A DNA stretch of 53,535 bases. Source: Bacteroidales bacterium. Its GTDB lineage: Bacteria > Bacteroidota > Bacteroidia > Bacteroidales > UBA932. Made by a program: the position numbers and the translations under genes. The stretch is taken from the NCBI GenBank assembly GCA_017471025.1, contig JAFUWX010000072.1, positions 1 to 53,535 on the forward strand, read 5' to 3'. The notes under the pieces were generated by a model. That model made no database searches. It saw only the letters and a list, made by a program, of their open reading frames with translations, and had not been told where the DNA came from. Shown here in pieces: positions 1 to 53,535 of this stretch (position 1 is its first letter; every line of letters starts with the position of its first letter).

Positions 1-133
1 GCTCGGGAATGACCTCCTGCAGGAAGAGTTGCAGGAGCCGCTTGCGCGCCTCGGTTCCGAAGGTACGCTTGAACCAATAGTCAAGCAGGATGTTCGCGTA
101 TCGCCCCACGTGGGCATCATAGTCGGCACTCAT
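1..133 (-). CDS. Rpn/PD-(D/E)XK nuclease-family transposase, N-terminal part (cut by window edge)
   Basis: The minus strand reads from an ATG at 133 and stays open to the window edge, about 44 residues. The stretch GRYANILLDYWFKRTFGTEA is the typical N-terminus of Rpn-like recombination-promoting nucleases (PD-(D/E)XK transposase family, DNA-cutting proteins often found in multiple copies). The catalytic residues lie further on and are outside the window, so activity cannot be judged. A TATATTTG promoter element sits 26 bases upstream of the start. The decayed copy at 321-672 shares the GRYANI-LD--FK--FG motif and diverges from this gene, so the two are probably paralogues. The family call rests on the N-terminal motif only. 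Confidence 0.7.
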   Translation of the reverse strand, partial: MSADYDAHVGRYANILLDYWFKRTFGTEARKRLLQLFLQEVIPE

Positions 134-158
134 ATCGTTTTGTTTTAAAGTCCGACTG

Positions 159-166
159 CAAATATA
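159..166 (-). promoter_or_regulatory. Promoter -7 element (TATATTTG) of the Rpn-like gene
   Basis: Read on the minus strand this is TATATTTG, an exact match to the Bacteroidota -7 consensus TAnnTTTG. It lies 26 bases before the start of the Rpn-like gene, with a T-rich stretch further upstream. Confidence 0.5.
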
Positions 167-212
167 TAAGCATTTTCCCCGAAAAATACAGGGGTTAAAA
201 CTTTTGATGCAG

Positions 213-230
213 ATTTTTACGATTCTTATC
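213..230. repeat. 18-bp exact repeat, copy 1 (second copy at 9050-9067)
   Basis: An 18-base sequence beginning ATTTTTACGATT and ending CTTATC is identical here and at 9050-9067, more than 8 kb away. In both places ACGAT is followed within about 15-30 bases by its reverse complement ATCGT, so each copy could form part of a small hairpin. Function unknown. Confidence 0.45.
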
Positions 231-320
231 TCCTATCGTCAAGAATCAAGAATAATTCTCGATTTGAGAAAGGCGACCCGGGCGATAGACGAGTCTAAAA
301 ACGCGTTTTCCCCGGAAGCC

Positions 321-672
321 ATGCAAAAAGAAAGAATTGACTACACGCAAAACGATGCCGGCCACCTGGGCCGCTATGCCAACATCATGCTCGATACCGC
401 GTTCAAGATATCCTTCGGGAAGGAAGTCGGTCATCAGAACATGCTGGATCTGCTGCACTGCCTGCTGCCGGAACTGGATATCCAGGAGATTACCTATGAC
501 GATAAAGAGCAGCCCGGGTTGTTTCTTTCAGAAAAAAGAAGTATCTTCGACCTCAGTTGCACGACAGGTACCGGAGGAGGAGATGTCCCGGGCGCTGAAA
601 GCGCAAGGGATTGCCGTTGAGACCATCGTGGCAGCTACCGGCCTGACGATCGAGGAGATTCAGGCCTTGTAA
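321..672 (+). pseudogene. Decayed Rpn/PD-(D/E)XK transposase with internal deletion and frameshift
   Basis: From the ATG at 321 the translation gives a recognisable Rpn-family N-terminus (GRYANIMLDTAFKISFG, then LLPELDIQEITYDD and SIFDLSC). Shortly after SIFDLSC, around 560-590, this frame turns to nonsense and stops at 620. The next frame carries the family's usual C-terminus (ALKAQGIAVETIVAATGL, then TIEEIQAL) and stops at 672. The catalytic middle of the protein, which normally follows the FD-x-C motif, is missing. An internal deletion that also shifted the frame explains the pattern. An ATG at 204 in the same frame exists, but the residues before 321 do not resemble the family. The remnant diverges from the cut-off gene at 1-133. 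Confidence 0.7.
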
Positions 673-711
673 GAGATCAAGAACAAAGCCCGCGCAAACG
701 CGTATCATCCA

Positions 712-1347
712 ATGGGAAAACACCTCTTATGGATTGCTGCCGTCATTCTGACGGGTTGTATGAACACGGGGCTTCGAACCGGCGATCTGGCCTTTGTCCG
801 CGCTGGCGCCGCCCCGGACTCCGTTTCCATGTCCAAAGCCATATCTTCCGCAACGGGAGAAGTGATCCATGTCGCCATCGTGGAAGTGGCAGACGGCGGC
901 GTATGGGTCATCGACGCGACGGACCAGCGCGGTGTGGACCGTCATCCGCTCGATACGCTGATCGCCGATTTCACGACCCGGGACGGCATCCCTCCCAGCC
1001 TGGAATTCAAGCGTTTACGAAACGACTGGAAGGTTAAAGCATATATCCGGAAGGCGAAAACGCTGGTGGGCCGGCCCTACGACTGGTACTTCTCCGCCGA
1101 CAACGACGCCTATTACTGCAGCGAACTGGTCTGGTCCTGTTACGAAGGCGTATTTCCGCTTCGTCCGATGAACTTCGCCGCGGATGACGGCAGCTACCCC
1201 GTCTTTTGGGTAGAACTTTTCGACCGGCTGGGATGCCCGATCCCGCAGGGCGCCCCCGGAACCAACCCGCAGGACCTGTACGACAACCCCGCCTTGGTTC
1301 CGGTGAGCGGAAAAATCCCGAAACCCGGCGCACATCCAGCACCCTGA
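712..1347 (+). CDS. YiiX/YaeF-type permuted papain-like lipoprotein (peptidase family C92)
   Basis: A 211-residue lipoprotein. The signal sequence ends in the lipobox LTGC, with the lipidated cysteine at residue 16. The body matches the circularly permuted NlpC/P60-like hydrolases of the YiiX/YaeF (C92) group: the catalytic histidine is probably H53 in VIHVAIVE, and the catalytic cysteine C136 in YYCSELVW, preceded by the typical RPYDWYF segment. Known relatives are thought to hydrolyse amide or thioester bonds in cell-envelope or lipid substrates; the substrate here is unknown. It heads a same-strand run of envelope genes (patatin, glutathione peroxidase, PAP2-VanX) with short or no gaps, so co-transcription is likely. 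Confidence 0.8.
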   Translation: MGKHLLWIAAVILTGCMNTGLRTGDLAFVRAGAAPDSVSMSKAISSATGEVIHVAIVEVADGGVWVIDATDQRGVDRHPLDTLIADFTTRDGIPPSLEFKRLRNDWKVKAYIRKAKTLVGRPYDWYFSADNDAYYCSELVWSCYEGVFPLRPMNFAADDGSYPVFWVELFDRLGCPIPQGAPGTNPQDLYDNPALVPVSGKIPKPGAHPAP

Positions 1348-1388
1348 CACGATTTTTGCAGGGACAGCCCGGCGGAAAATAATTGCGT

Positions 1389-2390
1389 ATGACGAAAAAG
1401 AAAGTAGCGCTGGCCCTGTCCAGCGGCGGCCCGAGAGGCTTTGCCTACATCGGTGCCATTGAGGAACTCCAAAGCAGAGGATATGAAATAACGGCCGTTT
1501 CGGGTGCATCCGCAGGGTCGCTGGTGGGCGGCATATTCGCCGCCGGCGGGCTGGAGGCTTTCCGGGACTGGCTCTATGCCCTGGACCCGGTCAAAGTGGT
1601 CAGTCTGATGGACTTCCGCATCGGTAGAAACTATCTGGTCAAAGGAAAACGGGTGATGGACGCCATCAAGGAACGGGTGCCGGATGTCCTGATCGAGGAC
1701 ATGCCCATCCCCTTCACCTCCGTTGCGACGGACCTCTATACCGGCGAAGAAGTCATCATGGATAAAGGGCCGCTCTTCGAGGCCATCCGCGCTTCCATCT
1801 CCCTGCCGTCCATGTTCCAGCCCGTAAGTTGGCATGGCCATACCCTGGTGGACGGAGGCATGGTGAACACCTTCCCGCTGAACCGCGTCCGGCGGACCGA
1901 AGGCGATATCCTCGTGGGATTCAACGTAAACCGCATCGACAAAGAAAGCATCGGGGACTACCTGAACCGGCGGAAAGCCGTCTCCGACAGCGAGGATGAC
2001 CTGCGGGAGCAGGCGAAAGCCTTGCTGAAAGATACCCTGGCCACGCCCATGGGCAAACGGATGGAAAAACTCAAAGAAGGCGGCGAACTGCTGAAGGAAC
2101 GGGTGGAAATCGAGATGCAGTCGCGGGAACTGGTCGCCAAAGGGAAGAAACACAAAGTCCCGGTGGATGCCGACGACAACTACTACACGGTGCTGCGCCG
2201 CAGCTTCGGCATCATGAACCACACCATCGCCCGGCAAAGCATCGACCTCTACCCGCCGGATATCTTGATCAGCATGCCCTATGACGCCTATTCCGGGGTC
2301 TATGGCTATTCCCATGCGAAGGAAATCGCCGAAGAGGGCCGCCGGCTGACCGCCGAGGCGCTGGACCGTTACGAAAGCCGGGAAAGCTGA
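1389..2390 (+). CDS. Patatin-like phospholipase (RssA-like)
   Basis: A 333-residue patatin-family serine hydrolase. The oxyanion-hole loop SSGGPRG (residues 11-17), the nucleophile elbow GASAG with S41, and the DGG motif with catalytic D155 are all present, so a Ser-Asp dyad acting on acyl esters of lipids is expected. No signal peptide or membrane segment is seen, so it is probably cytoplasmic or peripheral. The C-terminal third (about residues 205-260) is rich in charged residues and may be helical or coiled. The ATG at 1389 is preferred over a TTG two codons earlier. Its stop overlaps a possible upstream start of the next gene by one base. The natural substrate cannot be told from sequence. 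Confidence 0.85.
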   Translation: MTKKKVALALSSGGPRGFAYIGAIEELQSRGYEITAVSGASAGSLVGGIFAAGGLEAFRDWLYALDPVKVVSLMDFRIGRNYLVKGKRVMDAIKERVPDVLIEDMPIPFTSVATDLYTGEEVIMDKGPLFEAIRASISLPSMFQPVSWHGHTLVDGGMVNTFPLNRVRRTEGDILVGFNVNRIDKESIGDYLNRRKAVSDSEDDLREQAKALLKDTLATPMGKRMEKLKEGGELLKERVEIEMQSRELVAKGKKHKVPVDADDNYYTVLRRSFGIMNHTIARQSIDLYPPDILISMPYDAYSGVYGYSHAKEIAEEGRRLTAEALDRYESRES

Positions 2391-2431
2391 TGGCTATCCC
2401 GCGGATTTTATGTATATTCGCGGCAGACACA

Positions 2432-3046
2432 ATGATGACGATGAAAAATATATGGTTTACGGTGGTTCTGGCCGCCAGCATGTTAGTATCCTGCACACAC
2501 ATGACAACGATTTATGACTTCAAAGCCACCTCGAACAAGGGGGCTGAGGTGGACTTTTCCACCTACAAGGGCAAGGTTCTGCTCATTGCGAACACGGCAT
2601 CCCAATGCGGATTCACCCCGCAATATGACGCCTTGGAGGCCCTTTGGCAGAAATACCAGGCCGACGGCCTGGTGGTAATTGGATTCCCCTGCGACCAGTT
2701 CGGCCATCAGGAGCCCGGAAGCGATGCGGAAATCGCGGAATTCTGCCGGCTGAACCACGGGGTCACCTTCCCACTGATGGCCAAAACCGATGTGAACGGA
2801 GAGCAGGCGCACCCGATTTTCCGGTGGCTGTACGGCGAAAAGCCCTTTCAGGGCTTCGGAGACAGCGACACGGCCCGGTTCATGGACAACATGCTCGCCA
2901 AAGCCGACCCCGACTACGCCGCCAACCCTGACATCAAGTGGAACTTCACCAAGTTCCTGATTGACAGGAACGGAAAGGTCGTCGCCCGCTTCGAGCCCAC
3001 GGTCACGCCGGAAGAAATGGAAAAAGACATCCTCGCATTGCTATAG
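2432..3046 (+). CDS. Glutathione peroxidase-family lipoprotein (thiol peroxidase)
   Basis: A cysteine-type glutathione peroxidase-fold enzyme that reduces peroxides with thiols, probably thioredoxin-like partners. The peroxidatic cysteine is C59 in NTASQCGF. The second motif GFPCDQFGHQEPG carries the conserved Gln and a likely resolving Cys, and KWNFTKFLID supplies the Trp/Asn of the active site. The N-terminus reads MKNIWFTVVLAASMLVSC, a lipoprotein signal with lipobox LVSC, so it is probably exported to the envelope. Starts are possible at 2390 (overlapping the patatin stop), 2432, 2435 and 2441. The signal peptide favours 2432-2441. A TATATTCG sequence at 2412-2419 resembles the -7 promoter element and may give an extra transcript. 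Confidence 0.88.
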   Translation: MMTMKNIWFTVVLAASMLVSCTHMTTIYDFKATSNKGAEVDFSTYKGKVLLIANTASQCGFTPQYDALEALWQKYQADGLVVIGFPCDQFGHQEPGSDAEIAEFCRLNHGVTFPLMAKTDVNGEQAHPIFRWLYGEKPFQGFGDSDTARFMDNMLAKADPDYAANPDIKWNFTKFLIDRNGKVVARFEPTVTPEEMEKDILALL

Positions 3047-3048
3047 CT

Positions 3049-4443
3049 ATGAGACTAACCCTCCTGCGGGCAGCCTTGGCGGCGGCCGTTGTCCTGGCCG
3101 GTATCGTACCGGGATCCGCACAAGAAAAATACCTCCCGGCAGAACAGCTCCCGGACCTGATCCAGTGCCTCCCGGCCCCGCCGGATTCGCTGTCGGCCGG
3201 ATTCGCCTATGACGTGTTGCGCTACCAATGGGGAAAGGCCCAACGGGCGGATTCCGCCCGGGTCGCCCAGGTCAAGCGGGATGCCGTCTGGACCTACGAA
3301 GCCCTCACCGAGGCCTTCAGCACCCCGCTCGGCCTGCATATTTCCGAGCAGGAGACACCCAAAATCTGGCGGTTGCTGGTCAACAGCCTGAGCACCATCG
3401 ACCCGATCCGGGTAGCGCCCAAGGCCTATTACCACCGCACCCGGCCCTTTGCTTATTTCCATGAGGCGCCGCTGTCGGCCGAAGACGAGACCTTCCGGCA
3501 CGAAGGCAGCTATCCCTCGGGACATACCATCCGCTCCTGGCTGGTCGCCCAATTGCTGGCCGAAATCAATCCCGCCGGCGCCGAGGCCATTTATGCCCGG
3601 GGCTGGACCTACGGCGAGAACCGGGTGATCGCCGGGGCCCACTGGCAGAGCGACGTGGACAGGAGCCGTGCAGCCGCCGGCATAGGATATGCCGCCCTGC
3701 ATGACAGCCCGTTGTTCCTGGACCAGATGGAGCAGGCCAAGGAAGAGTTCCGGGCCCTTTCCGCCAGAGCCGGTGCCAGCGGCAGGGAGGCTTTCGTCAA
3801 GGTGAGCGACGCCGTCCCCGACGCCATCCTGGAAATCCGCTATTTCTCCACCTACGACTTCGTCGGAGACCGGATTGACGGTTATCTCGCCCCGACGGCC
3901 TTGCTTTCCCGCGAAGCGGCAGACAGCCTGCAGGCGGTAAGCCGGGATCTGATGCGACAGGGCTATCGGCTGAAAATTTACGACGCCTACCGGCCCCAGT
4001 GCGCCGTGGACCACTTCGTGCGTTGGGCCGCCGACAAGAAAGATACGCGGATGAAGACGTATTTCTATCCCGACCTGCCCAAGGGCGTGCTCTTCAAACA
4101 GGACTATATCATGGAGAAATCCGGGCATACCCGGGGCTCTACCGTGGACCTGACCCTGTTCGACATGGCCACGGAAAAGGAAGTGGATATGGGCGGGACC
4201 TTCGACTGGTTCGGCAAGGAAAGCCATCCCGACTTCTGCGGCAACCCGGACACGGGCGTCTATGACGCACGGCAGGCGGCCCGGGAGAGACGCGGCATCA
4301 CCGAGCAGCAGTTCCGCAACCGGATGATCCTGCGCCAGGCTATGCTCAGGCACGGGTTCAAACCCCTCGATTCCGAGTGGTGGCACTTCACGCTCCGCAA
4401 CGAGCCTTTCCCGGATACCTATTTCAATTTCCCGGTGTGGTAG
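3049..4443 (+). CDS. Secreted fusion: PAP2 acid phosphatase + VanX-type D-Ala-D-Ala dipeptidase
   Basis: A 464-residue exported protein with two enzymes in one chain. A signal peptide ends near ...GSAQ (about residue 25). Residues about 60-225 are a class A acid phosphatase/PAP2 domain with KAYYHRTRP (125-133), PSGHT (156-160) and NRVIAGAHWQSD, with H198 and D202. Residues about 248-464 are an M15D dipeptidase like VanX/DdpX: R315 in YDAYRP, H360 and D367 in SGHTRGSTVD, and E443 and H446 in EWWHF, so the zinc ligands and the base are present. The first could remove phosphate from lipid or small phosphoesters; the second would cleave D-Ala-D-Ala. It follows the peroxidase gene by two bases. 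Its 3' end overlaps the opposing aldolase gene by 20 bases. Both active sites look intact. Confidence 0.85.
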   Translation: MRLTLLRAALAAAVVLAGIVPGSAQEKYLPAEQLPDLIQCLPAPPDSLSAGFAYDVLRYQWGKAQRADSARVAQVKRDAVWTYEALTEAFSTPLGLHISEQETPKIWRLLVNSLSTIDPIRVAPKAYYHRTRPFAYFHEAPLSAEDETFRHEGSYPSGHTIRSWLVAQLLAEINPAGAEAIYARGWTYGENRVIAGAHWQSDVDRSRAAAGIGYAALHDSPLFLDQMEQAKEEFRALSARAGASGREAFVKVSDAVPDAILEIRYFSTYDFVGDRIDGYLAPTALLSREAADSLQAVSRDLMRQGYRLKIYDAYRPQCAVDHFVRWAADKKDTRMKTYFYPDLPKGVLFKQDYIMEKSGHTRGSTVDLTLFDMATEKEVDMGGTFDWFGKESHPDFCGNPDTGVYDARQAARERRGITEQQFRNRMILRQAMLRHGFKPLDSEWWHFTLRNEPFPDTYFNFPVW

Positions 4444-5476
4444 CCGGGGGCAGCACCGCTTCCAAAGCTTCCAGATGCGCATCCGTCGTCGCCCAACTTG
4501 TGGCGAAACGGGTGACGCAGCGGCCGTCCGGCAGTTGGGCCCAGACTTCGAACAACACCTCCGCCGCCGATACGGCCTGCATTTGTGCGCGGGTCAGAAT
4601 CGGGAACTGCTGGTTGGTCGGCGAGTCGATATAGAAGGGATATCCTTTTTGTAAGAAAATGGTTTTCAATTTGTTCGCCTGATCGATGGCATGCCGCGCG
4701 ATGCGCAGGTACAAGCCGTCCTCCATCAGGGTTTCGAACTGGATGCCCAGCAGGCGGCCCTTGGCGAGCAAGGCGCCATGCTGTTTGACTGTCGTGAAAA
4801 AGCCTTTCGGGGCATTCCCCCGCGGGAAAACGACGGCTTCGCCGCAGAGCGCGCCGACCTTGGTGCCGCCGATATAGAAGACGTCGCAGCATGCGGCGAT
4901 ATCCCGCAGCGTCATGTCTGCCGCATCGCTGGCCAGCCCGTAACCGAGCCGGGCGCCGTCCAGGAACAACGGGAGCTTCCAGGTATCGCATACGGCACGG
5001 ATGGCCGCCAACTCCTGCCGGCTGTACAAGGTGCCGTATTCGGTCGGATACGAAAGATACACCAGCCCGGGCTGGACCATGTGGTCGCGGGATTCATCGG
5101 CCGCGAAAGTTTCCAGATACCGCCTCAGACCGTCCGCATCGATCTTTCCCTCCCGCTGGGGCAGCGTCAGCACCTTGTGGCCGCCGAACTCGATGGCTCC
5201 GGCCTCATGTACGGCCACATGGCCTGTATCGGCGGCCAGTACGCCTTCATAGCCCCGAAGCAGGGCGTCGATGACGGTGGCATTGGTCTGCGTCCCGCCG
5301 ACCAACAGGAATACATCCGCCTGTGGGCAGCCCGTCGCCTGACGGATCAGCTCCCGGGCCCTCTCGCTGAAACGGTCGGCGCCGTAGCCTTGTTCCTGGC
5401 TGAAATTGGTCTGGACCAGGCGTTCGAGAATGGCCGGATGCGCGCCTTCGGTATAATCGCAGGTAAAAGATATCAT
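4424..5476 (-). CDS. Low-specificity L-threonine aldolase-like PLP enzyme (beta-eliminating lyase family)
   Basis: A 350-residue fold-type I PLP enzyme of the threonine aldolase/beta-eliminating lyase group, expected to cleave L-threonine or allo-threonine to glycine and acetaldehyde. The N-terminal segment with the YGAD motif and the GGTQTN loop are typical. D in LFLDGARLGYG and the PLP-binding lysine in YIGGTKVGAL are in place. Length is normal for the family. It is transcribed alone on the minus strand from a promoter at 5501-5508, giving a leader of about 20 bases. Its 3' end overlaps the PAP2-VanX gene. Related enzymes acting on other beta-hydroxy amino acids cannot be excluded. Confidence 0.85.
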   Translation of the reverse strand: MISFTCDYTEGAHPAILERLVQTNFSQEQGYGADRFSERARELIRQATGCPQADVFLLVGGTQTNATVIDALLRGYEGVLAADTGHVAVHEAGAIEFGGHKVLTLPQREGKIDADGLRRYLETFAADESRDHMVQPGLVYLSYPTEYGTLYSRQELAAIRAVCDTWKLPLFLDGARLGYGLASDAADMTLRDIAACCDVFYIGGTKVGALCGEAVVFPRGNAPKGFFTTVKQHGALLAKGRLLGIQFETLMEDGLYLRIARHAIDQANKLKTIFLQKGYPFYIDSPTNQQFPILTRAQMQAVSAAEVLFEVWAQLPDGRCVTRFATSWATTDAHLEALEAVLPPATTPGN

Positions 5477-5500
5477 GGTGTCAATTTCGTTTTATCGGCG

Positions 5501-5508
5501 CAAAAATA
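5501..5508 (-). promoter_or_regulatory. Promoter -7 element (TATTTTTG) of the aldolase-like gene
   Basis: Minus-strand TATTTTTG matches TAnnTTTG and lies 24 bases before the ATG at 5476. Confidence 0.55.
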
Positions 5509-5551
5509 ACATTTCTGCCGGAGATTTCCAGCCAACTTATCAGATTATTTG

Positions 5552-5559
5552 TATCTTTG
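5552..5559 (+). promoter_or_regulatory. Promoter -7 element (TATCTTTG) of the LolA-like gene
   Basis: TATCTTTG matches the Bacteroidota -7 consensus and lies 22 bases before the ATG at 5582. It is divergent from the promoter at 5501-5508. Confidence 0.6.
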
Positions 5560-5581
5560 CCAAGATAATAAACCCATTGCT

Positions 5582-6205
5582 ATGAAAAGAATTGTTATCC
5601 TCTTATCCGCGCTGGTCCTTTCCGCAGTCACCTTCGCGCAGACGCCGCAGGAAATCATCGCCAACATGGAGGCGGAAATGGAGAAGTATCCGGGCGACGC
5701 CGTCATCATGACCATGGACCTCAAAATGCCTATCCTGGGAACGATGTCCACCCGGACATGGACCGTAGGCAACAAGATCCGCATGGAAGGAGAAGCCAAG
5801 GGGACCAAAGTCATCACCTGGATAGACGATAATACCCAGTGGACATACAATTCCAAAGACAATCAGATCGTTATCGAAAAGCACCAACCTTCGAAAGATG
5901 AAGGCGGGCAGGATGATTTGAAGTTGTTCACCGGCATTACGGAAGGCTACGACGTCACGATCACCAAAGAGACGGAGGACGCCTGGTATATGCTGTGCAA
6001 GAAATCCAAGGCCAACACGGACAAGGATGCGCCGAAAAAGATGGACCTGGTCGTGGCCAAAGGCACGTATATGCCGGTCAGCATTTCCGCCAAACTGAGC
6101 GGCGTGGGCATGACCATCCGCGACATCTCCTTCGATGTCACGGAAAAGGACGTCACCTTCGACCCGGACGCCTATCCGGGCGTGCAGATCGTCGATAAGC
6201 GATAA
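5582..6205 (+). CDS. LolA-like periplasmic/outer-membrane protein
   Basis: A 207-residue exported protein. MKRIVILLSALVLSAVTFAQ is a clear signal peptide with cleavage after ...TFA. The rest has the pattern of the LolA/LolB-like half-barrel family (DUF4412-like): alternating beta strands such as VIMTMDLKM, RTWTVGNKIRMEGEAKG, KVITWIDDNTQWTYNS, then a late GVGMTIRDISFDV. Classical LolA escorts lipoproteins to the outer membrane. This protein is more divergent and its cargo is unknown. A single-gene transcript from the promoter at 5552-5559 is likely. It ends two bases before the opposing comM-like gene. The family assignment is by overall pattern, not by a diagnostic motif. Confidence 0.65.
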   Translation: MKRIVILLSALVLSAVTFAQTPQEIIANMEAEMEKYPGDAVIMTMDLKMPILGTMSTRTWTVGNKIRMEGEAKGTKVITWIDDNTQWTYNSKDNQIVIEKHQPSKDEGGQDDLKLFTGITEGYDVTITKETEDAWYMLCKKSKANTDKDAPKKMDLVVAKGTYMPVSISAKLSGVGMTIRDISFDVTEKDVTFDPDAYPGVQIVDKR

Positions 6206-6207
6206 AG

Positions 6208-7785
6208 TCAGAAAGCATGCTGCCGGTCCAGGAAACGGTAACCGGCGGCTTCCGCCAGATGCGCCGGAAGGATCGGCCCCGGAACGGGCCGCCCTCCGGT
6301 GCTTTTCGCATCCGCACAGGCCTGCAGGTCGGCGATGGTGCGGGCCAGTTTGACCACACGGGAAAAGGCCCTGGCCGAGAGTCCCAGCCGCTCGATGATC
6401 TTCTCCATCATATCCTGTCCCTCCTGCCCCAGGGGGCAGAAATCGTTCATCTGCCGGGAGGACATCTCGGCGTTCGTAAAGATACCCGTGCCCTGGAAAC
6501 GCTCGCGCTGGATACTCCGGGCCGCCAACACCCGTTCCGCCACCGCAGCACTGGTCTCCGCACGGGGCGGGGCTACCAGTTGCCGCGCATCGACCGGATG
6601 CATCCAGAGCTGGACATCGATCCGGTCCATGATCGGGCCTGACAGGCGGCCCAGGTAGGCGCTGCGCTGGCCGACCGAGCAGGTACAGCGTTCGCCTTCG
6701 CCATAATACCCGCAGGGACAAGGGTTCGTGGCCGCCACCAGCATAAAGGAAGACGGATAGACCACACGGGCCCGCAGGCGCGAAATGGTCACCTTCCTGT
6801 CTTCCAGCGGCCCGCGCAGGGCCTCGGAGACCGACTTGGGGAGCTGGGCGAATTCATCCAGGAAGAGGATGCCGTGCTGTGCCAGGGACACCTCGCCCGG
6901 CAGGATGTTGTCCCCGTTGCCGCCGCCCACAATCGCGGGCAGCGATGCGCTGTAATGCGGGGCACGGAAGGGCCTGCGGCGCGTGATCCCGTAGCGGGAG
7001 CTCCCCTTCCCGGCCACCGAGTAAATCTTGCTGGTGAGGATCGCTTCTTCCAGGCTCATCGGCGGCAGAATCCCCGCCAGAGCCTTGGCCAGCGAGCTTT
7101 TCCCCGACCCGGGCGAGCCGATCATCAGGACGTTGTGTCCCCCGGCAGCCGCAATCTCCAGTCCTCGCTTGGCGGCATCCTGGCCGATGATTTCCGAAAA
7201 ATCCATATAGTCGCAAGGGGGAATCTCCTCGGTCAGCAAGTTGCGGAAACGCTGCACTTCCAGGTGACTGACGTCGGCCGTACCGGACAGGATCTCCAGC
7301 ACCTCGGCCAGCGTTTGGGCCGCATAGACCTTCGTCTTGGCATAATCCACCGCCTCCAGGGCGGAGCCCTTGGGCAGAATGCAGCCATCAAACCCCTGTC
7401 GTTCAGCCAGTTCCGCTATCGGAAGTGCTCCGGGAACATCCCGCAGGGAGGCGTCCAGCCCGAGCTCACCCATCACGATATACCGGTCCAGCCGCGGGAG
7501 GTTGCACTGGCCCGAGGCGGCAATGATGCCCAAGGCGATCGGCAAGTCATACCCGCTGCCGTTTTTGTGCATATCCGCGGGGGCCAGATTGATGACAATT
7601 TTTTTGCCCGGAATTCGCAGTCCCAGGGACTGGAGGGCGGTCATGATGCGAAGCAAGCTTTCACGGACGGCGGCATCGGCCAGCCCCACCAGGTGGATGC
7701 CGATGCCGTGATTGATGTCCACTTCCACAGTGACGGGCACCGCATCGATGCCGATGCATTTTGCCCCATAGATATTAATCAGCAT
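6208..7785 (-). CDS. comM: YifB/ComM family Mg-chelatase-like AAA+ ATPase
   Basis: A 525-residue ATPase of the YifB/ComM family. The N-terminal ChlI-like domain (about 1-170, beginning MLINIYGAKCIGIDAVPVTV) is followed by the AAA+ core with Walker A GSPGSGKSS near residue 225, Walker B ILFLDEFAQL, and a cysteine cluster NPCPCGYYGEGERCTCS that is a family hallmark. A helical C-terminal Mg-chelatase domain ends near AYRFLDR. In Proteobacteria ComM is a hexameric helicase promoting branch migration during natural transformation; whether that role holds in Bacteroidota is not known. It is four bases downstream of the lipoprotein gene 7790-8968 and probably shares its transcript. Confidence 0.92.
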   Translation of the reverse strand: MLINIYGAKCIGIDAVPVTVEVDINHGIGIHLVGLADAAVRESLLRIMTALQSLGLRIPGKKIVINLAPADMHKNGSGYDLPIALGIIAASGQCNLPRLDRYIVMGELGLDASLRDVPGALPIAELAERQGFDGCILPKGSALEAVDYAKTKVYAAQTLAEVLEILSGTADVSHLEVQRFRNLLTEEIPPCDYMDFSEIIGQDAAKRGLEIAAAGGHNVLMIGSPGSGKSSLAKALAGILPPMSLEEAILTSKIYSVAGKGSSRYGITRRRPFRAPHYSASLPAIVGGGNGDNILPGEVSLAQHGILFLDEFAQLPKSVSEALRGPLEDRKVTISRLRARVVYPSSFMLVAATNPCPCGYYGEGERCTCSVGQRSAYLGRLSGPIMDRIDVQLWMHPVDARQLVAPPRAETSAAVAERVLAARSIQRERFQGTGIFTNAEMSSRQMNDFCPLGQEGQDMMEKIIERLGLSARAFSRVVKLARTIADLQACADAKSTGGRPVPGPILPAHLAEAAGYRFLDRQHAF

Positions 7786-7789
7786 AGGT

Positions 7790-8968
7790 TCAAGGGATTA
7801 CGTTTATCGATAACAGATAGCCATGGATGGTGATGGCGAGCCGGCGGCCGTCTTGCAGGAGATAGGGATACATCTTGTCGTCAGCCGGGGTCACGGCCGC
7901 ATAGGTGTGACCGTCTTTGAAACTGCCGCAGGCGGGATAGCGGAGCCGGTCGCCCGGCATCTGCAAGGGCTGGAAGCGCGCCGGCCCCACGACGCCGCGG
8001 AGGGTATCCGGCGCGAAAAGCAGGATTTCCCCCGCCGACACATAGAAGGGTTCGGAAGCCGGTGCGGAAAAGCGCCAGAAAGGGCCGGCTGTCCAGAAAT
8101 AAGCCCACATCTCACCCGTGGGCGAAAGCAGCGTCACGCGTATGCCTTCCTTCCCCAAGATCGAGACCCGGCAGATGCGGTCACCGTCCTGGCAACGCAT
8201 CTGTTTGACGATCCCGCCGCCCCGGAACAGATACAGCCGGTCTTCGAGAAGCAGGGCCAGGGTCATTACCCCACCGGCTATGCGCGCATCCAGCACCTGG
8301 CACGGTGCGACCGGAAGCGGGACCTGCTCCGCCAGGGTATTCCGCACCAGGTACAGATTCCCGTCGCTGGAGGTATAGAAAAAACACAGGTCGCCCTGAT
8401 CCCGGTACAAGGCACAGGCCTGCGGGAGGTCGCCATCCCCGAGTACGGTCCCGGAGGCACGGGAAAAGCACTCCAGCCCATTGCGCCGCAGGGTGAATCC
8501 GCCTGAGACGGCCTGCCCCAGGGTATAGACCGTATCTTCATCCACCAGGACGCCCCGGAGAAACTCCTGACCGGGATAGCGGAAAAGCCGCCTGCCGTCC
8601 CGCCAGATTACGGTGGAATCCCCCGAGAAACTATCCTGGTACAGATGCGTACCGCAGAGACGGACCCGGTCCGGATCCGGGGACAGCCCGCCGGTCTGGG
8701 GGACGGTGAGGATCCGCCGCTGGCCCGCGAATACGGCCAGATTGCACAGCGCGGCGTCCGGGCTGATACGCCAATCATGCCCGGGCGGATATTCCACGGC
8801 TATGATATAGGGAAGGGTATCCCCGGGCGGGTGGACATACGGCCGGTCCTCCGCGACGCTTCTGGGGGAAGTCCGTACGCCCCAGGGTTGAACACTGTTG
8901 CGCGGCTGGGCGCCATGGCAGGCCGACAGCAGCAAAAGCAAGGTCATTTTCAGCACATCCGGTTTCAT
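7790..8968 (-). CDS. Lipoprotein of unknown function, probably beta-propeller-like
   Basis: About 392 residues. The ATG at 8968 gives MKPDVLKMTLLLLLSAC, a lipoprotein signal with lipobox LSAC. An upstream TTG at 8989 is less likely. The mature part is made of repeating short beta-strand blocks with recurring D-G/R turns (for example LRGVLVDEDTVYTLGQ, SDGNLYLVRN, LLEDRLYLFRGG), which suggests a blade-like repeat fold. This resembles Bacteroidales proteins with 6-bladed propellers (the NHL/BF3299-type lipoproteins), although I cannot align it. No catalytic motif is visible. It lies directly before the comM-like gene on the same strand. Confidence 0.6.
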   Translation of the reverse strand: MKPDVLKMTLLLLLSACHGAQPRNSVQPWGVRTSPRSVAEDRPYVHPPGDTLPYIIAVEYPPGHDWRISPDAALCNLAVFAGQRRILTVPQTGGLSPDPDRVRLCGTHLYQDSFSGDSTVIWRDGRRLFRYPGQEFLRGVLVDEDTVYTLGQAVSGGFTLRRNGLECFSRASGTVLGDGDLPQACALYRDQGDLCFFYTSSDGNLYLVRNTLAEQVPLPVAPCQVLDARIAGGVMTLALLLEDRLYLFRGGGIVKQMRCQDGDRICRVSILGKEGIRVTLLSPTGEMWAYFWTAGPFWRFSAPASEPFYVSAGEILLFAPDTLRGVVGPARFQPLQMPGDRLRYPACGSFKDGHTYAAVTPADDKMYPYLLQDGRRLAITIHGYLLSINVIP

Positions 8969-9008
8969 TTCCTCGACGGTTTTTGTCAAAGGAAATGAAA
9001 AAAGAGAA

Positions 9009-9046
9009 AGCCCCGAAATCTTTTACCGCAGATTCGGGACTTTCAC
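9009..9046 (-). terminator. Intrinsic terminator after the sigma/barrel operon
   Basis: The minus strand reads AAAGTCCCGAATCT, loop, AGATTTCGGGGCTTT, followed by a T-rich run (TCTCTTTTTT). The stem is about 14 bp with small imperfections. It lies about 90 bases past the stop of the barrel gene. Confidence 0.7.
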
Positions 9047-9049
9047 CAC

Positions 9050-9098
9050 ATTTTTACGATTCTTATCCTTTTGACAGGATCCTTATCGTAAAAAAAAG
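9050..9098. repeat. Imperfect palindrome with 18-bp repeat, copy 2
   Basis: TTTTTACGAT at 9051-9060 is complementary to ATCGTAAAAA near 9086-9095, with an inner ATCC/GGAT pair, so a hairpin of about 45 bases can form. The first 18 bases (9050-9067) are identical to 213-230. It could be a second terminator for the operon upstream or a small dispersed element. Confidence 0.45.
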
Positions 9099-9135
9099 AT
9101 TAGCTTAGTTTTGAAACATATTGATTGAGAATAGT

Positions 9136-10428
9136 TTACAGATTAAATCGGACACCCGCCTCGAACCCCATCATAAGCGGCTGCTGCGTGCGGATACTGA
9201 CCGGCTGGCTGCAATCGAAATAATACCGGAGCGACGGATCGATATAAATGCCCAGCCAAGGGGTGACATTGAACTGCACGCCCAGACCGACCGCCACGGA
9301 AAGTTGCACGCCGGAGATGGACTGACTGTAATTGAGCAGTTCATGGGTCGTCGCCAGGCGGTAGCGGCTGATGATCCCTTTCTCCGCGGCGCCGCCCACA
9401 TAGGCATACAGGGACGTCCGGGGATTGTACAGGATATTGAAATAGGCATTCAGCGGAATTCCGATATAATGGAGGGTATTGTGAATGTCGGAACTTTCCG
9501 TCCGGACGATCTTGTCGCCTTCCACTTCATAATAGTTGCCCGTAAAGGTCCTTTCCAGCATGGACCAGTTCACACCGGTCCCCAGGGACCAGCGGCGGTT
9601 GAAGTGGTAGCGGACATTCAGGCCCAGGGTCACCGGCACGGCATAGGTGGAATTCTGGCTGGTCTGGTCGATGCGGGTCTGCTTCGGAGCCGTGGAGGCG
9701 GCCCGGCGCACATCGAATCCGCCCGAGGCCTTGGGATTGCCGTTGGACATCATCTCACCGCCGGCGGAAATGTCGAATCCCGCTTCCGACACCTGGCTGT
9801 CTTCCCATTCCATCTGCGCGAAAGGATCGACCTCATCGTCAGGGGCCGATGCGGTACGCTCGTCGGGGGAAGGAAGGATTTCCTCGGCCGGGACCGTAGC
9901 CACCGGCTCTTCAGGGGAAGCCTCGGCAGGGACCGTGGAGACGGGCGCTTCATCGGAAGACGTAGCGGCCTCCGTCATCGCTTTTTCAGGGGCGGAAGTT
10001 TCTTGTTCAGAAGCGGTTACACGCTGGGATACAGGGCGCTGGACGGATGCGGCCATCCGGGAAACATCCTGCGGAATGATGTCCTGGGACATGGGGTTGT
10101 CCGTGGTTTCCGTCAGGCCGGACACGGCCTCGGGCTCGGCGGTCTGGATATCCTCGACCACCCCTTCCGGCTCGGATACCACCGCGATACGGTTGTCCTG
10201 GTCGGCGGGCGCCGCCAGACGGATTCCGGTCACGACAAGGGCTGCCACCGCGGCTGCGGCGGCAACAGACACGGCAGCACGGCGCCACCAGAGGACGACC
10301 GGTTTCTGCCGGCGGTCCAGCTCCTGGACACAACGCTCCCACACGCGGGAGGGGACTTCCTCCTGCGCGTTATCCATCATAGACCTCACGAAGAGGTCGA
10401 ATTCTTGCTCCGTTTGCTGCATCTTCAT
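9136..10428 (-). CDS. Membrane-anchored protein with C-terminal outer-membrane beta-barrel, partner of the ECF sigma factor
   Basis: A 430-residue protein with a two-membrane layout. Residues 1-48 are soluble and charged, like the cytoplasmic part of an anti-sigma factor. Residues about 49-70 (WRRAAVSVAAAAAVAALVVTG) form one transmembrane helix with arginines on the inner side. Residues about 75-270 are a low-complexity Pro/Glu/Ala/Ser linker. Residues about 275-430 are an OmpA/PorT-like eight-strand barrel with alternating aromatic strands (VTLGLNVRYHFNRRWSLGTG ... PLMMGFEAGVRFNL). It overlaps the sigma factor gene by four bases (ATGA). It might act as an anti-sigma factor coupled to an envelope sensor. 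The topology is inferred. A terminator lies downstream. Confidence 0.7.
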   Translation of the reverse strand: MKMQQTEQEFDLFVRSMMDNAQEEVPSRVWERCVQELDRRQKPVVLWWRRAAVSVAAAAAVAALVVTGIRLAAPADQDNRIAVVSEPEGVVEDIQTAEPEAVSGLTETTDNPMSQDIIPQDVSRMAASVQRPVSQRVTASEQETSAPEKAMTEAATSSDEAPVSTVPAEASPEEPVATVPAEEILPSPDERTASAPDDEVDPFAQMEWEDSQVSEAGFDISAGGEMMSNGNPKASGGFDVRRAASTAPKQTRIDQTSQNSTYAVPVTLGLNVRYHFNRRWSLGTGVNWSMLERTFTGNYYEVEGDKIVRTESSDIHNTLHYIGIPLNAYFNILYNPRTSLYAYVGGAAEKGIISRYRLATTHELLNYSQSISGVQLSVAVGLGVQFNVTPWLGIYIDPSLRYYFDCSQPVSIRTQQPLMMGFEAGVRFNL

Positions 10429-11027
10429 AAATTCCTGATCTTTTCCTGCAACATCGCCCGGGCCCGGTTCAACTGCGAACGCGAAGTGGCCTCGGAGATG
10501 CCCAGCGCATCGGCGATTTCCTTATGGGAATACCCTTCAATGACAAACATGTTGAACACCGTCCGGTATCCGGCGGGAAGGCCTCCGATGAGCTGCATCA
10601 GCTCTTTGTACCCGATCTCCTGAATCTGGCTGCCGCTTCCGGTACCCACATTCCAGGCTGTCTGAAGATCGTCGCTCAACTTCAGGGCGTCGGTCTTCCT
10701 CAGGGACATCAGCGCAGTGTTGATAAAGATCTTTCGGGCCCAGCCTTCGAAAGACCCTTCGCCCGTGTAGCGGTCCAATTTCGTAAAGACCGTCACGAAG
10801 CCGTCTTGCAGGATATCTTCCGCCAGGTCCCGCTGTCCCATATAACGCAGGCACACCGCGAACATTTTCGGCGCCAATGCATCATAGAGACGTTTCTGGG
10901 CGGCCCGGTCACCTTTCCTGCAGGCTTCGATGGTCTTCTGGTCCACGCTCTGCTCCAAGGGCTTGGGTTCTTTCTGTTCTGTTTCCCGGGAATTAAGATG
11001 CATTTTGCCTGGGGAATGTTGCATCAT
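10425..11027 (-). CDS. ECF-type RNA polymerase sigma factor
   Basis: A 200-residue sigma-70 family protein of the ECF class. Region 2 spans about residues 36-110 (RLYDALAPKMFAVCLRYMG, DLAEDILQDGFVTVFTKLD, FEGWARKIFINTALMSLRK). Region 4 spans about 145-195, with the helix-turn-helix YSHKEIADALGISEATSRSQ and the closing LNRARAMLQEKI. It directs polymerase to a stress or envelope regulon, not identifiable from here. ATGs at 11027 and 11024 are adjacent; an ATG at 11003 would still leave both domains whole. It is translationally coupled by an ATGA overlap to the barrel protein, so that protein is the natural candidate for its regulator. Confidence 0.9.
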   Translation of the reverse strand: MMQHSPGKMHLNSRETEQKEPKPLEQSVDQKTIEACRKGDRAAQKRLYDALAPKMFAVCLRYMGQRDLAEDILQDGFVTVFTKLDRYTGEGSFEGWARKIFINTALMSLRKTDALKLSDDLQTAWNVGTGSGSQIQEIGYKELMQLIGGLPAGYRTVFNMFVIEGYSHKEIADALGISEATSRSQLNRARAMLQEKIRNL

Positions 11028-11112
11028 GCCATCCTTTTTTCTCGGTTTCGGAAGCGGTTCCTTCCTCCGGCATCTTTCATCGGGCGGAAGGAAACAGCCT
11101 CATAAATTTCCT

Positions 11113-11120
11113 CAAATTTA
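11113..11120 (-). promoter_or_regulatory. Promoter -7 element (TAAATTTG) of the sigma factor operon
   Basis: Minus-strand TAAATTTG matches TAnnTTTG, 85 bases before the sigma factor start. It is divergent from the TPR-gene promoter 40 bases away. Confidence 0.45.
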
Positions 11121-11152
11121 AGAAAAACGAGGCAAATCTCCATATTTTGTAC

Positions 11153-11160
11153 TATTTTTG
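11153..11160 (+). promoter_or_regulatory. Promoter -7 element (TATTTTTG) of the TPR-EnvC operon
   Basis: TATTTTTG matches TAnnTTTG and ends only 7 bases before the ATG at 11168 (16 before the ATG at 11177), so the transcript would have almost no leader. Confidence 0.5.
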
Positions 11161-11167
11161 TATTGCT

Positions 11168-12826
11168 ATGGCCGTGATGAAAAAAATGATTTTGTTATTT
11201 CTCGCACTGCTGGGGGCCGGAACGCTGGTCTTCGGTCAGAACGGCAGCCTGGTCGATGTGGCCCAGGCCTATGCGGACGGCAAATACCAGGAGGCCTGGA
11301 AGAAGGCCTCCGCGATTTCACGGGCCGACCCGGACAACGCCGCCGCCTGGTACTATGGCGGAATATCCCTGTTCGCCCTGGAACGGAGCGGAAGCGTCCC
11401 TGAGGGGGATGCCGCCCAATATTTCCAGAAAGCCATCGCCCTGGACTCGACGAACTATTGGTACCGGGACCGGCTCGCCACGGTCTGGATGCTGCGCGGG
11501 GAAAAGGAGCTGGCCACGGCCGAATACGAACATATCCTCCGGGATTTTCCCAAACGCACCGACGCCTATTACCAGCTGGTCAACCTCTATATCCAGGACA
11601 ACGATGCCCCGAAGGCCTTGAAAATGATCGATGAAATCGAGCTGATCCAAGGCAAGAGCGACCCCACGGTCATGACCCGCTACCGGATCCTCCTGGCGCA
11701 GAAAAAACAGGAAGAGGCCTTGGCCGTCCTGCAGGAATACAGTGAAGAATATGCCTCGCCGCAGGTGCTTTCCATGCTCGGAGACCACCAGATGGGCATG
11801 TTCAGCGATTCCCTGGCGCTGGACTATTACAACCAGGCGCTCGCCCTGGACAAGGACTTCGCACCGGCGCTGCTGGGCAAGGCGGAGACCTACCGGATGA
11901 CCCGGCATTTCCCGGAGTTCTTCAGCACGCTGCAGCAACTGATGGATAACGCCGAGGCATCCGCTCCGGCCAAAGCTGACTACCTGATGCAGGTACTCCA
12001 GCACAGCGACCCGCGTTTCCTGCAGACCTGGACCCCGCAGCTGGACAGCACCTGGAACACCGCCGTTTCCCGCCATCCGGCCGACTCGTCCGTCGTCATG
12101 GGAGCAGGGGTCTGGTACTATCGTTCCGGCAGGCCCGAGCAGGCGCTGGACCTCTTCGGACGCTATGCCCAGGCACATCCGGACCAGTTCGGCGCCCGCG
12201 TCACCTGGTTGCAGATGCTTTCCGAGCTGAACCGTGACGAGCAGGTGCTGGCCGAGACGGAAAAGGCCCTGGCCGATTTCCCGGACAAGGTGGCCCTGCT
12301 GGAATTTTCCGGAGCCGCCCTGTACCGGCGCAAGGATTACCCGGGCGTCATCGCCAATTGCGAGCGCATGATCGCCCTGGCGCCGAAAGACAGCGCGGTC
12401 TGCCTGAACGCCTATGCCCTGATGGGCGATATGTACTACCAGACGGGCGAAAAGGAGAAATGCTTCAAGACCTATAAGAAGGCGCTGAAAATCAACGATT
12501 CCTTCGCACCCGTGCTGAACAACTATGCCTGGTACCTGTCCAAGGAAGGGCGCACGCTGGGGCATGCCTGCAAAATGGCCCGCAAAGCCGTAGCGCAGGA
12601 GCCGGACAATGCCACCTATCTGGATACGCTGGGCTGGATCCTGCACCTCCAGGGCAAGGACGAAGAGGCCAAACCGATCTTCAAACACGCAATGCTCTAC
12701 GGCGGGAAGGAAAGCGCCGTCACGCTGATGCATTATGCCCGCGTCCTGGAAAAACTCGGGGAGACCGACCTGGCCAAGGTCTATCGCCGCCAGGCTGAAA
12801 GCAAATCTGAACAAGGGGAAGAATGA
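11168..12826 (+). CDS. Exported tetratricopeptide repeat (TPR) protein
   Basis: About 552 residues. A signal peptide (MKKMILLFLALLGAGTLVFG then QNG) is followed by a run of TPR-type helix pairs through the whole protein. Recognisable repeats include AAWYYGGISLFALE, AQYFQKAIALDSTNYWYRDR, LALDYYNQALALDKDFAPAL, DMYYQTGEKEKCFKTYKKAL and PDNATYLDTLGWILHLQGK. TPR proteins are protein-protein scaffolds. With an EnvC-like protein encoded directly downstream (ATGA overlap), a role in envelope or cell-wall assembly is a fair guess. Starts at 11168 and 11177 are both possible; the second gives a tighter signal peptide. No enzymatic motif is seen. Confidence 0.85.
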   Translation: MAVMKKMILLFLALLGAGTLVFGQNGSLVDVAQAYADGKYQEAWKKASAISRADPDNAAAWYYGGISLFALERSGSVPEGDAAQYFQKAIALDSTNYWYRDRLATVWMLRGEKELATAEYEHILRDFPKRTDAYYQLVNLYIQDNDAPKALKMIDEIELIQGKSDPTVMTRYRILLAQKKQEEALAVLQEYSEEYASPQVLSMLGDHQMGMFSDSLALDYYNQALALDKDFAPALLGKAETYRMTRHFPEFFSTLQQLMDNAEASAPAKADYLMQVLQHSDPRFLQTWTPQLDSTWNTAVSRHPADSSVVMGAGVWYYRSGRPEQALDLFGRYAQAHPDQFGARVTWLQMLSELNRDEQVLAETEKALADFPDKVALLEFSGAALYRRKDYPGVIANCERMIALAPKDSAVCLNAYALMGDMYYQTGEKEKCFKTYKKALKINDSFAPVLNNYAWYLSKEGRTLGHACKMARKAVAQEPDNATYLDTLGWILHLQGKDEEAKPIFKHAMLYGGKESAVTLMHYARVLEKLGETDLAKVYRRQAESKSEQGEE

Positions 12827-14001
12827 CATCCATCCGGCGCATATTCCTCGTGCTGACGCTGGCCCTGACGACCTGCGCCGGCGCGGTCTATGCCCAGAAC
12901 ACCCGGTCCCAGGAGAACAAAAAGGCCCGGCTGGAAAAAGAAATCGCCCAGCTGGACAAGCAGTTGAAGGACGTCAAATCCAAGAGCAGCAGCGCCTTGT
13001 CTTCGCTGGGGCTGATCCAGAAAAAGGTGGAGAGCCGCCGGCAGCTGGTGGCGGAAAGCGACCGGGAGATCAAGCAGATCGCCGGCCAGATCACGGCCAA
13101 ACAGAAGGAAATCGACCGCATCCAGGACCGGCTGGACACCCTGACCACCTATTATTCCCGACTGGTGCAGAATGCCTACCGAAACCGGGATCCGAAGGTC
13201 TGGTACATGTATATCCTGGCCAGCGACGACCTCGGCCAAGCCTACCGGCGCATGGGCTATCTGCGGGGCCTGTCCTCCCAGATGAACGTCCAGGCGCGGA
13301 AAATCAGCGCCACGAAAGCCGAACTCGAAGCGGAGACCGCCAAGCTGAACACGGCCAAAGCGGAGGCCCAGCAACTGCGCAACGAGCGGGTCAAGGAGAT
13401 GAAGGCCCTGAAGAAGGACGAAACCGACGCCCAGAACCTGGTCAGTACCCTGAAAAAGCAGCAGAAGAAATACCAGCAGGAACTCAATGCGAAGAAGAAG
13501 CAGGTGGAAGCCCTCAACCGGGAAATCGAGCGCATCATCCGGGAATCTTCCCGCAAGGGCAAAGGCGGTGCGAAAAAGCCCGTGGACCTGACCCTCGACA
13601 AGGAATTCGCCAAGAACAAGGGCAAACTCCCCTGGCCGGCGGACGGTCCTGTGGTCGAGTCCTTCGGCCAGCACAACCACCCTGTTTTCAAGCAGGTCAA
13701 GCTGCCTTTCAACAACGGCATCACCCTGGCCGTCGATCCGGGAACCCGCGTAAAGGCCGTATTTGACGGCGTCGTGAAGCAGATCGTCGTGATGCCGGGG
13801 TACAACAAATGCGTCCTGGTCCAGCATGGCGGGTATTTCTCCTTCTACTGCAAGCTGGGCAGCGTCTCGGTCAAGACCGGGGACAAAGTCAAGACGGGAC
13901 AGGCCCTGGGCGTCGTCGATACCATCGGCGGGGAGACCCAGCTGCACTTCCAAATCTGGAAGGAAACGACGCCGCAGAACCCCGAAAACTGGCTGCGATA
14001 A
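12823..14001 (+). CDS. EnvC-like murein hydrolase activator with degenerate LytM domain
   Basis: A 392-residue exported protein: signal peptide to about residue 25 (...GAVYAQ), long coiled coil at about 27-250, and a C-terminal LytM/M23 domain at about 265-392. The zinc-binding residues of active M23 enzymes are largely lost. The usual HxxxD segment reads NNGITL, and HxH becomes YCKL, while VLVQHGG and LHFQIW remain. This is the pattern of EnvC, which does not cut peptidoglycan but switches on amidases at division sites. Its start overlaps the TPR gene stop by four bases, so the two are translationally coupled. It ends directly against the opposing lipoprotein gene with no spacer. Confidence 0.85.
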   Translation: MTSIRRIFLVLTLALTTCAGAVYAQNTRSQENKKARLEKEIAQLDKQLKDVKSKSSSALSSLGLIQKKVESRRQLVAESDREIKQIAGQITAKQKEIDRIQDRLDTLTTYYSRLVQNAYRNRDPKVWYMYILASDDLGQAYRRMGYLRGLSSQMNVQARKISATKAELEAETAKLNTAKAEAQQLRNERVKEMKALKKDETDAQNLVSTLKKQQKKYQQELNAKKKQVEALNREIERIIRESSRKGKGGAKKPVDLTLDKEFAKNKGKLPWPADGPVVESFGQHNHPVFKQVKLPFNNGITLAVDPGTRVKAVFDGVVKQIVVMPGYNKCVLVQHGGYFSFYCKLGSVSVKTGDKVKTGQALGVVDTIGGETQLHFQIWKETTPQNPENWLR

Positions 14002-15201
14002 TCAGCGCTCCACAATCTCAAAGGTCAATTCCACGTCACCGAAATGCCCGGTGTCGGAGCTGTATTTCTCAAAATACTTCGAAGACAGCTGCCCGCGCCA
14101 GATAATGTCGTCGCGCGAATTGAAAGGCAGCGAGATGTCGAAGCCGTAGGATTTGGACTTGATCTTCACCTCGGCGGAACATTTCCAGGACGTACGGGTC
14201 CCGCCGTCGTCCTCCGTCACCATGAAGGCACAGGTGCCGAGCTGGTCCGTCCACTGGGAAACCAGCACCGCGCCAAAGGGCTTCACCGTCCCGACCTCAC
14301 CCCGTTTGACCACCACCATGAAATCCGTCACGGAAGGATTGTACAGCAGGAGCTCCGCCTCGGTGCTGGAGACGAAATGCTCGACGCAGCCGCATCGGAT
14401 GACCACTTCACTGGCCCCCGAGAACCAGCTGTCAAAATTGCGAAGCGCTTTGAAATCCTTCAGTATCAAAGTTTTGAACGGCTGGTCATCCGCCTTGTTG
14501 ACAATCAGCGAGCCGCCGCCTTCGCCCCAATGCGGATCCAGCCGCCGGCGCATTTCCAGGGTAGGATACAGGCTGTCGTCGTTGCGGTTGACCACCCACA
14601 CCGGGGCCTCCATCGCCAGCGCCTCATCGACAATCAGTTCCTCCACCGTGCGGCTTCCGTCCACGCCTTCCACGAGGCGGTAGCCCACATTGCGAGAAGC
14701 CCCGTCCAGCGGATCGAAGGTAATCACCGGCCAGGAAGTCCCGTCCCACTGCTCGGAATAGGGCCAATAGATCTGGATATCAGAAGCTTGCAGCGCTGCC
14801 AGATAAGCCTCGGGAGAAATATCCCCGGCCTTGGTGGCCCGCAGGCGCACCTGCTCCGCGATCAGGTCCTTCAGTGGCCGCTCATAGTGCTTGGGGGCTT
14901 TCGTATAAATGCCGGCCGCCTTGGCCTGCGAATCCCCCACCCCGGCACCCGGGTCCGAAAACAGATCCCGCATCGTGTATTCTTCGTCATAACCATTGCC
15001 GCTGGAAGCATCCACGGCATCGTGGACTTCCTCCATCTGCTGCGCACCGATCGGGATTTCCGACAGGATTCGCGCGATATCCTCCAAGGCGATCTCCGGC
15101 ACTTCCGCCTGCTGCGGGAAGTCTCCGGAATGGTCCACCCTCTCACATCCGGCCGCCACCGGCACCACCAGCAGCAGGGCCCATAAAAATCTCGTTCTCA
15201 T
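14002..15201 (-). CDS. Lipoprotein of unknown function
   Basis: About 399 residues from the ATG at 15201 (MRTRFLWALLLVVPVAAGC), which has lipobox VAAGC; the TTG at 15210 is less likely. After a flexible acidic segment (about 20-100) there is a globular part with no motif I recognise, including WPYSEQWDGTSWPVITFDPL, VNRNDDSLYPTLEMRRR and a paired cysteine motif IRCGC. The C-terminal part is beta-rich (VVVKRGEVGTVKPFG ... DVELTFEIVER). It may be a Bacteroidales surface or periplasmic lipoprotein of a family without assigned function. It stands alone between two opposing or terminated units. Confidence 0.6.
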   Translation of the reverse strand: MRTRFLWALLLVVPVAAGCERVDHSGDFPQQAEVPEIALEDIARILSEIPIGAQQMEEVHDAVDASSGNGYDEEYTMRDLFSDPGAGVGDSQAKAAGIYTKAPKHYERPLKDLIAEQVRLRATKAGDISPEAYLAALQASDIQIYWPYSEQWDGTSWPVITFDPLDGASRNVGYRLVEGVDGSRTVEELIVDEALAMEAPVWVVNRNDDSLYPTLEMRRRLDPHWGEGGGSLIVNKADDQPFKTLILKDFKALRNFDSWFSGASEVVIRCGCVEHFVSSTEAELLLYNPSVTDFMVVVKRGEVGTVKPFGAVLVSQWTDQLGTCAFMVTEDDGGTRTSWKCSAEVKIKSKSYGFDISLPFNSRDDIIWRGQLSSKYFEKYSSDTGHFGDVELTFEIVER

Positions 15202-15233
15202 ACAGCTCAAACTTTCTGCAAAGAGACGAAATC

Positions 15234-15264
15234 TTATCCGTTTTCAAAAATTGAACACGGATAA
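15234..15264. repeat. Inverted repeat upstream of the lipoprotein gene
   Basis: TTATCCGT at 15234-15241 is repeated inverted as ACGGATAA at 15257-15264 with a 15-base AT-rich spacer. It lies 33-63 bases before the lipoprotein start, a place where an operator or leader hairpin would fit. Confidence 0.35.
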
Positions 15265-15270
15265 AAGAAA

Positions 15271-15302
15271 AATCGGCCCCACAACGACCTGTAGGACCGA
15301 TT
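15271..15302 (-). terminator. Intrinsic terminator after ddl-prmC
   Basis: Minus strand: AATCGGTCC, a 14-base loop, GGGCCGATT, followed by TTTTC. The stem has one imperfect pair. It lies 35 bases past the prmC stop. Confidence 0.65.
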
Positions 15303-15336
15303 CTTTTCGACTTCCAAAAAATTCTGCGCACCCGGA

Positions 15337-16233
15337 TCAGCGGCGGTAGGTCACGAAACGGGGCTTTTCAGCCAGGTCACGGCGCACTTCCACGCCGGAG
15401 AAGCCCGCGCGGCGCATCACCTGAGCCGTCTGCGGACCGAAAGACTCGTTGATCTCCACCATGCCCCCGCCTTCCTGCGTCAGGAAACGGTCGCTCCAGC
15501 GGGCGATGGCCCGGTAGAAACGCAGCGGATCGTCGTCGGGGACGAACAGGGCCAGGGCCGGCTCATAATCCAGGACATTGCGGCGCATCTCAGACCGTTC
15601 GCTCTCGCAGATATAGGGCGGATTGGCCAGCAGCAGGTCGAAGGGCCCATAGGCGAAATCCTGCTCCGCATCCAGGACATCGGCCTGGACAAACACCGGG
15701 GCCTGGGCGCCTTTTTCCTTCAGCATGGCCTTGAAATCCTGGCTGCGGGCGACGGCCAGGGCTCCCTCGGAAATGTCCACGCCGACCACTTTGACGCCAG
15801 GCACGGACAGGGCCAGCGTCCAGGCGATGCATCCCGAACCCGTACACAGGTCCAGAATCCGGACCGGCTCCGCCGTCTTGCCATAGGCCTTGCGCATCCG
15901 CTGGATGCGTGAGGCTACATTGACGGCCTCGCGGCACAGCAGTTCGGTCTCGGGACGCGGAATCAGCACGTCAGGCGTAACGCGGAAGGTCAGCGCGCCG
16001 AAGGTACAGCGCCCCAGCACGTACTGGATCGGCTCGCCGGCCGAAAGGCGCTCCATGGCCTTGTCAAACGCGGAAGTATCCTTCACGCCATAACCCGGGT
16101 CCACGATGGAGGTATAGCTGTTGGTCCCGAAGAGGGCTTCGCAGAGCATCAGGACGATGCTGCGGGCTTCCTGCGCCGGGTACAAGGCCGCCAGGGCAGC
16201 GACAGCCTGTTTCTGTAAATCCGCCAGCAGCAT
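15337..16233 (-). CDS. prmC: Peptide chain release factor N5-glutamine methyltransferase
   Basis: A 298-residue SAM-dependent methyltransferase that methylates the GGQ glutamine of release factors RF1/RF2. An N-terminal helical domain (1-75) contains the usual PIQYVLGRCTF segment; motif I ILDLCTGSGCIAWTLA and the catalytic NPPY in LLANPPYICESE are intact. The fold and length are normal for PrmC. Its start shares one base with the ddl stop (TGATG), so the two genes are translationally coupled. A terminator at 15271-15302 closes the unit. Confidence 0.95.
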   Translation of the reverse strand: MLLADLQKQAVAALAALYPAQEARSIVLMLCEALFGTNSYTSIVDPGYGVKDTSAFDKAMERLSAGEPIQYVLGRCTFGALTFRVTPDVLIPRPETELLCREAVNVASRIQRMRKAYGKTAEPVRILDLCTGSGCIAWTLALSVPGVKVVGVDISEGALAVARSQDFKAMLKEKGAQAPVFVQADVLDAEQDFAYGPFDLLLANPPYICESERSEMRRNVLDYEPALALFVPDDDPLRFYRAIARWSDRFLTQEGGGMVEINESFGPQTAQVMRRAGFSGVEVRRDLAEKPRFVTYRR

Positions 16234-17249
16234 CAGGAATTCTCGATAATCGTCGTCAGGAAAGCCGTCATGTCCATGCCCGCGGTACGGACCATCTTGG
16301 GCACGAGCGAGGCACTGGTCATACCAGGTATCGTATTGATTTCCAGGAAATAAAGACCCTCATCCGTAGCGATGTAGTCCATGCGGACCACCCCCTTGCA
16401 GCCCAGGTGGGCATAGACCTGGCAGGTCGTCCGGCTGATTTCCTCGGCCAGGCCCTGCGGAATCGGTGCCGGGCAGATCTCCTGGCTGCGGCCGTTGTAT
16501 TTGGCATCGTAATCGAAATAATCGTTCTCCGTCACGATTTCAATGACAGGAAGCGACTTGACCTGCCCGCCGTCCAGGTAGGCGGCGCAAGTGAGCTCCC
16601 GTCCGGTGAGGCCTTGTTCGACCAGGACCGTATCCCCTTCCGAGAAGGCAAAACGGATGGCTTCCGGCAGGTCCTCCGGGGCTTTGACCTTGGTGATGCC
16701 GAAGCTGGAGCCGCCGTCGGTCGGCTTGACGAACACCGGGAAAGACAGGGTCCCGGCTACCTTGCGGGAGAATTCCTCGATATCCGCGCCCTTGCGGATG
16801 AAGGCATCCGGCGCGAGGCGGACGATGTCCGCCCCATGCAGGTAACGCTTGCAGGCATATTTGTCGAAGGCCACGGCGGAAACGAAGGAAGAACAGCTGC
16901 TGTACGGGATGCCGAGCATTTCCAGATAGCCCTGCAGCAAGCCGTTCTCACCGGGACGGCCGTGCTGCATCACATAGACGAAATCCAGCCGCACGGTCTC
17001 GCCATAGACATTGACGGTGAAGTCGTTACGGTTGATCTGCGGACGGGCGCCTTCGGGGAAGGTCACCCGCATCGAATCCTTTTTGCGGAAAGCCACCAGC
17101 TCCCATTTCCCGAAACGGGCGAATATTTCGTAGATATTGTAACGGGTGTCGTCAATGCGCGAAGCGGTATATTCCCCGCTGCGGCAGGAGACCTCCCATT
17201 CCGATGAATCGCTGCCGTAAAAGACTGCGATGTTTGTAAACTTTGCCAT
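16233..17249 (-). CDS. ddl: D-alanine--D-alanine ligase
   Basis: A 338-residue ATP-grasp ligase that makes the D-Ala-D-Ala dipeptide for peptidoglycan precursors. Typical landmarks are VMQHGRPGENGLLQGYLEMLGIPYSS (N-terminal substrate region), FVKPTDGGSSFGITKV (ATP-grasp), VEQGLTGRELTCA, and the metal- and substrate-binding end LEINTIPGMTSASLVPKM. It ends on the prmC start. The neighbouring class A PBP gene is upstream on the same strand with a gap of 19 bases, so PBP-ddl-prmC may be one operon. A VanX-like dipeptidase that would cleave this enzyme's product is encoded at 3049-4443. Confidence 0.95.
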   Translation of the reverse strand: MAKFTNIAVFYGSDSSEWEVSCRSGEYTASRIDDTRYNIYEIFARFGKWELVAFRKKDSMRVTFPEGARPQINRNDFTVNVYGETVRLDFVYVMQHGRPGENGLLQGYLEMLGIPYSSCSSFVSAVAFDKYACKRYLHGADIVRLAPDAFIRKGADIEEFSRKVAGTLSFPVFVKPTDGGSSFGITKVKAPEDLPEAIRFAFSEGDTVLVEQGLTGRELTCAAYLDGGQVKSLPVIEIVTENDYFDYDAKYNGRSQEICPAPIPQGLAEEISRTTCQVYAHLGCKGVVRMDYIATDEGLYFLEINTIPGMTSASLVPKMVRTAGMDMTAFLTTIIENS

Positions 17250-17268
17250 AGAAAGCGATTTGAATGAC

Positions 17269-19620
17269 TTATTCGAAATAAAATTCTGTCGTTTGCTGTT
17301 CGTCCGACCGGGTATCGTCGTCGCCCCCGGTGCAATTGATGTTGACGCTCATGCCGGCGGGCTCGACGAAACGGTCTTCCTGGGAAATGCCGCAGGTGCC
17401 GTCGGCGAGTACCTTCTTCATGAAGAGGCCCCAGATGGGCAGGGCCATGTTGGAGCCGGAGCCCAGCGCCGTCGATTGGAAATGGACCTGCCTGTCCTCG
17501 CCGCCGACCCAGATGCCGGCCGTGATGGACGGGGTATATCCGATGAACCAGCCGTCGGAATTGTCGTTGGTCGTGCCGGTCTTGCCGCCGATCTGCCCGG
17601 TCAGCTTATAAACGGAACGCAGCCGCGCGCCGGTACCCTGATTGACGACGCCCTGCATCAGGTTCGCCATCAGGTAGGCCGTCTGTTCGCTGATGGCCTC
17701 CCGCTTGCGGTTCGTGAATTCGCCCAGGACGTTGCCCTGGCTGTCTTCAATGCGGGTCACGAAAATCGGGGCCACATACACGCCCTTGGACGGGAAGGTG
17801 TTGTAGGCCGCCACCATTTCGTACAGGGAGATATCCGCCGGTCCGACGCACAGGGACGGGACCTCGTCGATATGGCTGACGATGCCCATCTTGCGCATCA
17901 TCCGGGCCATGGCCTGGGGGCCGAACTGCTTCATCAGATAGGCGGAGATGTTGTTGGAGCTATGGGTCAATCCCCATTTCAGGGTCACGGTCTTGCCGAT
18001 CCATTCATCCTTGTCGGTACTGCGCGGGGTCCAGGTATCGTTCCCCACCACGAAAGTCTGCGGCACGCAGACGGTCTCGTCGCAGGGGCTCATCCCCTCC
18101 TGCATGGCCAGGGTATAAAGGAAAGGCTTGATCGTCGAACCGACCTGCCGCTTGCCCTGCCGGACATTGTCATATTTGAAATAGCGGTAATTGGGACCGC
18201 CCACATAGGCCTTGATATGGCCTGTCGCCGGCTCCATGGCCATAAAGGAGGCCCGGAGGATGGACTTATAATACCGGATGGAATCGTCCGGGGTCATGGT
18301 CGTATCGATATAGCCGGGTTTGTCCCAGGAGAACACCCGCATCTTGACCGGCTGGGAGAAGGTGGCCTGGATCTCCGATTCGGACATTCCGGCCTTCTTG
18401 AGCACGCGCCAACGGTCGCTCCAGCGGCGTCCCTGCTGCATGACACGGTCGATGGTCGCCTGGTCGATGTCGTTGGAGAAGGGCTTGTTGCGCTTGTACT
18501 TCAGGTCGCCCCAGAAACTCTTCTGCAGATTGCCGCCGAGGTGTGCGGCCACGGCTTCCTCCGCGAATTTCTGCATCTTGTAATTCAGGGTCGTATAGAT
18601 GCGCAGGCCGTCCCGGTCGAGGTCGTAACGGGTCCCGTCCGGCTTGGGATTCTTGTTGATCCAGCCATAGAGCTGGTCGCTGGCCCACAGCAGGGAATCG
18701 GCCGAGAAATCTTCCGGAACGGAATAGCCCGAACGCTTGGGCTTGGTGGCCATCATGTATTTGCGGAGCATGTCCCGGAAATAGGGTGCCCGGCCGGAAT
18801 TGTGGTCCTGGACCTGATAGGACAGGGAAATGGGAATTTGCTTGACGGAATCGGCCGTCTCCCGGGTCAGGAAGCCGGACTGCTGCATACGGGTGATGAC
18901 GAGGTTGCGGCGTTCCAGGGCCTTGTCCGGGTGCAGGGCCGGATTGTAACGCGTCGGCTTGTTGACCATGCCCACGAGCACGGCGCTTTCCTCGATGGTG
19001 AGGTCGATGGGGTCCTTGGCGAAGAAGGTCTGCGAAGCGGCCTTGACGCCGTAGGCGCTGCTGCCGAAGAAAACGGCATTGAGGTACATATCGACGATTT
19101 CGTCCTTGGTATAGTCCCGCTCCAGCTTGACGGCGGTAATCCACTCTTTGAGCTTGATCCACACCATCTTGATCTTCGACACGCCGGGGATTTTGCTGCT
19201 GGTGTCCGCACGGGGATACAGGGTCTTGGCGAGCTGCTGGGTGATGGTACTGCCGCCGCCCTGGGAGGAATCTCCGCCGAAAATGGTACGGACGAGCACA
19301 CGGCCCAGCGAAGGGAAATCGATGCCGGAATGCCGGTAGAAACGCTTGTCCTCCGTCGCAACGGCGGCCTGGACCAGATAGGGCGACAGCTCGTCGTAGC
19401 TCACGAAGGAACGGTTCTCTATATGGAAGGTAGTCAGAATCTCACCGCCTTCGGCGATCACCTGGGTCGCCAGCTTGCTGTCGGGATTCTCAAGTTCTTC
19501 AAAGGAAGGGATGTCTGCGAAGGCCCAGACGGCCAGCAACAGCAAGGCCACGGCCAGAATCGGCACGGTCACCAGGATCCAGAACCATTTGATTATCTTT
19601 TTTCTCGTCGCTTCTTTCAT
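17269..19620 (-). CDS. mrcA: Class A penicillin-binding protein (PBP1A-type transglycosylase/transpeptidase)
   Basis: About 783 residues. A short cytoplasmic tail, one transmembrane helix (WFWILVTVPILAVALLLLAVW), a GT51 glycosyltransferase domain with EDKRFYRHSGID and GGSTITQQLAKTL, and a transpeptidase domain with SxxK (STIKPF), SxN (HSSNN) and KTG (GKTGTTND). It polymerises and crosslinks peptidoglycan at the inner membrane. The ATG at 19620 gives the expected MKEATRKKIIKWFW; an earlier in-frame start at 19659 would add 13 unlikely residues. A -7 promoter element is at 19698-19705. It sits directly upstream of ddl. Confidence 0.95.
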   Translation of the reverse strand: MKEATRKKIIKWFWILVTVPILAVALLLLAVWAFADIPSFEELENPDSKLATQVIAEGGEILTTFHIENRSFVSYDELSPYLVQAAVATEDKRFYRHSGIDFPSLGRVLVRTIFGGDSSQGGGSTITQQLAKTLYPRADTSSKIPGVSKIKMVWIKLKEWITAVKLERDYTKDEIVDMYLNAVFFGSSAYGVKAASQTFFAKDPIDLTIEESAVLVGMVNKPTRYNPALHPDKALERRNLVITRMQQSGFLTRETADSVKQIPISLSYQVQDHNSGRAPYFRDMLRKYMMATKPKRSGYSVPEDFSADSLLWASDQLYGWINKNPKPDGTRYDLDRDGLRIYTTLNYKMQKFAEEAVAAHLGGNLQKSFWGDLKYKRNKPFSNDIDQATIDRVMQQGRRWSDRWRVLKKAGMSESEIQATFSQPVKMRVFSWDKPGYIDTTMTPDDSIRYYKSILRASFMAMEPATGHIKAYVGGPNYRYFKYDNVRQGKRQVGSTIKPFLYTLAMQEGMSPCDETVCVPQTFVVGNDTWTPRSTDKDEWIGKTVTLKWGLTHSSNNISAYLMKQFGPQAMARMMRKMGIVSHIDEVPSLCVGPADISLYEMVAAYNTFPSKGVYVAPIFVTRIEDSQGNVLGEFTNRKREAISEQTAYLMANLMQGVVNQGTGARLRSVYKLTGQIGGKTGTTNDNSDGWFIGYTPSITAGIWVGGEDRQVHFQSTALGSGSNMALPIWGLFMKKVLADGTCGISQEDRFVEPAGMSVNINCTGGDDDTRSDEQQTTEFYFE

Positions 19621-19697
19621 ATTCGCTCGATTTCGGGGGACGGCCGGCGGCACGTCCAAATTTTATGAAAATAAATTTTCATCTTATTTCCAACTTA

Positions 19698-19705
19698 CAA
19701 AATTA
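19698..19705 (-). promoter_or_regulatory. Promoter -7 element (TAATTTTG) of the PBP-ddl-prmC unit
   Basis: Minus-strand TAATTTTG matches TAnnTTTG, 77 bases before the PBP start. Confidence 0.4.
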
Positions 19706-19796
19706 GCGATAAAATTTTGAAAATTCCCCCAAATCTGATTTACTTTGCACATCGAAACCGCAAAAACCGGGGTTTCGGGACGAAAAGGATAGATAT

Positions 19797-22118
19797 ATGG
19801 AAAATTTGGTGATTGTGGAGTCGCCCACCAAGGGTGGGACCATACAGAAATTCCTTGGGAAGGATTATGTCGTAACATCAAGCAAAGGCCATATCCGTGA
19901 CCTGCAGGAGAAAAAGTTAAGCGTTGACGTCGAACACGGTTTTACCCCTGAATATGTCATTCCGGCCGACAAAAAGAAGTTGGTCGCCGAACTGAAGAAA
20001 ATGGCCGCCGGGGCCGATATGGTCTGGCTGGCTTCTGATGAAGACCGGGAGGGAGAAGCCATCTCCTGGCATCTGTACGAGACGCTCGGACTGAAGCCCG
20101 AGAAAACAAAACGCATTGTATTCCACGAGATTACAAAGACGGCCATCCTCAACGCCATCGCCAACCCCCGGGATATCGACATGAACCTGGTGAATGCCCA
20201 GCAGGCCCGCCGCGTGCTGGACCGCCTCGTGGGATTCGAGCTCTCCCCTGTCCTTTGGCGCAAGATCCAGCCGAAGCTTTCCGCCGGCCGTGTCCAGAGC
20301 GTCGCCCTGCGGCTGATCGTCGATCGGGAAAAGGAGATCCTCGCCGCCAAGGCGGAGCCTTTTTACCGGATCGAAGCGGCTTTCCATCCGGAAGGCACAC
20401 CCGCCGGCGTGAAGGTCAAAGCCTTGCTCGACACCCGTTTCAATACGCTGGAAGAAGCCCGCAAATTCCTGGAAGACAGCATCGGAGCCCATTTCCAGGT
20501 GGATACGGTGGAGAAGAAGGAAGGCGTCCGGGTGCCGGCTGCGCCGTTCACGACCTCCACGCTCCAGCAGGAGGCTTCCCGCAAACTGCATTTCCCGGTA
20601 TCCTCGACGATGCGGGTGGCCCAGTCCCTGTACGAACGGGGTCTGATTACCTATATGCGTACCGACTCGACCAACCTCTCCGGCCTGGCCATCAATACGG
20701 CCAAGGAATTCATCACGGAGCACTATGGTCCGCAATATTCCAAGGTCCGCCAGTACAAGACCCACAGCAAAGGCGCGCAGGAGGCCCATGAGGCCATCCG
20801 GCCTACCTATATTTCCAACACCGACATCGAAGGGACGTCGCAGGAGAAGAAGCTCTATGCGCTGATCTGGAAGCGGACGGTCGCCTCGCAGATGGCGGAC
20901 GCCCAGGTGCTCCGCACGGACATCAAGGTTGCGTCCGACCACCGGAGCGAGCGTTTCCTCGTCCAGGCCCAGCAAGTCCTTTTCGACGGCTTCCTGAAGG
21001 TCTATATGGAAAGTTCGGACGATGCCCTTGCCAACGATGAAGAAGTGGTGCTCCCTGAAATCGCGACCGGCTCGCAGATGAGTGCCAAGAGCATGGAAGC
21101 CCTGTGCAAATTCACCCCGCTCCCGTCCCGCTATTCGGAAGCGACGCTGATCCGCAAGCTGGAGGAACTGGGCATCGGCCGGCCGGCCACCTACGCCCAG
21201 ACGATTTCGACCCTGACCACGGGCCGGGGCTATGTCATCCGGGGCGACAAGGAAGGCGAAAAACGGAAGGTCACCAACCTGTCGCTGAAGGGAGACGCCA
21301 TCGTCTCCAAAGAGGCGGTGGAAACGGTCGGCGCCGAGAAGGGACGGCTGCTCCCGCAAGAAATCGGCATGATTGTAACCGATTATCTGACAGGTAATTT
21401 CGAGAATATCCTGGACTATGATTTCACGGCCAACGTGGAGAAGGATTTCGACCTGATCGCCGAGGGCGAACAGACCTGGAACCAGGTGATTTCCTCCTTC
21501 TACGGACCCTTCCATAAAAAAGTGGAAGAGGTGCTGGGCGACCACCAGTACAGCCATGTCAGCAAGGAGCTCGGCACGGACCCCAAAGACGGGCAGCCCA
21601 TCGTGGCGCGCTACGGCCAGTGGGGACCCTATGTCCAGAAAGGAGAAGGGGAAAACCGCCAGTATGCCAACCTCGCGCCCGGTCAGCTGATTGAAAGCCT
21701 GACCCTGGAAGAAGCGCTGAAACTGTTCGAGCTGCCGCGGACCGTCGGCCAGCTGGACGGGGTGGACGTCGTCGCCACGAAAGGCCGCTATGGTCCTTAT
21801 CTCAAATACGGCGACAAGAATGTATCCCTGCCCCGGGGCAAGGATCCGATGACCGTGACCCTCGAAGAATGCCGGGCGCTGATCGAGCAGGCGGTGGAGA
21901 AGCCTGCCGGCGGGGTCCTGCGCGAATTCGAAGCGGCTGATATTCAGATTATCAACGGCCGTTACGGCCCTTACCTCAAGCACGCCGGCGCGAATTACAA
22001 ACTGCCGAAAGGAACGGATGTTTCGACCCTGACCGAAGCCCGTTGCCAGGAAATCATTTCGGATTCCACTCCGACCCAAAAGAGTGGAATCCGGCGTAGA
22101 TTCGCAAAAAGAAAGTAA
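19797..22118 (+). CDS. topA: DNA topoisomerase I
   Basis: A 773-residue type IA topoisomerase that relaxes negative supercoils. The Toprim domain starts LVIVESPTKGGTIQKFLG, with the acidic cluster SDEDREGEA. The active-site tyrosine lies in GLITYMRTDSTN. The C-terminal region (about 590-765) has three repeats of the (Y)GxxGPYxxxG type (YGQWGPYVQKGE, GRYGPYLKYGDK, NGRYGPYLKHAG) in place of the four-cysteine zinc fingers of E. coli TopA, as is usual for Bacteroidota. The gene is monocistronic, with a near-consensus TACTTTG at 19741-19747 as a possible promoter element. Confidence 0.96.
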   Translation: MENLVIVESPTKGGTIQKFLGKDYVVTSSKGHIRDLQEKKLSVDVEHGFTPEYVIPADKKKLVAELKKMAAGADMVWLASDEDREGEAISWHLYETLGLKPEKTKRIVFHEITKTAILNAIANPRDIDMNLVNAQQARRVLDRLVGFELSPVLWRKIQPKLSAGRVQSVALRLIVDREKEILAAKAEPFYRIEAAFHPEGTPAGVKVKALLDTRFNTLEEARKFLEDSIGAHFQVDTVEKKEGVRVPAAPFTTSTLQQEASRKLHFPVSSTMRVAQSLYERGLITYMRTDSTNLSGLAINTAKEFITEHYGPQYSKVRQYKTHSKGAQEAHEAIRPTYISNTDIEGTSQEKKLYALIWKRTVASQMADAQVLRTDIKVASDHRSERFLVQAQQVLFDGFLKVYMESSDDALANDEEVVLPEIATGSQMSAKSMEALCKFTPLPSRYSEATLIRKLEELGIGRPATYAQTISTLTTGRGYVIRGDKEGEKRKVTNLSLKGDAIVSKEAVETVGAEKGRLLPQEIGMIVTDYLTGNFENILDYDFTANVEKDFDLIAEGEQTWNQVISSFYGPFHKKVEEVLGDHQYSHVSKELGTDPKDGQPIVARYGQWGPYVQKGEGENRQYANLAPGQLIESLTLEEALKLFELPRTVGQLDGVDVVATKGRYGPYLKYGDKNVSLPRGKDPMTVTLEECRALIEQAVEKPAGGVLREFEAADIQIINGRYGPYLKHAGANYKLPKGTDVSTLTEARCQEIISDSTPTQKSGIRRRFAKRK

Positions 22119-22157
22119 TTTTTCCGTCAGAGAATCACTTCTTTTCAATTTTTTTTG

Positions 22158-22165
22158 TAGATTTG
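22158..22165 (+). promoter_or_regulatory. Promoter -7 element (TAGATTTG) of the Lrp-family gene
   Basis: TAGATTTG matches TAnnTTTG, 27 bases before the ATG at 22193. Confidence 0.55.
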
Positions 22166-22192
22166 TGTTCGGATTAATTACGATTTGCAACC

Positions 22193-22687
22193 ATGGCTAG
22201 TTATCACATCGATCAGACGGACCAGAAGATCCTTTCTTTCCTGGTCAAGAACGCCAGAATGCCGTTCCTGGAAATTGCCCGGGAATGCGGGGTATCCGGA
22301 GCAGCGATTCACCAAAGAGTCAAACGCTTGGAAGCCAACGGGGTAATTACCGGCTCCCGACTTCTCGTCAAGCCTCAGGCCCTCGGTCTGAACGTCTGTG
22401 CGTTCATCAGCATCTCCCTGGCCGAAGCCGACAAGTATCAGGACGTCGTGGCCTCGCTGAAGAAGATTCCCGAGATCGTTGAGTGTCATTTTGTAACCGG
22501 GAAATACGCCCTCCTCGTGAAGATGTATTGCCTCAACAACGACCACCTGATGGAGGTTCTCCTGCGCACCATCCAGAAGATCCCGTACATCCAGGCGACT
22601 GACACGATGATTTCGCTGGACGAAGCCATTGACCGTCAGGTGTGGGTCAAGGATTACAAGAGCACCAGTTTCTCCAAATCGGAGTAA
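22193..22687 (+). CDS. Lrp/AsnC-family transcriptional regulator
   Basis: A 164-residue feast/famine regulator. The N-terminal helix-turn-helix (about 8-55; DQTDQKILSFLVKNARMPFLEIARECGVSGAAIHQRVKRLE) is followed by the RAM/effector domain (about 70-150; LNVCAFISISLA ... VVASLKKIPEIVECHFVTGKYALLVKMYC). Such proteins bind DNA as multimers and respond to amino acids. The target genes cannot be told; no biosynthetic gene is adjacent. It has its own promoter and is followed by a strong terminator, so it is probably transcribed alone. Confidence 0.92.
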   Translation: MASYHIDQTDQKILSFLVKNARMPFLEIARECGVSGAAIHQRVKRLEANGVITGSRLLVKPQALGLNVCAFISISLAEADKYQDVVASLKKIPEIVECHFVTGKYALLVKMYCLNNDHLMEVLLRTIQKIPYIQATDTMISLDEAIDRQVWVKDYKSTSFSKSE

Positions 22688-22705
22688 GGGCTCCCGCAAA
22701 TCATC

Positions 22706-22741
22706 GAAGAGGGGGTTGGTCCATCGGGCCAGCCCCTCTTC
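22706..22741. terminator. Bidirectional intrinsic terminator between the Lrp gene and ispD
   Basis: GAAGAGGGGGTTGG and CCAGCCCCTCTTC form a stem of about 13 bp with one bulged G and a short loop. The genes on both sides point toward it (22687 stop and 22760 stop). Confidence 0.75.
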
Positions 22742-22759
22742 AGTTTATGCTGCAAGATG

Positions 22760-23455
22760 TCACAGCGACAGGATCGCGCGGGCCAGCCGCAGGTCTTCGG
22801 GCGTGGTCAGCTTGATATTCAGCCGCTCCCCTTCGCACCAGGAAAGCGGAACCCCGGCCCGCTGGGCCACGGAAGCATCATCGGTAAATGTCGTATCAAA
22901 GGCCTGTGTATAAGCTGCTTTCAAATCTTCAGAGCGGAAAATCTGCGGCGTCTGCGCGCAATAGATCTCGCCGCGCACAGGATCCGGCCCCACGATGCGC
23001 TGCAGGTGGCCGTCCCAGTCCATGCGAAGGGCCTTGAGGGTATCCACGCTGGGCATGACGGGGATCAGGGCGCGGCATTCCGACATCCTGCCGACCATGC
23101 GCCGGATCATGGACACGGACAGCAGCGGGCGCACCCCGTCATGGATGGCCACGAAGGCGCCGTCGGGTACCCGGACCAGGGCGTTCCGGACGGAATGGAA
23201 ACGGGTGATCCCGCCGGCTACGAGAATCTGGGGATAGGTGAAAGCATGCTCCAGGCAGTATTTCTTCCAGAGCGAGATAAAATCCTTGGGCAGCACCGTG
23301 ACGACCTTGACGCCGGGGATGGCTTCGATAAATTTTTCAAGGGTCCGCTGCAGGACCGCCTTCCCGTCCAATTCGAGAAACTGCTTGGGAACAGGCCCGC
23401 CCATGCGGGTTCCTGACCCGCCTGCCGTCACCACCAAATAAAATTTTCTTTCCAT
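22760..23455 (-). CDS. ispD: 2-C-methyl-D-erythritol 4-phosphate cytidylyltransferase
   Basis: About 231 residues from the ATG at 23455 (MERKFYLVVTAGGSGTRMGG); an open frame upstream is non-coding. It transfers CMP to methylerythritol phosphate in the non-mevalonate isoprenoid pathway. The nucleotide-binding signature TAGGSGTRMGGPVPKQF, the AIHDGVRPLLS loop, and TDDASVAQRAG near the C-terminus are characteristic. The promoter element at 23474-23481 lies 18 bases upstream, so the leader is very short. The gene is divergent from mreB. Confidence 0.95.
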   Translation of the reverse strand: MERKFYLVVTAGGSGTRMGGPVPKQFLELDGKAVLQRTLEKFIEAIPGVKVVTVLPKDFISLWKKYCLEHAFTYPQILVAGGITRFHSVRNALVRVPDGAFVAIHDGVRPLLSVSMIRRMVGRMSECRALIPVMPSVDTLKALRMDWDGHLQRIVGPDPVRGEIYCAQTPQIFRSEDLKAAYTQAFDTTFTDDASVAQRAGVPLSWCEGERLNIKLTTPEDLRLARAILSL

Positions 23456-23473
23456 TTTTGCTGCGATACCCCG

Positions 23474-23481
23474 CAAATATA
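23474..23481 (-). promoter_or_regulatory. Promoter -7 element (TATATTTG) of ispD
   Basis: Minus-strand TATATTTG is an exact consensus match. A TTTTG at 23504-23508 on the same strand lies at about the right distance for the -33 element. Confidence 0.6.
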
Positions 23482-23491
23482 GAAAGTTTTT

Positions 23492-23503
23492 CGTAAATTT
23501 ACG
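23492..23503. repeat. 12-bp palindrome between ispD and mreB
   Basis: CGTAAATTTACG is a perfect palindrome lying between the divergent ispD and mreB genes, 35 bases before the mreB start. It may be part of the mreB promoter or an operator; no clear TAnnTTTG is seen for mreB. Confidence 0.3.
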
Positions 23504-23538
23504 CAAAATATGTAAAACAGATACAGAGACTATACAAT

Positions 23539-24561
23539 ATGGCATTTTCCTTCCTGACACAAGAGCTCGCCATCGACCTCGGAACGGCCAATACGGTCAT
23601 TTTCCAGAATGACCAGATCGTGCTGGACGAGCCGAGCATCGTGGCCCTTGACAACCATACCGGCAAGTGCATCGCCATCGGCCAGAAAGCCAAACTGATG
23701 CACGAAAAGACCAATCCGGGCATCAAGACCGTCCGGCCGCTGAAGGACGGCGTCATCGCCGACTTCAACGCCGCCGAGATGATGATCCGCGGATTCATCA
23801 AGCAGGTCAACAGCAAGCACAAGACGCTGTTCACCCCGAACCTGAAAATCGTGGTCGGCATCCCTTCCGGCAGTACCGAAGTGGAAATCAGGGCCGTGCG
23901 TGACTCTTCCGAGCACGCCGGCGGACGCGATGTTTACCTGATCTACGAGCCTATGGCGGCCGCGCTGGGTATCGGCCTGGACGTCGAGGCGCCGAAGGGG
24001 AACATGGTCGTCGATATCGGAGGCGGTACGGCGGAAATCGCCGTCATCTCCCTGGGCGGCATCGTCCAGCAGGAGAGCATCAAGACCGCAGGTGACGAAC
24101 TCACCAGCGACATCCAGTATTACCTCCGCCAGCAGCACAACATCAAGGTGGGTGAAATCACGGCCGAGAAGATCAAGATCGAAGTCGGCGCCGTCATTCC
24201 CAAGCTGGATGACGAACCGGAGCCTTTCGTGGTCCGCGGTCCGAACCTGATGACGGCACACCCGGTGGAGGCGCGCATCACCTACCAGGAAATCGCGCAC
24301 TGCCTGGACAAGTCCATCTCCAAGATTGAATCCTCCATCCTCCATGTCCTGGAGCAGACGCCTCCGGAGCTGTACTCCGACATCGTCGAGAACGGTATTT
24401 TCCTCTCCGGCGGCGGCGCCCTGTTGCGCGGTCTGGCCCAGCGGTTCACAGAAAAGGTCAACATCCAGTTCCATGTCGCCGAAGACCCGCTCCGGGCTGT
24501 GGCGCGCGGCACCTGTATCGCCTTGAAAAATGCGGCCAACTACTCTTTCCTGATGCGATAA
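23539..24561 (+). CDS. mreB: Rod shape-determining actin homologue MreB
   Basis: A 340-residue bacterial actin that forms membrane-associated filaments guiding the elongation machinery. Phosphate-1 loop IDLGTANTVIF, phosphate-2 VVDIGGGTAEIAVIS and the ENGIFLSGGGALLRG adenosine motif are present. The N-terminus MAFSFLTQ is short and amphipathic, fitting membrane binding. It is the first gene of the mreB-mreC-mreD-mrdA-rodA cluster and overlaps mreC by one base (TAATG). Together with rodA and PBP2 it indicates a rod-shaped or ovoid cell. Confidence 0.97.
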   Translation: MAFSFLTQELAIDLGTANTVIFQNDQIVLDEPSIVALDNHTGKCIAIGQKAKLMHEKTNPGIKTVRPLKDGVIADFNAAEMMIRGFIKQVNSKHKTLFTPNLKIVVGIPSGSTEVEIRAVRDSSEHAGGRDVYLIYEPMAAALGIGLDVEAPKGNMVVDIGGGTAEIAVISLGGIVQQESIKTAGDELTSDIQYYLRQQHNIKVGEITAEKIKIEVGAVIPKLDDEPEPFVVRGPNLMTAHPVEARITYQEIAHCLDKSISKIESSILHVLEQTPPELYSDIVENGIFLSGGGALLRGLAQRFTEKVNIQFHVAEDPLRAVARGTCIALKNAANYSFLMR

Positions 24562-25394
24562 TGGCCGTCGGGAAGAAGATAGCGGGTATCCTGTTCAATG
24601 CAGCCATCTTCATCGGATTGGAGGTGGCTGCCCTGAGTTTGCTGGGGCATAACGGACAGGTACAGAACTTCTTCCTCGCCAAAGCCCTGCATGGCTTCAT
24701 GGCCAAGACCTGGGGCGCATCGGAATCGGTCCGGTATTATTTCTCGCTGAAAGGCGTCAATGAAGCGCTTTCGCAGGAGAATTTCCAGCTTTCGCAGCGC
24801 CTGAAGGCCTACGAATCCGAGGAGGAAAAGAAACGGATGGAAGCCCTCGCCGGGAGTTTCACCGACATCGGCGAGTTCCATTACATGCCGGCCTCCATCG
24901 TGAAAATCAGCCGCAACAAGCAGCATAACTACCTGATTATCGGCCAGGGAACGGAAGACGGCGTGCAGCCCCATTCCGGCATCATCTCCGCGCACGGGGT
25001 CATCGGCATCGTGGACGCCGTCAGCAAGCACTATGCTTATGCGATTTCGTTCATGAACAACGACTTCAGCGTCAGCACCCGGCTCGGGCGCGAAGGCCCG
25101 GTGGGACCGATGGTCTGGGACGGAAAAAGCAGCAGCGGCGCCATTCTCCGGCAGATCCCCCTGCAATACCGTTTCGAGCCCGGCGACACCGTCTATACCA
25201 GCGGTTTCTCCTCCATATTCCCGGCCGACATCCCGCTGGGTACCGTGGGCGAAAGCCGCATCGTGAACGGGGCCACCTACGAAATCGCCGTGTCGCTGCT
25301 GCAGGATTTCGGGGCGCCTCGCTATGTCACCCTCGCCTCCAACAAGGGGAAGGAGGAAATCGATGAACTGGAAGAAAGGGAGGTGGCCCCATGA
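24561..25394 (+). CDS. mreC: Rod shape-determining protein MreC
   Basis: A 277-residue bitopic protein. A short N-terminal tail and a transmembrane helix (about 8-30) are followed by a coiled coil (about 60-95, EALSQENFQLSQRLKAYESEEEKKRMEAL) and a beta-barrel domain (about 110-265; VQPHSGIISAHGVIGIVDAVSKHYAYAISFMN, then RLGREGPVGPMVWDG). MreC activates PBP2 and scaffolds the elongasome in the periplasm. It starts on the mreB stop and overlaps mreD by four bases. Confidence 0.94.
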   Translation: MAVGKKIAGILFNAAIFIGLEVAALSLLGHNGQVQNFFLAKALHGFMAKTWGASESVRYYFSLKGVNEALSQENFQLSQRLKAYESEEEKKRMEALAGSFTDIGEFHYMPASIVKISRNKQHNYLIIGQGTEDGVQPHSGIISAHGVIGIVDAVSKHYAYAISFMNNDFSVSTRLGREGPVGPMVWDGKSSSGAILRQIPLQYRFEPGDTVYTSGFSSIFPADIPLGTVGESRIVNGATYEIAVSLLQDFGAPRYVTLASNKGKEEIDELEEREVAP

Positions 25395-25900
25395 GACAGT
25401 CTTTCCTCCTCCAGTATATCCTCCTGCTCATCGCCCAGGTGCTGATTTGCAATTATTTCCATTTCACGCCCTACCTGACGCTGACCCTGCTGCCGGCGCT
25501 CATCCTGTGCCTGCCGACACGCCTGAGCACGGCCGCCGGGATGCTGATCGCCTTTGTGACCGGCATCACCGTGGACCTGCTGGCAGAAGGCGTGGTCGGC
25601 CTGAATGCCTTCGCCCTGGTGCCTGTGGGCCTGCTGCGGCGGGGCCTGGTGCGCTTTGTCTTCGGCGAAGAGCTGCTGGTGCGCGGCGAGAATTTTTCCA
25701 TCCATAAATTCGGCCTGCCGAAGGTCATCTTTGCCGTTTTCCTGATGCAGACCGTATTCCTAGTCCTGTACATCTGGGCGGATGGAGCACCGGTCCGGCC
25801 GTTCCTCTTCAATTTCTGGCGCTACTTCATCTCGGTAGCGGCGGGCACCTTGCTGTCCGTCGTCGTGGCCGACCTGTTCACCCATGACGACAGGAGGTAA
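25391..25900 (+). CDS. mreD: Rod shape-determining membrane protein MreD
   Basis: A 169-residue hydrophobic protein with about five or six membrane helices (for example FLLQYILLLIAQVLICNYF, LTLTLLPALILCLP, GMLIAFVTGITVDLLAEGVVG, and YFISVAAGTLLSVVVADLF). The GITVDLLAEGVVGLNAF loop is typical of MreD. It works with MreC and RodA in the inner membrane. Overlap with mreC (ATGA) and the three-base gap to mrdA support one transcript. Confidence 0.88.
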   Translation: MRQSFLLQYILLLIAQVLICNYFHFTPYLTLTLLPALILCLPTRLSTAAGMLIAFVTGITVDLLAEGVVGLNAFALVPVGLLRRGLVRFVFGEELLVRGENFSIHKFGLPKVIFAVFLMQTVFLVLYIWADGAPVRPFLFNFWRYFISVAAGTLLSVVVADLFTHDDRR

Positions 25901-25903
25901 GCG

Positions 25904-27739
25904 ATGGCCCTGGAAAAGTCACACAAGCTGCTTATCGGCCTGGGGGTCGCCGCAGCGCTCCTAATCGGGAAACTGTTTGTCATCCAGCTCGTGGACGACA
26001 AATACAAGATCAACGCCTCCAACAACTCGATGCTCTACGACATCATCTACCCCACGCGTGGAGTCATTTATGACCGGCGGGGCAACATCCTGGTGGGCAA
26101 CAAGGTGGCGTACGACATCCTGGTGACGCCCAAGGAGGTGCAGGCATTCGACACCTTGATGCTCGCCGACATCCTGAACGTAGAGCCCGACTTCATCCGG
26201 GAAAAGATGGCGGAATATGCCCGCAACAAGCGGCGCATCGGCTACCAGTCCATGGTGATGATCAAGCAGATGCCGGCCGAGACCTACATGCAGTTCGCCG
26301 AAGTCCAGTATAAGTTTCCGGGCTTCAAGGGGCAGGTGCGCAGCATCCGGGATTATCCCTTCAACGCCGGCGGCAACCTGCTCGGCTATGTCACGGAAGT
26401 CGATCAGGACTACCTGAGACGGCATCCCGGCGAATACCGCCCGGGAGACTATGCCGGCAAGACCGGCATCGAAGCGGCCCGGGAGAAGGAACTGCGCGGC
26501 GAGAAAGGCTACCACATCTACCTGCGCAACTCCCATGGCCAGATCGAGGCCTCCTACCAGGACGGCGAATTCGACAAGGAAGCGGTCCCGGGCAAGGATA
26601 TCATCACGACCATCGACGCCGACCTCCAGCACTACGGGCAGGTGCTGATGCAGAACAAGGTCGGCAGCGTCGTCGCCATCGAGCCGAAAACCGGCGAGAT
26701 CCTGGCCCTGGTCTCCAGCCCGGGTATCGATGTGGACAAACTGGCCGAAATCAACAAATACTACAACCAGCTGGTGCAGGACCCGTACCGCCCCATGAAC
26801 AACAGGGCCGTACAGGGCTTCTACCCGCCCGGCTCAGTCTTCAAGCTGGTTAACGGCCTGATTGGCCTGCAGGAGGGCACGCTCCAGTCCGGCTCGCTCT
26901 TCCCCTGCGCCCATGGCTATACCCTGGGCGACCACAGACCCGGCTGCCACGGGCATAAATCGCCCATCAACCTGGACGAGGCCATCATGATGTCCTGCAA
27001 CTCCTATTTCACCTTCGCGCTGCGGGATATCCTGGAAAGCCCGAAATATGCCGACATCGGCGAGGCCATGGACCATTGGAACGCCTATGTGCAGAGTTTC
27101 GGCTTCGGCCACAAACTCGGCAGCGACTTCCCTTCGGAGACGGGCGGCAGCATCCCCTCCGCCAAGACCTACAACCGGCTGTACGGCAAGGGCTGGTGGA
27201 AATTCCCCACGATCAAGTCCATCTCCATCGGACAGGGCGAGGTGACGGTGACCCCGATGCAGATCGCCAACCTGGCCGCCACGGTGGCCAACCGGGGCTG
27301 GTACATCATCCCGCACATCGTCAAGGAGTCCGAGGGCGTAGAAATCGAAGACAAGTTCAAGGAACGGCAATATACCCTGGTCGATACGACCCAGTTCAAG
27401 AAGGTCATCCACGGCATGTGGATGGCGGTAAACGGCGGCCCGGGGTCGGGCGGTACGGCCACCAGCGTGGCCGTGGCCGGCCTGGACATCTGCGGCAAGA
27501 CCGGTACGGCGCAGAACCCGCGGGGCGCGGACAACTCCGTGTTCATCTGTTTCGCGCCGAAGGACAACCCGAAGATCGCCGTGGCGGCTTATATCGAAAA
27601 TGCCGGTTTCGGCGCCACCTGGGCGGCCCCGATCGCCTCGCTCCTGGTCGAAAAATACCTGACCGGCGAGACGAACCGACCGGCGATGGAACAACGGATC
27701 CTGGACGGAAACCTGATGTCCCGGGTCAAGAAAGATTGA
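25904..27739 (+). CDS. mrdA: Penicillin-binding protein 2 (elongasome transpeptidase)
   Basis: A 611-residue class B PBP. One N-terminal membrane helix (LLIGLGVAAALLIGKLFVIQLV), a pedestal domain with YPTRGVIYDRRGNILVGN, and a transpeptidase domain with SxxK (PPGSVFKLVNG), SxN (MMSCNSYF) and KTG (ICGKTGTAQNP). It crosslinks side-wall peptidoglycan in partnership with the glycosyltransferase RodA encoded one base downstream. Domain order and length are normal for PBP2. Confidence 0.95.
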   Translation: MALEKSHKLLIGLGVAAALLIGKLFVIQLVDDKYKINASNNSMLYDIIYPTRGVIYDRRGNILVGNKVAYDILVTPKEVQAFDTLMLADILNVEPDFIREKMAEYARNKRRIGYQSMVMIKQMPAETYMQFAEVQYKFPGFKGQVRSIRDYPFNAGGNLLGYVTEVDQDYLRRHPGEYRPGDYAGKTGIEAAREKELRGEKGYHIYLRNSHGQIEASYQDGEFDKEAVPGKDIITTIDADLQHYGQVLMQNKVGSVVAIEPKTGEILALVSSPGIDVDKLAEINKYYNQLVQDPYRPMNNRAVQGFYPPGSVFKLVNGLIGLQEGTLQSGSLFPCAHGYTLGDHRPGCHGHKSPINLDEAIMMSCNSYFTFALRDILESPKYADIGEAMDHWNAYVQSFGFGHKLGSDFPSETGGSIPSAKTYNRLYGKGWWKFPTIKSISIGQGEVTVTPMQIANLAATVANRGWYIIPHIVKESEGVEIEDKFKERQYTLVDTTQFKKVIHGMWMAVNGGPGSGGTATSVAVAGLDICGKTGTAQNPRGADNSVFICFAPKDNPKIAVAAYIENAGFGATWAAPIASLLVEKYLTGETNRPAMEQRILDGNLMSRVKKD

Positions 27740-27740
27740 T

Positions 27741-29264
27741 ATGGATACGACATTCAGCAGACGGAGCATGCGTCAATCGTACGACTGGTGGCTGGTAGCT
27801 TTCTACCTGCTGCTGGTCTTCTTCGGCTGGATCAATATCTACGCTGCCATCCACGCTTCCGAGCCGGCCAGCATCATCGACTGGAGTACCCGCAGCGGCA
27901 AGCAGATGGTCTGGATCCTGACGGCTTTCGGCCTGGCCGGACTGATCCTGTTCCTGATACCGGCCAAGCTCTGGGAGGGGGCGAGCATCCCCTTGTATGC
28001 CTTCGTCCTGGTGCTGCTGGTGGCCGTCATCTTCCTGGGGGTGGAGGTCAAGGGCTCCAGGTCCTGGTTCGCCTTCGGCCCCGTCCGATTCCAGCCGGCG
28101 GAAATCTCCAAGATATCCACCTCGCTGATGTTGGCCTTCATCATGAGCCGGACCAACTTCAAGATATCCGATATCAAGCATTTCCTGCTCATGGGCGCCG
28201 TGATCGCCGTGCCGATGCTGGTCATCGTGGCCGAGAGTGAGACGGGGTCGGCCCTGGTCTATGTCGGCTTCATCTTTATGCTGTACCGGGAAGGCCTCTC
28301 CGGGTGGTTCCTGGTGCTGATCGGCATGGCCATCCTGCTGTTTATCCTGACCTTGACGGCGTCGCCGTACGTGTCCATCCTGACGCTGATCGGCGTCCTT
28401 ACCTTCTGCAACATGCTGCAAAGCGGAAGGCTGCTGCGCTGGGCGGGGACCTGCGGCCTGTATATCCTCATCATGGCCCTGCTCCCCTGGGGGCTGCGGA
28501 CCCTGGCCGGTGCGCTGATTCCCGGCGCCGCCTTCGTGCAAGCCGAAGACCCCTTTGTCGCAGAGACGGTCCTCCACGCCTCGTCATGGTCTTTCCTTTT
28601 GAAAATCAATCCCTTATACATACTGCTGGGGACCTCCGCCCTCTTCCTCCCCTGGTATGCCTGGCGGTCCTACCGGGAGAAAAACAGCTTCATGTCCCTG
28701 TCCCTGGTGGCCTTCATCGCCGGCGTGGCCCTCGTCTTCTCGACGCAGATCATCTTCGAGAAGGTCCTCCAGGACCACCAGCGCAAACGCATCGAGGTGC
28801 TGCTCGGCATGAAAGAAGACCCTTCCGGCGTGGGGTATAATGTGGCGCAGAGCATGATCGCCATCGGCTCGGGCGGCCTGACGGGCAAGGGTTACCTGCA
28901 AGGGACCCAGACTTCCTTCGGATTCGTGCCGGAGCAGAGTACAGACTTTATCTTCTGCACGGTGGGCGAAGAATGGGGCTTCCTGGGCTGCGTGTTCGTC
29001 ATCCTCCTGTATGTGCTGATGATCTGGCGGATCATCCATGACGCGGAACACAGCCGGGCGCATTTCACCCGGATTTATGGATATTGTGTGGCCTGCTGCC
29101 TGTTTATGCATCTGTTCATCAACATCGGCATGACCATAGGCCTGATGCCCGTCATCGGCATTCCCCTGCCGCTGATGAGCTACGGCGGGTCGTCCCTGTG
29201 GGCCTTTACCGTACTCATTTTCATCTTCATCGCCCTCGACCACGAAGAACGGAAATATTTTTAG
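27741..29264 (+). CDS. rodA: Peptidoglycan glycosyltransferase RodA (SEDS family)
   Basis: A 507-residue polytopic SEDS protein that polymerises lipid II during elongation. Signature regions are GSRSWFAFGPVRFQPAEISKIST, GKGYLQGTQTSFGFVPEQSTDFIFCTVGEEWGFLG (with the conserved acidic residues) and GIPLPLMSYGGSSLW near the C-terminus. It is longer than proteobacterial RodA (about 370) owing to extra hydrophobic segments around residues 190-330, as is common in Bacteroidota. It pairs with PBP2 encoded just upstream. The next gene starts three bases after its stop. Confidence 0.94.
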   Translation: MDTTFSRRSMRQSYDWWLVAFYLLLVFFGWINIYAAIHASEPASIIDWSTRSGKQMVWILTAFGLAGLILFLIPAKLWEGASIPLYAFVLVLLVAVIFLGVEVKGSRSWFAFGPVRFQPAEISKISTSLMLAFIMSRTNFKISDIKHFLLMGAVIAVPMLVIVAESETGSALVYVGFIFMLYREGLSGWFLVLIGMAILLFILTLTASPYVSILTLIGVLTFCNMLQSGRLLRWAGTCGLYILIMALLPWGLRTLAGALIPGAAFVQAEDPFVAETVLHASSWSFLLKINPLYILLGTSALFLPWYAWRSYREKNSFMSLSLVAFIAGVALVFSTQIIFEKVLQDHQRKRIEVLLGMKEDPSGVGYNVAQSMIAIGSGGLTGKGYLQGTQTSFGFVPEQSTDFIFCTVGEEWGFLGCVFVILLYVLMIWRIIHDAEHSRAHFTRIYGYCVACCLFMHLFINIGMTIGLMPVIGIPLPLMSYGGSSLWAFTVLIFIFIALDHEERKYF

Positions 29265-29267
29265 GAA

Positions 29268-30362
29268 ATGGAAAAAAGCAAACGACTGCTGTCATTGGAC
29301 GCCCTGCGGGGCTTCGATATGCTGGTCATCATGGGTCTGGCGACCTTGATCCAGCGCATTTGTCAAGCCGTACCGGGCGGCACGGAAACGGCCTTGTACG
29401 CCCATATGGAGCATGCCGTATGGGACGGATTCACTTTTATGGATACGATCTTCCCCCTGTTCCTTTTCATCGCGGGCATCTCCTTCCCCTTCTCCTATGC
29501 CAAGCAGCAGGCGCAGGGACGGACCCGCGGACAGGTATATCGCAAGATTTTCAGCCGCACGCTGATCCTCATCCTGTTCGGCCTCATGGTGAACGGCCTC
29601 TTCCGGCTGGATTTCGCCCATCTGCGGGTCTATAGCGTGCTGGGCCGCATCGGTATCGCCTGGATGGTCGCCGCCCTCCTGTACATCCATTGCGGACGCA
29701 GGGCCCGGGCCATCATCGCCGCCTGCCTGCTCGTCGGTTATTGGCTGCTGGTTGCCTTCGTGCCCGCGCCCGACAGCACGGCCGGCCCCCTGACGCAGGA
29801 CGGCAACATCGTCGGCTATGTGGACCGCGTGCTGGGAATCGGCACCCTGTATCGGGGCAATTTCGACCCGGAAGGCCTGCTGAGCAACATCCCCGCCGTC
29901 GTTACGGCCATGCTGGGTATGTTTACGGGTGAATTCGTCCGCTCGGAGCGGCTGAGCGGCAGCCGGAAAGTCGCGTACATGTTCGCGGCGGCAGCCGTCA
30001 TGCTGGGACTCGGACTGCTCTGGGGACAGTTCTTCCCCGTCAACAAGAACCTGTGGAGCAGCTCTTTCGTACTGGTCTGCGGCGCGTACTCCCTCGCCAT
30101 GTTCGCCTTGTTCTACTGGATCATCGACGTCAAAGGATGGAAGAAATGGACGACCTTCTTCGTCGTCATCGGCATGAACTCCATCACGATCTATGTCCTG
30201 CAGCACTTCGTCGATTTCTTCGGGATTTCCGAATACTTCCTGGGCGGGCTGGCCGGCATGGCAGGCGTCTGGGGACCGGTCATCATCTCGGTCGGACAGA
30301 TCGCAGCGGCCTGGCTGGTCCTGTATTTCCTCTACCGACAGAAGGTATTCCTGAAAGTATAG
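29268..30362 (+). CDS. HGSNAT/NagX-like membrane acyltransferase (DUF5009-type)
   Basis: A 364-residue protein with about ten membrane helices. The opening RLLSLDALRGFDMLVIMG, and the motif HMEHAVWDGFTFMDTIFPLFLFIAGIS with conserved His and Asp, are characteristic of heparan-alpha-glucosaminide N-acetyltransferase-like proteins (COG4299). These move an acetyl group from cytoplasmic acetyl-CoA to amino sugars across a membrane; bacterial relatives act in glucosamine or wall-sugar metabolism. It lies three bases after rodA and before a terminator, so it is probably the last gene of the elongasome operon. The substrate is unknown. Confidence 0.82.
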   Translation: MEKSKRLLSLDALRGFDMLVIMGLATLIQRICQAVPGGTETALYAHMEHAVWDGFTFMDTIFPLFLFIAGISFPFSYAKQQAQGRTRGQVYRKIFSRTLILILFGLMVNGLFRLDFAHLRVYSVLGRIGIAWMVAALLYIHCGRRARAIIAACLLVGYWLLVAFVPAPDSTAGPLTQDGNIVGYVDRVLGIGTLYRGNFDPEGLLSNIPAVVTAMLGMFTGEFVRSERLSGSRKVAYMFAAAAVMLGLGLLWGQFFPVNKNLWSSSFVLVCGAYSLAMFALFYWIIDVKGWKKWTTFFVVIGMNSITIYVLQHFVDFFGISEYFLGGLAGMAGVWGPVIISVGQIAAAWLVLYFLYRQKVFLKV

Positions 30363-30380
30363 CCGGCACGGGGCAATAGA

Positions 30381-30421
30381 CAATGCGGGGCGGTTCCTTT
30401 CGGACCGCCCCGCAGCCATTG
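30381..30421. terminator. Bidirectional terminator between the elongasome operon and tsf
   Basis: TGCGGGGCGGTTCC and GGACCGCCCCGCA form a 13-bp GC-rich stem with a TTTC loop, flanked by CAA and TTG. The genes on both sides converge on it. Confidence 0.75.
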
Positions 30422-30435
30422 TACTGGGAAAAAGA

Positions 30436-31428
30436 TTAGTCGCTGAGGGAGAAGCGCTTGAAAGCCACAACTTTCGCCTCTTTGTCGATGGCGGCGATGG
30501 CAGCCTTCACGGTCTCCTTGTTGTCGCTGAGCTGATACTCCTGCTCCTCGAGGGTGTTCTCCTTCAGGAACTTGGAGACACGGCCGTTCGCGATGTTCTC
30601 GACCATCTGGGCAGGGAGGCTGGCAGCCTTCTCTTCACCGACGGTCTTGATGATCTGACGGGCCTGCTCAGCCTGCTCGGCGGTCAGCCAACCCTTGGCG
30701 GTGTTGGACTCGATATGCGCCTCGCTATCGACATGGGCCGGGTTGATGCCAACCTTCTTCAGGGCAGCATCCACAGCCTTCTGGACGAGCTCTTCCTTGG
30801 TCTTCTGGATGGCGACGGTGCGCTCGTTGTCGATGACCTCTTTCGGGCAGTCAGCGGCTGACACGGAAACAGGATTCATCGAAGCGACCTGCATCGCGAT
30901 ACCCTTGGCGAGTTCGGCAGGGACCTCTTTGTTGAAAGCGACGATAGCACCCAGCTTGCCGTTGAAGTGTACGTAGCCAGCGGTAAAAGGAGCCTCCAGG
31001 GAGCCGTAGTAGGCCAGGAGATGCTTCTCACCGGTCTTACCGGCCTGGGCGGAGATTTCTTCCTCCACGCTGTATCCGTCGGCGAGTTTCAGGGCCTTGA
31101 GGGCCTCGATGTCTGCCGGGAATGCGGCGATGGCGGCATCGGCGATTTTGCCGGCGAGTCCCTTGAAATCAGGGGTCGCGCTGACGAAGTCCGTCTCGCA
31201 GCCGAGGCATACGAGAATGGCCTTGCCACCTTCAATGCGTGAAAGGACGGCGCCTTCGGAAGTCTCACGGTCAGCCCGTTTGGCTGCGATGAGCTTACCT
31301 TTCTCGCGGATGATCTCCACGGCGCGGTCGAAATCACCATCAGCTTCGGTCAGGGCCTTTTTGCAGTCCATCATACCGGCGCTGGTCATCTTGCGTAATT
31401 TCATTACGTCTGCTGCTGTGATTGCCAT
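30436..31428 (-). CDS. tsf: Translation elongation factor Ts
   Basis: A 330-residue EF-Ts, the exchange factor that reloads EF-Tu with GTP. The N-terminal UBA-like domain reads TAADVMKLRKMTSAGMMDCKKALTEADGDFDRAVEII. The core has the CETDFVS motif, and the closing VAAFKRF-type segment appears as VVAFKRFSLSD. Length is typical of Bacteroidota EF-Ts. It follows rpsB by 23 bases in the conserved rplM-rpsI-rpsB-tsf order. Confidence 0.97.
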   Translation of the reverse strand: MAITAADVMKLRKMTSAGMMDCKKALTEADGDFDRAVEIIREKGKLIAAKRADRETSEGAVLSRIEGGKAILVCLGCETDFVSATPDFKGLAGKIADAAIAAFPADIEALKALKLADGYSVEEEISAQAGKTGEKHLLAYYGSLEAPFTAGYVHFNGKLGAIVAFNKEVPAELAKGIAMQVASMNPVSVSAADCPKEVIDNERTVAIQKTKEELVQKAVDAALKKVGINPAHVDSEAHIESNTAKGWLTAEQAEQARQIIKTVGEEKAASLPAQMVENIANGRVSKFLKENTLEEQEYQLSDNKETVKAAIAAIDKEAKVVAFKRFSLSD

Positions 31429-31451
31429 AATCTTAATCTTTTTCTAAATGG

Positions 31452-32279
31452 TTATTCCTGGGTTGCGGGGGCTTCCTCAGCGGCAGCCTCTGCTTCTACA
31501 TCGACAGGTTTGGCACCTTTGCGGGCGCGGAGCTTCTTGGCCGGAGCCTTCTCCACGACAGCTTCCTCAGATGCCTCTTTCTCCTTCTCGAGCTTCCTTT
31601 CGCTCAATCCCTCTTCGATGGCTGCGCAAAGAGCGGTGAGGATGTACTCGATGCTCTTTGTGGCGTCGTCATTCGCCGGAATCACGTAATCAATGGGAGT
31701 GGGATCGCAACAAGTGTCAACCATAGCGATAACCGGTATGTTGAGACGGTTGGCCTCCTTGACGGCGTTAGCCTCTTTCTGTACGTCCACTACGAAAAGT
31801 GCGGAAGGGAGACGGCTCATGTCCTTGATGGAACCGAGGTTCTTCTCAAGTTTGGCGCGCTGACGGTCGATCTGCAGACGCTCGCGCTTGGCGAGTTTCT
31901 CGTAGGTGCCGTCTTCTTTCATCTTGTCGATGGTATTCATCTTCTTGACAGCCTTGCGGATGGTCGGGAAGTTGGTGAGCATTCCGCCCGGCCAGCGTTC
32001 TGTCACGAAAGGCATGTTGATGGAAGTGGCCTTCTCGGCGACAACTTCCTTAGCCTGTTTCTTGGTGGCCACGAAGAGGATCTTACGTCCGGAACGGGCG
32101 AGTTCCTTCATAGCTTCGGCGGCCTCGTCAATCTTGACGATACTCTTGTGCAGGTCGATGATGTGGATTCCGTTCTTCTGGTCGAAGATATAGGGAGCCA
32201 TCTTAGGATTCCACTTGCGGGCAAGGTGTCCGAAGTGGGCGCCTGCATCGAGCAATTCCTGGAAATTTGTTCTTGGCAT
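31452..32279 (-). CDS. rpsB: 30S ribosomal protein S2
   Basis: A 275-residue S2. The core (1-225) contains AHFGHLARKWNPKMAPYIF, GGMLTNFPTIRK and PVIAMVDTCCDPTPIDYVIPANDDA, the standard S2 landmarks. The last about 45 residues are an Ala/Glu/Lys-rich extension (SEEAVVEKAPAKKLRARKGA...), often found in Bacteroidales. The start is preceded by an A-rich leader and a 216-base structured region (32280-32495), which may hold a regulatory RNA. Co-transcribed with tsf. Confidence 0.97.
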   Translation of the reverse strand: MPRTNFQELLDAGAHFGHLARKWNPKMAPYIFDQKNGIHIIDLHKSIVKIDEAAEAMKELARSGRKILFVATKKQAKEVVAEKATSINMPFVTERWPGGMLTNFPTIRKAVKKMNTIDKMKEDGTYEKLAKRERLQIDRQRAKLEKNLGSIKDMSRLPSALFVVDVQKEANAVKEANRLNIPVIAMVDTCCDPTPIDYVIPANDDATKSIEYILTALCAAIEEGLSERKLEKEKEASEEAVVEKAPAKKLRARKGAKPVDVEAEAAAEEAPATQE

Positions 32280-32313
32280 TGTTTTAATCTTTGTTTTGTT
32301 TTAAACTATCCCA

Positions 32314-32457
32314 CCAGGCATTTGCCTGCGCCTGGTCGGGCTCTTTCATCAATCCGGGAGCAGCGCACCGGGCGGTCTCCGGGATTTTTCGCAGTCACGG
32401 CAATCATCAGTAACTTGGGGGGATTCGCATCCTCGCCCCGAGGTCCGTATGATTTGC
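32314..32457 (-). ncRNA. Candidate structured leader RNA of rpsB-tsf
   Basis: The 216 bases between rpsI and rpsB hold several complementary segments. CCAGGC/GCCTGG (32314-32319 with 32330-32335). AATCCGGGAG/CTCCGGGATT near 32351-32386 with one mismatch. An outer pair GCAATCAT (32400-32407) with ATGATTTGC (32449-32457). Inside it, two mutually exclusive hairpins: GGAT-TCGC-ATCC (32421-32432) and CCTCG-CCC-CGAGG (32431-32443). The layout fits a ribosomal-protein leader that could bind S2 to limit its own synthesis. No T-run follows, so it is not a plain terminator. The pairing is seen; the function is inferred. Confidence 0.4.
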
Positions 32458-32495
32458 AACCGGACTGTGCGATGTAAAGCAGTACAGCGATACGA

Positions 32496-32888
32496 TTAAC
32501 GTTTGCTGAACTGGAAGCGGCGGCGTGCACCAGGCTGACCGGGCTTCTTCCTTTCGACCTCGCGAGCGTCACGGGTCAGGAAGCCGGCGGCCTTGAGGGC
32601 GGAACGGTAAGCTTCGCGATCGACCTCGCACAGGGCGCGGGCGATACCGAGACGAAGCGCCTCAGCCTGACCTCTGACACCACCTCCGTCGAGGTTGGCC
32701 TTGACGTCAAACTGTCCTGCGGTGCCGGTCACCTCGAAAGGCTGGTTGGCAATGTAAATGAGGGAGTCGTCCGAGAAATACTCGGAGAGCTCGCGGCCAT
32801 TCACAGTGATTTTGCCGGTACCGGCGGCCACATAAACACGAGCCACAGCTGCTTTACGTCTTCCAAGGGCGTTGACTGTTTTTTCCAT
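32496..32888 (-). CDS. rpsI: 30S ribosomal protein S9
   Basis: A 130-residue S9. The start [20 protein letters not shown], the middle [14 protein letters not shown] and the basic C-terminal tail [11 protein letters not shown], which reaches into the P site of the ribosome, are all typical. It lies nine bases after rplM, the universal L13-S9 pairing. Confidence 0.97.
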
Positions 32889-32897
32889 TTGCTCTGT

Positions 32898-33350
32898 TTA
32901 AATTTCGTTTAACTTGATTTCTCTGGGTTGCTGCGCCTGGTGCTTGTGCTCGGGACCTGCATAGACATACAGGTTGTTGATGAGCTTGTCACCAAGACGG
33001 GTTTTGGGAAGCATGCCGCGAACGGACTTGCGGATGAGTTCAGCGGGACGTTTGCGCAGAATCTCAGCCGGCGTGCTGAAACGCTGTCCACCCGGATAAC
33101 CGGTGTAGTGCGTATAAACACGGTCGGTCATCTTTTTCCCGGAAAGGGAAACCTTCTCCGCGTTGACGACGATGACATTGTCACCGCAATCCACGTGGGG
33201 GGTGAAGCCCGGTTTGTTCTTGCCGCGAAGGACAAGCGCAATCCTGGAGGCCAGACGACCCAGTGCAAGATCCGTTGCATCAATGACGACCCACTCCTTC
33301 TTTACAGTCGCCGCGTTGAGCGATACTGTTTTGTAGCTTTGTGTGTCCAC
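32898..33350 (-). CDS. rplM: 50S ribosomal protein L13 (GTG start)
   Basis: 150 residues. The only sensible start is a GTG at 33350, giving (M)DTQSYKTVSLNAATVKKEW, which matches the usual Bacteroidales N-terminus (MDT-SYKT). There is no ATG nearby; the frame stays open upstream through the promoter region but is not coding there. Landmarks: ATDLALGRLASRIALVLRGK, HVDCGDNVIVVNA, YTHYTGYPGG and the end VYAGPEHKHQAQQPREI. First gene of rplM-rpsI-rpsB-tsf. A hairpin and a consensus promoter lie just upstream. Confidence 0.96.
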   Translation of the reverse strand: MDTQSYKTVSLNAATVKKEWVVIDATDLALGRLASRIALVLRGKNKPGFTPHVDCGDNVIVVNAEKVSLSGKKMTDRVYTHYTGYPGGQRFSTPAEILRKRPAELIRKSVRGMLPKTRLGDKLINNLYVYAGPEHKHQAQQPREIKLNEI

Positions 33351-33384
33351 TGTCTTGATCTTTAATGGTTTATAACTAAAAGTT

Positions 33385-33411
33385 GCGATCCCTACACAAC
33401 ATAGGGACCGC
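33385..33411 (-). promoter_or_regulatory. Hairpin/palindrome in the rplM leader
   Basis: GCGATCCCTA and TAGGGACCGC form an inverted repeat of 10 bp (one mismatch) with a CACAACA spacer. It begins within a few bases of the expected transcript start, so the RNA would carry a hairpin at its 5' end, 35 bases before the GTG start. A ribosomal-protein leader (L13 autoregulation) or an operator is possible. Confidence 0.45.
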
Positions 33412-33418
33412 AAATGTA
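33411..33418 (-). promoter_or_regulatory. Promoter -7 element (TACATTTG) of the rplM operon
   Basis: Minus-strand TACATTTG is an exact match to TAnnTTTG, 60 bases before the GTG start of rplM. Confidence 0.6.
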
Positions 33419-33496
33419 GCAATTTTTTCCGAGACTGCCAAATAACCGGGCCGTTTTCGGTCTTTCGGGGCGTTTTTCGTCCGGCGGACAAAAAAG

Positions 33497-33577
33497 CCGG
33501 ACTGGACGCCCGCCACCCAGGGAGGTTATCCCATCCCCGTCACCTACACCATGCCCATCATCTTCAGCCTGCGCTAG
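33497..33577 (+). pseudogene. 3'-terminal scrap of a TonB-like energy transducer gene
   Basis: The plus-strand frame ending at the TAG at 33575-33577 encodes PDWTPATQGGYPIPVTYTMP followed by IIFSLR. This matches the last strand region of TonB-type energy transducers (W-P-G/A ... P V x V x Y T x P I x F x L). Nothing upstream in any frame continues the protein; it runs into the rplM promoter region. This is a leftover of a deleted or translocated gene. Confidence 0.6.
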
Positions 33578-33587
33578 GGAATGGAGA

Positions 33588-33711
33588 AAGAATAAGCTGC
33601 CTCGTATTCAAAACCTGTGGCCACCCTCGGCCACATAAGAGGGAGGGGCCCAAACTTGTTTGGGAAGGATGGAGCGAAGCGGAAGGTTTTGAAATGAGGC
33701 AGCTTATTCTT
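33588..33711. repeat. 124-bp palindromic element with two internal hairpins (MITE/REP-like)
   Basis: Long outer arms 33588-33616 and 33684-33711 are complementary over about 27 bp with a few mismatches (left arm begins AAGAATAAGCTGCCTC). Inside are a perfect GTGGCC-ACCCTC-GGCCAC hairpin (33617-33634) directly abutting the left arm, and a CCCAAA-CTTG-TTTGGG hairpin (33649-33664). The right inner part, GGATGGAGCGAAGCGG, is unpaired. As RNA or single-stranded DNA it would fold into a cloverleaf-like shape. It lies between the tonB scrap and the end of the aromatic operon, and could also act as that operon's terminator. No protein is encoded. Confidence 0.65.
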
Positions 33712-33728
33712 CGGAATGACCCAAAGCG

Positions 33729-34817
33729 CTAGGCCTCCAGAATCTCGTTCTGGGTCTGGACGGAGGCCTCGTGGATGGCGTTGAATACGGCCGTGACGAA
33801 CTTTTCGGACAGGCCGTATTCCGTCCCTTTGCGGACCATTTCAGCCAGCAGGCTGTCCCAACGGGAAGTCTGCACGATGGCGATGTTGTGCTCTTTCTTA
33901 TACTGACCGATCTTGCGGCTGATTTCCTGGCGGGACTTCAGCATATACAGCAGATTCTCGTCCAGGATATCAATCTGGGCGCGCAGCTGGTGGATGCCGC
34001 TCTTGTAATCCTCGTCGGAAGAATCCTTTTCGCGCACCAGCAGAGAGGCCAGCATCTCGCCGAGCACCTTGGGCTCCAGCTGCTGCTTGGCATCGCTCAG
34101 CGCGCAGGACGGGAAGCAGTGCGATTCAATCATCAGGCCCTCGAAACCGAGGTCCAGGGACCGCTGCGACAACTCCTTGATATACTTGCGGTCGCCGCCC
34201 ATGTGGCTCGGGTCGGCGAAAAACGGCAGGTCGGGATAACGGGTACGCAGCTCCACCGCGAGCTGCCAGCCCGGAGCGTTGCGGTAGGCGATCTTCTCCG
34301 AGGTAGAGAAACCCCGGTGGATCACGCCGAGCTTGCGGATGCCGGCCCGGTTCAGGCGCTCCAGGGCCCCGATCCACAGGTCGATGTCCGGGTTGACCGG
34401 ATTCTTTACGAGCACCGGGATATCCGTATCTTTCAATGCATCAGCGATTTCCTGCATCAGGAAAGGGTTGGCCGTCGTACGGGCGCCCACCCAGACCATA
34501 TCCACGCCGAACTTGATGCATTCATAGACATGCTTCTCGCTGGCCACCTCCGTACAGACTTTCAGGCCATATTCTTTCTGCACCTTCCGGAGCCATTTCA
34601 GGCCTTCGGTACCGACGCCCTCGAAGCTGCCGGGGTGCGTACGGGGCTTCCAGATGCCCGCACGGAAAACGTGGATGCCTTCGTCTGCGAGACCTTTGGC
34701 GGTCTCCATCACCTGCTGCTCGGTCTCGGCGCTACAGGGGCCCGCGATGACCATCGGCCGCGGCAAGGTGAAAAAGCCCCATTCTGTGACCGGGACCAGG
34801 TCCAATGTCTTTGCCAT
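33729..34817 (-). CDS. aroG: Bifunctional DAHP synthase / chorismate mutase type II
   Basis: A 362-residue fusion. Residues about 1-265 are a KDPG-aldolase-like (AroAII/KDO8P-type) 3-deoxy-7-phosphoheptulonate synthase with VIAGPCSAET, RAGIWKPRTHPGSFEGVG, KNPVNPD and FADPSHMGG. Residues about 275-360 are an AroQ chorismate mutase (LRAQIDILDENLLYMLKSRQEISRKIGQYK). It catalyses the first step of the shikimate pathway and the branch to prephenate. The fusion is well known in Bacteroidetes and some Firmicutes, usually allowing prephenate feedback. Last gene of the pheA-aminotransferase-tyrA-aroG operon, one base after tyrA, hence under the Phe/Tyr attenuator. Confidence 0.95.
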   Translation of the reverse strand: MAKTLDLVPVTEWGFFTLPRPMVIAGPCSAETEQQVMETAKGLADEGIHVFRAGIWKPRTHPGSFEGVGTEGLKWLRKVQKEYGLKVCTEVASEKHVYECIKFGVDMVWVGARTTANPFLMQEIADALKDTDIPVLVKNPVNPDIDLWIGALERLNRAGIRKLGVIHRGFSTSEKIAYRNAPGWQLAVELRTRYPDLPFFADPSHMGGDRKYIKELSQRSLDLGFEGLMIESHCFPSCALSDAKQQLEPKVLGEMLASLLVREKDSSDEDYKSGIHQLRAQIDILDENLLYMLKSRQEISRKIGQYKKEHNIAIVQTSRWDSLLAEMVRKGTEYGLSEKFVTAVFNAIHEASVQTQNEILEA

Positions 34818-34818
34818 A

Positions 34819-35673
34819 TTATCTGAGTATTTTTTTGATTCGGTTGGCTTCGTGGATGAGCGATTCGATGCGGTCCTGGTCGCCTTCGGCGATGGCTTCG
34901 CGGAAATCTTTCATCTTCTCGATATACGTATCCATGACCTGCAGGATGTTATCCCGGTTCTGCGTCAGGATGGGAACCCACATCTCGGCATTGCTTTTGG
35001 CCAGCCGGACGGTGGAAGAAAAGCCGCCGGACGCCAGGTCGAAGATGTGTTTTTCGTCCCTTTCCTTGTCCAGTACCGTCAGGGCCAGGGCGAAGGAAGT
35101 GACATGGGAGATATGCGATACATAGGCCGTATGGACGTCATGGTTGTCGGCGTTCATGTAGGTCAGCCGCATGTTCAGCACGTCGTAAAGCCGTTCCACG
35201 GTCCGCAGGGCCTTGTCCGAGGATTCTTCGGCATTGGCGAAGATGCACGCGCGGCCGTCGAAGAGGTTCGGCATGGCTGCCCAGGGTCCTGAATATTCCG
35301 TACCGGCCATCGGATGGGTCGCCACGTATTGCCCGCGGCTGGGATGGTAATGCACGCTGCGCACGATCCGGCTTTTGGTCGAGCAGGTGTCGATGACGAT
35401 CTTGTCCCGGGCTCCGGCCGCCTGGAAGCGGTCCAGGATATCCGGAAGCATCTTGACGGCCGTTCCCACCGGAACGGCGATGACGACGATGTCGCTGCGG
35501 CCGATGCAGTCTTCGTAGGAGACCAGTTCGTCCGCCAGGCCCATCTTTTCCGCGGCGGCAGCATGCACCGGGTCGGCCTCCACCCCCAGCACGGTCGTGG
35601 CGAATCCCCGACGCTTGAGGTCGATGGCCATCGAGCCGCCGATCAGACCCAATCCAATAATTCCGACGATCAT
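34819..35673 (-). CDS. tyrA: Prephenate dehydrogenase
   Basis: A 284-residue NAD(P)-dependent enzyme converting prephenate to 4-hydroxyphenylpyruvate for tyrosine. Rossmann motif VGIIGLGLIGGSMAIDLKRRG at the N-terminus; the catalytic HPMAGTEYSGPWAA segment is present, as is the C-terminal helical region with HISHVTSFALAL. No ACT domain is attached. Eleven bases after the aminotransferase and one base before the DAHP synthase gene. Confidence 0.94.
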   Translation of the reverse strand: MIVGIIGLGLIGGSMAIDLKRRGFATTVLGVEADPVHAAAAEKMGLADELVSYEDCIGRSDIVVIAVPVGTAVKMLPDILDRFQAAGARDKIVIDTCSTKSRIVRSVHYHPSRGQYVATHPMAGTEYSGPWAAMPNLFDGRACIFANAEESSDKALRTVERLYDVLNMRLTYMNADNHDVHTAYVSHISHVTSFALALTVLDKERDEKHIFDLASGGFSSTVRLAKSNAEMWVPILTQNRDNILQVMDTYIEKMKDFREAIAEGDQDRIESLIHEANRIKKILR

Positions 35674-35684
35674 AAGGAATTGAT

Positions 35685-36884
35685 TTATAGGGATGAAACC
35701 TTTTCAATGGCCTTTTCCAGCAACGGCACCGTGGCGCAGAGCGAAGCCCGGATATAATCCTGCCCGTTCCGGCCGAAGACCATGCCCGGCGTCACAAATA
35801 CACCGGCCTCATAGAGCAGTTTGTCCGACACCTGCTCGCCGAGGGTCTTGGCGGCGTCGCCGCTGAGGAAACGGTTGTCCGGAGAGACCTTTCCCCAGAC
35901 GAACAGTCCCTGGGAATGGGGGTTATACTGCACGCCCAGCAGGTCGAACAGTTGGCACACCCGGACCAGCCGCTCGCGATAGGTCGCATTGAGCTGCTCA
36001 AACCACGCAGGGCCCTGCCCCAGGGCCTCGATGGCGGCCAGCTGGAGCGGACGGAACATGCCGGAGTCCATCTGGCTCTTGACCTTCAGGACCTCGGCCA
36101 CATAATCCTTGTCGCCGCAGACCATGCCGATTCGCCAGCCGGACATATTGGGGGCCTTGCTGAGGGAATTCATCTCCAGGCAGCACGCTCGGGCGCCGGG
36201 GACGGACAGGATGGACACGGGACGGTCGTTCAGAATGAAACTATAGGGATTGTCGTTGACAATCAGGATGTTGTGCTTCATACCGAAGGCCACCAGGCGG
36301 GCGTAGGTCTCCGGTTCCGCCGGGGCGCCGGTGGGCATGTTGGGATAGTTGACCCACATGAGTTTCACCCCTTGGAGGTCCATGGATTCGAGAGCGTCGA
36401 AGTCCGGTTGCCAGCCGCCTTCCGGCGACAGGTCATAGGTCAGCATCTGCGCACCGACCAGGCGGGAGGCGGAGGTATAGGTGGGATAGCCCGGATCGGG
36501 GACCAGCACCTTGTCGCCCGGATTGACGAAAGCCATGGAAATCAGCAGGATGCCTTCCTTGGAGCCCATCAGGGGCTGGATGTCGGTGGCCGGGTCCAGG
36601 GTCACGCCGTAGTAACGGGCATACCAGTCGGCAAAAGCACTGCGCAGCTCAGGCAAGCCCCTGTAATTCTGGTATTTATGGCTATCCGGAAGCAATGCCG
36701 TAGCCCGCAGGGTCTCGATGGCCGCCGCCGGGGGCATCTGGTCCGGTGCGCCGATGCCCAGGTTGATGACGGGGTCGAGCCCACGGGCCACCCGTTCCGC
36801 GCTCAGGCGGGCGATTTCCGGATTCTTGACGGAGAAATAATACGGTTTGACACTTTGTGTCCTTTCGGCGGGTTGTATGATCAT
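35685..36884 (-). CDS. Class I/II aminotransferase (probable aromatic/prephenate aminotransferase)
   Basis: A 399-residue fold-type I PLP aminotransferase. Landmarks are INLGIGAPDQMPP, YQNYRGLPELRSAFADWY, VPDPGYPTYTS, WVNYPNMPTGA, and the PLP lysine in NSLSKAPNMSGWRIG, with the C-terminal arginine in RASLC. Its place between pheA and tyrA points to the transamination of phenylpyruvate and hydroxyphenylpyruvate or of prephenate. LL-diaminopimelate aminotransferases look similar, so the substrate is a context-based guess. Confidence 0.85.
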   Translation of the reverse strand: MIIQPAERTQSVKPYYFSVKNPEIARLSAERVARGLDPVINLGIGAPDQMPPAAAIETLRATALLPDSHKYQNYRGLPELRSAFADWYARYYGVTLDPATDIQPLMGSKEGILLISMAFVNPGDKVLVPDPGYPTYTSASRLVGAQMLTYDLSPEGGWQPDFDALESMDLQGVKLMWVNYPNMPTGAPAEPETYARLVAFGMKHNILIVNDNPYSFILNDRPVSILSVPGARACCLEMNSLSKAPNMSGWRIGMVCGDKDYVAEVLKVKSQMDSGMFRPLQLAAIEALGQGPAWFEQLNATYRERLVRVCQLFDLLGVQYNPHSQGLFVWGKVSPDNRFLSGDAAKTLGEQVSDKLLYEAGVFVTPGMVFGRNGQDYIRASLCATVPLLEKAIEKVSSL

Positions 36885-36890
36885 AATCAG

Positions 36891-37709
36891 TTATATTTCA
36901 GATGGATATTCCCCGAGTACGGTGAGGTCTTCGATGAGCGGCCGGACGGCGGCCAGGGCCTGGGTATACCGGGGGTAGTCGTCGAACTTGATGTCGGCAT
37001 AGAAGAAATATTGCCATTCCCGGCCCGGGATGGGAAGGGACTGGATACGCGTGAGATTCATGTCGTAGAAGGACAGGATCGTCAGGATATGCGCGAGGGA
37101 GCCCGGCTTATGCGGGAGCGTAAAGCAGAGGGAGGCTTTGGTGCGCTGGGCCTGCGGTACCTGGATGGCGTCGTCCAGGACCAGGAAGCGGGTGAAGTTC
37201 TGCTTGTAGGTCTCGATGCCGGAGCGGAGGATTTCCAGGCCGTAGCGTTCGGCCGCGATGACGGAACCCACGGCCCCTACGCCCCAAAGTCCTTCCTGGG
37301 CTACCTCCGCGGCGCTTTTGGCGGTGTCTTCGGATTCGACCATCTTAATCCAGGGGCATTCTTTTTCGAAGAAGGCGCGGGTCTGGTTGATGGCCATATA
37401 GTGGGTGCGGACTTCGCGGATGTCTTCCAGGCGCTGGCCGGGGAGGGCCATCAGGTTCTGGTGGATGGGCAGATAGACTTCGCCTTTGATCCGGACCGGA
37501 TGCTGGCGCAGCAGGTCGAAATTGGGGATGAGACCGCCGGAGATGGTGTTTTCGATGGCCATGACCACCGCATCGGCCGCGCCGCTTTCGAGGGCCTGGA
37601 ATTCTTCGGCGAAGGTGGCGCATTCCACGATCTCGGTCGGTCCGTAGAAACGCCGGGCGGCTTCCTCATGGAAGCAACCGGAAAAACCTTGTATCGCTAC
37701 TTTTGTCAT
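36891..37709 (-). CDS. pheA: Prephenate dehydratase
   Basis: About 272 residues from the ATG at 37709 (MTKVAIQGFSGCFHEEAARRFYG). It converts prephenate to phenylpyruvate. Landmarks are AIENTISGGLIPNFDLL, THYMAINQTRAFFEKECPW, the catalytic TRFLVLDD region (usual TRF) and an ACT domain (about 190-270) with SLCFTLPHKPGSLAHILTILS and ESLPIPG-like IQSLPIPGREWQYFFYADI, expected to bind phenylalanine. First structural gene of the operon; a complete Phe/Tyr attenuator precedes it. Confidence 0.95.
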   Translation of the reverse strand: MTKVAIQGFSGCFHEEAARRFYGPTEIVECATFAEEFQALESGAADAVVMAIENTISGGLIPNFDLLRQHPVRIKGEVYLPIHQNLMALPGQRLEDIREVRTHYMAINQTRAFFEKECPWIKMVESEDTAKSAAEVAQEGLWGVGAVGSVIAAERYGLEILRSGIETYKQNFTRFLVLDDAIQVPQAQRTKASLCFTLPHKPGSLAHILTILSFYDMNLTRIQSLPIPGREWQYFFYADIKFDDYPRYTQALAAVRPLIEDLTVLGEYPSEI

Positions 37710-37721
37710 GTTCGTTCTATC

Positions 37722-37751
37722 AAAAAAGGCCGCCCGAACGTCCGGACGGCC
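37722..37751 (-). terminator. Attenuator terminator of the pheA operon
   Basis: On the minus strand GGCCGTCCG, loop GACGTT, CGGGCGGCC is followed by six T residues (37727-37722). The stem is 9 bp with one U-G pair. It lies 13-42 bases before the pheA ATG and after the leader peptide gene. An alternative 8-bp antiterminator pairs 37774-37781 with 37740-37747 and would break the terminator's first arm. Confidence 0.85.
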
Positions 37752-37781
37752 TATATACACCTATATACGCAATGCCCGGAC
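37740..37781 (-). promoter_or_regulatory. Antiterminator stem of the pheA attenuator
   Basis: Minus-strand GTCCGGGC (37781-37774) can pair over all eight bases with GTCCGGAC (37747-37740), counting one G-U pair. The first arm starts two bases after the leader peptide stop codon, so a ribosome at the stop would mask it. The second arm overlaps the 5' arm of the terminator. The two structures cannot coexist. Confidence 0.75.
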
Positions 37782-37783
37782 TT

Positions 37784-37846
37784 TTACCGTTTCTGATAAA
37801 AGTAGTAATCAAAGCCAAAAGCGTAATATCGTGCGTTCCTTTTCAT
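37784..37846 (-). CDS. pheL: Phe/Tyr-rich leader peptide of the pheA operon attenuator
   Basis: A 20-codon open frame encodes MKRNARYYAFGFDYYFYQKR, with five Tyr and three Phe, clustered at residues 7-17. The ATG lies 9 bases after the promoter element at 37855-37862, and the TAA is followed at once by the antiterminator and the terminator. This is the layout of classical attenuation: with scarce Tyr-tRNA or Phe-tRNA the ribosome stalls, the antiterminator forms, and the operon is read. With ample charged tRNA the ribosome reaches the stop and the terminator forms. The composition fits a Phe- and Tyr-making operon. Confidence 0.85.
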   Translation of the reverse strand: MKRNARYYAFGFDYYFYQKR

Positions 37847-37854
37847 AACCGTTG

Positions 37855-37862
37855 CAAAGATA
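37855..37862 (-). promoter_or_regulatory. Promoter -7 element (TATCTTTG) of the pheA operon
   Basis: Minus-strand TATCTTTG is an exact consensus match. The expected transcript start is only a few bases before the leader peptide ATG. Confidence 0.7.
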
Positions 37863-37905
37863 AGGAAAAAACCTTTTCGTTGTACCCGCACGGAGAAATA
37901 ATTGC

Positions 37906-37913
37906 TAACTTTG
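37906..37913 (+). promoter_or_regulatory. Promoter -7 element (TAACTTTG) of the dus operon
   Basis: TAACTTTG matches TAnnTTTG and ends 9 bases before the ATG at 37923, so the transcript would be leaderless or nearly so. A TTG at 37880-37882 may be the -33 element. Confidence 0.6.
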
Positions 37914-37922
37914 TCCTTTGAA

Positions 37923-38957
37923 ATGAAAATCGGAAATATCGACCTGGGATACCGGCCGGCCCTGCTGGCGCCGATGGAGGACGTGACGGACGCGTCCTTC
38001 CGGGTGTTGTGCCGGGAAGCCGGCGCCGCCATGGTCTATACCGAATTCATCTCCTCCGACGGCCTGATCCGGGATGCGGCCAAAGCGATCGCGAAGATGC
38101 GGACCCTGGAAGAAGAAGCGCCGGTGGCCATCCAGATCTATGGGAATATCCCCGAGGCGATGGTCGATGCCGCCCGGATGGCCGACCGTGCCGCCGAGAT
38201 TGCCGGCGGGCATGGGGCCGACATCATCGACATCAATTTCGGCTGTCCGGTCAACAAGATCGCCGGCCGGGGCGCCGGAAGCGGCATGATGCGCGAGCCG
38301 GACAAGATGGTGGCCATCACGAAGGCGGTCGTAGAGGCCGTCGGCAAGCCGGTCACCGTGAAGACCCGCCTGGGATGGGACGAGAACAGCAAGATCATCG
38401 TAGAGCTGGCCGAACGGCTGCAAGATGCCGGTATCCAGGCACTGACCATCCATGGACGCACCCGCTGCCAGATGTACCGGGGCGAGGCGGACTGGACCCT
38501 GATCGGGGCCGTCAAAGCCAACCCGCGGATGCATATCCCCATCATCGGAAACGGAGACATCCACGACGCCGAGAGCGCCCGGACGGCCTTCGAACGCTAT
38601 GGCGTGGACGGCATCATGGTGGGCCGGGCCTCTTTCGGCCACCCCTGGATCTTCCGGGAAATCCGGCATTACCTCGACACCGGGACCCTGCTGCCGCCGC
38701 TGTCCGTTCCCGAGCGCGTGGCCCTGGCCAAGCGCCATTTCCAGTTGTCCCTCGACCTGAAAGGCCCCGTGCGCGGCATCTTCGAAATGCGCCGCCACCT
38801 GAGCTGTTATTTCAAGGGTCTGCCCGATTTCAAGGAGACCCGCATCCGCCTGGTCACCTCCACCGACCCGGAGGAAATCCGCAGCCTCCTGGACGGCATC
38901 GCCGACCGCTGGGGCGACACCGAACTCACCGAAACCGCTACTGTATATGGAATCTGA
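37923..38957 (+). CDS. dusB: tRNA-dihydrouridine synthase (DusB-like)
   Basis: A 344-residue flavoenzyme that reduces uridines in the tRNA D-loop. TIM-barrel landmarks: LLAPMEDVTDASFRVLCREAGA, the catalytic cysteine in INFGCPVNKIAGRGAGSG, VTVKTRLGWD, LTIHGRTRCQMYRGEADW and IGNGDIHDAESA. The ATG at 37923 fits the promoter. Its 3' end overlaps the next gene by 11 bases. Confidence 0.93.
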   Translation: MKIGNIDLGYRPALLAPMEDVTDASFRVLCREAGAAMVYTEFISSDGLIRDAAKAIAKMRTLEEEAPVAIQIYGNIPEAMVDAARMADRAAEIAGGHGADIIDINFGCPVNKIAGRGAGSGMMREPDKMVAITKAVVEAVGKPVTVKTRLGWDENSKIIVELAERLQDAGIQALTIHGRTRCQMYRGEADWTLIGAVKANPRMHIPIIGNGDIHDAESARTAFERYGVDGIMVGRASFGHPWIFREIRHYLDTGTLLPPLSVPERVALAKRHFQLSLDLKGPVRGIFEMRRHLSCYFKGLPDFKETRIRLVTSTDPEEIRSLLDGIADRWGDTELTETATVYGI

Positions 38958-40164
38958 AGAAAGGAAAATAGACCGTTTCCTGGGCAAAACCGTCCGCCTG
39001 GGAAGCGTCACCCTGTCCGTACTGGACATCTGCTTTATCGTCGCCCTGCTCGGCCTCGCGCTGGTGGCGCGGCTGTATCTCTTCCCGCTCCGGTCGGGCG
39101 ACTACAGGGCCTTCCTGTCCCACTGGATGGAGAAGATCCAGGCCATGGGGCCCTTCCATTCCCTGAGCGTACGGATATCGGATTATTCCTCGTCGTACAT
39201 GTACCTGATGGGCCTCGTGTCCGGCTTCAGCAACAGCCTGTATGCCCTCAAGGCCGTGTCCGTCGTCTTCGATTATTTCGGGGCCTTCGTGATGTTCCTG
39301 CTGGTACACCACCTCACCGGAAGCACCCGCAAAGGCATCCTGGGCATGGCCCTGACCCTGCTGTGCCCCACCGTCATCATCAACAGTTCGTGGTGGTGCC
39401 AATGCGACATGATTTATGCTTCCTTCGTGCTGCTGGCCCTGTATTTCCTGTTCAAAGACAAGAGCGCCTGGTGCTGCATTTTCCTGGGCGTCGCCTTCTC
39501 TTTCAAGGTCCAGACCGTCTTCATCCTGCCTTTCATCGTCATGCTGTGGCTCAAAGGCAAGACCATCAAGCTGTGGCACCTGCTGTATATCCCGCTCGTC
39601 TATGTGGTCCTGCAGATTCCGGCCTGGATTGCCGGACGGCCCTTCAGCGAGCTCATGACCGTGTATTTCAACCAGGCGGGAAGCTATCCCTGGGGCACGC
39701 TCAAGTTCCCCAACCTGTATGAATTCCTGGACGAGACCATGAAGCATCGGCACCATTGGGTCGAAGTCGGCAAATTCGGACTGCCGCTGTCGCTGACCTG
39801 CCTGGGGACGCTGGCCTGGTATGTGGGCTCGCGCCGTTTCCGCATGACGGACACCCTGATGGTCACCCTGGCCATGTTCTCCGTCTCGGTCGCCCTGTTC
39901 ACCCTGCCCCACATGCACGAAAGGTACGGATTCCTCGTGGACCTGCTGGCCATCGTCTATGCGCTCCAGCGGCCCGAAAAAGCATGGGTCTCCGTGGGAT
40001 ATATCCTGATTTCGCTGATTACCTACATGCCCTTCCTGGTGGGCGCCTACGTCTTCCCCTTCCCGGTGCTGGCCGCCGCGATGCTGGCCCTGGACATCTT
40101 CGTGGGCTATGACTTGTACCGCCAGATCAACGCCGCCTCCCTACCCGACCCGAAAGGAAAATAA
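38947..40164 (+). CDS. GT-C type membrane glycosyltransferase (Gpi18-like mannosyltransferase family)
   Basis: A 405-residue protein with about ten membrane helices. After the first helix the loop [15 protein letters not shown] carries the acidic residue expected for dolichyl/polyprenyl-phosphate sugar GT-C enzymes. [21 protein letters not shown] and [21 protein letters not shown] match the Gpi18-like group (COG5542). It would transfer a sugar from a polyprenyl phosphate donor to a lipid or glycan outside the inner membrane; acceptor unknown. It overlaps dusB by 11 bases and follows on the same strand. Confidence 0.75.
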
Positions 40165-40201
40165 TACGGACGTTTTTTTATCATTCTTGGCAGAAATTGT
40201 G

Positions 40202-40209
40202 TAAATTTG
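40202..40209 (+). promoter_or_regulatory. Promoter -7 element (TAAATTTG) of pfkA-lpxK
   Basis: TAAATTTG matches TAnnTTTG, 29 bases before the pfkA ATG. A T-run at 40173-40179 lies at a plausible -33 distance. Confidence 0.6.
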
Positions 40210-40238
40210 CCCCGCTTAATTTTAGGGCAGTATTCCCC

Positions 40239-41225
40239 ATGAGAGAAATCAAAACCATCGCCATGCTCACCTCCGGCGGAGACGCGCCGGGGATGAACGC
40301 CTGCATCCGGGCCATCACCCGTTCAGCCATCTACAACAACATGAAGGTCGTCGCCGTCTATCGCGGTTACGAAGGCCTGATCAACGAGGAATTCAAGGTG
40401 TTCACCTCCTCAAGCGTCAGCAACACCATCCAACGCGGCGGCACCATCCTGAAAACCGCCCGCAGCGAAGCGTTCATGACGCCCGAAGGGCGCAAAAAGG
40501 CCTACGAGAACATGGTCAAGCACCAGATCGACGCGCTCATCGTCATCGGCGGCAACGGCTCCCTGACCGGCGCCCAACTCTTCGCCCGGGAATACGACAT
40601 CCCCATCATCGGCCTGCCCGGAACCATCGACAACGACCTCTACGGCACAGACCACACCATCGGATATGACACCGCCCTGAACACCATCGTCGAGTGCGTG
40701 GACAAAATCCGGGATACCGCGAATTCCCACGACCGCATCTTCTTCATCGAAGTGATGGGCCGCGACGCAGGCTTCCTGGCCCAGAACAGCGCCATCGCCT
40801 CGGGTGCCGAAGCCGCCATCATCCCCGAAGACAAAACCGACGTGGACCAGCTGGCCGAATTCATCGGCCGCGGCATGCGCAAGAGCAAGAACAGCTCCAT
40901 CGTCCTGGTGTCCGAAGCCCAGCGGGACGGCGTGGGCGGCGCCATGTACTATGCCGACCGCGTCCGCAAAGAATATCCGCAGTTCAACGTGCGCGTGACC
41001 ATCCTGGGCCACCTCCAGCGCGGCGGCACCCCGAGCGCCTACGACCGTATCCTGGCCAGCCGGCTGGGCTATGCCAGCATCGAGGCCCTGCTCGAAGGCC
41101 AGCGCAACATCATGGTGGGCATCCAGAATGACGAAATCGTCTATGTCCCCATCCAGCGGGCCGTGAAGATGGACAAACCCATCAACAAAGAACTGATCAA
41201 CGTCTTGTCCGTCCTGTCCATCTGA
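40239..41225 (+). CDS. pfkA: 6-phosphofructokinase
   Basis: A 328-residue phosphofructokinase of the PfkA family, phosphorylating fructose 6-phosphate in glycolysis. Seen are [35 protein letters not shown] (catalytic Asp), MGRDAGFLA, and [13 protein letters not shown]. The Mg-ATP loop reads IGGNGSLTG, with Asn106 where ATP-dependent enzymes usually have Asp (GGDGS). The Gly that separates ATP from pyrophosphate types (GGDGS vs GGDDS) is kept, so ATP use is more likely. The ATG at 40239 is chosen over an upstream TTG. It shares one base with lpxK. Confidence 0.93.
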
Positions 41226-42379
41226 TGCTGCTCTCGTCCATTATCCTGTTTCCGTATTGGCTGACGCTGAAACTCCGCCATGCCTTGTTCGATACCGGCC
41301 TGCGGAAAACCCGGCGCAGCGAAGTGCCGACCCTCTGCGTGGGGAACCTGGCGGTAGGCGGCACGGGGAAGACCCCGCATACGGAAATGATCCTGGACCT
41401 GCTGCAACGCAGCGACGAATGGGGCAATGCCAACCTGGCCGTCCTCTCGCGCGGGTACAAGCGCAAAAGCAAAGGGTTCCAGCAGGTGACCCGGGACGGA
41501 ACGGCCGCCCTGTACGGGGACGAGCCCCTGCAGATCAAGAAGAAATTCCCCGCCGTGACCGTGGCCGTGGACAAGGACAGGCTGGAAGGATGCCGGTTCC
41601 TCTGCCACCCCGAGACCCTGCAGGATAGCAAGAAAGCCCGCAAATGCCTCCACAAGGACGTTCCCCGGGCCGACCTGGTCGTCCTGGACGACGCCTTCCA
41701 ATACCGCCCCTTGCAGGCGGACCTCAACATCGTGCTGATCGACTGGAACCGGCCCCTGGACCGGGACGGCCTCATGCCCCTGGGAAGGCTGCGCGACCTG
41801 CCCCAGCGCCTGCGCGCGGCAGATATCGTCATCGTGACCAAATGCCCGGCCTACATGGAGGACTGGGAGCGGATGGAATGGGCGAAACGCCTGGGAATCA
41901 AGAATTTCCGCCCGGATACCTGCGCCGGTGAATTCCAGCGGGAACGGCCGGTCAAACTCTTTTTCACCCAGATCGTCTATTGCCCGATGAAGCCGGTCTT
42001 CGAAAGCGGAGACCCGCACTATATCTATTCCAAGAAACTGGTCCTGTTCTCCGGCATCGCCAAGGACACGCCCCTGCGCCGCTACCTGAGCGACCGTTAC
42101 CAGGTCGTCCGGAAGTACCGGTTCCCGGACCACCATGCCTATTCCGCAGCGGACATCCGCACGCTCAGCTCGGCGGCCAGACAGTGGCCGACCGCCGTGG
42201 TAGCCACGACGGAAAAAGACAGCCAGCGCATCCTGGACTGCAAAGCCGTGCCCGACGTCCTGCAACGCCGGCTCTTCCAAGTACCGATTGAAACCGCCTT
42301 CCTCACGGACCGGGAAAAAGAATGCTTCACCGCCACGCTGCTTGAGCGGCTGCGCAAGGCCCGCAGGCAGCCGCTATGA
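41225..42379 (+). CDS. lpxK: Tetraacyldisaccharide 4'-kinase (lipid A synthesis)
   Basis: A 384-residue LpxK, which phosphorylates the lipid A disaccharide at the 4' position at the inner membrane. The N-terminal hydrophobic helix (LLSSIILFPYWLTLKLRHALFD), the P-loop VGNLAVGGTGKTPHTEM, the SRGYKRKS segment and VLDDAFQYRPLQADLNIVLID are characteristic. It indicates an outer membrane with lipid A. The start shares one base with the pfkA stop (TGATG). Its end overlaps the opposing tcdA gene by six bases. Confidence 0.94.
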   Translation: MLLSSIILFPYWLTLKLRHALFDTGLRKTRRSEVPTLCVGNLAVGGTGKTPHTEMILDLLQRSDEWGNANLAVLSRGYKRKSKGFQQVTRDGTAALYGDEPLQIKKKFPAVTVAVDKDRLEGCRFLCHPETLQDSKKARKCLHKDVPRADLVVLDDAFQYRPLQADLNIVLIDWNRPLDRDGLMPLGRLRDLPQRLRAADIVIVTKCPAYMEDWERMEWAKRLGIKNFRPDTCAGEFQRERPVKLFFTQIVYCPMKPVFESGDPHYIYSKKLVLFSGIAKDTPLRRYLSDRYQVVRKYRFPDHHAYSAADIRTLSSAARQWPTAVVATTEKDSQRILDCKAVPDVLQRRLFQVPIETAFLTDREKECFTATLLERLRKARRQPL

Positions 42380-43108
42380 CCGTCCGCAGAGATCGCGGAT
42401 GACCAGGCCGGAGAGGGTGAATCCGAAAATCGCCGTAATCGGGGCGATGGAGCCGTTCAGGGCATTTTTGCCATGGCCCGGGTCATCCTCCGGAGAAGCC
42501 CCGAGATTGGGGCGCAATTCTTCACTGTAAACACATAGGAAAGGTTTGGACGGCAGGACGCCGCCCTGGCGGATCCGTTTGCGGAGCATGGAGCCCAGGG
42601 GGCAGCCCCGCACGGAAAAGAACTCCGTCACGCGGATCTGGGTCGGATCGACCTTGAGCGCCGCGCCCATCGAAGAAAAGAAGGTGGCGCGTGAGGCGCT
42701 GGCCCGCAGGATCAGGGTGATCTTGTCTTTCAGGGCGTCGATGCAGTCGATCACATAATCGTAGCTGTCGAGGTCGAAATCCGCGGCCGTTTCCGCCGTA
42801 TATTCCCGGCACAGGGCCGTGATGGAGGCCTGGGGATTGACCCGGAGGAGGTGGTCCCGCAGCGCATCGACCTTCTGCTGCCCGATGGTATCGACCGTCG
42901 CCATGAGCTGGCGGTTGACATTGCTCGCGGCGATCCGGTCCGAGTCCACGAGGGTCAGGTGTTCGACCCCGGTGCGGACCAGCCCTTCGGCGCACCAACT
43001 GCCGACTCCGCCCACGCCGAAGAGAATGATCTTCGCGGAGCGGAGTCGATACAGTACGTCATCCCCCAGCAGCAGCCGGGTACGGGCGTGTATGTCAGGT
43101 ACAGACAC
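42374..43108 (-). CDS. tcdA: tRNA threonylcarbamoyladenosine dehydratase
   Basis: A 244-residue E1-like enzyme (CsdL/YgdL) that cyclises t6A37 in tRNA with ATP. The nucleotide-binding motif LFGVGGVGSWCAEGLVRTGV, DSDRIAASNVNRQLMA with the conserved Arg, and DYVIDCIDALKDK are typical. A C-terminal segment with NGSIAPITAIFGFTLSGLVI follows. Last gene of the pyrH-frr-tcdA run, one base after frr. Confidence 0.92.
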   Translation of the reverse strand: MSVPDIHARTRLLLGDDVLYRLRSAKIILFGVGGVGSWCAEGLVRTGVEHLTLVDSDRIAASNVNRQLMATVDTIGQQKVDALRDHLLRVNPQASITALCREYTAETAADFDLDSYDYVIDCIDALKDKITLILRASASRATFFSSMGAALKVDPTQIRVTEFFSVRGCPLGSMLRKRIRQGGVLPSKPFLCVYSEELRPNLGASPEDDPGHGKNALNGSIAPITAIFGFTLSGLVIRDLCGRS

Positions 43109-43109
43109 G

Positions 43110-43679
43110 TTAGACGGTCATGATGTCCTTTTCCTTGGCGGCGATGACGGCATCCACTTCCTTGACATTCTTGTCGGTGATCTTCTGGATCTCGTCTTCT
43201 CCTTCCTTCTGGGCGTCTTCCGTGATTTCGCTGGCCTTCTGGGCCTTCTTGAGCTGCTCGACGGCATCGCGGCGGACATTGCGGACAATCACCTTGGTGT
43301 TCTCGCCAGCGGCTTTCGCCTTCTTGATCAGGTCCTTGCGGCGCTCCTCGGTGAGGGCGGGCACCACGCAGCGGATCACTTCGCCGTTGTTGGACGGGGT
43401 GAAGCCCAGGTTGGCGTCGAGAATCGCTTTCTCAATCTTGGAAATCATGTTGCGCTCCCAAGGCTGGATGGCCAGGGTCTTGGCATCCGGCGTAGAAACG
43501 GAAGCCACCTGCACGAGCGGGGTCGGAGTACCGTAGTAGTCCACGGTCACACCGTTGAAAATGGAGGGATTGGCTTTGCCTACCCGGTAGTTCTTGAGGT
43601 CTTCCTCGAGGAATGCCACCGCGTCCTTCATTTTTTTGTCGGCCGCATTCACAATGTTCTTTGCGTTCTCAGGTAACAT
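43110..43679 (-). CDS. frr: Ribosome recycling factor
   Basis: A 189-residue RRF, which with EF-G splits post-termination ribosomes. The core LEEDLKNYRVGKANPSIFNGV, VDYYGTPTPLVQVASVS, IQPWERNMISKIEKAI, and TEERRKDLIKKAKAAGENTKV is textbook. Fifteen bases after pyrH, the common pyrH-frr pairing. Confidence 0.97.
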   Translation of the reverse strand: MLPENAKNIVNAADKKMKDAVAFLEEDLKNYRVGKANPSIFNGVTVDYYGTPTPLVQVASVSTPDAKTLAIQPWERNMISKIEKAILDANLGFTPSNNGEVIRCVVPALTEERRKDLIKKAKAAGENTKVIVRNVRRDAVEQLKKAQKASEITEDAQKEGEDEIQKITDKNVKEVDAVIAAKEKDIMTV

Positions 43680-43694
43680 AGTCGTATCGTATTA

Positions 43695-44399
43695 TTATTT
43701 ATGTACAAGTGTGCCGACCTGCTCCCCTTTCAGAAGCCGGGTCAGATTGCCCCGCGCATTCATATCGAACACGATGATGGGCATGTCGCCGTCGCTGCAC
43801 AGGGCGAAGGCCGTCTGGTCCATGACCTTCAGATGGCGGGAAATGGCCTCGTCGAAGGTCAGCTCGTCATATTTCACGGCCGTGGGGTCCTTCTCCGGGT
43901 CGGCCGTATAGACGCCGTCCACGCGGGTACCTTTCAGCAGGGCGTCCGCGCCGATCTCCAGGGCCCGCAGCGCTGCGCCGGAGTCCGTGGTGAAGAAGGG
44001 ATTGCCGGTACCGCCGGAAATCAGGGCCACACCGCCCCGTTCCAGGACCTTGACGGCGTCGTCGCGCATGTAGTATTTGGCGACCGGCTCCATCGGAGTA
44101 GCCGTAAACACCTGTGCCTCAACGCCTTGCTCTTTGATAAACATAGACAGCGCCAGCGAATTGATGACCGTGGCCAGCATGCCCATCTTGTCGCCATCGA
44201 CCCGGTCGAAACCCTTGCCGGCCCCTTGCAGGCCCCGGAAAATATTGCCGCCGCCGTTGACGATGGCAATCTGCAGCCCGGCTTTCGCCGCCGCCGCGAT
44301 TTCTTCGGCATACGCCTGCAAGCTGGCCGTATCCAAGCCTTTTCCAGCAGGACCGCCCAGGCTTTCTCCGCTCAATTTCAGCAAAACGCGTCTGTACAT
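43695..44399 (-). CDS. pyrH: Uridylate kinase (UMP kinase)
   Basis: A 234-residue amino-acid-kinase-fold enzyme making UDP from UMP. Landmarks: RVLLKLSGESLGG, IVNGGGNIFRG, DKMGMLATVINSLAL, GTGNPFFTTDSGAALRALEI and GTRVDGVYTADPEKDP. First gene of pyrH-frr-tcdA, divergent from the frdC-like gene. No clear -7 element is visible in the 100-base divergent spacer on its side. Confidence 0.97.
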   Translation of the reverse strand: MYRRVLLKLSGESLGGPAGKGLDTASLQAYAEEIAAAAKAGLQIAIVNGGGNIFRGLQGAGKGFDRVDGDKMGMLATVINSLALSMFIKEQGVEAQVFTATPMEPVAKYYMRDDAVKVLERGGVALISGGTGNPFFTTDSGAALRALEIGADALLKGTRVDGVYTADPEKDPTAVKYDELTFDEAISRHLKVMDQTAFALCSDGDMPIIVFDMNARGNLTRLLKGEQVGTLVHK

Positions 44400-44467
44400 A
44401 GCTTCTTTCTTTATAATGATTCGTCAACAAATTTCGGGAAATATTATGAAACTTGCAAAAATCCGCG

Positions 44468-44475
44468 TATATTTG
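44468..44475 (+). promoter_or_regulatory. Promoter -7 element (TATATTTG) of the cytochrome b gene
   Basis: TATATTTG is an exact consensus match, 27 bases before the ATG at 44503. Confidence 0.6.
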
Positions 44476-44502
44476 TCAACTGAAAACAATTAAAAAGACC
44501 CT

Positions 44503-45246
44503 ATGGCAAACTTTTTTACCTCCTCAATCGGCCGCAAGTTCATCCAGAGCATCAGCGGTGCATTCCTGATTGTATTCCTGATTCTCCACATGACCATCAA
44601 CTTCTTCTCGGTCATCGATTCGATAAAGGGAACCTTCGGCGCTCCGGACGGACTTTTCCAGAAAGGCTGCGACTTCATGTCCCTGCCTATCGTGACGATT
44701 ATGGTTCCTGTGCTTGCGCTCGGTTTTCTGATCCACATCATCTACGGTATCTACCTGACCGTCGTGAACCTGAAGGCCCGTGGAGGCATCAAACGCTATG
44801 AGTCCGGCAGCAAAGGCAAGGCGGATTCCTGGAGTGCCCGCAACATGGTGGTTCTCGGTCTCGTCATCCTCGGCGTGCTGATTTTCCACCTCACCCACTT
44901 CTGGGCCAAGATGCAGCTGCAGGAGTTCATCGGCGAAGAAGCCTGGAATCCTTATCTGCTGATTCTCAAGACCTTCCAGAGCCCCGTCATTCTCTGTGTC
45001 TATCTGCTCTGGTTCGTAGCCATCTGGCTCCACCTCAACCACGGCTTCTGGTCCATGTTCCAGAGCATCGGCTGGAACAACCAGGTCTGGCTGAAGCGGC
45101 TCAAGGTCATCGGCATCGTGGTCTCTTCCCTGATCTGCCTGGGCTTCGCCTGCGTCGCGATCAACGGATACATCGAGGCCCATTGCACGACGGCTTCCGC
45201 CCAGTACATACAGCCTCTTTTGGAACAAATTGCGGCCATGAAGTAA
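44503..45246 (+). CDS. frdC: Succinate dehydrogenase/fumarate reductase cytochrome b subunit (orphan)
   Basis: A 247-residue protein with five membrane helices, matching the b558-type anchor of Bacteroidota succinate:quinone oxidoreductase/fumarate reductase. Conserved histidines that bind heme are visible in LILHMTINFF, FLIHIIYGIYL, FHLTHFWAK and LHLNHGFWSMFQS. It passes electrons between quinone and the FrdA/FrdB subunits in the inner membrane. Those two genes normally follow directly but are absent here: the next elements are a weak terminator and the trp leader. The frame is intact and the GC content ordinary, so it is not obviously decayed. Confidence 0.92.
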   Translation: MANFFTSSIGRKFIQSISGAFLIVFLILHMTINFFSVIDSIKGTFGAPDGLFQKGCDFMSLPIVTIMVPVLALGFLIHIIYGIYLTVVNLKARGGIKRYESGSKGKADSWSARNMVVLGLVILGVLIFHLTHFWAKMQLQEFIGEEAWNPYLLILKTFQSPVILCVYLLWFVAIWLHLNHGFWSMFQSIGWNNQVWLKRLKVIGIVVSSLICLGFACVAINGYIEAHCTTASAQYIQPLLEQIAAMK

Positions 45247-45273
45247 AAAAACGAGGCAAGCCCTTGTTTTTTT
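45245..45273 (+). terminator. Possible terminator after frdC
   Basis: An A-run with ACGAGG is followed after CAAG by CCCTTGTTTTTTT, giving an A/T-rich hairpin with a small GC core and a T-run, directly at the frdC stop. Confidence 0.45.
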
Positions 45274-45294
45274 CGAGAGAGTTTCCCAACTTTG
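45264..45294 (+). promoter_or_regulatory. Promoter of the trp leader-trpB2 unit
   Basis: CAACTTTG at 45287-45294 is one base from TAnnTTTG, and TTG at 45264-45266 lies 20 bases upstream, the usual -33/-7 spacing. The leader peptide ATG follows after 8 bases. Confidence 0.5.
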
Positions 45295-45302
45295 CTTCTG
45301 CA

Positions 45303-45362
45303 ATGAAAACGATGTACGCAAATAACTTCTGGTGGTGGTGCACTTATAGTTCCAAGCTGTAA
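45303..45362 (+). CDS. trpL: Trp-rich leader peptide of the trpB2 attenuator
   Basis: A 19-codon open frame encodes MKTMYANNFWWWCTYSSKL, with three consecutive Trp codons (TGG TGG TGG) at residues 10-12. It starts 8 bases after a promoter-like element and ends 38 bases before an intrinsic terminator. The only full-length gene downstream is a tryptophan synthase beta chain. This is the arrangement of the enteric trp leader: when charged Trp-tRNA is scarce, ribosomes stall at the Trp codons and the terminator is avoided. Confidence 0.88.
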   Translation: MKTMYANNFWWWCTYSSKL

Positions 45363-45368
45363 GGCATC

Positions 45369-45405
45369 TCCTCCGTTGTATTTGCTCATACAAGATATCG
45401 GGTGA
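45369..45405 (+). promoter_or_regulatory. Candidate antiterminator of the trpB2 attenuator
   Basis: TTGTAT (45376-45381) pairs with ATACAA (45388-45393). Outside it TCCTCCG (45369-45375) can pair with CGGGTGA (45399-45405) with one mismatch. The outer arm takes five bases of the terminator's 5' arm, so the structures compete. Less clean than in the pheA leader. Confidence 0.45.
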
Positions 45406-45434
45406 TTCGCTTACAGCGCGAATCACCTTTTTTT
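45401..45434 (+). terminator. Attenuator terminator of trpB2
   Basis: GGTGATTCGC (45401-45410), loop TTACAGC, GCGAATCACC (45418-45427), then seven T residues. A perfect 10-bp stem. It lies between the leader peptide and trpB2, 29 bases before the trpB2 start. Confidence 0.9.
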
Positions 45435-45463
45435 ATGCCAACAATCAACCTTATCAAATAGTT

Positions 45464-46828
45464 ATGAGACAGAAAAAATTCATGCTCCCCGAGAGCGAAA
45501 TTCCTCAGGCATGGTTCAACATGCAGGCCGTAATGCCCAACAAGCCGCTGCCTATCCTCAATCCGGCCACCCGCGAGCCTCTGTCCGCGCAGGACCTCTA
45601 CCCTATCTTCTGCGAGGAGTGCGCCAACCAGGAACTCAATGTGACGGACGAATGGATCCCCATCCCCGAGGAGGTCCGCGAAGCCTATGCTGCCTACCGC
45701 TGTACCCCGCTGGTACGCGCCTACGACCTGGAAAAAGCCCTCGGCACCCCGGCGCACATCTACTTCAAGAATGAGAGTGTCTCCCCCGCCGGCTCACACA
45801 AGCTGAACTCCGCCCTGGCCCAGGCTTATTATGCCAAGAAACAGGGCATCACCAACATCACCACCGAGACCGGCGCCGGCCAGTGGGGCGGTGCACTGTC
45901 CTACGCCTGCAAGAAATTCGGCATCGACTGCGCCGTCTATATGGTGAAGATCTCCTACAACCAGAAGCCTTACCGCCGTTCCATCATGAACACCTTCGGA
46001 GCGACCATCACCCCGTCTCCGTCCATGTCCACCCGCGCAGGCAAGGACATCATCACGGCGAATCCGAACGACAACGGCTCCCTGGGCAGCGCCATTTCCG
46101 AGGCCATCGAGCTGGCCGTATCCACCCCGAACTGCAAGTACGCCCTCGGCTCCGTGCTGAACCATGTGTGCCTGCACCAGACCATCATCGGCCTGGAAGC
46201 GGAGAAGCAGATGGCCCTCGCCGGAGAATATCCGGACATCGTCATCGGCTGCTTCGGCGGCGGATCGAACTTCAGCGGCATCGCCTATCCCTTCATGCGC
46301 CACAACATCCAGGAGGGCAAAAAGACACGTTTCATCGCGGCCGAGCCCGCTTCCTGCCCGAAACTGACCCGCGGCGTGTTCGAATATGACTTCGGCGACG
46401 AGGCCGGCATGACCCCGCTCCTGCCGATGTACACCCTGGGCCATACCTTCAAGCCGGCCAGCATCCATGCGGGCGGTCTGCGCTACCATGGCGCCGGCGT
46501 CATCCTCTCCCAGCTGATGAAAGACGGGCTCATGGAGGCGGTCGATATCGAACAGACCGAGTCTTTCAAGGCCGGTGTGCTGTTCGCCCGGAGCGAAGGC
46601 ATCATCCCCGCCCCGGAGAGCTGCCACGCCATCGCGGCCACGGTGCGCGAAGCCCTCAAGTGCAAGGAGACCGGTGAGGAGAAGATTATCCTGTTCAACC
46701 TTTCCGGCCACGGCTTCGTGGATATGAGCGCCTACGACCAGTACTTCGGCGGCAGCCTGGTGGACTTCCACATTTCCGACGAAGAGCTCGCCAAATATCG
46801 CGAGAGCGCGGATGTCCTGAACAAGTAG
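45464..46828 (+). CDS. trpB: Tryptophan synthase beta chain, TrpB2 type
   Basis: A 454-residue PLP enzyme joining indole and serine to tryptophan. It is of the longer TrpB2 group: PLP lysine in SPAGSHKLNSALAQ (TrpB1 has GAHK), ETGAGQWGGALSYACKKFG, phosphate loop CFGGGSNFSGIAYPF, and GLRYHGAGVILSQL. There is no trpA or other trp gene next to it. TrpB2 proteins often work alone on free indole. The Trp-codon leader and terminator upstream tie its expression to tryptophan supply, which argues that it really serves tryptophan synthesis here. Confidence 0.95.
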   Translation: MRQKKFMLPESEIPQAWFNMQAVMPNKPLPILNPATREPLSAQDLYPIFCEECANQELNVTDEWIPIPEEVREAYAAYRCTPLVRAYDLEKALGTPAHIYFKNESVSPAGSHKLNSALAQAYYAKKQGITNITTETGAGQWGGALSYACKKFGIDCAVYMVKISYNQKPYRRSIMNTFGATITPSPSMSTRAGKDIITANPNDNGSLGSAISEAIELAVSTPNCKYALGSVLNHVCLHQTIIGLEAEKQMALAGEYPDIVIGCFGGGSNFSGIAYPFMRHNIQEGKKTRFIAAEPASCPKLTRGVFEYDFGDEAGMTPLLPMYTLGHTFKPASIHAGGLRYHGAGVILSQLMKDGLMEAVDIEQTESFKAGVLFARSEGIIPAPESCHAIAATVREALKCKETGEEKIILFNLSGHGFVDMSAYDQYFGGSLVDFHISDEELAKYRESADVLNK

Positions 46829-46853
46829 CGTTTCGTCACTCCTTCCGACAGAA

Positions 46854-46887
46854 AACAGCCGAATCTTGGGATTTGGCTGTTTTTTTT
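46854..46887 (+). terminator. Intrinsic terminator after trpB2
   Basis: AACAGCCGAATC, loop TTGG, GATTTGGCTGTT, then a run of T. The stem is about 12 bp with one G-T pair. It lies 26 bases after the trpB2 stop. Confidence 0.8.
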
Positions 46888-46924
46888 GCTAACTTGCACC
46901 CTGGAACGATCAAATTTACGCAAT

Positions 46925-47266
46925 ATGAAAGCTGAATCCTTTTTCTCTTTCCTGGCCGGCGCAGCCGCCGGTGCCATCCTGGGCGTCCTCTTTGCCCCCG
47001 CTCCGGGCGAGGAAACCCGCGAAAAAGTCAAAAAAGCCGCAGCGGAAGGCTACGATGAGGCCAAAGATATCGCAGAAGACGTGGCCCATGACGTCCATGT
47101 GCGCGCCCGCTATGCCCGCCGCGAAATGAACGCCCTGAAAAAGACGGTCGCCGAACAAGCCGGCAGCATGAAGGAGGACGTGAAGAGCAAGATCCTCGAA
47201 CAGCTGGAGAAGCTTGAATCCGCCCTGTCCAAAGGCGAGGAAGATACGGTGGACGAGCAGGCCTGA
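46925..47266 (+). CDS. YtxH-domain small membrane protein
   Basis: 113 residues. An N-terminal glycine/alanine-rich helix (FFSFLAGAAAGAILGVLFAPAPGEETREKVK) is the YtxH (GvpP-like) signature; a long charged helical tail follows (KKTVAEQAGSMKEDVKSKILEQLEKLESAL). Such proteins are linked to stress responses, but their activity is unknown. The next gene, two bases downstream, encodes a holin-like membrane protein and is followed by a third small overlapping gene, so this is probably a three-gene operon. Confidence 0.85.
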   Translation: MKAESFFSFLAGAAAGAILGVLFAPAPGEETREKVKKAAAEGYDEAKDIAEDVAHDVHVRARYARREMNALKKTVAEQAGSMKEDVKSKILEQLEKLESALSKGEEDTVDEQA

Positions 47267-47268
47267 TT

Positions 47269-47628
47269 ATGGATCCCTACCTGAAACCTGTCGAGAATCT
47301 GGCCGGTGACGCCAAGGCGTACGCGGACCTGAAAGTGGATGAGCTGAAGCTCACGGCCACCAAGGGGCTGTCCGTCGCCTTGAATCACCTGCTGTCCATG
47401 ATTCTGATCCTGTTCACCTTCTCCGTCGTCCTGCTGGCGCTGGCCTTCGGATGCATCCTGCTGCTGGGCCAGTGGCTGGACAGCTATGCCGCCGGGGCCT
47501 TCATCATCGCCGGGGTGTTCCTGGTGGTGACAGGTATCCTCTATTTGCTGCGGAAGAAGCTGTTTATCAATGGATTCGTCCAGATGTTCACCGGAATTTT
47601 CTTCGAAAACCATGACGGCGCCGAATAA
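47269..47628 (+). CDS. Holin-like (DUF1469/YqjE-type) membrane protein
   Basis: 119 residues with two membrane helices at about 40-65 (LLSMILILFTFSVVLLALAFGCILLL) and 72-95 (AGAFIIAGVFLVVTGILYLL). The N-terminal amphipathic part and the end LRKKLFINGFVQMFTGIFF fit the family annotated as phage holin superfamily III or YqjE, which in genomes sits beside YtxH genes and is a stress-related membrane protein rather than a lysis protein. No phage genes are nearby. It overlaps the next gene by 17 bases. Confidence 0.75.
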   Translation: MDPYLKPVENLAGDAKAYADLKVDELKLTATKGLSVALNHLLSMILILFTFSVVLLALAFGCILLLGQWLDSYAAGAFIIAGVFLVVTGILYLLRKKLFINGFVQMFTGIFFENHDGAE

Positions 47629-47854
47629 CATCCGCAACCTCCATGACCTGGAGGAAGCCCGTGCAGAAATCCGCACACGGCTGCGGGAGCGGGAAAAAAG
47701 TCTCGGCCGGGACCTGTCTTCCTTGAAGGAGATGTCCCAGCCGATGAACCTTTTCGCCCTCGGGCTGCATGCCTTCTCCCCGGCCGACAGGCCGCTGGAC
47801 AGCATGCTGCTGGCGTATGTACGGAGGCTTAAAGCCTGGCTGCAGCGGCTTTAG
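47612..47854 (+). CDS. Small hypothetical protein, third gene of the ytxH operon
   Basis: 80 residues from the ATG at 47612 (MTAPNNIRNLHDLEEARAEI). The first half is a charged helix (RTRLREREKSLGRDLSSLKEM), the second half moderately hydrophobic (PMNLFALGLHAFSPADRPL), with no clear membrane span. Unknown function. Its overlap with the holin-like gene (17 bases) and the YtxH/holin context suggest that the three proteins work together at the membrane. Its 3' end overlaps the opposing pepP gene by 26 bases. Confidence 0.6.
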   Translation: MTAPNNIRNLHDLEEARAEIRTRLREREKSLGRDLSSLKEMSQPMNLFALGLHAFSPADRPLDSMLLAYVRRLKAWLQRL

Positions 47855-49235
47855 CCATAGCGGCCTCCACCTCGTCGGGGCTGGCCGGAAGACGCTGGGG
47901 ACCCAGGCGGCGTGCGCCGTCCGGGGTAATCAGCACGTCGTCTTCGATGCGGATGCCTCCGAAGTCGTAATATTCCTGTAACTTCGTGAAATTCACGAAT
48001 CCCGCGCCCGTGCCTTCGCGCTTCCACTGCTCAATCAGGGCCGGGATGAAATAGATGCCCGGCTCGTCGGTGATGACATGACCGGGTACCAGGCGGCGTG
48101 CCATACGCAGGCTGCCCAGGCCGAGCTGGGTCGAACGCGTCTGGTCCGGGTCGTAACCCACGAGGTTCTCGCCCAGGTCTTCCATATCATGCACGTCGAG
48201 ACCCATGTTGTGGCCCAGGCCATGCGGCTGGAACAGGCCGGCGATGCCGGCCGCCACCATCTCGTCCAGGTCGCCGTGGACCAGGTCCAGGGCGGACAGG
48301 CCTTCGAGCATCAGGCGGGCGGTAGCCAGGTGGACCTCCCGATACGTGACGCCGGGACGCGCCAGACGGAAGGCCAGTTCGTTGCAGTCATAGACGATCT
48401 GATAGACGTCCCGCTGCTTGGGCGTATAAACCCCGCTGGTAGGATAGGTGCGGGTGAAGTCCGAGGCGTAGTGCAGATTGCTCTCCGCACCGGCATCGAT
48501 GACCATCAGTTTCCCCGGCTCTATCACCTTGTCATGCAGGTGGTTATGCAGCGTTTCACCATGCTGGGAAAGGATGGTCGGGAAGGATACGCCCCAGCCT
48601 TTGGACAGGGTCACGCCCTCCATCTTTCCGACGATTTCCTGCTCGATGATCCCCAGGCGGATGCTGTCGCGCGCGACGCTGTGCATCTCGTACCCCAGGG
48701 CGCAGGCGTCGTCGATGGCGGCGATTTCAATGTCTTCCTTGACAAGCCGCATGGAGATGATCGCCCGGGTCAGCGGCAGGGAAGGCTCCGTGCAGCTGCC
48801 CAGCATATCCCTGAGCCTGAGTTGGTTAAAGTACCGGGAAGGGTTGATGTAATGCACCTGGCGGCCCGCCTGGACGGCGGCCCGTACGGCGGCATCGACA
48901 CCGGCATAGGGGGCACTGGCCGCCACGCCGCAGCGTTCCGCCTTGGAACGGACGGTCGGCTGGGGGCCCATCCAGATGATATCCCCGATCTCCACATCGT
49001 CAGCATAGAGGGTCTCCTCCCCGGAATCGATATCCAGAATGGCCGCGTACATGGGGTCATCCAGACCGAAATAATAGAGCCAGGTGCTGTCCTGACGCCA
49101 TTTGTAGCAATTGTCCTTGTACTGGGCCGGCGCCTCGGCATTTCCCAGGAAAAGGACGATGCCGTGGCAGCCTTCGGCCACGAGCTTGTCAAGCAGGGTC
49201 TTGCGCCTGCGGATATAGACTTCTTTCTCAAACAT
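47829..49235 (-). CDS. pepP: Xaa-Pro aminopeptidase (M24B)
   Basis: A 468-residue metallopeptidase removing N-terminal residues before proline. The N-terminal aminopeptidase P domain (1-170) is followed by the pita-bread catalytic domain with metal ligands in VIDAGAESNLHYASDFTRTYP (two Asp), FQPHGLGHNMGLDVHD (His), DEPGIYF (Glu) and GGIRIEDDVLIT (Glu). Last gene of ahcY-nhaA-pepP, its ATG overlapping the nhaA stop by eight bases. Confidence 0.94.
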   Translation of the reverse strand: MFEKEVYIRRRKTLLDKLVAEGCHGIVLFLGNAEAPAQYKDNCYKWRQDSTWLYYFGLDDPMYAAILDIDSGEETLYADDVEIGDIIWMGPQPTVRSKAERCGVAASAPYAGVDAAVRAAVQAGRQVHYINPSRYFNQLRLRDMLGSCTEPSLPLTRAIISMRLVKEDIEIAAIDDACALGYEMHSVARDSIRLGIIEQEIVGKMEGVTLSKGWGVSFPTILSQHGETLHNHLHDKVIEPGKLMVIDAGAESNLHYASDFTRTYPTSGVYTPKQRDVYQIVYDCNELAFRLARPGVTYREVHLATARLMLEGLSALDLVHGDLDEMVAAGIAGLFQPHGLGHNMGLDVHDMEDLGENLVGYDPDQTRSTQLGLGSLRMARRLVPGHVITDEPGIYFIPALIEQWKREGTGAGFVNFTKLQEYYDFGGIRIEDDVLITPDGARRLGPQRLPASPDEVEAAMAKAAAARL

Positions 49236-50637
49236 GTTTGGACTGGATTTTATTGACGATGGTAATGAGGATGCTGCCCAAGATACCGGCGCAGAGCGAG
49301 CCCATCAGCACGGCAATCTTGCCCATGTCGCGCAGGCGGGCCGTCAGTTCGGGCACCTGGTCACCGAAGGACAGGGTATCCACGAAAATGGACATCGTAA
49401 AACCGATACCGCCCAGGCAGGCGACGGCGAAAAGCATCGGCCAGGTGGCCTTGTCCGGCATGACGCCCACCCGGGTCTTGATGGCCAGGAAGCTGGCCAG
49501 GGTGATGCCGAGGGGCTTTCCGAGCAGCAGACCCAGGAAAACGCCCATGCTGACGCTGCCCACGCCGGGGGCGAACTGGAATACGTTGAAATAGGAAGGG
49601 TCGGTGATTTCGACGCCGGCATTCGCGAGGGCAAAGAGCGGCATGATGACGAAATTGACCCATGGACTGAGGGCATGCTCCTGCGAATAGCTCATGCTGA
49701 TGAGGTTGCGGGAGGTCTCGCTCAGCTTACGCAGGACATGGCGCTGCGGGCCGTTCGGGAAGCCGCCAGGCTCTTCAATCTTGTCGTATTCTTCGAGCTT
49801 ATGCCGGTAATAATCCCGTTTATGGTAGTAATATTCACGCGTATAGCGTGGCGTCGCCGGAATCAGGAAGGCCATCACCACGCCGGCCATCGTTGCATGG
49901 ATGCCGGCATAGTAAAACAGCACCCACAGCAGGATGGACGGAATCAGGTAAGCCACGGGCCGTTTCTCGTGCAACTTGTTCATCAGCAGGATGACGATGA
50001 TCACCAGCACGGCGCCCAGCAGCAGGTTGACGCGGATGGTCCCGCCGTAGAACAGGGCCACCACCAGGATGGCGATCAGGTCGTCGGCGATGGCCAGGGC
50101 GGTCAGGAAGACCTTCAGGGACACAGGTACACGGTCGCCCAGGATGGACAGGATGCCCACGGCGAAAGCGATATCCGTCGCCGTCGGGATACCCCAGCCG
50201 GAGGCGGCGGCCGTTCCATGGTTGACGGCCGTATAGATCAGGGCCGGCACGACCACACCGCCGAAGGCGGCAATGACCGGCATAATCGCCTTTTTCGGGG
50301 AACTCAGCTCACCGAAGGCCACTTCACGCTTGATTTCCAGACCGACCGTGAAGAAGAAAATCACCATCAGGATGTCGTTGATGAACTTCTCGACGGTCAT
50401 GTCGCGGGGGAAGGTGATGCCGTCCCCGCCGGGCGTCGTGACCGTGAAGGCCAGGCTGGTCTCCAGGATTTCATGATAGGCCTCCTTCGTCCAAGGAAGA
50501 TTGGCCAGCAGCATGGCGATGACCACGCAGGTCAGCAGGATGACGCCCTGCGCCCAGGGCTGTTTGCGGAAATTCTTGCCGCTGTGTTCGATATGGACCA
50601 CGCTTTTGGTCCAGGCATATACAGGTATGAGTTTCAT
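49228..50637 (-). CDS. nhaA: Na+/H+ antiporter NhaA
   Basis: A 469-residue protein with about 12 membrane helices, exchanging sodium for protons to control pH and salt. The ion-binding aspartates are in LAIADDLIAILVVALF, and the discontinuous helix has TATDIAFAVGILSILGDRVP (as PTATDIAFAVG). A hydrophilic loop of about 55 residues (RYTREYYYHKRDYYRHKLEEYDK...), larger than in E. coli, lies around residue 265-320. Five bases after ahcY and overlapping pepP, so it belongs to the same transcript. Confidence 0.95.
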   Translation of the reverse strand: MKLIPVYAWTKSVVHIEHSGKNFRKQPWAQGVILLTCVVIAMLLANLPWTKEAYHEILETSLAFTVTTPGGDGITFPRDMTVEKFINDILMVIFFFTVGLEIKREVAFGELSSPKKAIMPVIAAFGGVVVPALIYTAVNHGTAAASGWGIPTATDIAFAVGILSILGDRVPVSLKVFLTALAIADDLIAILVVALFYGGTIRVNLLLGAVLVIIVILLMNKLHEKRPVAYLIPSILLWVLFYYAGIHATMAGVVMAFLIPATPRYTREYYYHKRDYYRHKLEEYDKIEEPGGFPNGPQRHVLRKLSETSRNLISMSYSQEHALSPWVNFVIMPLFALANAGVEITDPSYFNVFQFAPGVGSVSMGVFLGLLLGKPLGITLASFLAIKTRVGVMPDKATWPMLFAVACLGGIGFTMSIFVDTLSFGDQVPELTARLRDMGKIAVLMGSLCAGILGSILITIVNKIQSKHV

Positions 50638-50642
50638 CTCAG

Positions 50643-51893
50643 TTACTCTCCATACAGATAGCGATATTGCGCGGGCGACAGGTGGTCGATCGCGACGCCC
50701 CAGTCCGCGAGTTTGCGCTTCGCCACTTCGCGGTCGATTTCCTGCGGCACCCGGTGGAGCATCCGGCCGGGTTCGCGGGCGATTTCATGCCGATGTTCCA
50801 GCAACCACTTGGCGCTCAGGGCCTGGATGGCGAAGGACATGTCCATGATTTCCGCCGGATGGCCGTCTCCCGCCGCCAGGTTGACCAGACGACCTTCCGC
50901 GATGACATTGACGGTGCGGCCGTTCTCCAGCGTATAGGCCATGATGTTCTGCCGGGCCGGACGGGACGATACCGCCATCGCCTTGAGCTTGGCCACGGCC
51001 ACCTCGACGTCGAAATGGCCGGCGTTGCAGCAGATGGCGCCATCCTTCATCAGCAGGAAATGTTCCGGGGTGATGACATCTTCGCAGCCTGTGACGGTGA
51101 CGAAGAAATCGCCCAGCGGGGCGGCCTGGGCCATGGTCATCACGGCAAAACCGTCCATGACGGCCTCCAGGGCCCGGATGGGATCGACTTCGGTAACGAT
51201 GACCCGGGCGCCGAGACCCTTGGCCCGCATCGCCACGCCCTTGCCGCACCAGCCGTAGCCGGCCACGACGACGGTCTTGCCCGCGACAATGAGGTTGGTG
51301 GTCCGGTTGATGCCGTCCCAGACGGACTGGCCCGTGCCGTAACGGTTGTCGAAGAAATGCTTGCAGGCGGCGTCATTGACCAGCATCATCGGGAATTGCA
51401 AGCTGCCCGCACGGTCCATCGCCTGGAGCCGGAGAATCCCGGTCGTCGTCTCTTCGCATCCACCTATCACTTTGGGAATCAATTCTTTATATTCCGTATG
51501 CATCATATTCACGAGGTCTCCGCCGTCGTCGATGATGAGGTCCGGCCCCACTTCGAGAACCCGCCGGATCCCCCGTTCGTACTCTTCGGGAGTCGCGCCG
51601 TGCAGGGCGAACACCTCCATCCCCTGATGCACCAGCGCGGCGGCCACGTCGTCCTGGGTGGACAAGGGGTTGCTGCCGGTGACATACATCTGCGCCCCGC
51701 CATGGGCAAGGACTTCGCACAAGTGCGCGGTTTTGGCTTCCAGATGGACGGAAAGGGCGATTTTACGGCCTTCGAAGGGGCGGGTGCGGAGGAATTCTTG
51801 CTCCAGACCGCCCAGCAGGGGCATGTGGCGTCGGACCCAGTCAATCTTGAGTTCTCCGGCCTCCCACAGGTGGATATCTCTGATTTCAGACAT
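50643..51893 (-). CDS. ahcY: Adenosylhomocysteinase (short, archaeal/Thermotoga-like form)
   Basis: 416 residues from the ATG at 51893 (MSEIRDIHLWEAGELKIDWV). It hydrolyses S-adenosylhomocysteine to adenosine and homocysteine, restoring the methyl cycle. NAD-binding VVAGYGWCGKGVAMRAKGLGARVIVTEVDP, LSVHLEAKTAHLCEVLAHGGA, and DNRYGTGQSVWDGINRTTN are typical. It is shorter than the usual 470-residue Bacteroides enzyme, and the C-terminus reads LSPAQYRYLYGE instead of the common YRY end, like archaeal and Thermotoga forms, some of which prefer S-inosylhomocysteine. First gene of ahcY-nhaA-pepP. A longer reading frame upstream crosses the promoter and is not coding. Confidence 0.9.
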   Translation of the reverse strand: MSEIRDIHLWEAGELKIDWVRRHMPLLGGLEQEFLRTRPFEGRKIALSVHLEAKTAHLCEVLAHGGAQMYVTGSNPLSTQDDVAAALVHQGMEVFALHGATPEEYERGIRRVLEVGPDLIIDDGGDLVNMMHTEYKELIPKVIGGCEETTTGILRLQAMDRAGSLQFPMMLVNDAACKHFFDNRYGTGQSVWDGINRTTNLIVAGKTVVVAGYGWCGKGVAMRAKGLGARVIVTEVDPIRALEAVMDGFAVMTMAQAAPLGDFFVTVTGCEDVITPEHFLLMKDGAICCNAGHFDVEVAVAKLKAMAVSSRPARQNIMAYTLENGRTVNVIAEGRLVNLAAGDGHPAEIMDMSFAIQALSAKWLLEHRHEIAREPGRMLHRVPQEIDREVAKRKLADWGVAIDHLSPAQYRYLYGE

Positions 51894-51917
51894 AACGATG
51901 CATTCGAAAATTATTTG

Positions 51918-51925
51918 CAAAGATA
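51918..51925 (-). promoter_or_regulatory. Promoter -7 element (TATCTTTG) of ahcY-nhaA-pepP
   Basis: Minus-strand TATCTTTG is an exact consensus match 25 bases before the ahcY start. It lies inside copy A of the 54-bp direct repeat. Confidence 0.65.
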
Positions 51926-51971
51926 GCCAATAAAGCTTAATTTTGCGCATAAGACAAGTCCAAAATAAAGA
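51918..51971. repeat. 54-bp direct repeat, copy A
   Basis: Identical at 52 of 54 positions to 53452-53505, in the same orientation. It contains a minus-strand TATCTTTG (ahcY promoter) and a plus-strand TAATTTTG (51938-51945). Just after the repeat the plus strand reads ATGAATATG, similar to ATGAACATG that starts the gene after copy B. Confidence 0.85.
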
Positions 51972-52075
51972 CGGATATGAATATGTTTTCGGTGGAGATA
52001 ACAAGCACATTGAATATACGATGACAGGGCCGACACAGGGGACGGGACCAGACGGCACGATGTGCCCCATTACCG

Positions 52076-52097
52076 CTTGGAGATTATCCAAGAGGTT
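52076..52097 (+). terminator. Weak hairpin with T-run upstream of the islet genes
   Basis: CTTGGA-GATTA-TCCAAG followed by AGGTTTTT. A 6-bp stem, so termination is uncertain. It lies 50 bases before the gene at 52147. Confidence 0.3.
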
Positions 52098-52146
52098 TTT
52101 ATAAACGCAAGAATAAATAAATAACCATGCATGTAAGGACAAAGCT

Positions 52147-52608
52147 ATGTTTTCTTATCTGATATCCAAATATAGATTCAAGTTAGACTTTATCGATACC
52201 TACTTTGGGACGGCTGACTGGGATATCGCTTTTCTCATATACGAGATGTTTAGTATCATTGTTGCTATCCCTTTTAGTATCTGGGCTATCGTGCGGATAT
52301 CGAAATCGATGACTACGAAAAGAAGAAAAGTTATTGTTTCGCTCGCGACCGCTGTATTGCAGCCATCGGCATCCCTTTTTGTCGCCTTTTCTCTATTTTT
52401 GATTGTAGCCATCCTTTTTAAGTACGAAGGTGACATAACGGGACCCTTAGTGGTTACGATTTTGACTGGCGAGTCGATAACCTTTCTCTTTATATGTAAA
52501 GTATTTGGATTAACAGGCAAGAATCAAAGCGTGAAGAAACAAAGGTCTAACCTGGTCAATTTGTCCCGGGACGAGGAGAAGTCCGGATATCCTCAATCAC
52601 CCAAATAA
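52147..52608 (+). CDS. Hypothetical membrane protein of the AT-rich islet
   Basis: 153 residues, not recognised. Three hydrophobic segments are likely membrane helices: about 30-50 (FLIYEMFSIIVAIPFSIWAIV), 65-92 (VIVSLATAVLQPSASLFVAFSLFLIVAILF) and 100-117 (PLVVTILTGESITFLFIC). The C-terminal tail is hydrophilic and basic. Base and codon use are clearly more AT-rich than in neighbouring genes, suggesting acquisition from elsewhere. It is followed after six bases by the exported protein gene, so the pair is probably co-transcribed. Both lie between the 54-bp direct repeats. Confidence 0.55.
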   Translation: MFSYLISKYRFKLDFIDTYFGTADWDIAFLIYEMFSIIVAIPFSIWAIVRISKSMTTKRRKVIVSLATAVLQPSASLFVAFSLFLIVAILFKYEGDITGPLVVTILTGESITFLFICKVFGLTGKNQSVKKQRSNLVNLSRDEEKSGYPQSPK

Positions 52609-52614
52609 ACCAAG

Positions 52615-53271
52615 ATGAAAAAGACGTTATTGTTATTACTATTGATGCTGTCGGGACTGCAACTATATAGCCAGCCTCGCGATACGACAACGCTGTTGGC
52701 TATTACATATGAGGTCTATTATCATGGTGCAAAGCAGCCCTATGTTTATTATTGGGCCATATCCTGGGAGATGCCCTATGCCTGTCCCATTTATATTACA
52801 GAAACGACAAGCGATTTTTATTCGTATATATTGAATTGTACGGTCAAGGATACGGTAAACCTCACTTTCTCTGATTATAATGGACTTGACAAGCCTGCTA
52901 TCGGGCGCCCTGACGGTTATACGAAGTCGCTGATTGACGTCATTGACAAGCATAAGATTCTGGTTCAAAAGGAAAGAGTCAGGAACAGGTATGGATACCA
53001 TAGGGCAGGTCCGTTAAAATATACGACTAAGGTATATTTAACGCCTATCCGGGGAGTCTTTGGGCAATTTATAACCCGAATAGATGCCGGATATACTGTC
53101 CCGCTGTATTATCTTGCATCAGATGTTGAATACGACGAAACGTACTGGGCTGAATATGAAACAGATAAATGGCCTAATTATTTAAGAATTCCCTATATGG
53201 TATTGTCGGGATGTGAGACTGCTCCTGACTTTATGTTCAAGAGAGTTTATTTCAAAGGCAATATGGATTAG
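52615..53271 (+). CDS. Hypothetical exported protein of the AT-rich islet
   Basis: 218 residues, not recognised. MKKTLLLLLLMLSGLQLYSQ is a signal peptide. The mature part is rich in aromatic residues and beta-type segments (AITYEVYYHGAKQPYVYYWAI, YSYILNCTVKDTVNLTFSDY, VYLTPIRGVFGQFITRI, GYTVPLYYLASDVEYDETYW), with three Cys. It might be a periplasmic or surface protein working with the membrane protein encoded before it. Low GC compared with the rest of the window. No lipobox, no catalytic motif visible. Confidence 0.55.
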   Translation: MKKTLLLLLLMLSGLQLYSQPRDTTTLLAITYEVYYHGAKQPYVYYWAISWEMPYACPIYITETTSDFYSYILNCTVKDTVNLTFSDYNGLDKPAIGRPDGYTKSLIDVIDKHKILVQKERVRNRYGYHRAGPLKYTTKVYLTPIRGVFGQFITRIDAGYTVPLYYLASDVEYDETYWAEYETDKWPNYLRIPYMVLSGCETAPDFMFKRVYFKGNMD

Positions 53272-53451
53272 ATTCCTGTTTCGGTTACAATGAACGCGAA
53301 CGTAAAGCAATGAGAATACTTTTATAGCTTCCGGATTATTCAGGCTATGACACAAAAGGGGGCTCTCATCACTGATAGCCGCAAAGGCTTGCGAATATCC
53401 TATAATATGCTTAACTTGCCGGAGAAAGTTGAAAAGACGGACAGTACGGAC

Positions 53452-53505
53452 CAAAGATAGCCAATAAAGCTTAGTTTTGCGCATACGACAAGTCCAAAAT
53501 AAAGA
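53452..53505. repeat. 54-bp direct repeat, copy B, with divergent promoter elements
   Basis: Copy B of the repeat at 51918-51971. It carries a minus-strand TATCTTTG (53452-53459) and a plus-strand TAGTTTTG (53472-53479). The latter is the probable promoter of the fabG-like gene beginning at 53512. The minus-strand element would drive a transcript into the islet, antisense to the exported-protein gene. Confidence 0.8.
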
Positions 53506-53511
53506 ATGAAC

Positions 53512-53535
53512 ATGGGTCTATTGGATGGAAAAACA
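53512..53535 (+). CDS. Start of a short-chain dehydrogenase (FabG-like), cut by window edge
   Basis: Eight codons MGLLDGKT are visible, the characteristic opening of 3-oxoacyl-ACP reductase and other SDR proteins (M-LL-GKTA-VTGA). An in-frame ATG two codons earlier (53506) would give MNMGLLDGKT. TAGTTTTG at 53472-53479 is a suitable promoter. Too short for a firm call. Confidence 0.45.

Follow-up and report, generated by a model that had tools for sequence, protein, structure and literature searches.

A very likely tryptophan attenuator upstream of a solitary trpB2 gene in a Bacteroidales bacterium

Transcription of the E. coli trp operon is controlled at the trpL leader, in which tandem Trp codons are combined with 1:2, 2:3, and 3:4 RNA pairings. 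The role of stand-alone TrpB2, the type 2 beta chain of tryptophan synthase, is unsettled. One article still speculates on this role (PMC11917138); it cites a high affinity of TrpB2 for indole and, with reference to Busch 2014, the use of O-phosphoserine. For Thermococcus kodakarensis, both the synthesis of tryptophan and the salvage of indole have been linked to TrpB2 (Hiyama 2014, as cited in the excerpt of PMC11085991). On the regulatory side, the accessible text of Weinberg et al. 2010 (PMC2864571) lists Bacteroid-trp as a cis-regulator in Bacteroidetes, and that of Seliverstov et al. 2005 (PMC1262725) describes candidate Trp attenuators of actinobacterial trp genes, one of them before the trpB2A operon of C. 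diphtheriae. Within the open-licence literature, the excerpts available describe no attenuator for a solitary TIGR01415 trpB2 of Bacteroidetes.

We analyzed 53,535 nucleotides of DNA from a rumen-type Bacteroidales bacterium (contig JAFUWX010000072.1 of assembly GCA_017471025.1), the whole of which is referred to here as the window. A preliminary description had noted a 19-codon frame with three consecutive Trp codons and a perfect 10-bp terminator stem with seven T residues before trpB2, and both were found exactly as described (Table 1). The frame holds a second in-frame ATG at 45312. The terminator arms are GGTGATTCGC (45401-45410) and GCGAATCACC (45418-45427), with the loop TTACAGC and the T run at 45428-45434; the terminator scan detects the same signal with 11 pairs, including an outer G-T. 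An antiterminator was found in addition to the elements first noted: segment 2 is the exact complement of segment 3. A tandem-Trp leader frame, an intrinsic terminator, and a competing antiterminator pairing are thus all present in the window. A second probable terminator follows trpB2, so that the gene looks monocistronic; this signal was recognized by eye and is absent from the terminator scan list. On the other side of the leader, no sdhA or sdhB lies directly 3' of sdhC. The window's genome holds one full-length FAD_binding_2 match (179.6 bits, 420-aa frame), the rest being fragments, so the partner subunits of sdhC may have been lost, or the assembly may lack them.

Table 1. Features of the sdhC-trpB2 region, in window coordinates
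Feature	Position	Strand	Remarks
sdhC	44503..45246	+	Ends just 5' of the leader region
Putative promoter	45263..45294	+	CTTG at 45263-45266 and -7-like box CAACTTTG at 45287-45294, 8 nt 5' of the leader ATG
Leader peptide frame (MKTMYANNFWWWCTYSSKL)	45303..45362	+	19 codons; ATG at 45303-45305, stop codon TAA at 45360-45362
Three consecutive Trp codons (TGG TGG TGG)	45330..45338	+	Presumed stall site
Segment 1 (CTTATAG)	45343..45349	+	From folding; would pair with segment 2 if the ribosome is not over it
Segment 2 (GCTGTAAG)	45356..45363	+	Predicted antiterminator strand; spans the leader stop codon
Intrinsic terminator	45401..45434	+	Perfect 10-bp stem and T7
Segment 3 (CTTACAGC)	45410..45417	+	Terminator loop and last base of the 5' arm; predicted partner of segment 2
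trpB2	45464..46828	+	TrpB-like PLP enzyme, tryptophan synthase beta chain 2 type; NCBIfam profiles
Probable terminator 3' of trpB2 (AACAGCCGAATC/GATTTGGCTGTT, T run)	46854..46887	+	By eye

From this arrangement we infer ribosome stalling, a response in expression, and the reaction of the enzyme. The leader would attenuate transcription of the monocistronic trpB2 by way of the translating ribosome, with charged tRNA-Trp as the signal sensed. With tryptophan present, the ribosome would read through all three Trp codons, reach the stop codon, and cover segment 2, and the 3:4 terminator would form. With tryptophan scarce, the ribosome would stall at the Trp codons, leaving segment 2 to pair with segment 3 once the latter emerges; the 2:3 pairing would pre-empt the terminator, and trpB2 would be transcribed. 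The TrpB2 produced would then make tryptophan, most likely from the indole of neighbours and serine or phosphoserine. Ribosome-mediated Trp attenuation of the solitary trpB2 is very likely, and indole salvage by its product, which we derive from the regulation and the gene content, is likely. Taken as a whole, the explanation of a Trp attenuator on a monocistronic trpB2, whose enzyme most likely salvages indole, appears highly probable to us.

The recurrence of the leader was assessed at 163 distinct trpB2 loci, drawn from a sample of 149 genomes of the window's family and from the best 80 named contigs, mostly titled rumen or gut Bacteroidales; since these were the best 80 among the matches listed, the named-contig set leans towards close relatives. 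Three loci with a short upstream region and 11 duplicates had been left out beforehand; the N terminus is missing in L118. To be scored as a leader, a frame had to begin with ATG, contain Trp-Trp within no more than 40 codons, and have a terminator after it; the controls were 1180 upstreams of other open reading frames of at least 120 codons, found in these loci or in the window, along with 489 dinucleotide shuffles. Frame and terminator occurred together in 97 of the 163 trpB2 upstreams, compared to 2/1180 control upstreams and 1/489 shuffles, which bears out the earlier remark that such a Trp run is unlikely to arise by chance. When the terminator was not required, the counts were 105/163 and 25/1180. 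Conservation of the Trp run upstream of trpB2 orthologues had been named as one point on which the attenuator would stand or fall, and the result did not refute it: a Trp-rich leader is kept in 55 of the 59 loci with TrpB2 at least 83% identical, the window counted, and at 61 of the 86 trpB2 loci of the family sample. The sequences and their comparison show the parts of the switch, that these are conserved, that the alternative pairings covary, and that the leaders are placed before tryptophan synthase beta genes. Six loci (L075, L080, L085, L120, L121, and L122) have no Trp run; their leaders instead hold dispersed Trp and several Phe codons (FFFWRAWFWQ or similar), and a terminator is present before trpB2 in each. 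Trp-Trp-Trp leaders (MIPYNIYTNTCWWWRSFLDKE) with a terminator were also seen at L049 (137-259) and L050 (138-259), where the contig ends before a gene.

Of all parts of the locus, the promoter is the least secure. We take TAnnTTTG to be the consensus of the Bacteroidetes-type -7 box, and it is on this basis that positions 45287-45294 were named. Among the 97 ATG-started leaders, a box ending in TTTG lies within 60 nt 5' of the ATG in 83 and at a spacing of 7 to 8 nt in 37; the full TAnnTTTG was found in 50/97, compared to 107 of 1292 60-nt blocks from the same upstreams. At the promoter-like element of the preliminary description, a -7-like box is present with one mismatch to the consensus, and a sigma-70 scan found no promoter at the leader. 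The promoter is weakly recognizable, and its activity is putative. The -7-like box 7 to 8 nt before the ATG in 37 of the leaders suggests that the leader peptide may be translated from a nearly leaderless mRNA.

The alternative pairings were analyzed in 41 aligned sequences, the window included, from 51 listed leaders; the remaining 10 belonged to another subtype or were cut at a contig end. TGGTGG is invariant in the alignment, whose members were themselves selected for having it. The terminator has 90.8% of its cells paired, with two-sided changes in all 11 of its pairs and in 103 cells, compared to 31.4 in shuffles. In the antiterminator, 93.4% of cells are paired (slid controls reach at most 37.6%), and 23 cells have two-sided changes, compared to 5.0 in shuffles; these changes fall in 5 of its 10 pairs, a number that is not unusual against shuffles (mean of 3.4; reached in 80/500). 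Hairpin 1:2 is paired in 80.7% of cells, and its covariation is weak (0.208, compared to 0.197 in shuffles). The duplex sequence varies among clades while complementarity is kept, and swapping gives a poorer duplex than a leader's own in 27 of the 31 segment-2 clusters (Wilcoxon P = 2.9e-7). When two-codon Trp runs are counted as codons 2 and 3 of three, 86 of 101 leaders have the centre of their best leader-terminator duplex 25 to 35 nt beyond the point where the Trp run begins. A ribosome halted on these codons would reach to just short of this position. Leader conservation, together with an antiterminator pairing that is kept through sequence change, supports the tryptophan-attenuator reading that had been proposed.

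In the window, the two alternative states differ little in energy (-21.0 and -22.7 kcal/mol). When the RNA extends no further than segment 3, it folds best as 2:3, and this holds until the 3' arm of the terminator is made. Hairpin 1:2 would need to form earlier, since RNA 45340-45417 folds best as 2:3 even without a ribosome. Exclusion of the terminator is also predicted to be less strict than in many relatives, because the 2:3 pairing in the window uses the loop and one stem base.

A covariance model built from the 41 aligned leaders was run over 121 genomes of the same genus; some training sequences share assemblies with the searched genomes, so that its recall is not independent. At an E value of at most 1e-4, it gave 45 matches, of which 36 are directly upstream of trpB2, 8 directly upstream of trpB1, whose sites were absent from the training set, and 1 elsewhere. 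The last, in genome G212, shows by eye a terminator and no Trp-Trp frame, and it was treated as a false hit. Matches without a beta gene numbered 6/58 at an E value of 0.01 and 17/75 at 0.1. The single match in the window's own genome is the window leader. In the genus, 17 of 19 trpB1 genes bear a leader, 13 by a model match at an E value of at most 0.1 and 4 more by a Trp-Trp frame.

The gene behind the leader encodes a TrpB2 by profile: it passes the cut-offs of NF009057 (694.9 bits; cut-off, 366) and TIGR01415 (597.4 bits; cut-off, 518.85) and falls under that of TIGR00263 for TrpB1 (158.4 bits; cut-off, 392.45). Its best PDB matches are 6hul_B, named beta chain 1, and 4qys_B and 6hte_B, named beta chain 2, all far above other TrpB chains. 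The GSHK and ETGAGQWG motifs align, and their lysine and glutamate, to which we presume catalytic roles, are kept. No match to trpA, IGPS, trpE, or trpB1 was found in the window's genome, which is 80.7% complete, and salvage of outside indole is likely for this reason. No tryptophanase-like gene was found in the same 80.7%-complete genome either, so other cells would have to supply the indole. Across the family, tryptophanase-like genes occur in 121 of 149 genomes at an E value of 0.001, none of them over the TIGR02617 cut-off, and the two that were checked are tryptophanases by NF053783.

It is conceivable that the attenuator is real but that TrpB2 mainly uses another substrate or indole from an internal source, such as a TrpA encoded on missing contigs. 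The incompleteness of the window's genome leaves room for such a source, and the available text of PMC11917138 cites TrpB2 enzymes as O-phosphoserine dependent (Busch 2014). In addition, 16 trpB2 loci of the family sample lie in genomes where one or more of trpA, IGPS, and trpE was detected, and 7 of these loci have the leader. However, trpB2 is far more widespread over the cut-offs (85 of 149 family genomes) than trpA (25), IGPS (24), or the TrpE N-terminal family (26), with at least one of the last three in 29/149, and, within the genus sample, genomes with trpB1 less often have the leader on trpB2. We consider this alternative unlikely, although it is the one that survives best.

The association between the leader and the pathway is stronger in the genus than in the family, where it is moderate. 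In the family, the leader is present at 54 of 70 trpB2 loci in genomes without trpA, IGPS, and trpE, compared to the 7/16 loci above (Fisher P = 0.0135, kinship uncorrected). In the genus, it is present in 59 of 83 genomes without trpB1, compared to 3 of 16 with trpB1 (Fisher P = 1.3e-4, kinship uncorrected), where three Trp-Trp frames within sdhC or otherwise unlikely were counted as no leader and 3 of the 19 genomes with trpB1 had no trpB2 match. The genus result is carried by the group whose TrpB2 is at least 80% identical (44/48, compared to 1/6; P = 2.2e-4); the difference was not significant in the other two genus groups (7/26 and 0/6; 8/9 and 2/4). Throughout, trpB1 was assigned from weaker matches to TIGR01415 (about 120 to 185 bits, family) or to TrpB2 (about 30 to 34% identity, genus). 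Among the 30 family genomes with trpB1, 4 lack trpA, IGPS, and trpE by detection, and all 4 have a Trp-Trp leader before trpB1. At these loci (L034, L035, L039, and L036, in genomes G049, G011, G031, and G092, respectively), the duplex lies at the usual distance; a solitary trpB1 under a Trp-Trp leader would parallel the solitary trpB2.

A metabolite- or tRNA-binding riboswitch (T-box-like), with no translated leader, would also account for a structured RNA, and the leader is indeed structured by folding (z score of -5.62). However, an Rfam search of the window returned no match at the gathering threshold, the conserved part is the frame with its Trp codons, and the antiterminator keeps its nearly fixed distance from these, whereas the distance from the start of the Trp run to the end of the leader stop codon ranges between 18 and 66 nt; we regard a riboswitch as very improbable. 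Least probable of all, and largely refuted, is the reading in which the terminator is that of sdhC, the Trp frame has arisen by chance, and there is no tryptophan control: sdhC does end just upstream of the leader, and 9 of the 34 loci (of 163) with sdhC upstream of trpB2 are without a leader, but the enrichment over control upstreams and shuffles rejects it, the Trp run is conserved in relatives, the antiterminator covaries, the duplex is fixed relative to the Trp codons, and leaders are present at 90 trpB2 loci with no sdhC in the upstream of up to 1400 nt examined.

The Trp attenuator is common but not universal, and it has been gained or lost within the genus, given these 9 sdhC loci, the 25 of 86 family trpB2 loci without a Trp-rich leader by scan, which include same-genus loci likewise located after sdhC, and the closest relative, L124. 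In L124 (TrpB2 93% identical; same DNA as G235:C5), a terminator follows sdhC and there is no Trp leader. L124 and L224, of genome G235, point to recent loss or gain of the leader at the same site after sdhC. The VWWSQP frame of L124 was rejected as a spurious Trp-Trp frame; it is counted in the tallies of duplex position (101 leaders) and stop distance and excluded from the 97/163, 55/59, and sdhC tallies.

A Trp-sensing switch on solitary trpB2 in many genomes would constitute regulatory evidence for a role of TrpB2 in tryptophan supply, and it predicts that these uncultured rumen Bacteroidales take up indole that other organisms release. In most sampled genomes of this rumen and gut Bacteroidales family, no de novo tryptophan genes were detected. 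Across the family, the attenuator may follow whichever beta chain limits tryptophan, sitting on solitary trpB2 or trpB1 in genomes capable of indole salvage only and usually off trpB2 where a leader-bearing trpB1 exists; to this generalization we give an even chance. If true, these bacteria would meet their tryptophan demand by regulated cross-feeding on indole.

Among known systems, the TrpB2 of T. kodakarensis converts indole to tryptophan, as proposed here, but it is archaeal and found beside a TrpB1, and the cited excerpt mentions no attenuator. The C. diphtheriae operon likewise has a candidate Trp attenuator, but the gene called trpB2 there adjoins trpA, unlike the solitary gene of the window. 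The proteobacterial Trp leader (RF00513, E. coli trpL), which has no match in the window at the gathering score, shares tandem Trp codons and the 1:2, 2:3, and 3:4 pairings, but it controls a whole operon rather than one solitary gene. The closest system is Bacteroid-trp (RF01692), the best Rfam match of the leader (45283-45399); since its 24.3 bits fall below the gathering score of 49, the leader is not filed as a member. The two have in common Trp codons in a short frame, a stem around them, and a strand complementary to the terminator; the window leader differs in its subthreshold score, its solitary trpB2 target, its predicted near-leaderless start, and its diverged terminator. In the family, RF01692 gave 35 matches (E value of up to 1) in 33 of 149 genomes, only 2 genomes being above the gathering score, and the weak matches precede both trpB1 and trpB2. 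Before trpB1, all 15 matches examined have a Trp-Trp leader and a terminator, with the duplex at the same distance in 14; four other weak matches (L051, L058, L059, and L061) lack a frame holding two Trp codons and were set aside. The Rfam cut-off would thus miss many likely kin, and by architecture and gene class the window leader appears to be close kin of Bacteroid-trp. The attenuation switch itself is classic; it is the target gene, a solitary trpB2, that makes the case of interest.
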